Source: an uncultured Marinilabiliaceae bacterium (GTDB lineage Bacteria > Bacteroidota > Bacteroidia > Bacteroidales > Marinilabiliaceae). Taken from it: a DNA stretch of 27,362 bases. Positions 1 through 27,362 of the stretch are shown here, in pieces. The DNA is taken from assembly GCA_905235955.1 (NCBI GenBank), contig CAJONN010000040.1:12435-39796 (forward strand), read 5' to 3'. Below the pieces are notes generated by a model that saw only the letters and a list, made by a program, of their open reading frames with translations, ran no database searches and was not told the DNA's origin. The position numbers were made by a program, and so were the translations under genes. The number at the start of each line of letters is the position of its first letter. Positions within the stretch are counted from its first letter, which is position 1.

Positions 1-19
1 TAACTTAAAACTCCTCAAA

Positions 20-1936
20 ATGTCTTCTGTTATAGTCGATAAATTTGCTGATATAAGGGTGCTACGATACGAAGTGCCCGGATTTGAAAAACTACCACTA
101 AATCAAAAAAAACTGCTCTATTATCTCTCTGAGGCTGCCTTGTGGGGGCGCGATATATTTTGGCATCAGAATAGTGCTGACGGATTGCTGCTACGCAAGG
201 TGCTTGAGTGCATCTATCAGTGGCAGCAGAAAAATGGTACACTTTCTGAGCATTTAACTACATTTACCAAACGTGTGTGGTTTGCCAATGGCATTTACCA
301 TCATTATAGCAACGACAAATTTACGCCCAACTTCAGCGAGCAAGAGCTTTTGCAGTGGATGACAGATGTGCCAACTGATGTTTTTCTGTCGGCAGTAGGC
401 ACTACGCCTTGCGAGGCACTGAATAAACTTAAGGTATTGCTCTTCGATGTTGATTATAAAGCTAAAAAAGTGAGTTTGCGCACGGGCGAAGATCTTGTGG
501 CTACGTCGGCTGTGAATTTTTATAGTGGCGTTACGCAATGCGAGGTTGAGCAGCTATATGCAACTACTGGGCATAATGCACTTAATAGTCAGGTGAGCAA
601 GCTGTCTGATGGCACTGTGGTAGAGCATGTTTGGCGATTAGGAGGTATGTATAGCGCTGCTATTCAGAAGATTATATATTGGCTCAACAAAGCTGCTGAT
701 GTTGCTACTGATGAGGCACAAGCTAATGTTATTCGCTTGCTCGTGAAATATTATCAAAGTGGTGAACTTGCTGATTTTGATGCGTTTAGCATAGAATGGG
801 TGAAGCAAAAGGGTAGTCTTGTCGATTTTATCAATGGTTTTATCGAAGTATACAACGACCCTCTCGGACTTAAAGCTACATGGGAGTCGATAGTAGAACT
901 TACCAATGTTGAGGCATCGGCACAAATAGAACTCATATCGGCCAACGCACAGTGGTTTGAAGACCATTCGCCAATAGCACCTGAATGGCGCAAAAAAGAG
1001 GTTAAAGGTGTGAGTATGAACGTGATAAGCGCAGTAATGTTGGGTGGCGATTGCTATCCGGCAACGCCCATTGGTGTCAACCTGCCCAATGCCGATTGGA
1101 TACGTGAACAATATGGCTCAAAGTCAGTTTCGCTTGCAAATATCACACATGCATATCATGAGGCGGGCAAGGGTAGTGGAGTGCTAACTGAGTTCGCATT
1201 TTCGCCCGAAGAGATTGCTCGACAAGAAAAATATGGTGCACAAGCCGACGAACTGCACACACAGCTACATGAATGCTTGGGGCATGGCTCTGGGCAAATG
1301 GCTGAAGGCGTTACACTTGACAACCTCAAAGCTTATGGTAGCACCATAGAAGAGGCTCGTGCCGACCTATTTGCACTCTATTTTATGGCTGATGATAAGA
1401 TGCAAGAGATAGGCGTGTTGCCAAACAAAGAGGGCGCTTGGGCTCATTACGATGCCTATATGCGTAGCGGATTGTTGGTGCAAATGTCGCGCATAGAAGA
1501 GGGTTGCGATATAGAAGAGGCACACATGCGCAACAGACAAATGATATGCAAATGGGTGATAGAAAGAGCCGAACCTATTGGTGCAGCATCTATTGTAGAG
1601 AGAGATGGCAAGCATTATGTTGTCATTAGCAACTACGAGGCATTGCGCACACTCTTTGGGCAGTTGCTCTCTGAAGTGCAGCGCATAAAGTCAACGGGCG
1701 ACTATGAGGCTGCACGCAATATGGTTGAGACGTATGGCGTTAGCACTGATAAGGCTTTGCATCATGAAGTGCGCAAACGCTATGCAGCCCTTGGCGTGCC
1801 ACCATTTAGCGGTTTTGTCAATCCGAAACTTGAACCTATAATGGTTGACGGCGATATTGCTGACATACAGATAAGTTACAATGAGATGTTTGATGAGCAG
1901 ATGTTGCGCTATTCGCGCCAATATTCTGTTTTGTGA
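20..1936 (+). CDS. Dipeptidyl peptidase III (peptidase family M49)
   Basis: A 638-residue zinc metallopeptidase that removes dipeptides from the N-terminus of short peptides. The M49 zinc motif HECLGH is at about residues 417-422 and the second motif EEARAD at 444-449, supplying the zinc-binding histidines, the catalytic glutamate and the third zinc ligand. The length suits bacterial family members. The N-terminus has no obvious signal peptide or lipobox, so a cytoplasmic role in peptide turnover is inferred. Its promoter is not visible because the gene begins 20 bases into the window. The uracil-DNA glycosylase gene follows after 17 nt on the same strand, suggesting co-transcription, although the functions are unrelated. 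Family assignment is firm; substrate is not predicted. Confidence 0.95.
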   Translation: MSSVIVDKFADIRVLRYEVPGFEKLPLNQKKLLYYLSEAALWGRDIFWHQNSADGLLLRKVLECIYQWQQKNGTLSEHLTTFTKRVWFANGIYHHYSNDKFTPNFSEQELLQWMTDVPTDVFLSAVGTTPCEALNKLKVLLFDVDYKAKKVSLRTGEDLVATSAVNFYSGVTQCEVEQLYATTGHNALNSQVSKLSDGTVVEHVWRLGGMYSAAIQKIIYWLNKAADVATDEAQANVIRLLVKYYQSGELADFDAFSIEWVKQKGSLVDFINGFIEVYNDPLGLKATWESIVELTNVEASAQIELISANAQWFEDHSPIAPEWRKKEVKGVSMNVISAVMLGGDCYPATPIGVNLPNADWIREQYGSKSVSLANITHAYHEAGKGSGVLTEFAFSPEEIARQEKYGAQADELHTQLHECLGHGSGQMAEGVTLDNLKAYGSTIEEARADLFALYFMADDKMQEIGVLPNKEGAWAHYDAYMRSGLLVQMSRIEEGCDIEEAHMRNRQMICKWVIERAEPIGAASIVERDGKHYVVISNYEALRTLFGQLLSEVQRIKSTGDYEAARNMVETYGVSTDKALHHEVRKRYAALGVPPFSGFVNPKLEPIMVDGDIADIQISYNEMFDEQMLRYSRQYSVL

Positions 1937-1953
1937 ATAAAGGGAAATAACCA

Positions 1954-2616
1954 ATGCAAGTAAAAATAGACACCTCGTGGCAACAATTGTTGCAGCCTGA
2001 ATTTGATAGCGAATATTTTGAGAAATTAACACAGTTTGTGCGCTCAGAATATTCGCAAGTGCAAGTATTTCCGCCAGCTGCACAAATATTTAGTGCCTTC
2101 AATCATTGCAAGCTCGATGATGTGAAAGTAGTTATTTTGGGACAAGATCCGTATCACGACATCGGACAAGCCAACGGACTATGTTTTTCGGTCAACGACA
2201 ATATAAAAATTCCACCTTCGCTTGTCAATATTTTCAAAGAAATATCTGATGATTTAGGCAAGCCAATGCCTTCAACTGGCAACCTCGAACGTTGGGCAAA
2301 GCAAGGCGTGTTGCTGCTCAACGCTACTCTTACCGTAAGAGCACATCAGGCAGCGTCGCATCAGGGGCGTGGTTGGGAAACGTTTACTGACAATGTTATA
2401 GCTCGTTTGTCGGCAGCTAAGAGTAATGTAGTTTTTATGCTTTGGGGCTCGTATGCCATTCGCAAGTCGGCACTCATCGATAAGTCGAAGCATCTTATTC
2501 TTACAGCACCTCACCCTTCGCCATTATCAGCATATAGAGGTTTTTTGGGGTGTAAACATTTTAGCCAAGCTAATAGTTATTTGCGTTCGGTTGGCAAGTC
2601 AGAAATTGACTGGTAA
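1954..2616 (+). CDS. ung: Uracil-DNA glycosylase (family 1)
   Basis: A 220-residue family 1 uracil-DNA glycosylase, which excises uracil from DNA as the first step of base excision repair. Visible motifs are the water-activating loop GQDPYHD, the uracil-recognition region around GLCFSV, and the C-terminal HPSPLSAYRG loop that inserts into the minor groove. Length matches bacterial Ung proteins. The ATG lies 17 nt after the peptidase stop codon with no terminator between, so the two are probably one transcript. It ends 6 nt before the convergent DUF2807 gene, leaving no room for a separate terminator. Confidence 0.97.
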   Translation: MQVKIDTSWQQLLQPEFDSEYFEKLTQFVRSEYSQVQVFPPAAQIFSAFNHCKLDDVKVVILGQDPYHDIGQANGLCFSVNDNIKIPPSLVNIFKEISDDLGKPMPSTGNLERWAKQGVLLLNATLTVRAHQAASHQGRGWETFTDNVIARLSAAKSNVVFMLWGSYAIRKSALIDKSKHLILTAPHPSPLSAYRGFLGCKHFSQANSYLRSVGKSEIDW

Positions 2617-2622
2617 GGATTG

Positions 2623-3351
2623 TTATAGCACATCGTCGGCTACGAGTTGCACTATGCTATTATCAAGTGCTGATATTTGCTTTTGTTTAGGGTTGCCTTT
2701 GTAGCGTATTTCGCAGTTGTCGCTTGATGTGGTGTTGAGTGTGCTGCCAACGCTTACATCAACGTTCGACGAAAGTTTTATTGCTACAGAAACTATGTCG
2801 CTGTTTAGCTTGAAGGCTCTAATGGTGCAAGCATTCTCAGCAAATATGTCGGTTTGGCGTGATGTGCCAATAAGGCGTATGTCGCTGCCATTTTCGGCTT
2901 TGGCTTTTACATAGTCAGCGTCTACATAGAACAAAAAGTTGCAGCCATATCGGGCAGTGAGAGTTAGGTTTTTGCATGGCAATGCTTGTTCGCAGCGCAC
3001 CTTGTTGCCCGATGTGCCATATACTGATGTTATAGCACTGTCAGTTTCGAGTGTTATGTCGATGCGTTTGGTGCGTTTGTATTTGAATTTTGTGGCGTAG
3101 ATTGATAGCTCGCCATCTGTTATCTGACATACTACTTGTGATATTACCGAACGTTCGCCTCTGATAGTTATTTTGGGTTTGTCAGATTTTACTATGTTTA
3201 GGTTTATGTCGGCAGCAAGCACAATACGGTCGAAGTGGTCGATATTGGTGATTTCGCGCGTTGTGATGCCCTTCTGAGCCATTGCTGCAATGCTTATGGT
3301 TGTGAGTATGGCGCAAATTATGAGTCGGATTATGTGTGTAGGTTTGTTCAT
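2623..3351 (-). CDS. DUF2807 (GIN-domain) exported protein
   Basis: A 242-residue protein with a clear Sec signal peptide (hydrophobic stretch at about residues 8-24, cleavage near AMAQ). The mature part is rich in short beta-strand repeats with ITVRG-, DGELSIYA- and LTARYG-like segments, as in the DUF2807 'putative auto-transporter adhesin head GIN' domain. These proteins are common in Bacteroidota and are thought to form beta-helices outside the inner membrane; their function is unknown. It lies 16 nt downstream of the DUF2461 gene and is probably co-transcribed with it. Confidence 0.85.
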   Translation of the reverse strand: MNKPTHIIRLIICAILTTISIAAMAQKGITTREITNIDHFDRIVLAADINLNIVKSDKPKITIRGERSVISQVVCQITDGELSIYATKFKYKRTKRIDITLETDSAITSVYGTSGNKVRCEQALPCKNLTLTARYGCNFLFYVDADYVKAKAENGSDIRLIGTSRQTDIFAENACTIRAFKLNSDIVSVAIKLSSNVDVSVGSTLNTTSSDNCEIRYKGNPKQKQISALDNSIVQLVADDVL

Positions 3352-3367
3352 AGGTGCTAACTATATG

Positions 3368-4081
3368 TTATCGTTTCCAACTTAGCGATTCTCCACTATC
3401 TATAAGTGCCTGATTTATAAAGTTATTCCATTCTTTTGCAGCACTAAGTGTGTTTATTGCAATGTCGGCAAAGTTGCCATGTTGGCTCTCTTCTTCGGTC
3501 AGTTGTTTGCAAAGCATCCAGTGTTTGTTGCGTATCAAATCCTGATGTGGCGAGCCAGCCCATTGCTTAGGTAATGAGCGCAATGTTTCGTCAGTATAGA
3601 GTTGTAAGCCGCTATTTATATAGGTATCTGATTGCAAATAGTTTTGCATTACATCTCCGTCGTCGAATATAGCTTGCCTTATCACCTTTGCAAGTTTTGC
3701 TGGTGGGGCATATATGCCAGCACCTATCATCGATGTGGTGAAGTAGTCGCCGTCTTCATCATCAGGTTGCAAATAGATGAAGTAGCCTGCCATAGCTGAC
3801 ATTTTGCCTTGTGGCGTTAGTAGCAGTCCGAAGTGAGTGTGATAGGGTAGTTTGTTGGCCGAGAAACGAGTATCGCGAGCTAAGCGGAATGCTGATTGTT
3901 TGGTAGTTTGATGGCTTATTGATTCGTCGGCAACAGATAGGCGTTGGATAATTTCATCGCCAAGTGCAAAAAAATCGGTGCGTGCTTGTTCGTATAGTTG
4001 CTTGTTGGCATGCATCCAATCAACGTTGTTGTTGTATTTTAGTTGCCTAAAAAAATTGAATATATTGTTTAAGTTGTGCAT
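3368..4081 (-). CDS. DUF2461 family protein
   Basis: A 237-residue protein starting at the ATG whose complement is at 4079-4081. The reading frame is open further upstream to 4480, but that extension runs through the promoter and into the divergent gene, and the family begins with a pattern of the type LxFLxxLxxNNNxxWMHANKxxYE, which matches residues 5-28 here. DUF2461 proteins are widespread in Bacteroidota and have no established function. A TATCTTTG promoter box lies 23 nt upstream. The DUF2807 gene follows 16 nt downstream, forming a two-gene unit divergent from the B6 locus. Confidence 0.88.
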   Translation of the reverse strand: MHNLNNIFNFFRQLKYNNNVDWMHANKQLYEQARTDFFALGDEIIQRLSVADESISHQTTKQSAFRLARDTRFSANKLPYHTHFGLLLTPQGKMSAMAGYFIYLQPDDEDGDYFTTSMIGAGIYAPPAKLAKVIRQAIFDDGDVMQNYLQSDTYINSGLQLYTDETLRSLPKQWAGSPHQDLIRNKHWMLCKQLTEEESQHGNFADIAINTLSAAKEWNNFINQALIDSGESLSWKR

Positions 4082-4103
4082 AGTTTTCTTTTGAAATATA
4101 TGG

Positions 4104-4111
4104 CAAAGATA
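4104..4111 (-). promoter_or_regulatory. Promoter -7 box for the DUF2461-DUF2807 unit
   Basis: On the minus strand this reads TATCTTTG, a perfect match to the Bacteroidota -7 consensus TAnnTTTG, 23 nt upstream of the DUF2461 start codon. A good -33 TTTG at the usual 19-21 nt spacing is not visible. Confidence 0.55.
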
Positions 4112-4174
4112 CGAGTTTCTTTTTTGTTGTAAGGTACAATTGTATTCAGTGTTTGTCCAAATGCGAAATGATAT

Positions 4175-4206
4175 TTTGATATTAGCACATATAGCAACTA
4201 TTTTTG
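4175..4206 (+). promoter_or_regulatory. Promoter of the ThiD-AraC/pdxST operon
   Basis: TTTG (4175-4178), a 20-nt spacer and TATTTTTG (4199-4206) match the full Bacteroidota -33/-7 promoter. The ATG of the fusion gene begins 5 nt after the final G, where transcription would be expected to start, so the message is predicted to be leaderless. Confidence 0.7.
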
Positions 4207-4210
4207 CCAC

Positions 4211-5332
4211 ATGAAAAATTTGCTCCCTATACTGAGTATTACAGGTTCTGACCCTACAGGTGGTTCGGGCATTCAGGCCGACATCAAGACCATATCGGTG
4301 CTTGGTGGATATGCAGTTACGGCAGTTACGGCAGTTACGGTGCAAAATTCGCAACGCATAGTCAGCGTAGAGCAGTTGCCTACACCGCTTGTGTTGTCGC
4401 AAATATCTACCATTTTTGATGAGGTATGGCCACGTGCGGTGAAGATAGGCTTGGTGCCCAATGCTGAAACAGTGCGGCAACTTGCCAGTGAAGTGTCGCG
4501 TTGCACTAACATTGTTCTCGATCCGGGTTTTCTCTCATCGAGGGGCGAAAAACTTATAGCCGACGATGTTGTTGAGGCATTTCGTCGATATCTCTTCCCG
4601 AAGGCTAAAGTGTTGATACTGAAGTGCAAAGAAGCTGAAATGCTACTCGGAGTAAAAATAGCATCGCTTCAGAATTTGCAACAAGCTGCTACTGATTTGC
4701 TCAAGTTTGGCGTTGAGTCAGTATTGTTGCAAGGTGGGCACTACGAGGGCGAATTTGTTACCGACGTTTTTGTTGATAGCGCCCATGCTGATAATCCGCA
4801 CTTCATTAGTTCACCAAATATTTCGGGCTGGAGCTTCCATGGTGTTGTGGGCATTTTGTCATCGGCAATAGCTACATTGCTTGGGCGTGGCGAAACAATA
4901 GAGGTGGCAATAGATAAGGCGCACGATTATATTCGCAATTTGGTGGTCTATTCAGTAGCTTCTGATAGTAAAAATATCATTCATCAGCTTCATAATCAGA
5001 CAATAAGTGCACGTAGTGTTGATATTTATAACAATTTCATCACACTTGTTGCAAATAATTGTATAAAAGCCAAAGATGTAAAATATTATGCTGATAAGCT
5101 CAATATCACGCCTCGATATTTGTCGCAAATAACGCATCGCATTGTAGGCAATATGCCCAAAAAAATAATAGATGGATACATAATGACCGAAGTAGAGCAG
5201 TGCATATTGTCATCGTCGCTCAGCATACAAGAGTTGGCATACAAATTTGGTTTTGCTTCGCAATCAGCATTTTGTAAATTTTTTAAATCACAAAAAGGTA
5301 TATCCCCTACTCAATTTAGAAATATTAACTAA
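4211..5332 (+). CDS. ThiD/PdxK-like pseudokinase fused to AraC-type regulator
   Basis: A 373-residue two-domain protein. Residues 1 to about 255 follow the ThiD (hydroxymethylpyrimidine/phosphomethylpyrimidine kinase) fold of the ribokinase superfamily, with the N-terminal substrate loop ITGSDPTGGSGIQADIK intact. The usual HGTGCT anion-hole and catalytic-cysteine motif reads H210-G-V-V-G-I215, and the usual TPNxxEA motif reads LKCKEA (137-142), so phosphotransfer is probably lost. Residues of about 265-373 form a typical AraC double helix-turn-helix: ADKLNITPRYLSQ, SIQELAYKFGF and SAFCKFFKSQKGISPTQFR. pdxS begins 6 nt after the stop. I infer a transcription factor that senses a pyrimidine or B6 vitamer and regulates pdxST. 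An active kinase with a moonlighting HTH is the alternative. The domain calls are firm; the ligand is not. Confidence 0.85.
   Translation: MKNLLPILSITGSDPTGGSGIQADIKTISVLGGYAVTAVTAVTVQNSQRIVSVEQLPTPLVLSQISTIFDEVWPRAVKIGLVPNAETVRQLASEVSRCTNIVLDPGFLSSRGEKLIADDVVEAFRRYLFPKAKVLILKCKEAEMLLGVKIASLQNLQQAATDLLKFGVESVLLQGGHYEGEFVTDVFVDSAHADNPHFISSPNISGWSFHGVVGILSSAIATLLGRGETIEVAIDKAHDYIRNLVVYSVASDSKNIIHQLHNQTISARSVDIYNNFITLVANNCIKAKDVKYYADKLNITPRYLSQITHRIVGNMPKKIIDGYIMTEVEQCILSSSLSIQELAYKFGFASQSAFCKFFKSQKGISPTQFRNIN
4313..4339 (+). repeat. Three perfect tandem copies of a 9-bp unit
   Basis: GCAGTTACG occurs three times head to tail inside the kinase-like domain and encodes (AVT)x3. Unit gain or loss would keep the frame. 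The segment between GGY and QN has the same length as in E. coli ThiD as I recall it, so it is not an expansion of the protein. Confidence 0.9.
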
Positions 5333-5338
5333 CAGAAA

Positions 5339-6127
5339 ATGGAAAACAGACAAACTCTCAACCGCAACTTGGCTCAGATGCTTAAAGGCGGAGTAATAAT
5401 GGACGTAACAACACCTGAGCAAGCAAAAATAGCCGAACAAGCTGGTGCATGTGCCGTGATGGCTCTTGAACGCATACCTGCCGACATACGTGCCGTAGGT
5501 GGCGTAGCTCGTATGAGCGATCCGAAAATGATAAAATCTATCCAAGCAGCAGTGTCAATACCTGTAATGGCCAAATGTCGTATAGGTCATATTGTTGAAG
5601 CTCAGATACTTGAAGCTATTGACATCGACTATATCGATGAGTCAGAAGTGCTCACCCCAGCCGATGATGTTTACCATATAGATAAGAATCAATTTGGTGT
5701 GCCATTTGTGTGTGGTGCACGCGATTTGGGCGAAGCATTGCGTCGTATAAGTGAGGGCGCATCAATGATACGTACCAAAGGTGAACCGGGTACAGGCGAT
5801 GTAGTACAGGCAGTGCGCCACTTGCGCATGATGCAGAGCGAAATACGCCGCATAAGCTCTATCCGCCCCGACGAACTCTACGAAGCAGCTAAGCAGTTGC
5901 AAGTGCCATACGAGCTCTTGAGCTATGTGCATGATAATGGCAAGTTGCCAGTAGTAAACTTTGCAGCTGGTGGCGTAGCAACACCTGCCGATGCAGCTCT
6001 TATGATGCAACTTGGCGCTGAAGGCGTATTTGTAGGCTCAGGTATATTCAAATCGGGCAACCCAGAAAAACGCGCTCAGTCAATAGTAAAAGCCGTAACC
6101 AACTACACCGATGCTCACACCTCATAG
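5339..6127 (+). CDS. pdxS: Pyridoxal 5'-phosphate synthase subunit PdxS, frameshifted near the C-terminus
   Basis: PdxS makes PLP from ribose 5-phosphate, glyceraldehyde 3-phosphate and ammonia supplied by PdxT. The open frame gives 262 residues, with the Schiff-base lysines in [10 protein letters not shown] (K79) and [10 protein letters not shown] (K147), the [10 protein letters not shown] phosphate-site loop and FVGSGIFKS. Family members are about 290 residues. The missing tail is present downstream in another frame (6121-6213). Removing the second AC of CACAC at 6116-6120 restores a 290-residue protein ending in LLMAERGK, with a TGA that overlaps the pdxT ATG. As written, the protein ends TDAHTS and lacks the C-terminal segment known in the family to take part in assembly and active-site communication. 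Either a real lesion or a sequence error. Confidence 0.93.
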
Positions 6128-6213
6128 CAGAACTCTCAGAAGACTTGGGCGAAGCAATGGTTGGCATCAACGAGCATGAAATAGAACTTTTAATGGCTGA
6201 ACGAGGAAAATGA
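6121..6213 (+). pseudogene. Detached PdxS C-terminal tail, out of frame
   Basis: Thirty codons in the frame shifted by +2 relative to pdxS encode a recognisable PdxS tail ([13 protein letters not shown], then GINEHEIELL and MAERGK). The TGA at 6211-6213 overlaps the pdxT ATG at 6210-6212, the expected translational coupling. The preserved tail and overlap argue that the frameshift is recent or an error. Confidence 0.88.
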
Positions 6214-6761
6214 AAATAGCTATTTTGGCACTTCAAGGCGCTTTTGAAGAACATAGGCAAATGCTTGCCGATTTGGGTGCTGAAGCCTATTTTGTGCGCA
6301 ACCGTGCCGACTGGCAACAGCAGAAAGATGGGCTAATAATACCCGGTGGCGAAAGCACCGTAATGCTCAAGCTATTGAAAGATTTTGAGCTTCTCGAACC
6401 TGTAAGAGAGAGCATTGAAAAGCAGCAACTGCCAGTGTTTGGTACGTGTGCAGGTCTTATCTTGCTCGATGAGAAACACTTAGGCACAATGCACATCAGA
6501 GCTAAGCGCAACGCCTATGGCAGACAGAGTGGCAGCTTCCACACCACTGGCGATTTCAATGGAATCGAACGCCCAGTGAGTATGACGTTTATCCGCGCTC
6601 CGTACATAGAGCAAGTAGGCGAAGGCGTGCAAGTGCTCTCTGAAGTTGACGGACACATAGTTGCAGCTCGTCAAGGCAATCAGCTCGTTACTGCATTTCA
6701 TCCAGAACTAACAACAGATACATCTGTGCACAAATACTTTTTAGATATGTGCGTGAATTGA
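6210..6761 (+). CDS. pdxT: PLP synthase glutaminase subunit PdxT
   Basis: A 183-residue class I glutamine amidotransferase that hydrolyses glutamine and channels ammonia to PdxS. Motifs are the oxyanion loop PGGEST, the nucleophile in FGTCAG (C80), and the His-Glu pair in FHPEL (H164, E166). Length is usual for PdxT. The start codon overlaps the stop of the corrected pdxS frame. In the sequence as given, ribosomes leaving pdxS at 6127 would be 82 nt short of it, which could lower PdxT synthesis. A terminator follows at 6792. Confidence 0.96.
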   Translation: MKIAILALQGAFEEHRQMLADLGAEAYFVRNRADWQQQKDGLIIPGGESTVMLKLLKDFELLEPVRESIEKQQLPVFGTCAGLILLDEKHLGTMHIRAKRNAYGRQSGSFHTTGDFNGIERPVSMTFIRAPYIEQVGEGVQVLSEVDGHIVAARQGNQLVTAFHPELTTDTSVHKYFLDMCVN

Positions 6762-6791
6762 TTTGCGAATTTTACGATTTTCGATTTTTGA

Positions 6792-6829
6792 ACAGAGTTT
6801 GGGCTGCAAAGTTCAGACTCTGTTTTTTT
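6792..6829 (+). terminator. Rho-independent terminator after pdxT
   Basis: Inverted repeat ACAGAGT (6792-6798) / ACTCTGT (6817-6823) with an 18-nt loop, followed by a run of Ts. It closes the B6 operon. Confidence 0.75.
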
Positions 6830-6863
6830 GATAAATATCCTCGCACAAAGCCACGTTTTTTTG

Positions 6864-6871
6864 TACTTTTG
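6864..6871 (+). promoter_or_regulatory. Promoter -7 box of the porin gene
   Basis: TACTTTTG fits TAnnTTTG. The GTG start codon begins exactly 5 nt after the final G, again predicting a leaderless transcript. No convincing -33 box is seen at 19-21 nt spacing. Confidence 0.55.
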
Positions 6872-6875
6872 CACC

Positions 6876-8879
6876 GTGAAACGATTGGCAACATATCTAT
6901 TTATTGTTTTTGTGATGGCAGTGCAAGCCGTCGCACAGAAAACATTGCAGAAGCCCGACAATGTTAAAAACATTGGCTCGGATAAAAAATCAGCCTTTAT
7001 CAAACCCGATGTGCGTGCATGGAGAATGACCGACCAATACACCTTGGCCGACACAATACCTGTTGACACACTTACCAACGGGCATCAGATAAACAACTTC
7101 ATCTGGAAGAGCAACCCAATGAACGTAACGCTGGGCAACAATGGCTCGCCTTACCTCTCAATGTTATACATCAATCGCAGTCGCACTGAGGGCTACATCT
7201 TCTACAATACATTGCAACAATATATTGAAGAGCCAACAGACCTTGTGTTCTACAACACCAAGTCGCCCTACACCAACCTGACCTACCAAATGGGCTATCC
7301 AAAGCGTAGGTCAGAGGAATATGTGCACGTGCTTTTTACGCAAAATGTCAACCGCAAACTCAACGTTGGCGCACACTACAAATTCTCAACATCAATAGGT
7401 AAATATCAGAGCCAGCGTGCCGACCATGCCAGTGCTCGCTTTTTTAGTAGCTTCGATGGCGACTATTACAAATATAGCTTTTCAGCATCATATAGCAGGT
7501 CAGAAATAAAAGAGAATGGTGGTGTACTCAACGATAATTATATACTCTATCCTGATTCGTTTGAGTATGAAAAAGCTGAAGATATTCCGGTGCAGTTTAT
7601 GGACCAAACCAATAGGCACAGCGCATACCAAATACTCTACGCTCATCAGCTCATTTTGGGCACAGTCGACCGCTTTAATGCTACTGATAGCACTACTGAT
7701 GAGGTGCCAATAGCTACCGCCTATCACAAAATACACCTCTTCAGAAATCATCATGAGTTTAAAATATCAAACCTCGCCAACTATGCTGACATCTATGAGC
7801 AGTTATTCCCCACCGAGGCGCCCAACAACGACATTTTCCTGACAGCCGACTCGGTGCGTTATAGTCACATCGACAACATATTTCAACTCAAACTCAACGA
7901 AGAGTTCAATACACTATTGCGCTTCGGCGTGAGAGCATATATTGGCAACACCATTAGGCGTTATCATTGGCCTGCACTCTCAACATTCGATGTTGACGAC
8001 AATGAGCAGATACACATACATTATCACACCAATAGCGAAAACCGTGTGAGCAGCTATGTAGGCGGAGAAATATTCAAAAATCAGGGCGAACATTTTAGGC
8101 TCAATGCTGGTGCTAAAATATATTTTCAGGGCTACAACGTAGGCGATTTCATCCTCAATGGTCATCTGCAAGGTATGTTCCCAATAGGTTCGCTTAGTGC
8201 ACAACTTTGGGCAAAAGCATCAGTAGAATTGCGTACACCAGAACTTTTTGAAGAAAAATATACTTCAAACCATTATCAGTGGAGCAACAACTTCGACCGC
8301 TCTAAGTTTGTGAACTATAGTGGCGGACTACGTATTGATGACCTCAACTTGGAACTTACCGTATTTGGTGGTACACAAAATAAAAAAATATACTTCAATT
8401 CCGATGGCTATCCTGACCAAAAGAGTGGAGTAGTGCAAGTGCTTGGAGCCTACCTCTACAAGCATTTCTCAGTAATAGGCTTCAACAGTATCAACCGCAT
8501 AGCACTGCAAAAAACATCAGACGAAGCAGTAGAGCCGCTGCCACTATTTGCCATATATAGCAGCAACTTCTACGAGCGACTACTCTTTGGCGTGCTCACC
8601 TTCCAGATAGGTTTCGACTGGCGCTACAACAGCAACTACTATGCGCCACAATACATACCTGCAATCATGCAATTTGCTGCACAAAGCGAGCGTAAAGTTG
8701 GCGACTATCATTATCTTGATCCATTCGTCAATATGCAGTTAAAACGTGCACGCATCTATATCAAATACGAACATATCAATAGCCTCTTCGGAAGCAAAAA
8801 CAACTACTTCCACACCATACACTATCCGGCCAATCCGGGCTTTATCAAATTTGGTGTATCGTGGAATTTCTATGATTGA
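6876..8879 (+). CDS. Putative outer-membrane porin (Bacteroidota putative-porin family)
   Basis: A 667-residue protein beginning with GTG at 6876. This start gives a normal Sec signal peptide (KRLATYLFIVFVMAVQAVAQ). The upstream in-frame ATG at 6828 would add 16 residues and put the promoter box inside the gene. The mature part starts with a region like that of the Bacteroidota putative porin family (SPYLSMLYINRSRTEGYIFYN, TKSPYTNLTYQMG), followed by many alternating hydrophobic/aromatic strands and a C-terminal aromatic residue pattern (FGVSWNFYD) typical of outer-membrane beta-barrels. Substrate is unknown. It stands alone between the pdx terminator and gyrB. Confidence 0.82.
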   Translation: MKRLATYLFIVFVMAVQAVAQKTLQKPDNVKNIGSDKKSAFIKPDVRAWRMTDQYTLADTIPVDTLTNGHQINNFIWKSNPMNVTLGNNGSPYLSMLYINRSRTEGYIFYNTLQQYIEEPTDLVFYNTKSPYTNLTYQMGYPKRRSEEYVHVLFTQNVNRKLNVGAHYKFSTSIGKYQSQRADHASARFFSSFDGDYYKYSFSASYSRSEIKENGGVLNDNYILYPDSFEYEKAEDIPVQFMDQTNRHSAYQILYAHQLILGTVDRFNATDSTTDEVPIATAYHKIHLFRNHHEFKISNLANYADIYEQLFPTEAPNNDIFLTADSVRYSHIDNIFQLKLNEEFNTLLRFGVRAYIGNTIRRYHWPALSTFDVDDNEQIHIHYHTNSENRVSSYVGGEIFKNQGEHFRLNAGAKIYFQGYNVGDFILNGHLQGMFPIGSLSAQLWAKASVELRTPELFEEKYTSNHYQWSNNFDRSKFVNYSGGLRIDDLNLELTVFGGTQNKKIYFNSDGYPDQKSGVVQVLGAYLYKHFSVIGFNSINRIALQKTSDEAVEPLPLFAIYSSNFYERLLFGVLTFQIGFDWRYNSNYYAPQYIPAIMQFAAQSERKVGDYHYLDPFVNMQLKRARIYIKYEHINSLFGSKNNYFHTIHYPANPGFIKFGVSWNFYD

Positions 8880-9044
8880 CAAACTTCTTGAGTAACTGCA
8901 TTTTCTTGTTATCTTGTATGTTTATTAGAGAATAAAAAACATCAGAATAAATATAACCCCCATCTTAAATGAAAGAGTTGTGATAGGAAGTGTTAATTTA
9001 CTTTTGAGTGATATATTTGTGCTTTTTGAAAATATGAATTATGA

Positions 9045-11075
<2,031 letters not shown>

Positions 11076-11101
11076 TTACCGAAAATAAATTTTTTCAAAT
11101 T

Positions 11102-11136
11102 GGTTGTCATTCTGTTTTGATTGGCAACCTTTTTTG
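11102..11136 (+). terminator. Rho-independent terminator after gyrB
   Basis: GGTTGTCA (11102-11109) pairs with TGGCAACC (11122-11129) across a 12-nt loop, followed by seven Ts. Confidence 0.82.
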
Positions 11137-11148
11137 TTTTGATATTTT

Positions 11149-11952
11149 ATGACAAAAATTGTAGTATTAGTACTTCTTGCAATTGTTAGTTTGTGTAGCA
11201 GTGCACAGCGCATAGTGTCACTTGTGCCATCGGTAACGCAAACATTGCAGCAGATAGGAGCCGACGATAGGGTAGTAGCACGCACAACACTATGTCCGGT
11301 GGCAATAAAAGGGCAAAACGTAGTAGTTGGTGATGTGCTGACAGTGAACGTAGAAAAAATAGTGGCAATGAAACCAACAGCTATTGTTACAATGGGATTT
11401 ACGAGTGAAGAGGTAATAACTAAACTGCGCAAACTTGGGCTTAAAGTTGTTACCCTTCAGACGCCATCGACATTTGATGAAATGTGTGAGCAGACAATAG
11501 AACTTGGTAGGTTGGCAAAATGTGAAGAAGCTGCTAAAAGATATATAAAAGAAGTAAAAGATAGTGTTGCATATATATCAAAAAGCATAAAACAAAAAGA
11601 CTATAAGTGCTTTTTTCAAGTTGGTACAAAGCCACTATGGGGGGCTTATCCGCAAATGTATCTTGATGATATGATAGGCAAAATGGGTGGCATCAATATA
11701 GTAAATATGGGCAATGGTTCTGTTTCGCGCGAAAAAGTTGTAGCGTCTCAGCCCGATGTTATTGTAATGACAACAATGGGTGGTTTGTGGCGCGAGGAGA
11801 GTGATATGTGGCGCAAATTGTGTAAAAAAACAACTCTTATAGTGGTTGATGAAAATGAAGCAGGTTGTCCGACACCGCTCAATTTCTACAAAACAATGAA
11901 GAAAATATTATCTGATAAATTCTTCGTAGAGTTTATTAATAGTAAAAAATAA
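11149..11952 (+). CDS. ABC transporter substrate-binding protein (BtuF/FhuD-like)
   Basis: A 267-residue periplasmic binding protein with a Sec signal peptide (about residues 1-19, ending SLCSSAQ). The mature part follows the helical-backbone metal-receptor family: RIVSLVPSVTQTL at the N-terminus, VGDVLTVNVEKIVAMKPTAIV, and the C-terminal half with SREKVVASQPDVIVMT. The family binds vitamin B12, haem or ferric siderophores. The next two genes encode the permease and ATPase, with 1-nt spacing and a stop/start overlap. There is no cobalamin riboswitch upstream (only 73 nt from gyrB, mostly terminator), so the substrate is open. A promoter is not evident. Confidence 0.88.
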   Translation: MTKIVVLVLLAIVSLCSSAQRIVSLVPSVTQTLQQIGADDRVVARTTLCPVAIKGQNVVVGDVLTVNVEKIVAMKPTAIVTMGFTSEEVITKLRKLGLKVVTLQTPSTFDEMCEQTIELGRLAKCEEAAKRYIKEVKDSVAYISKSIKQKDYKCFFQVGTKPLWGAYPQMYLDDMIGKMGGINIVNMGNGSVSREKVVASQPDVIVMTTMGGLWREESDMWRKLCKKTTLIVVDENEAGCPTPLNFYKTMKKILSDKFFVEFINSKK

Positions 11953-11953
11953 T

Positions 11954-12931
11954 ATGCGGCGCATTACTGTATTAATATTATCTCTATTGTCTGTTTTTTT
12001 GCTACTATCAGTAATATTGTGTAGTGGTGAAAATTCAGTTTCTTTGATGGAAATACTGACAAATAATGATATAGCAGAGACTCCAGAATGGAACATATTG
12101 TTGCACCTACGCATTCCGCGTGCTCTGATGGCCATTTCGTGTGGAGCATTGCTAAGCATTGCAGGTTGCCTAATGCAATCGGTGTTTCGCAATCCGCTTG
12201 TCGAGCCCTACACTATGGGCTTGTCGGGTGGGGCTGTAGTAGGTGTAGGAGTGGCGTGGTTGCTTGGTTGTGTGGGGATAGGTGCAAGTGGTTTTGCTTT
12301 TTGTGGGGCAATTTTTTCTATGATAATAGTGTTGCTATTGCGTAGGGTCGTTGGTGGCTCAGTAGAAAGTATGTTGCTTGCAGGTGTAGTGGTAAGTTTT
12401 GTAATGTCGTCAGCTAATATGCTTGTTTTTAGTCTTGCTTCGCACGACTTTACTCCAGTAGTTTTATATTGGTCAATAGGTTCGATAGATGCAGCTGACG
12501 AAGATGCTGCTAAAATAATGTTTTGTATATCATTTTTTGTTGTCGTTTTGTCGCCATTTTTAGGCAGATTGCTCGATGTGCTTTCGGCAGGTGAGGTTAC
12601 GGCCAACCATGTAGGGCTTGATGCACGTAGGATAGCAGTGTGGCTGTTTTGCTTGTCGGCATTGCTTACGGCGTTGAGTGTGGCAAATGTTGGCGTAGTG
12701 GCATTTGTGGGTATGATAGTGCCACATATTGTGAGGCGCATAGTTGGTGGCATACACCGATGGATAGTGCCGTTGAGTGGTATATGGGGCGGAGCGTTTT
12801 TGCTGAGTTGCGATATGATAGCATGTCGTATAATATATCCGGTCGAACTGCCTGTTGGCATATTTACAGGTATCTTTGGTGGGTTGTTTTTTATGTTTAT
12901 TTTAATAAAAAATAGAAATAAATATCAATAA
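11954..12931 (+). CDS. ABC transporter permease (BtuC/FecCD family)
   Basis: A 325-residue polytopic inner-membrane permease of the FecCD family. Characteristic segments are LRIPRALMAISCGALLSIAG, QSVFRNPLVEPYTMGLSGGA and the cytoplasmic coupling region near FVGMIVPHIVRRIVGG, all typical of BtuC, FhuB and HmuU. About eight to ten membrane helices are visible. It begins 2 nt after the stop of the binding protein, and its TAA shares the A with the ATG of the ATPase. It should carry B12, haem or siderophore across the inner membrane. Confidence 0.93.
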   Translation: MRRITVLILSLLSVFLLLSVILCSGENSVSLMEILTNNDIAETPEWNILLHLRIPRALMAISCGALLSIAGCLMQSVFRNPLVEPYTMGLSGGAVVGVGVAWLLGCVGIGASGFAFCGAIFSMIIVLLLRRVVGGSVESMLLAGVVVSFVMSSANMLVFSLASHDFTPVVLYWSIGSIDAADEDAAKIMFCISFFVVVLSPFLGRLLDVLSAGEVTANHVGLDARRIAVWLFCLSALLTALSVANVGVVAFVGMIVPHIVRRIVGGIHRWIVPLSGIWGGAFLLSCDMIACRIIYPVELPVGIFTGIFGGLFFMFILIKNRNKYQ

Positions 12932-13711
12932 TGATATTGAGCATAGATAATATAAGTGTCTCTTATGGTGCAACGAAAGTGCTACACAACTTTTCGCTCA
13001 GAGCAAAGCAAGGTCAAGTGGTGGCAATAGTAGGGCGCAATGGTTGCTCAAAAACAACATTGCTAAAAGCAATAATAGGCGATGTAGCTCTGCAACAAGG
13101 TCAGATAACGCTAGTTGCGAGTAGATCAAATGTCGAGGCGTACAAGAGCCAAATATGTAGCAATGACTGAGCAGCAGTTGCCCACCGCCGAGATGACAGT
13201 GGAGGAGTATGTAGCATTGGGGCGTATGCCATATCAGAAAATACTTGGGGTGCAATGGAGTATGCCTGATATGGAAGTGGTGAAAAAGTCATTGCAAATA
13301 ATGAATATTTCAGAGTTAAAAAATAGACAAATGCAAGAGCTTAGTGGCGGCGAAAAACAACTTTGTGCCATAGCGCGAATGATGGTGCAAGATACGCCTA
13401 TAGTGCTTCTTGATGAGCCAATGTCGAACCTCGATATAGTTAACCAATTAGAAATAGTATCCAAGATAAAGCAACTCAGAGCTATGGGGAAAATAGTGTT
13501 ATGCGTAGTGCACGACTTGAATATAGCTTTTGGTATGGCCGATGTTGTCGCAATAATGAAAAAAGGTAAGCTATTGGCGTGTGAAGCACCACAAAATGAG
13601 CAACTAAAACAGGCGCTAAACGAGGCAATGGATACAGAAATGAACTTTTTTGATATAAATAAAGGTGTATATAGTATTATTGTGCCAAGAAAATGGAATG
13701 AAATCTTTTGA
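12931..13711 (+). pseudogene. ABC transporter ATPase (BtuD/FecE-like), frameshifted
   Basis: The ATPase of the cassette is split over two frames. Frame one (12931-13170) encodes the N-terminus and P-loop. Frame two (open from 13115 to 13711) encodes SRRTRAKYVAMTEQ, the signature LSGGEKQ, Walker B IVLLDEP and H-loop VVHDL. The change must fall at about 13110-13120, between QITL and VDQMSRR, where a deletion of roughly 5 nt would explain both the frame and the one or two missing residues. The P-loop reads GRNGCSKT (residues 35-42), with serine in place of the third invariant glycine of GxxGxGKT. Two independent defects suggest an inactive gene. A sequence error could explain the first but less easily the second. 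Confidence 0.85.
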
Positions 13712-13737
13712 AATAAAGCTAAAAGATTATAAATTTG
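13707..13737 (+). promoter_or_regulatory. Promoter of the TPR protein gene
   Basis: TTTG (13707-13710), 19-nt spacer, TAAATTTG (13730-13737) followed by CAC: a full match to the Bacteroidota -33/-7 promoter, 40 nt before the ATG. The -33 box overlaps the end of the ATPase gene. Confidence 0.7.
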
Positions 13738-13776
13738 CACCTCGAAAAACAGAAAAGTATTATATAACCATAAATT

Positions 13777-14454
13777 ATGGCAGAAAATAAAGCAGAACAA
13801 GAGGCAGAAAAGTACCTTAAGAGTGGTGAACAAGCCTTAACAAGAACTGAACAGTTCTTAGAGAATAATCAAAAGTCGATAGCTATAGGTGCAGTAGCGA
13901 TAATTGCATTGTTGGCAATAGTTTGGATTGTCAATTCACTTTATGTGCAACCACGCAAAGGAGAGGCACAAAAGGAGATATTCAATGCACAATATTATTT
14001 TGAAACTGATAGTTTCCGTTTGGCTCTTGAAGGTGACGGACAAAGCCTCGGTTTTCTTGATATAATAGATCAGTATGGTTCTACTCCAGCAGGCAACTTA
14101 GCTGGTTACTATGCAGGTGTATGCTATTTGCATTTGGGCGATTTTGAACAAGCTAAAAATTACTTGAAATCGTTCTCGTCAGACGACGAAATACTCAACG
14201 TATTTGCTAAAGGTTTGGTAGGCGATGCAGAAGCAGAGCTTGGCAACAATGCAGCTGCAATTGCTGCTTATCAGAAGGCTGCAAATAGTGGCAACAAAAT
14301 AGCTTCGCCCATCTTCTTGATAAAGCTTGGTGCACTCTACGAAGCAGAAGGCAACGAAACAAAAGCAAAAGAGGCTTATCAGCAAGTGAAGGACGACTAT
14401 CCAACAAGTGCACAAGCAGTTTTGGCTGACAAATATCTTGGTGCATCAAAATAA
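13777..14454 (+). CDS. Membrane-anchored tetratricopeptide-repeat protein
   Basis: A 225-residue protein with a charged N-terminal stretch, one transmembrane helix at about residues 36-57 (IAIGAVAIIALLAIVWIVN) and a C-terminal TPR region. TPR-like segments are AGYYAGVCYLHLGDFEQAKN and LIKLGALYEAEGNETKAKEA. This architecture resembles YfgM-like periplasmic TPR proteins, which interact with the Sec translocon in E. coli. The ribH gene follows, an arrangement I associate with Bacteroidota genomes. Specific function is unknown. Confidence 0.85.
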   Translation: MAENKAEQEAEKYLKSGEQALTRTEQFLENNQKSIAIGAVAIIALLAIVWIVNSLYVQPRKGEAQKEIFNAQYYFETDSFRLALEGDGQSLGFLDIIDQYGSTPAGNLAGYYAGVCYLHLGDFEQAKNYLKSFSSDDEILNVFAKGLVGDAEAELGNNAAAIAAYQKAANSGNKIASPIFLIKLGALYEAEGNETKAKEAYQQVKDDYPTSAQAVLADKYLGASK

Positions 14455-14504
14455 AATTTGGGCATCAAAAGATAGTATATAGTGAAAATTTAGTGATTGG
14501 TATA

Positions 14505-14547
14505 GTGGGGTAGGAACTTTTTAGCTCCTCCCCACTTTTAGTTTTTT
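14505..14547 (+). terminator. Hairpin and T-run between the TPR gene and ribH
   Basis: GTGGGG (14505-14510) pairs with CCCCAC (14530-14535), extended by AGGA/TCCT inside after a bulged T, then TTTTAGTTTTTT. It is a strong intrinsic terminator. No TAnnTTTG box lies between it and the ribH ATG 30 nt later, so ribH either depends on read-through or the hairpin is part of its leader. Confidence 0.85.
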
Positions 14548-14565
14548 ATAAATCATAATAAAAAA

Positions 14566-15066
14566 ATGGCAAGCAAACTGAAAAATTTGTCGGAATACGA
14601 TCCGGATACAGTGCCATCGGCAGCCGATATGAAATTTGGCATATTAGTGTCAGAGTGGAATCATAATATTACAGGTGCTTTGCTCGAAGGCGCATTGTCG
14701 ACATTGCGCAAGCATGGTGCAAAAGATGAAAACATCATAGTAAGATATGTGCCCGGCAGTTTTGAGTTGGTAGCAGGTTCGCGTATTATGGCCGAACATG
14801 CTGAAGTTGATGCAGTTATATGTTTCGGTAGTGTCATAAGAGGCGATACGCCGCACTTCGACTATGTGTGTCAGGGAACAACGCAAGGTATCTCATACCT
14901 CAATGCAAATTATAAAATACCATTTATCTTCGGACTGCTTACAACTGACAATCTTCAGCAAGCTCTTGACCGTTGTGGTGGTGCAGTGGGCAATAAAGGA
15001 ATAGAGTGTGCCGTTACGGCCATAAAGATGATAGCTTTGCAGAATGAATTTGAAAAAAAACGATAA
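14566..15066 (+). CDS. ribH: 6,7-dimethyl-8-ribityllumazine synthase
   Basis: A 166-residue lumazine synthase that condenses 5-amino-6-ribitylaminouracil with 3,4-dihydroxy-2-butanone 4-phosphate, the penultimate step of riboflavin synthesis. Motifs are the substrate loop [36 protein letters not shown] with the catalytic histidine, and [15 protein letters not shown]. Length is normal, and the enzyme is expected to form pentamers or 60-mer capsids. The preceding gene is the TPR protein, separated by a strong hairpin. No FMN riboswitch is recognisable in the 111-nt gap. Confidence 0.97.
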
Positions 15067-15071
15067 CAATA

Positions 15072-15102
15072 TTGCTTAATACAAAAAAGCTTACTACCTT
15101 TG
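15072..15102 (+). promoter_or_regulatory. Promoter of the tRNA-Glu pair
   Basis: TTG (15072-15074), 20-nt spacer, TACCTTTG (15095-15102), followed by CACCGTC. Transcription should start near 15107, about 23 nt upstream of the first tRNA. Confidence 0.72.
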
Positions 15103-15129
15103 CACCGTCTTAGAACGACAAAGGTATAT

Positions 15130-15201
15130 GGCCTCTTCGTCTATCGGTTAGGACGAGAGATTCTCAATCTCTAAAGAGGAGTTCGATTCTCCTAGAGGCT
15201 A
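15130..15201 (+). tRNA. tRNA-Glu (anticodon CTC), copy 1
   Basis: A complete 72-nt cloverleaf: acceptor GGCCTCT/AGAGGCT with a G-T first pair, D-stem GTCT/GGAC, anticodon stem AGAGA/TCTCT with loop TTCTCAA (anticodon CTC, reads GAG), T-stem AGGAG/CTCCT with loop TTCGATT, discriminator A. CCA is not encoded. It is identical to copy 2, which lies 42 nt downstream. Confidence 0.95.
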
Positions 15202-15243
15202 CTAAAATCTGAGGCTATTAGCCTTATTTTGAAGCAAGTGTAT

Positions 15244-15315
15244 GGCCTCTTCGTCTATCGGTTAGGACGAGAGATTCTCAATCTCTAAAGAGGAGTTCGA
15301 TTCTCCTAGAGGCTA
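15244..15315 (+). tRNA. tRNA-Glu (anticodon CTC), copy 2
   Basis: Base-for-base identical to copy 1, with the same CTC anticodon and no encoded CCA. The exact duplicate extends slightly beyond the gene, covering 76 nt (15127-15202 and 15241-15316), which indicates a recent tandem duplication or gene conversion. A terminator and gltX follow. Confidence 0.95.
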
Positions 15316-15333
15316 CAAATAAAGAAGGTAAAG

Positions 15334-15359
15334 AGCTGTCAGTGATGACGGCTTTTTTT
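15334..15359 (+). terminator. Terminator between the tRNA-Glu pair and gltX
   Basis: AGCTGTCA (15334-15341) and TGACGGCT (15346-15353) form an 8-bp stem with one G-T pair and a 4-nt loop, followed by Ts. Only 32 nt separate it from the gltX ATG, with no visible promoter box. Confidence 0.85.
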
Positions 15360-15391
15360 ATGTAAATACATTATAAAAGCATTCAACAAAA

Positions 15392-16927
15392 ATGGCTGAA
15401 AGACGAGTAAGGGTGCGCTTTGCACCAAGTCCTACGGGCGCATTGCATATTGGTGGCGTTCGTACTGCTCTGTACAATTATCTGTTCGCACGCCGTAATG
15501 GTGGCGATTTTATCCTTCGTATAGAAGATACTGATTCACAGCGTTTTGTGCCCGGAGCTGAGGCTTACATTATGGAGGCTCTCAAGTGGTGTGGCATTAG
15601 CATAGACGAGGGTATAAACGAAGGCGGTCCGCATGCCCCATATAGGCAAAGTGAACGCAAGGAGATATATCTTAAATATGCTCAGCAACTCGTTGAAAAT
15701 GGCAATGCATACTATGCTTTTGACTCTGCCGAAGAACTCGATGCACTACGTAAGCAATATGAAGCTGAAGGTAAAACATTTGCCTACAACTATACAGTAA
15801 GAGAAAAATTGCAAACATCGCTTTCGCTTTCACCAAGCGAGGTGAAAAGCAGAATAGAACGTGGCGATGTGTGGGTTATTCGTTTTAAAATGCCTGAAAA
15901 TGAAGATGTTGAGATGGATGATATAATTCGTGGACATATCACAATCAATTCTTCAACGCTTGATGACAAAGTGCTATACAAGTCGGCAGACCAGTTGCCA
16001 ACATATCATTTGGCCAACATTGTTGACGACCACCTAATGGAGATAAGCCATGTGATACGTGGTGAAGAGTGGTTGCCATCGTTGCCACTGCACTATTTGC
16101 TCTATCGCGCTTTTGGTTGGGCTGACACTCAGCCTGCTTTTGCTCATCTGCCATTGTTGCTCAAGCCACAGGGACAAGGCAAACTTTCGAAGCGTGATGG
16201 CGACAAATTTGGATTTCCCGTATTTCCACTCTTCTGGACAGCACCTGACGGCTCTACTGCCAATGGCTACCGTGAAGATGGCTACTTCCCACAAGCATTT
16301 ATCAATATGCTTGCACTCTTGGGATGGAATCCGGGTACAGAGCAAGAGATATTCTCAATGCAAGAACTTATTGACCAATTCTCGCTTGAAAAAGTGAGCA
16401 AGAGTGGTGCACGTTTCAGCCCAGACAAAGCCAAATGGTTCAACCAGCAATATATGCGTGTGGCAGATGATAACGAATTGGCTGATAAACTGTTGCCTAT
16501 GCTTGCCGAACAAGGCATTAGCACAACCAAAGAGCGTGCAGCTAAGGCTATTAGCCTAATAAAAGAGCGTGCCATATTCCCCAAAGATTTGCTCTCGCTC
16601 ACCATATATATGTTCCAAGCACCAACCGAATATGATGAAAAATCGGTAGCAAAATTTTGGAAAGCCGACAATGTAGCAAAGCTAAAAGAGTTGCGTGCAC
16701 AATTGGCTGCAGAAAGTGTAATAACAGCTGAAGCTACCGAACCTAAAATTCATCAGTGGGTAGTTGATAATCAATACTCTATGGGACAGCTTATGAACAG
16801 TTTGCGCATAGCAATTATTGGTATCAGTCAGGGACCAAGCATCTTTGCAATAAGCGAATTTATTGGCAAAGATGAAACATTGGCTCGTATCGACAATGCC
16901 TTGGCTAAGCTTGGTGAAGGTAAATAG
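15392..16927 (+). CDS. gltX: Glutamyl-tRNA synthetase
   Basis: A 511-residue class I synthetase that charges tRNA-Glu. The HIGH-class motif is PSPTGALHIGG (about residues 11-21) and the KMSKS-class motif is KLSKR (264-268). Other family segments are ILRIEDTDSQR, WCGISIDEG, YHLANIVDDHLMEISHVIRG and WFNQQYM. The insert between GDKFGFPVFP and GYREDGYFPQ is as I know it from Bacteroidota enzymes. It is preceded directly by two tRNA-Glu genes, its own substrate, with a terminator between. It ends with its own strong terminator. Confidence 0.97.
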   Translation: MAERRVRVRFAPSPTGALHIGGVRTALYNYLFARRNGGDFILRIEDTDSQRFVPGAEAYIMEALKWCGISIDEGINEGGPHAPYRQSERKEIYLKYAQQLVENGNAYYAFDSAEELDALRKQYEAEGKTFAYNYTVREKLQTSLSLSPSEVKSRIERGDVWVIRFKMPENEDVEMDDIIRGHITINSSTLDDKVLYKSADQLPTYHLANIVDDHLMEISHVIRGEEWLPSLPLHYLLYRAFGWADTQPAFAHLPLLLKPQGQGKLSKRDGDKFGFPVFPLFWTAPDGSTANGYREDGYFPQAFINMLALLGWNPGTEQEIFSMQELIDQFSLEKVSKSGARFSPDKAKWFNQQYMRVADDNELADKLLPMLAEQGISTTKERAAKAISLIKERAIFPKDLLSLTIYMFQAPTEYDEKSVAKFWKADNVAKLKELRAQLAAESVITAEATEPKIHQWVVDNQYSMGQLMNSLRIAIIGISQGPSIFAISEFIGKDETLARIDNALAKLGEGK

Positions 16928-16953
16928 ACACATTACCAAACAATAAAAGTGTA

Positions 16954-16987
16954 GCGTATCACTGCCATGCGGTGGTACGCTTTTTTA
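16954..16987 (+). terminator. Rho-independent terminator after gltX
   Basis: A 12-bp stem from GCGTATCACTGC (16954-16965) and GCGGTGGTACGC (16969-16980) with a 3-nt loop and G-T pairs, followed by six Ts. Confidence 0.88.
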
Positions 16988-17001
16988 GTGGCGTCAGCCT
17001 C

Positions 17002-17032
17002 TTGCATCAATGCACAATATGTGCTATCTTTG
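17002..17032 (+). promoter_or_regulatory. Promoter of miaA
   Basis: TTG (17002-17004), 20-nt spacer, TATCTTTG (17025-17032), 31 nt before the chosen miaA start. The spacing equals that of the tRNA and AsmA-gene promoters. Confidence 0.72.
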
Positions 17033-17062
17033 ACAAACAACATCTGCAAACATCAAAAAAAT

Positions 17063-17965
17063 ATGCTCAAAACGCTTCTCGTAATAGTTGGTCCGACCGC
17101 AGTGGGCAAAACCGAAACCGCACTTAGCGTGGCTGAGCAGTTGCATTGTCCGATAATATCAGCTGATAGTCGGCAAGTATATCGAGAGCTGAAAATAGGT
17201 ACCGCAACACCTACGGCTGAGCAACTTCAACGAGTGAAACACTATTTGGTTGGGCATCGCTCAGTAGCCGACTATTATAGCGCTTACGAGTTTGAGCAAG
17301 ATGTGCTAAAGCTACTTGATACGCTCTTTGTGCAGCATGATGTGGTGCTGCTTACAGGTGGCTCAATGATGTATGTTGATGCAGTGTGCAATGGCATTGA
17401 CCTCATACCAACTATCAGTGCAGAAGTGAGGCAACAAGTGTGGACTGAATATGAAGAAAAGGGGCTTGACTTTATGCTTGGTAAGCTCCATTCGCTTGAT
17501 CCTGAGTATTATAATAAGGTAGATAAGTGTAATTACAAGCGTGTGTTGCATGCCATTGAGGTGTGCATAGAAGCTGGACAAACATACACATCGTTGCGCA
17601 CCAATAGCAAGGTAGAACGGAAGTTTAGAATAGTGAAAGTAGGCATAGAACGTGAGCGAGTCGAACTCAACCAGCGTATAGGTATGCGAGTAGAGCAAAT
17701 GATAGAGCAAGGGCTTGAAGCAGAGGTGCGTAGCTGCTTGCCAATGCGACACTACAATTCACTCAACACAGTTGGTTATAAAGAAATATTTGATTATTTC
17801 GACGGAAAAATGAGTAGAGATGAAGCTATTGAAAAGATAAAAACCAATACTCGCCGATATGCCAAAAAACAGATGACATGGTTTAAGCAAAACGGCAACT
17901 ATGTTTGGTTTGATGCCACAGATAATATGTTGGTAGATAAAATAATTGCTTTGTTGGATAAGTGA
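17063..17965 (+). CDS. miaA: tRNA dimethylallyltransferase
   Basis: A 300-residue enzyme that adds dimethylallyl to A37 of tRNAs reading codons starting with U, producing i6A. The P-loop GPTAVGKT is at residues 8-15, followed by ISADSRQVYRELKIGTA, GGSMMYVDAVCNG and the tRNA-binding segment NTRRYAKKQMTWF. I chose the ATG at 17063; the frame is open back to 16967, but that would include the promoter and the gltX terminator. The next gene starts 45 nt downstream and has its own promoter. Confidence 0.96.
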   Translation: MLKTLLVIVGPTAVGKTETALSVAEQLHCPIISADSRQVYRELKIGTATPTAEQLQRVKHYLVGHRSVADYYSAYEFEQDVLKLLDTLFVQHDVVLLTGGSMMYVDAVCNGIDLIPTISAEVRQQVWTEYEEKGLDFMLGKLHSLDPEYYNKVDKCNYKRVLHAIEVCIEAGQTYTSLRTNSKVERKFRIVKVGIERERVELNQRIGMRVEQMIEQGLEAEVRSCLPMRHYNSLNTVGYKEIFDYFDGKMSRDEAIEKIKTNTRRYAKKQMTWFKQNGNYVWFDATDNMLVDKIIALLDK

Positions 17966-17984
17966 AAACGTAAAATTATATTTG
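17954..17984 (+). promoter_or_regulatory. Promoter of the AsmA-like gene
   Basis: TTG (17954-17956), 20-nt spacer, TATATTTG (17977-17984), 27 nt upstream of the ATG. The -33 box lies in the end of miaA. Confidence 0.65.
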
Positions 17985-18010
17985 CGTTCGTTTCAAGAAA
18001 AATCTGGAAA

Positions 18011-21000
18011 ATGAAAAAAAGAACTATTGCTTGGTTCAAATTATTGGCAAAAATAATAGGCATTGCTACCGCAATATTTTTTGCAATTGTGGCAATTGTG
18101 ATAAACATCATAGTTACACCAAAAAAGCTTACTCCCATTGTGTCAGAATATGCTCATCAGTACCTTGATGCTGATGTAGAAATAGGTTCAGTAGAGATCA
18201 CATTCTTCTCATCGTTTCCGCGTTTTGGTCTGAAACTGACCAATGCTCAGATAGTAAGCCATGCCTTTCATCAAACACCCACCGACACCATTTTTGCACG
18301 GCGCGATACATTAGCACGTATAGGTGAACTGAGAGCTGGACTCGATATAATGCAAACACTTTTTTCTGACGAACTCATAATAGGATACGTTGGGTTAACT
18401 GATTCACAAATAAGACTTTATACTGATTCGCTTGGTAGGCACAACTGGGACGTGCTTTATCCTGACACAGTTGCAGTGCAAACGCCCGACACAATCCAAT
18501 CAGAAACCAATGTGGCAGTGAAGCACATACGCTTTAAAAATGTCAAATTGGCATATGCTGATAAAGTTTCGCAAGTACATTTCAGAGTTGATAGTCTGAA
18601 CCTAAAAACTGACGGAATAATAGGTGTAAGCGAAGTAGATTTTGATTTTGAACTTGATGATCGCAAAACATCAGTGAATGTAGATGGCGTACGCATATTG
18701 CGCCGGATGCCATTGGCAGCCAATGGGCACATTAGCTATGATTTTGACAAGAGTCGTTGCAACGTTGGCGAAGGTGCATTGGCGTTTGATGGTCATGCTA
18801 TCGATGTTGATGGTTGGGTGCAGACCGATACGGCTGGCGTTGATGTAGATTTTACTTATGGCATAGGCTCGCCAAGTGTGCAAAAACTATTCGGACTGAT
18901 ACCCAAAGGTTTTGTAGATGATGAGATTGTAGTTGAAGATGGCACAATAGAGGCGCAAGGTTACATCAGAGGTAGGTTTGATGATAAGCAAAAACCTCTG
19001 ATAGGATGCAATGTTGCTATTCAGAACATAAAAGGACATTATGAAGGAATGGATCAAGGAGTAGATGATATAAAAGCTATTTTTGACACATTTATCAATC
19101 CGCAAAAGCCTGATTCATCATACGTTAATCTTGAAATATTTCACTTCAAAGGAGGCAACTCAGAGGTAGAGTCGGTAGTGCGAATAACAGAGCTACTCAC
19201 TGATGCCAACATCTCGGCAAATGTGAAGGCGCACGTTGATCTGACATCGCTCACACACGTATTTCCGGTAACCAACACCAATATGTATGGCGTAGTAGAT
19301 GCTGATCTTATGGCACAATTTAGATATAGCGACATTCAGAACAGAAACTTTGGTCGGATTCGTATCAGAGGAAGGCTCGATGCCGATAGCATTGCTATCA
19401 CCAGTGATACACTATCGTTTAGCTTGCATAGCGATGCACATATACGTTTCGATGGCAATGATACAATCAAAATGGGGGTGCGAGTGTCTAATTTAGAGCT
19501 ACTTACACACAAAGTGAATTTGCACGTGAAAAATTTCAGAAGTCGTGGCAAAACACTAATGCAAAAAGATACAACGCAAATAGTGCCAGTGCAAGGTGAG
19601 TTTACATCGAGCAGAGTCAACCTAAAGATGGACACAATATCCATTTTTGCCAAAAACGTAGCCTCGAAAGCTCTTATTCGTCCAATGAAAGAAAACAAAC
19701 GCTATCCGCACATGGAGGCATCGATAAGTGCCGACACCGTATTTTCACGCATTTGGAGCGTTAGAGGATTTACCAAAAACGTAACGAGCAGCGCAATGCT
19801 TGAGCGAACAGGCGACTCGACATGGAACTCTGACCTTGCAGCCGAAGTGCAGATGGCGAGAGCCAGAATGCCATTTTATAAACTGCCCATTGTGGCAACA
19901 AATACACGTGTGTCGCAAGCCGAAAGAGTCATTAGTATAGACCGGTCGCACATCAGAGTAGGGCAAACGTCGGTTGACATTAGTGCCAAAGCTTACAACT
20001 TGTGGAGCTCAATCTATCGTCATCGACCCATTAAAGCATCGCTCGATGTGAATGCTGACACTATCAACTGCAACGAATTAATTGCAGCCTACATTGACAC
20101 CGACACAACAACACTTGCACAAGCAGCTGCGCAAATAGATACTACCTATATAGAAACAGCTGAAGTGGCTGATACACTGCTTGATAACAAAGAATATAAT
20201 GGTGTTGTATACATACCTAAACGCATACGTTTTAGCCTCAATACCAACGTCAATACATTGCTCTACGATAAACTTGTGGTAAACGACATTCAGGGAACAG
20301 TAGAAGTGGTGAACGGCTGTTTGCACATGACGCATACACTCTTCAAATATGGCAATTCGAGGGCAGTATCAGTAATGGCATACAAAGGCGACAAAAAGAA
20401 ACAACGTGCCGATATAGACGCCTCAATAAGGTGGCAAAATGCTGATATTGGCGACCTTATATCAGATCTGAGCCTTGATACAATAATGCCAATGATGCAA
20501 TCGTTTAAGGGTAAAATAGATTGTTTTATGACCGTTAAAACTGAGCTCGATAGCACAATGACACCTTACACAAGTATCTATGCATATAGGTGGTAAAAAA
20601 CTTGTTTTGCTCGACGGCGAAACATTTTCAAAACTATCTAAAATATTGATGTTCAAGAATAAAAAAGAGAACATCATCGATACACTATCGTTCAACGTGC
20701 TTTTAGACTCAGGTAAAATAACCGTATTGCCATTTGTTACCAACATCGACCGATATAGTGCAGTAGTAGGTGGCACGCAAGACCTTGATATGAATATGAA
20801 TTATCATGTGTCGATAATCAAATCGCCATTGCCATTCAAAGCCGGAGTAAACGTCAAGGGAACGCCATCTAAGTTAGACTTTGATATAACAACAGCCAAA
20901 CTTAAGAAAAAAGCTACCCCTGAAGAACAAGCCAAAAACGATGCCATCTCGCTACAACGTCGCATAGCTATAGTGAGAGATACATATAGCATGTCGGGCT

Positions 21001-21188
21001 TACCATTGCCCAAGAGGCTGATGAACGAGCAAGAACAACAGCAGGCTGAAATGGAAGAACGTATGCGTCAAGCCATAGCAGAGTCAGAAGCTGAAGATGA
21101 TGAAGAGCCAGAAGAGGCACTTGTGCCACTTGACACTACAACAATCATTACCGCTACTACGGCTACTAAAATAGGCAACGGAGACTAA
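18011..21188 (+). pseudogene. AsmA-family protein, split by a frameshift
   Basis: Two overlapping frames together encode one AsmA-like protein of about 1060 residues. The first (18011-20596, 861 residues) has an N-terminal membrane anchor (IIGIATAIFFAIVAIVINII) and long beta-rich repeats as in AsmA/TamB-like proteins, which act between inner and outer membrane. The second (open from about 20571 to 21188) carries the conserved end: GKKLVLLDGETF, MFKNKKENIIDTLS, VGGTQDLDMNMNYHVS and SPLPFKAGVNVKG. The frames differ by +1 and the change lies at about 20568-20583, just before MHIGGKK. A few residues seem to be missing there too, consistent with a small deletion. The protein ends in an acidic, glutamine-rich tail. 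If the lesion is real, a 861-residue truncated product remains. Confidence 0.82.
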
Positions 21189-21197
21189 AAAGATTGC

Positions 21198-21205
21198 TAT
21201 CTTTG
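21198..21205 (+). promoter_or_regulatory. Promoter -7 box of the DUF6452 operon
   Basis: TATCTTTG, with the ATG starting 5 nt after the final G. This is the third case in the window that predicts a leaderless message. No TTG is found at the usual -33 position. Confidence 0.55.
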
Positions 21206-21209
21206 CAAC

Positions 21210-21674
21210 ATGAATCAGAAAAATATACTTTTATCGTTATTGTTTATAGCTTGTGCCATAGTAGGTTGCAACAATACTGACGATATGTTGTTGTCATATC
21301 AGCATACAGTTCAGGTTGGGCTCTATTCGCGTAGCACACATAACGACACAATACTTACCGATGTGCAAGTGTATGGAATAGGCAGAGAAGATACGTTATT
21401 GTATGACGTAGAGTCAGTTACAGCTCTCTTTCTCAATCTGAATATGAATGCCGACAGCACCAAATATGTGTTTCGCACTCAAACATTGCAAGACGAGCTA
21501 TTCTTCTCATATAGCAAACGTCTTACGCCCGTATCAGGTAGTGGAGGCATCACAATGGAACTAACACTTGACTCGGTTGGGCATACCAGCGTTTTTATTG
21601 ATTCTGTGGCAATAACTTATGCCGATATAAATTATAATGAAAGTATTGAAAATGTGCAAATCTTTGTATATTAG
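21210..21674 (+). CDS. DUF6452-type lipoprotein
   Basis: A 154-residue protein with a lipoprotein signal peptide (LLSLLFIACAIVGC, modified cysteine at residue 20). The mature part is beta-rich and ends VQIFVY, resembling the small Bacteroidota lipoprotein family DUF6452, usually encoded next to a DUF6048 gene, as here. Function is unknown. The following gene overlaps its end by 38 nt (or 23 nt with the alternative start), suggesting translational coupling. Confidence 0.75.
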   Translation: MNQKNILLSLLFIACAIVGCNNTDDMLLSYQHTVQVGLYSRSTHNDTILTDVQVYGIGREDTLLYDVESVTALFLNLNMNADSTKYVFRTQTLQDELFFSYSKRLTPVSGSGGITMELTLDSVGHTSVFIDSVAITYADINYNESIENVQIFVY

Positions 21675-22446
21675 TTTGTTAGCTTTGTGTTTTGTAACGC
21701 CTACAATAGTTTTTGCACAATCTAATACACTACAAAATACCATTCAGAGTACGCAGCAAGTAGGCAATACGCAGCAAAACAATGCCACCAATAGCGAAGA
21801 CGAAGAAGAGGAACGTCATAAGCCTAAAATCACAGTAATGAAAGATCAAGGCTTGTCGCTTGGTGTTGATGTGTCGCCACTCATCATGCGCATATTTCAG
21901 AAAGAAAACACAGGCATAGCCTTTGTTGGCCGATATGGCTTCAACTACAAATGGTGGGCTAATGCCGAAGTGGGTTATCAGAATACGCAATATTCCAACG
22001 ACAACTTTTCGTACAAATCGAACGGAACATTTCTGAAAATAGGCATTGATTATGACCTATTTCAGTCAGAAGATTTTCCGGTCAACGACAATATATTTGT
22101 TGGCGCACGCTACGGCTATGCATGGCAAATGCACGAAGCCAACAACTTTAAAATAGTTGACGACTATTGGGGCGAATATAGTGGCTCGGTGAGCAACTCA
22201 GCAGTCAATAGTCATATATTTGAAATACTCTTTGGTATCAGATGCGAAATGCTGCGCAACTTCTATATGGGCTGGACATTCAGAGGACGTTTTTTAGTAG
22301 CATCGGCGCACAATAACGACCTTGAGCCCTATGCAGTGCCCGGATTTGGCAACTGTGGTGACACAAAAGCTGGCATAGCCTTCACCTATACAATTGAATA
22401 TCAGATACCATTTAACAAATTAGGCAAAAAACGCAATGGACAATAA
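21637..22446 (+). CDS. DUF6048-type outer-membrane beta-barrel protein
   Basis: A 269-residue protein with a signal peptide (SLYISLLALCFVTPTIVFAQ), an acidic linker (NSEDEEEERHKPK) and a predicted beta-barrel with strands such as FVGRYGFNYKWWANAEVGYQ and FVGARYGYAW. It fits the DUF6048 family of Bacteroidota. ATG codons at 21637 and 21652 are both possible; the second gives a more normal signal peptide length. It pairs with the preceding lipoprotein gene, and a shared envelope function is inferred from this. It ends inside the first codons of the LOG-family gene. Confidence 0.75.
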   Translation: MKVLKMCKSLYISLLALCFVTPTIVFAQSNTLQNTIQSTQQVGNTQQNNATNSEDEEEERHKPKITVMKDQGLSLGVDVSPLIMRIFQKENTGIAFVGRYGFNYKWWANAEVGYQNTQYSNDNFSYKSNGTFLKIGIDYDLFQSEDFPVNDNIFVGARYGYAWQMHEANNFKIVDDYWGEYSGSVSNSAVNSHIFEILFGIRCEMLRNFYMGWTFRGRFLVASAHNNDLEPYAVPGFGNCGDTKAGIAFTYTIEYQIPFNKLGKKRNGQ

Positions 22447-23029
22447 AAAACGAGCAACAATATTTTGCGCATCAAGTCCCAAAATACGGCAAATATTCTT
22501 TGACGAAGCACGCCAACTAACATCGATGCTTGTAGACAACAACTATGGCATAGTATACGGTGGCGGTAGCGTTGGACTGATGGGCTGTGTGGCAGATGAA
22601 GCCTTGCGTATGGGGGGCGAAGTGATAGGCATCATACCTAAATTTATGGTTGAGGTAGAGTGGCAGCACAAAGGCGTGAGCGATATGCGTCTTACCCAAA
22701 CAATGGCACAACGCAAACAAATGCTCATAGACCTTGCTGATGTCATAGTAATATTGCCCGGCAGTACTGGAACAATGGATGAACTCTTTGATGCCATGGC
22801 CGACAAAAAACTTGGACTGATACAAAAGCCCATTGTAATACTCAATACCGATGGTTTCTATGATGCGCTGAAAGTGCAGTTGCAAAAAATGGTGAGCGAA
22901 AACTTTATGAACCAATGTCATCTTGACACGGTCTATTTTGCCACCTCGCCAGCCGACGCAATAGAATACTTGCAACGTTCAGCCGATAACCAACCAACAA
23001 TCACCTTGCTCGATGCAGCTGTGAAATAA
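22436..23029 (+). CDS. LOG-family nucleotide phosphoribohydrolase (TIGR00730 type)
   Basis: A 197-residue Rossmann-fold protein of the 'lonely guy' family, which cleaves nucleoside 5'-monophosphates to base and ribose 5-phosphate and is often misnamed lysine decarboxylase. The nucleotide loop YGGGSVGLMG, the catalytic arginine in MAQRKQML (R93) and the signature PGSTGTMDE (108-116) are visible. The usual signature is PGGxGTxxE, so the second glycine is serine here, while the catalytic glutamate E116 remains. It overlaps the upstream gene by 11 nt and the DUF4271 gene follows after 15 nt. Confidence 0.92.
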   Translation: MDNKKRATIFCASSPKIRQIFFDEARQLTSMLVDNNYGIVYGGGSVGLMGCVADEALRMGGEVIGIIPKFMVEVEWQHKGVSDMRLTQTMAQRKQMLIDLADVIVILPGSTGTMDELFDAMADKKLGLIQKPIVILNTDGFYDALKVQLQKMVSENFMNQCHLDTVYFATSPADAIEYLQRSADNQPTITLLDAAVK

Positions 23030-23044
23030 ATTAGCCAAAAACCA

Positions 23045-23890
23045 ATGACCGACAATACATTATATCTGTTTGGTGCTGATACACTTCGCGTAGGTAACGA
23101 CCTCAAAACGTCGGTTGCCAATGCGCCTTCACATACAATTCTGACAGGGCAATATACTGAATATGCTCCATCAGACAATGCTTTGGAATATAAAAACTTG
23201 CAGCACCCGGCACTCTATCCTGATATGATATGGCTATTTGCCCTCTCAGCATTGGTTGGATGTATGGTAGGATTGGTGCGCACCATTTCGCCATCGTTTT
23301 TGGGGCAAATGCTCTCACTCATCTTTAGCAACTTTTATTGGCGTGTAGTTACTGATTCGCTCACACTGCAAAATAGGGGAGTGTGTCGTATATTGCGCTA
23401 CACAAGTTATGTGATATTTGCCATATTGTTTTATGAAACATATCTGGCTACAGGGCATCAGACAATGCTGGGCTTTAGTGGTATCCAACTCTATGGCGTT
23501 ATGCTTTTAATAGTGATTATCTATTTCTGTATCAAATATATAATGGCGTTTGTAATAAGTTTTGTGTTTGATATACCAGAAGAGATAAAGACAGTGATAA
23601 TATGCAAAAAACTATCATCAAACATAATATCAGTTATAGCATTTCCAGTTGCAATGCTATTCCCATTTGTGCCAGAGAATACTTATAATATATTGATAGC
23701 ATCAGCTATTATAATTATCTGTTTCGTATATTTATGGCGGATATTACAAACATTAAAAATAATTTTGACCGATTATCTTTCAATTTTTTACTCGTTTTTG
23801 TACCTTTGCACCGTCGAAGCAATACCAATAGCATTTGTATGCAAATTGACATATATAGCTATGGGCTTAGATGGTTTTAGCATTGTTTGA
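23045..23890 (+). CDS. DUF4271 multi-pass membrane protein
   Basis: A 281-residue protein with a soluble N-terminal part of about 55 residues and roughly six membrane helices (for example MIWLFALSALVGCMVGLV, LYGVMLLIVIIYFCIKYI and ILIASAIIIICFVYLW). It matches the pattern of DUF4271, a Bacteroidota family of unknown function that I associate with a position next to hemD, as here. It overlaps the start of the following gene by 20 nt, and its 3' end contains a promoter box for that gene. Confidence 0.82.
   Translation: MTDNTLYLFGADTLRVGNDLKTSVANAPSHTILTGQYTEYAPSDNALEYKNLQHPALYPDMIWLFALSALVGCMVGLVRTISPSFLGQMLSLIFSNFYWRVVTDSLTLQNRGVCRILRYTSYVIFAILFYETYLATGHQTMLGFSGIQLYGVMLLIVIIYFCIKYIMAFVISFVFDIPEEIKTVIICKKLSSNIISVIAFPVAMLFPFVPENTYNILIASAIIIICFVYLWRILQTLKIILTDYLSIFYSFLYLCTVEAIPIAFVCKLTYIAMGLDGFSIV
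23801..23808 (+). promoter_or_regulatory. Internal promoter box ahead of the HemD-like gene
   Basis: TACCTTTG followed by CACCGTC, lying in the 3' part of the DUF4271 gene. The 15-nt string is identical to the tRNA-Glu promoter core. A weak TTTC 19 nt upstream could serve as the -33 element. The HemD-like ATG is 63 nt downstream. Confidence 0.45.
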
Positions 23891-24674
23891 CTATAAAAAA
23901 TATCAAAAGTACAATACCTTGAATATTAGCAAAATATTGGTGTCGCAACCAGTGCCTTCCGACCCTAAATCCCCGTATTTTGAATTTGCCAAAAACGCTA
24001 ATGTAGAAATTCTATTTCGTCCGTTTATACATGTAGAAGGTATCGACGCAAAAGAATTTCGGAAGCAGCGCATCGATTTGTTGGCATTTACAGCAGTTGT
24101 TTTTACAAGTAAAGTAGCTATCGATCACTATTTTCGCCTCGCTGAAGAATTGCGTGTGAGCATTCCTGACACTATGAAATACTTCTGCATGTCAGAAGAG
24201 GTAGCAGTATATTTGCAAAAATATATAGTATATCGCAAGCGCAAAATATTCTTCTCAAGCGTAGGTAAACGTGTGCAAGATATGGTAGAAGTTATGAAAA
24301 AGCACAAAGACGAAAAATTTCTTCTGCCACTCTCTGTAGTGCACAAAAACGATGTGCCAGATGCTCTGACTGAAGGTGGTTTTACCTTCTCAAAAGCATT
24401 CTTGTATCAGACAGTTAGTAGCGATTTGACAGATATTAATATCAACGATTATCAGGTACTCGTATTCTTTAGTCCGCAAGGCATTGCTTCGCTCAAGAGC
24501 AATTTCCCAAACTTTGTTCAAGGCGAAACAGCTATAGGTTGCCTTGGTCCGGCAACTGCCAAAGCTATTGAAGAGGCTGGTTTGCGTCTCGACTTTAGTG
24601 CGCCATCGCCTGAATGTCCATCGATACTTGTAGCACTTTCAAAATATGTAAGTTCTGTCAATTCGGCCGAATAG
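23871..24674 (+). CDS. hemD: Uroporphyrinogen-III synthase (HemD-like)
   Basis: A 267-residue protein that resembles Bacteroidota uroporphyrinogen-III synthases, which close and invert ring D of hydroxymethylbilane in haem and corrin synthesis. Typical segments are KILVSQPVPSDPKSPYFEFA, VVFTSKVAIDHYFRLAEELR, MKYFCMSEEVAVYLQKYIVY, VFFSPQGIASLKSNFP and AIGCLGPATAKAIEEAG. The ATG at 23871 overlaps DUF4271 by 20 nt. A TTG at 23919, just before NISKILVSQP, would give a more typical N-terminus and is a real alternative. HemD sequences diverge strongly, so the call rests on the Bacteroidota pattern and the DUF4271 neighbour. Confidence 0.88.
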   Translation: MVLALFDYKKYQKYNTLNISKILVSQPVPSDPKSPYFEFAKNANVEILFRPFIHVEGIDAKEFRKQRIDLLAFTAVVFTSKVAIDHYFRLAEELRVSIPDTMKYFCMSEEVAVYLQKYIVYRKRKIFFSSVGKRVQDMVEVMKKHKDEKFLLPLSVVHKNDVPDALTEGGFTFSKAFLYQTVSSDLTDININDYQVLVFFSPQGIASLKSNFPNFVQGETAIGCLGPATAKAIEEAGLRLDFSAPSPECPSILVALSKYVSSVNSAE

Positions 24675-24707
24675 ATATTTTTGGAAGTTTTCAAAAAATA
24701 AGCACAT

Positions 24708-24754
24708 AAAAAAACACGGTTTGTAGAGTCCTTTCGCTCTGAACCGTGTTTTTT
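24708..24754. terminator. Bidirectional terminator
   Basis: AAAAACACGGTT pairs with AACCGTGTTTTT around a loop that holds a second short AGAG/CTCT stem. A-run and T-run flanks let it work in both directions, for the HemD-like gene and for the convergent glycosyltransferase. Confidence 0.9.
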
Positions 24755-24791
24755 CTTCATCTTCTGTTGGTGTATATATCTGACTTTTCGA

Positions 24792-25565
24792 TTAGGTCCT
24801 TTGTCGTTTGAAAAACTTTAGCTTAGCAGTAATAAACTGCGGTATTTTCGACAACACTTTGCATGTGAGCGATATATACGGATTGAGTTTCATATTGTGA
24901 TACAAATTGAGGTCTTCGCGCCATTTTTGTATAGTCTTTTTGAAGCTCGTAGATGCGCCACCCATACGCATTCTGATAATATATTCGTTGAGATACGATA
25001 CCTTCAGAATGTTTTTGTATAGGCAACGAAGCTGCCAATCAGAGTCGGCCGAAATTTTATATTTTTCATCGTAATAGCCCACAATGTCAAATACATTGCG
25101 CTTTACGTACACAGTAGTGTGTAGTGGCAACCAACCTCGACTCAACTTTTTGTGTTCGTAGCCACCACTAATCCAATCGCGCACAACGTAGTTCATATCG
25201 TCAGGGCGCACGAAAATGCCGTTGCCGTAGACAAAGTCAGAGTTAGTGCGCTTAAATTCGTTGACTATCTGTGATATAGAGTCAGTGGCGTAGAATACAT
25301 CGTCAGAGTGTAAGAGCCCAACAATGTCGCCCGTAGCAAGTTTGAGTCCTTTGTTGATGCCCTCATACATACCGCTATCTGGCTCGCTGATGATGACAGA
25401 TATGCGATCACGATATTCGTTGATGATACTAAGTGTTGAGTCGGTGCTTGCACCGTCAACTACTATGTACTCAATGTTGTCATAGTCTTGGCTCAGCACG
25501 CTCTCGATACTATCGCGTATAGTATGTTCGCGATTGAAACATGATGTGATAATAGAAACCTTCAT
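24792..25565 (-). CDS. Family 2 glycosyltransferase
   Basis: A 257-residue GT-A fold glycosyltransferase. The start chosen is the ATG whose complement is at 25563-25565, giving MKVSIITSCFNREHTI, the normal family beginning; the upstream ATG at 25589 would add 8 residues that overlap the promoter box. Other motifs are SVLSQDYDNIEYIVVDGAS, EPDSGMYEGINKGLKLATGD and the metal-binding LLHSDD. SADSDWQLR is in the acceptor half. It is probably involved in surface polysaccharide or glycan synthesis. It is a lone gene, not in a glycan cluster, with its own promoter and a shared bidirectional terminator. Confidence 0.92.
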   Translation of the reverse strand: MKVSIITSCFNREHTIRDSIESVLSQDYDNIEYIVVDGASTDSTLSIINEYRDRISVIISEPDSGMYEGINKGLKLATGDIVGLLHSDDVFYATDSISQIVNEFKRTNSDFVYGNGIFVRPDDMNYVVRDWISGGYEHKKLSRGWLPLHTTVYVKRNVFDIVGYYDEKYKISADSDWQLRCLYKNILKVSYLNEYIIRMRMGGASTSFKKTIQKWREDLNLYHNMKLNPYISLTCKVLSKIPQFITAKLKFFKRQRT

Positions 25566-25584
25566 CTGTTGTTGCCTTTTTACT

Positions 25585-25620
25585 GCCACAAAAGTAGTTG
25601 TTTTTTAACACTTTTGTGGC
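25585..25620. promoter_or_regulatory. Perfect 11-bp inverted repeat at the glycosyltransferase promoter
   Basis: GCCACAAAAGT (25585-25595) and ACTTTTGTGGC (25610-25620) are perfect inverted arms with a 14-nt centre. The left arm contains the minus-strand -7 box TACTTTTG (complement of 25589-25596), 24 nt upstream of the start codon. The right arm carries the near-match CACTTTTG on the plus strand. It could be an operator or a leader hairpin. Confidence 0.75.
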
Positions 25621-25735
25621 GTAGTTATTACTAAAATTAGCACTTTAGCCAACATTTTATTCATTATTGGCTTGTTTTAGGTAAAAAATAGTAAGTGCAA
25701 TATTTTTCTGAAACGCTAAATTTGTTGTTGGTTTG

Positions 25736-25767
25736 TTGTTTTTAAGTTGTTGCTATTGTTATCTTTG
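25736..25767 (+). promoter_or_regulatory. Promoter of the OprO/P-like porin gene
   Basis: TTG (25736-25738), 21-nt spacer, TATCTTTG (25760-25767). The start codon is 79 nt downstream, giving one of the few sizeable leaders in the window. Confidence 0.72.
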
Positions 25768-25786
25768 CGTTTCGAAAAAAAGTATA

Positions 25787-25806
25787 TATTTCCTTTAACG
25801 GAAATA
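25787..25806 (+). promoter_or_regulatory. Hairpin in the porin 5' leader
   Basis: TATTTCC (25787-25793) and GGAAATA (25800-25806) form a perfect 7-bp stem with a 6-nt loop, about 15 nt into the predicted transcript. There is no T-run, so it is not a terminator; an mRNA-stability role is possible. Confidence 0.5.
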
Positions 25807-25845
25807 ACAACAGATATGTTACTTAAGAATAATTTTTTAAATATT

Positions 25846-27045
25846 ATGAACAAATCATTTATTGCGGCAATAGCCGTATGTTTTGCATCGGTTGTAATGG
25901 CTAATGCTCAGGTTGCCATCAAGACAGATGCAGGCGATTTTAAGCTAACTTTCAAAGGCCGTACTCACTTCGACGCAGGTGTGTATAGTGGCGATTTGGG
26001 CAAGACGAATGACCATGCAACTAATAAAATTAGTATGAATGATACTCGTTTGGGTGTTATTGCATCGTATGATGAAAAATGGTCGTCGAAAATCGAAGTT
26101 CGTTTCAGTAATAGCAAAGCAACTTTTACTGATTTATTTGTTGGCTACAAATTTTCTGACAATTCAAGCTTGCAAGTAGGTAACTATTGGATGCCTTTTG
26201 GCTATAAGATTTTAGGACCAGCTTATCGTTTTATTCAGAATTCGTCTATCGATGAAGCTGTTAATGCCAATTCGCGTCGTATGGGTGTTATGTATACATA
26301 CAATTCTGATATTTTCCGCCTTCAAGCAGGTGTATTCTCTGATGGCGATGTAAATAATGCAGGCGAAAATCAGGGCTACAACATTTCAGCAAAAGCCATT
26401 GTGCGTCCTATTCTTGAAGAAAATAGAGTTTTGCATTTTGGTGTAGCACCACTTTTTACCCATACGCCAATAACTACAAATTTTGACACAAAGTCGCTGA
26501 CTCAAGGCAAGCGCATAACGTTGCTGCCAAAGTCGTTTGCTTCTGACGAACAATACAATATGTTCCGTGGCGAAGTAGAGGCTATTTTCATTTCGGGCAA
26601 ATTCTATGCAGAAGGTCGTTATCAGCATGCTCAAATCAATACACCCAATGTGCGTAGAGTGGTAGAGAAGGTTGAGGCCGAAGAGGTAGAAACCTTTTTG
26701 CCTAACGAAAACGAAAAAATTGGTGGATTCTTTGTTCAGGCAGGTTTTCTCTTGATAGGCGATCATCAGAACTACAACAAGTCAAATGCTTATGCTACAA
26801 ACCTTTCGCCAAAAAATCTTGAACTTATTGCACGTTTTGGCAATGTGTCATACAACAGAGGTAAAGATTGGGGTACATCACAAAATGATATTACAGTTGG
26901 TTTGAACTATGCATTCAACAAATATCTTTTAGCGCGTATCAACTATGCTCATGGTCAGTCTCATGCTGAAAATTCTGATTATGATAAGGTCTTAGAAAAG
27001 AGCAATTACAATTCGGTTGAAGCACGTTTGCAATTTGTATTCTGA
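25846..27045 (+). CDS. OprO/OprP-like (phosphate-selective) porin
   Basis: A 399-residue outer-membrane porin. I chose the ATG at 25846, which gives a standard signal peptide (MNKSFIAAIAVCFASVVMAN, cleavage near ANAQ); the frame is open to 25747 but that extension contains the promoter. The mature part starts KLTFKGRTHFDAGVY and has MNDTRLGVIASYDEKWSSKI, LQVGNYWMPFG and an aromatic C-terminus (EARLQFVF), as in the porin O/P family. Phosphate or polyphosphate specificity is a family tendency, not shown by the sequence. It is monocistronic, with a strong promoter, a 79-nt leader and a perfect terminator. Confidence 0.88.
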   Translation: MNKSFIAAIAVCFASVVMANAQVAIKTDAGDFKLTFKGRTHFDAGVYSGDLGKTNDHATNKISMNDTRLGVIASYDEKWSSKIEVRFSNSKATFTDLFVGYKFSDNSSLQVGNYWMPFGYKILGPAYRFIQNSSIDEAVNANSRRMGVMYTYNSDIFRLQAGVFSDGDVNNAGENQGYNISAKAIVRPILEENRVLHFGVAPLFTHTPITTNFDTKSLTQGKRITLLPKSFASDEQYNMFRGEVEAIFISGKFYAEGRYQHAQINTPNVRRVVEKVEAEEVETFLPNENEKIGGFFVQAGFLLIGDHQNYNKSNAYATNLSPKNLELIARFGNVSYNRGKDWGTSQNDITVGLNYAFNKYLLARINYAHGQSHAENSDYDKVLEKSNYNSVEARLQFVF

Positions 27046-27082
27046 ATAGGGCGCAGACCGAACTGTTTATCTGATAATATTG

Positions 27083-27117
27083 GCACTCTAACGAAATTTT
27101 GTTAGAGTGCTTTTTTG
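27083..27117 (+). terminator. Rho-independent terminator after the porin gene
   Basis: A perfect 10-bp stem from GCACTCTAAC (27083-27092) and GTTAGAGTGC (27101-27110) with an 8-nt loop and a T-run. Confidence 0.92.
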
Positions 27118-27362
27118 TTTTTTATCTTTGAAAGGTAAGATGTTGATAACGAGGTTGTTATGAATAAGGCGTTTGGTGAAGATTGGAAAGGCAAGAAAGG
27201 TAAAGAGTATAATAACTTAAGTTTAGCAAGTAGAAAATGTACTGCAAACAAGTCCCCAAATACGACCTTCCCATTAATTTTACTTTTTATTTCGCTTCGC
27301 TCAATCATCTTCGGGTCTGTGCCGACAGAAAAAGTAACAAAAAGAACTCGTCGCTGTTGCCA
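27118..27362. other. Terminal 245 bases, no recognised gene
   Basis: A TATCTTTG box is at 27123-27130, with TTTG at 27098-27101 21 nt upstream but inside the terminator hairpin. A plus-strand frame from the ATG at 27160 stays open to the window end (67 codons, incomplete) and encodes a basic peptide with a short hydrophobic stretch (FPLILLFISL) that I do not recognise. A minus-strand frame at 27102-27308 crosses the terminator and is unlikely. The region may be the edge of a gene or repeat beyond the window. Confidence 0.35.

Follow-up and report, generated by a model that had tools for sequence, protein, structure and literature searches.

A ThiD-fold pseudokinase fused to an AraC-type DNA-binding domain as a candidate regulator of pdxST in Bacteroidales

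What is a kinase-like protein with a DNA-binding domain doing in front of the genes for PLP synthase? The question is raised by the window, i.e., the whole 27,362-nucleotide stretch of DNA from an uncultured gut-type Marinilabiliaceae bacterium that was analyzed here, which lies on contig C40 of a 2.18 Mb genome (271 contigs, 81% complete). A dead vitamin kinase carrying a DNA-binding domain beside B6 genes suggests an undescribed control of B6 supply. We think it probable that the protein is a one-component regulator of pdxST, with a pseudokinase as the sensor of a B6 vitamer, likely PLP, and that it works as a class-II-type activator.

The fusion gene and its operon

The fusion gene (4211..5332; this and the other features of the pdxST locus given below are on the + strand) was defined by ORF, Pfam and alignment data and encodes 373 amino acids from an ATG start. 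The initial annotation had described a complete AraC double helix-turn-helix (HTH) on a ThiD-like domain, and Pfam bore this out: a Phos_pyr_kin (ThiD-fold) domain was found at residues 14-250 (4250..4960; 8e-58) and an AraC-type double HTH (HTH_18) at residues 293-371 (5087..5323; 2e-17). The HTH_18 match is nearly full, covering positions 1-79 of 80 in the profile, and HTH_AraC also matched at 334-371. No Pfam families other than Phos_pyr_kin and AraC-type HTH were found in the protein. At about 100 residues, the double HTH at the C-terminus is that of the AraC/XylS family, whereas the pairing of a GntR HTH with a fold-type-I aminotransferase that marks MocR/PdxR proteins is absent. Amongst the best 120 of 7949 protein relatives, the window protein included, 119 were labelled with both domains; the exception, P0015, carried the kinase label but no HTH label.

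The stop codon of the fusion gene lies 6 nt before the ATG of pdxS (5339), the spacing that had been read from the sequence originally. Profile matches identified pdxS (5339..6127), encoding the PLP synthase subunit and the predicted target, and pdxT (6210..6761), encoding the glutaminase subunit in the same predicted operon. A hairpin resembling a terminator, with a T run after it, lies 3' of pdxT (6790..6825) and is the likely operon end, by consensus match only, with three such hairpins found in the region and 3.1 expected. The pdxS frame is shifted near its 3' end (6115-6213): the 262-aa ORF stops at 6127, and the usual PdxS C-terminus can be read in another frame at 6121-6213, up to the pdxT start. 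The shift may stem from an assembly error or reflect a genuine lesion.

Loss of catalytic residues and retention of the substrate pocket

The kinase-like domain was aligned across 161 distinct full-length-set sequences, i.e., the best 120 relatives (P0015 among them) and 41 fusions from fetched loci, together with four short forms and 115 HTH-free sequences of the ThiD type, identical sequences having been removed beforehand. The substrate loop GSDPTGGSGIQAD (G12-D24; 4244..4282), the segment LKCKEA (137-142; 4619..4636), which is TPNxxEA in enzymes, and HGVVGI (210-215; 4838..4855), which is HGTGCT in enzymes and puts Gly214 at the catalytic Cys position, all lie where the initial annotation had read them.

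The catalytic Cys was present in none of the 161 full-length-set rows, in which the column holds G (137), A (21) or S (3), nor in the four aligned short forms, which have N; ThiD sequences had it in 111 of 111 ungapped rows, four more being gapped. The Asn of the TPN motif, where the window protein reads ILK (135-138 region), was likewise absent from all 161 rows (K in 88, R in 71, S in 2) and from the short forms (K in two, R in two), and occurred in 113/115 ThiD sequences. Both catalytic features were kept in 111/115 ThiD. Position 138 is therefore basic, i.e., Lys or Arg, in 159/161 full-length-set sequences, as it is in the 124 short forms counted. Homologues with intact motifs at the same position, which had been named at the outset as contrary evidence, were found neither among the 161 full-length-set sequences nor among the four short forms; the former include regulators found beside pdxS, and there too Cys and TPN Asn were lacking.

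On the substrate side the pattern was different. G12, S13, D14, G20, D24, K78, G80, H210 and G211 were each kept in at least 158 of the 161 rows and all nine together in 157, with the other substrate-loop positions varying. Two further residues count against our preferred reading, as both are invariant (115/115) in ThiD: G18 was kept in 79/161 rows and D104 in 82/161. Judged by alignment, the domain matches the enzyme over much, though not the whole, of its substrate side and departs from it on the catalytic and nucleotide side. Since phosphotransfer would have been lost and the key substrate-pocket residues are kept, the N-terminal domain, by this account a former HMP(P)/pyridoxal kinase, probably serves as a sensor and would lack kinase activity in vitro. 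A ThiD that does have TPN and HGTGCT is encoded separately, on contig C71 of this genome.

Could the protein instead be a working kinase with a regulatory side duty, in which catalysis proceeds via other residues? Pfam and the database names do say kinase, those of the best-listed relatives being bifunctional HMP kinases, and the key pocket residues are kept along with His210-Gly211. Against this stand the complete loss of the Cys and the TPN Asn, the near loss of the KGGH Lys (6/161 in the fusion set vs 111/115 in ThiD), and the short forms, which lack about residues 143-208, i.e., most of the ATP side, and in which the key pocket residues, the basic residue at 138 and His-Gly remain. We consider a working kinase hardly credible. 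The natural series from kinase to full pseudokinase to short form would show an enzyme becoming a sensor and, if the pseudokinase reading is true, the database names need correction.

With ThiD/HMP(P) kinases (TIGR00097, PF08543; PDB 7r8y, 4jjp, 1jxi) the regulator has in common the ThiD fold, the key substrate-loop residues, Lys78-Gly80 and His210-Gly211, but it is without the catalytic Cys and TPN, adds an AraC HTH and, at 191.8 bits, stays under the curated TIGR00097 cut-off of 204.95 and is thus not assigned as a ThiD equivalog; the short forms differ further in the loss of most of the ATP side. Pyridoxal-kinase-type models scored lower than TIGR00097. This nearness to HMP(P) kinases makes HMP a possible ligand, and with the same architecture a response to HMP or HMP-P would tie B6 synthesis to thiamine status. 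Gln45, which we take to be an HMP-contacting position, is Gln in 114/161 full-length-set sequences and in 4/4 and 120/120 short forms, but it is lost in the other 47 full-length-set rows. Moreover, the recurrent neighbor is pdxST, and no thi gene was recognized on reading the ORF lists of part of the loci. The preference for B6 over a pyrimidine rests on this pdxST linkage. B6 vitamers, too, are phosphorylated by kinases of the ThiD family (PMC5320631, PMC9997740), and one ThiD-family protein was crystallized with PLP according to the title of PDB entry 4ywr. Overall, an HMP or HMP-P sensor seems to us quite unlikely. PLP, the phosphorylated end product of the controlled pathway, would be the parsimonious choice, and is the ligand that we favor for the proposed B6 sensor.

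Linkage to pdxST, orphan copies and alternation with PdxJ

The initial annotation had called for a search for the fusion next to pdxS elsewhere, and the link does recur. In all 32 genomes in which separate searches detected both a full-length regulator and pdxS, the two shared one locus, in three gene orders; these genomes come from order-wide, f55 and f41 draws plus the window, joined without double counting. Given this recurrence, both domains in 119/120 relatives and the same motif losses in 161/161 sequences, the fusion is beyond chance.

The order-wide draw contained the full-length fusion in 6 of 393 genomes, with pdxS beside it in 6/6; a seventh row, G325, matched over residues 1-242 only. 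Viewed from pdxS, which was above cut-off in 19 of the 393, the neighbor was a full-length regulator in six and a short form in two, with neither in the locus in 11, and those 11 weigh against our reading. In family f55, 10 of 18 genomes had the fusion and the same 10 had pdxS; the two genes adjoin in nine and are separated by one ORF in G458. Amongst 300 f41 genomes, 24 had the fusion, 25 had pdxS and 19 had both, with the regulator directly adjoining pdxS in 16 pairs, following pdxT in two (L169, L172) and separated by an inserted stretch in one (L192). A scan of named genomes gave fusions or short forms at 7 of 80 kept loci, four of them with pdxS adjacent; L032 and L041 stop at a contig end, and L037 had no pdxS in the stretch examined. 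Across 247 genomes drawn from the whole class (E <= 1e-72), only the window's own fusion was found, G325 again matching over residues 1-242 alone. Among plasmids, 500 records matched, but no single stretch in any of them covered 80% of the protein.

Copies apart from pdxS, i.e., orphans, also occur. The fusion was found without detected pdxS in 5 of the 24 f41 genomes (G475, G548, G562, G573, G504) and in three of the four fusion-bearing genomes of the window's genus (G001, G005, G006). The original proposal of a pdxST-linked sensor is therefore upheld as regards recurrent linkage to pdxST, but not as a strict link. Conversely, six f41 genomes had pdxS without a full-length fusion: in G565 a short form overlaps pdxS, and the other five (G485, G491, G518, G534, G538) have no regulator in the pdxS locus and a visibly different PdxS. 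This second PdxS type, which ends in GRGW, was seen without such a regulator at the f41 loci L201, L204, L219, L221 and L222. On the ORF lists of L141, L142, L148, L037, L041, L192 and L193, PdxJ or thiamine genes were not recognized beside orphans, and the same reading of L195-L198 and L271-L277 recognized no such neighbors.

The short form adjoins pdxS in G565, G009, G180 and G415, three of which were reached via pdxS. In an independent search, a short-form model was run on a 111-genome f41 draw, with pdxS status taken from the f41 pdxS search on the presumption that the genome labels are the same. The two forms taken together occurred in 24 of these genomes, 12 with and 12 without pdxS. Only one of the eight short-form genomes, G565, had pdxS; G488, G516, G530, G535, G547, G552 and G576 did not. 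The idea that the short form is tied to pdxS like the full-length form was rejected on this count, and many short forms must act elsewhere.

The distribution of PdxJ was searched in 67 genomes, 36 of which have a regulator and pdxS (the 32 described above plus G565, G009, G180 and G415). No full-length PdxJ match was found in any of the 36; G463 had a partial match over the cut-off (59-168 of 234), and G392 and G464 had sub-threshold matches. PdxJ was present in 7/8 f55 genomes without the regulator-pdxS pair, in 10/13 genomes of the window's genus and, in two copies each, in 4/4 genomes with the full-length orphans of g227; it was not found in the orphan-bearing G504, G005 and G006. Across the 67 genomes, then, regulator-pdxST and the PdxJ route replace each other.

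In a phylogenetic tree, a branch supported at 100/100 separated the 12 ThiD rows from the rest. The window fusion grouped with eight f55 copies (100/99) rather than with its congeneric orphans, and the nearest relatives of the window PdxS were likewise from f55, which fits transfer of the pair. (L187, labelled 'orph' in the tree, is the pdxS-linked copy of G360.) Distances between regulators correlated with those between the PdxS proteins (r=0.72; 0/5000 permutations as high) across 26 non-redundant loci, near-duplicates having been removed, a correlation that shared descent alone could produce.

A conserved promoter site and the proposed mode of control

Bacteroidota-type promoters have the consensus TTTG at -33 and TAnnTTTG at -7. 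Upstream of the fusion gene, a predicted 28-bp operator, TTTGTCCAAATGCGAAATGATATTTTGA (4152..4179), overlaps a predicted -33 element TTTG (4175..4178), and a predicted -7 element TATTTTTG (4199..4206) lies 20 nt past the -33 element, with 4 nt between it and the ATG. The operator lies within 4090-4215, the region earlier singled out for a gel shift, and the conserved motif sought there is thus present. It emerged from unsupervised EM on 20 representatives, which gave the consensus tTTTcCnAtATggGAActntTaTTTtgt with a likelihood of 219.5, compared with a mean of 97.1 (sd 5.6, max 116.4) in 20 Markov-resampled sets. The core is GCGAA in the window and GGAA in most other sites. The final run used 200-nt upstream or non-coding gap regions; runs on regions that included 3' coding sequence of the fusion gene were rejected, as they drifted to coding conservation with f55 held out.

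Each site was then scored with its own clade held out, against 105 control regions upstream of other genes. Fifteen of the 20 regions, including the window (20.5), beat all controls; L192 and L031 were beaten by one, L035 by two, L191 by five and L176 by six. The site is accordingly weak or absent in two representatives (L191, L176) and marginal in three, which counts against our reading. With the -33 columns omitted the signal was weaker yet retained, seven of 20 regions beating all controls and eight being beaten by one. No promoter context was seen by eye around the L037 upstream region that scored highest of the controls with the full model. Outside the training set, no control scored as high as the pdxS promoters of L268 (18.6) and L269 (16.8), where the order is pdxS-pdxT-regulator, as the region before pdxS in L198 (30.2), a near relative of a training locus, or as the regions before the short-form genes of L230 (22.7) and L231 (16.5).

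The position of the site follows gene order. With only a short gap to pdxS, the site precedes the regulator; with a gap of about 93-185 nt, it falls inside that gap. At loci with an inserted stretch it precedes pdxS, and at divergent loci it lies between the two genes. At the divergent loci L033, L137 and L138 a copy faces the regulator; a copy also faces pdxS in L033 (17.7; 0/105 controls as high) and, more weakly, in L138 (11.1; 2/105), with none toward pdxS in L137. The 3' end of the site coincides with the -33 TTTG, and a TAnnTTTG-like box lies about 20 nt further.

Orphans were also scored. Amongst full-length orphans, 6/8 beat all controls (L142, L143, L194-L197), L193 was beaten by three and L141 had no site; L193 and L195-L197 are of one genus. 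Amongst short orphans, 4/9 beat all controls (L041, L274, L275, L276), and L037, L271, L272, L273 and L277 did not. No site was found before L165, where the regulator gene is apart from pdxS, or before L032, at a contig end; its absence before L032, L141, L037, L272, L273 and L277 is held against our reading. Since about half of the orphans keep a site before their own gene, a further target may exist, and the orphan regulators presumably control their own promoters along with further targets.

The main targets might even lie elsewhere throughout, the pdxST neighborhood in part of the family reflecting chance, old operon history or joint transfer. Orphans are indeed common (half of the regulator-bearing genomes in the 111-genome f41 draw lack pdxS), several occur in genomes with PdxJ, and in many cases the site stands before the regulator gene itself. 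Such an account would have to accommodate the single shared locus in all 32 genomes across three gene orders, and a site that stays at the pdxS promoter even at loci with an inserted gene or with the regulator placed after pdxT; we regard it as improbable. A pattern search of 15 genomes gave 221 matches vs 113 with a reversed control pattern, and 65 vs 48 outside four f55 genomes. In these four (G124, G392, G461, G463), the promoter-plus-half-site pattern was 2-3x the reversed control. The excess may reflect promoter composition or further targets.

Class-II activators are typically sited at the edge of the -33 element, and this placement makes activation the favored sign of control for the proposed pdxST regulator. 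In the mechanism that we envisage, the AraC-type double HTH would bind the roughly 28-bp site tTTTcCnAtATggGAActntTaTTTtgt, the 3' end of which coincides with the -33 element, and activate the pdxST promoter in a class-II-type manner. The regulator's own gene would be activated where the pdxST promoter or another site copy lies upstream, and activity would be lowered when PLP is plentiful. An operator overlapping the -33 element would suit a repressor just as well, one that would block that element with PLP as co-repressor and shut off pdxST; the conserved site does overlap the -33 of the predicted promoter. AraC-family proteins with a site so placed are mostly activators, though, and PdxR of Corynebacterium is reportedly a positive regulator of pdxST. 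Repression is, in our judgment, unlikely.

The predicted -7 box ends 4 nt before the regulator ATG in 9 of 23 regions, several of them close relatives, i.e., the window (4199-4213), L135, L136, L143, L146, L147, L149, L151 and L152. This exact spacing from the start codon suggests that the regulator mRNA is probably leaderless there; pdxS genes with their own promoter had a leader by eye.

How does the proposed activator relate to known systems? With MocR-type PdxR it would have a common logic, i.e., an enzyme of PLP chemistry as the sensor on an HTH, controlling pdxST (here predicted). PdxR, however, combines an aminotransferase fold with a GntR HTH, in place of a kinase fold with an AraC HTH, so that the parallel drawn in the initial annotation is apt in logic but is not one of homology. 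AraC/XylS one-component regulators are alike in the C-terminal double HTH and in a site abutting the -33 element (here predicted), but their sensors are usually cupin-type or other, with a ThiD fold here. Archaeal ThiR, a ThiN-based thiamine regulator, is also a vitamin enzyme domain turned regulator; it differs in its thiamine phosphate synthase domain, in controlling thiamine genes and in its archaeal hosts. The regulators of B6 synthesis named in excerpts of papers on MocR regulons (PMC5320631) and PLP pathways (PMC9997740) are of the PdxR type; a third paper, by its excerpt, concerns gut micronutrients (PMC6593275). No description of a ThiD-AraC regulator was found among the matches listed from the open-licence literature. 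If the proposed reading is true, part of the Bacteroidales would have B6 regulation unrelated to the PdxR type.

More tentatively, and with rather less confidence than in the regulator itself, we suggest that a lineage of Bacteroidales converted a vitamin kinase into a receptor for PLP. The result would be an independently evolved analogue of PdxR in which Lys/Arg138, standing in for the TPN Asn, could hold the phosphate of the bound product. Most of the ATP side would have been deleted in the widespread short form; the full-length form would move between genomes with pdxST, replacing the PdxJ route; and the orphan form would read B6 status for other targets. This makes a testable question of whether the pocket of a dead kinase reads PLP, with residue 138 holding the phosphate.

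Elsewhere in the window, a frame at 18011-21188 that we take to be AsmA-like is broken up into a pair of ORFs that overlap (18011-20596, 20580-21188), possibly by a second frameshift in the assembly. Two tandem tRNA-Glu(CTC) genes with equal model scores lie at 15130-15316, and the ORF at 15392, 3' of this pair, encodes a putative protein that is glutamyl-tRNA synthetase-like in appearance.
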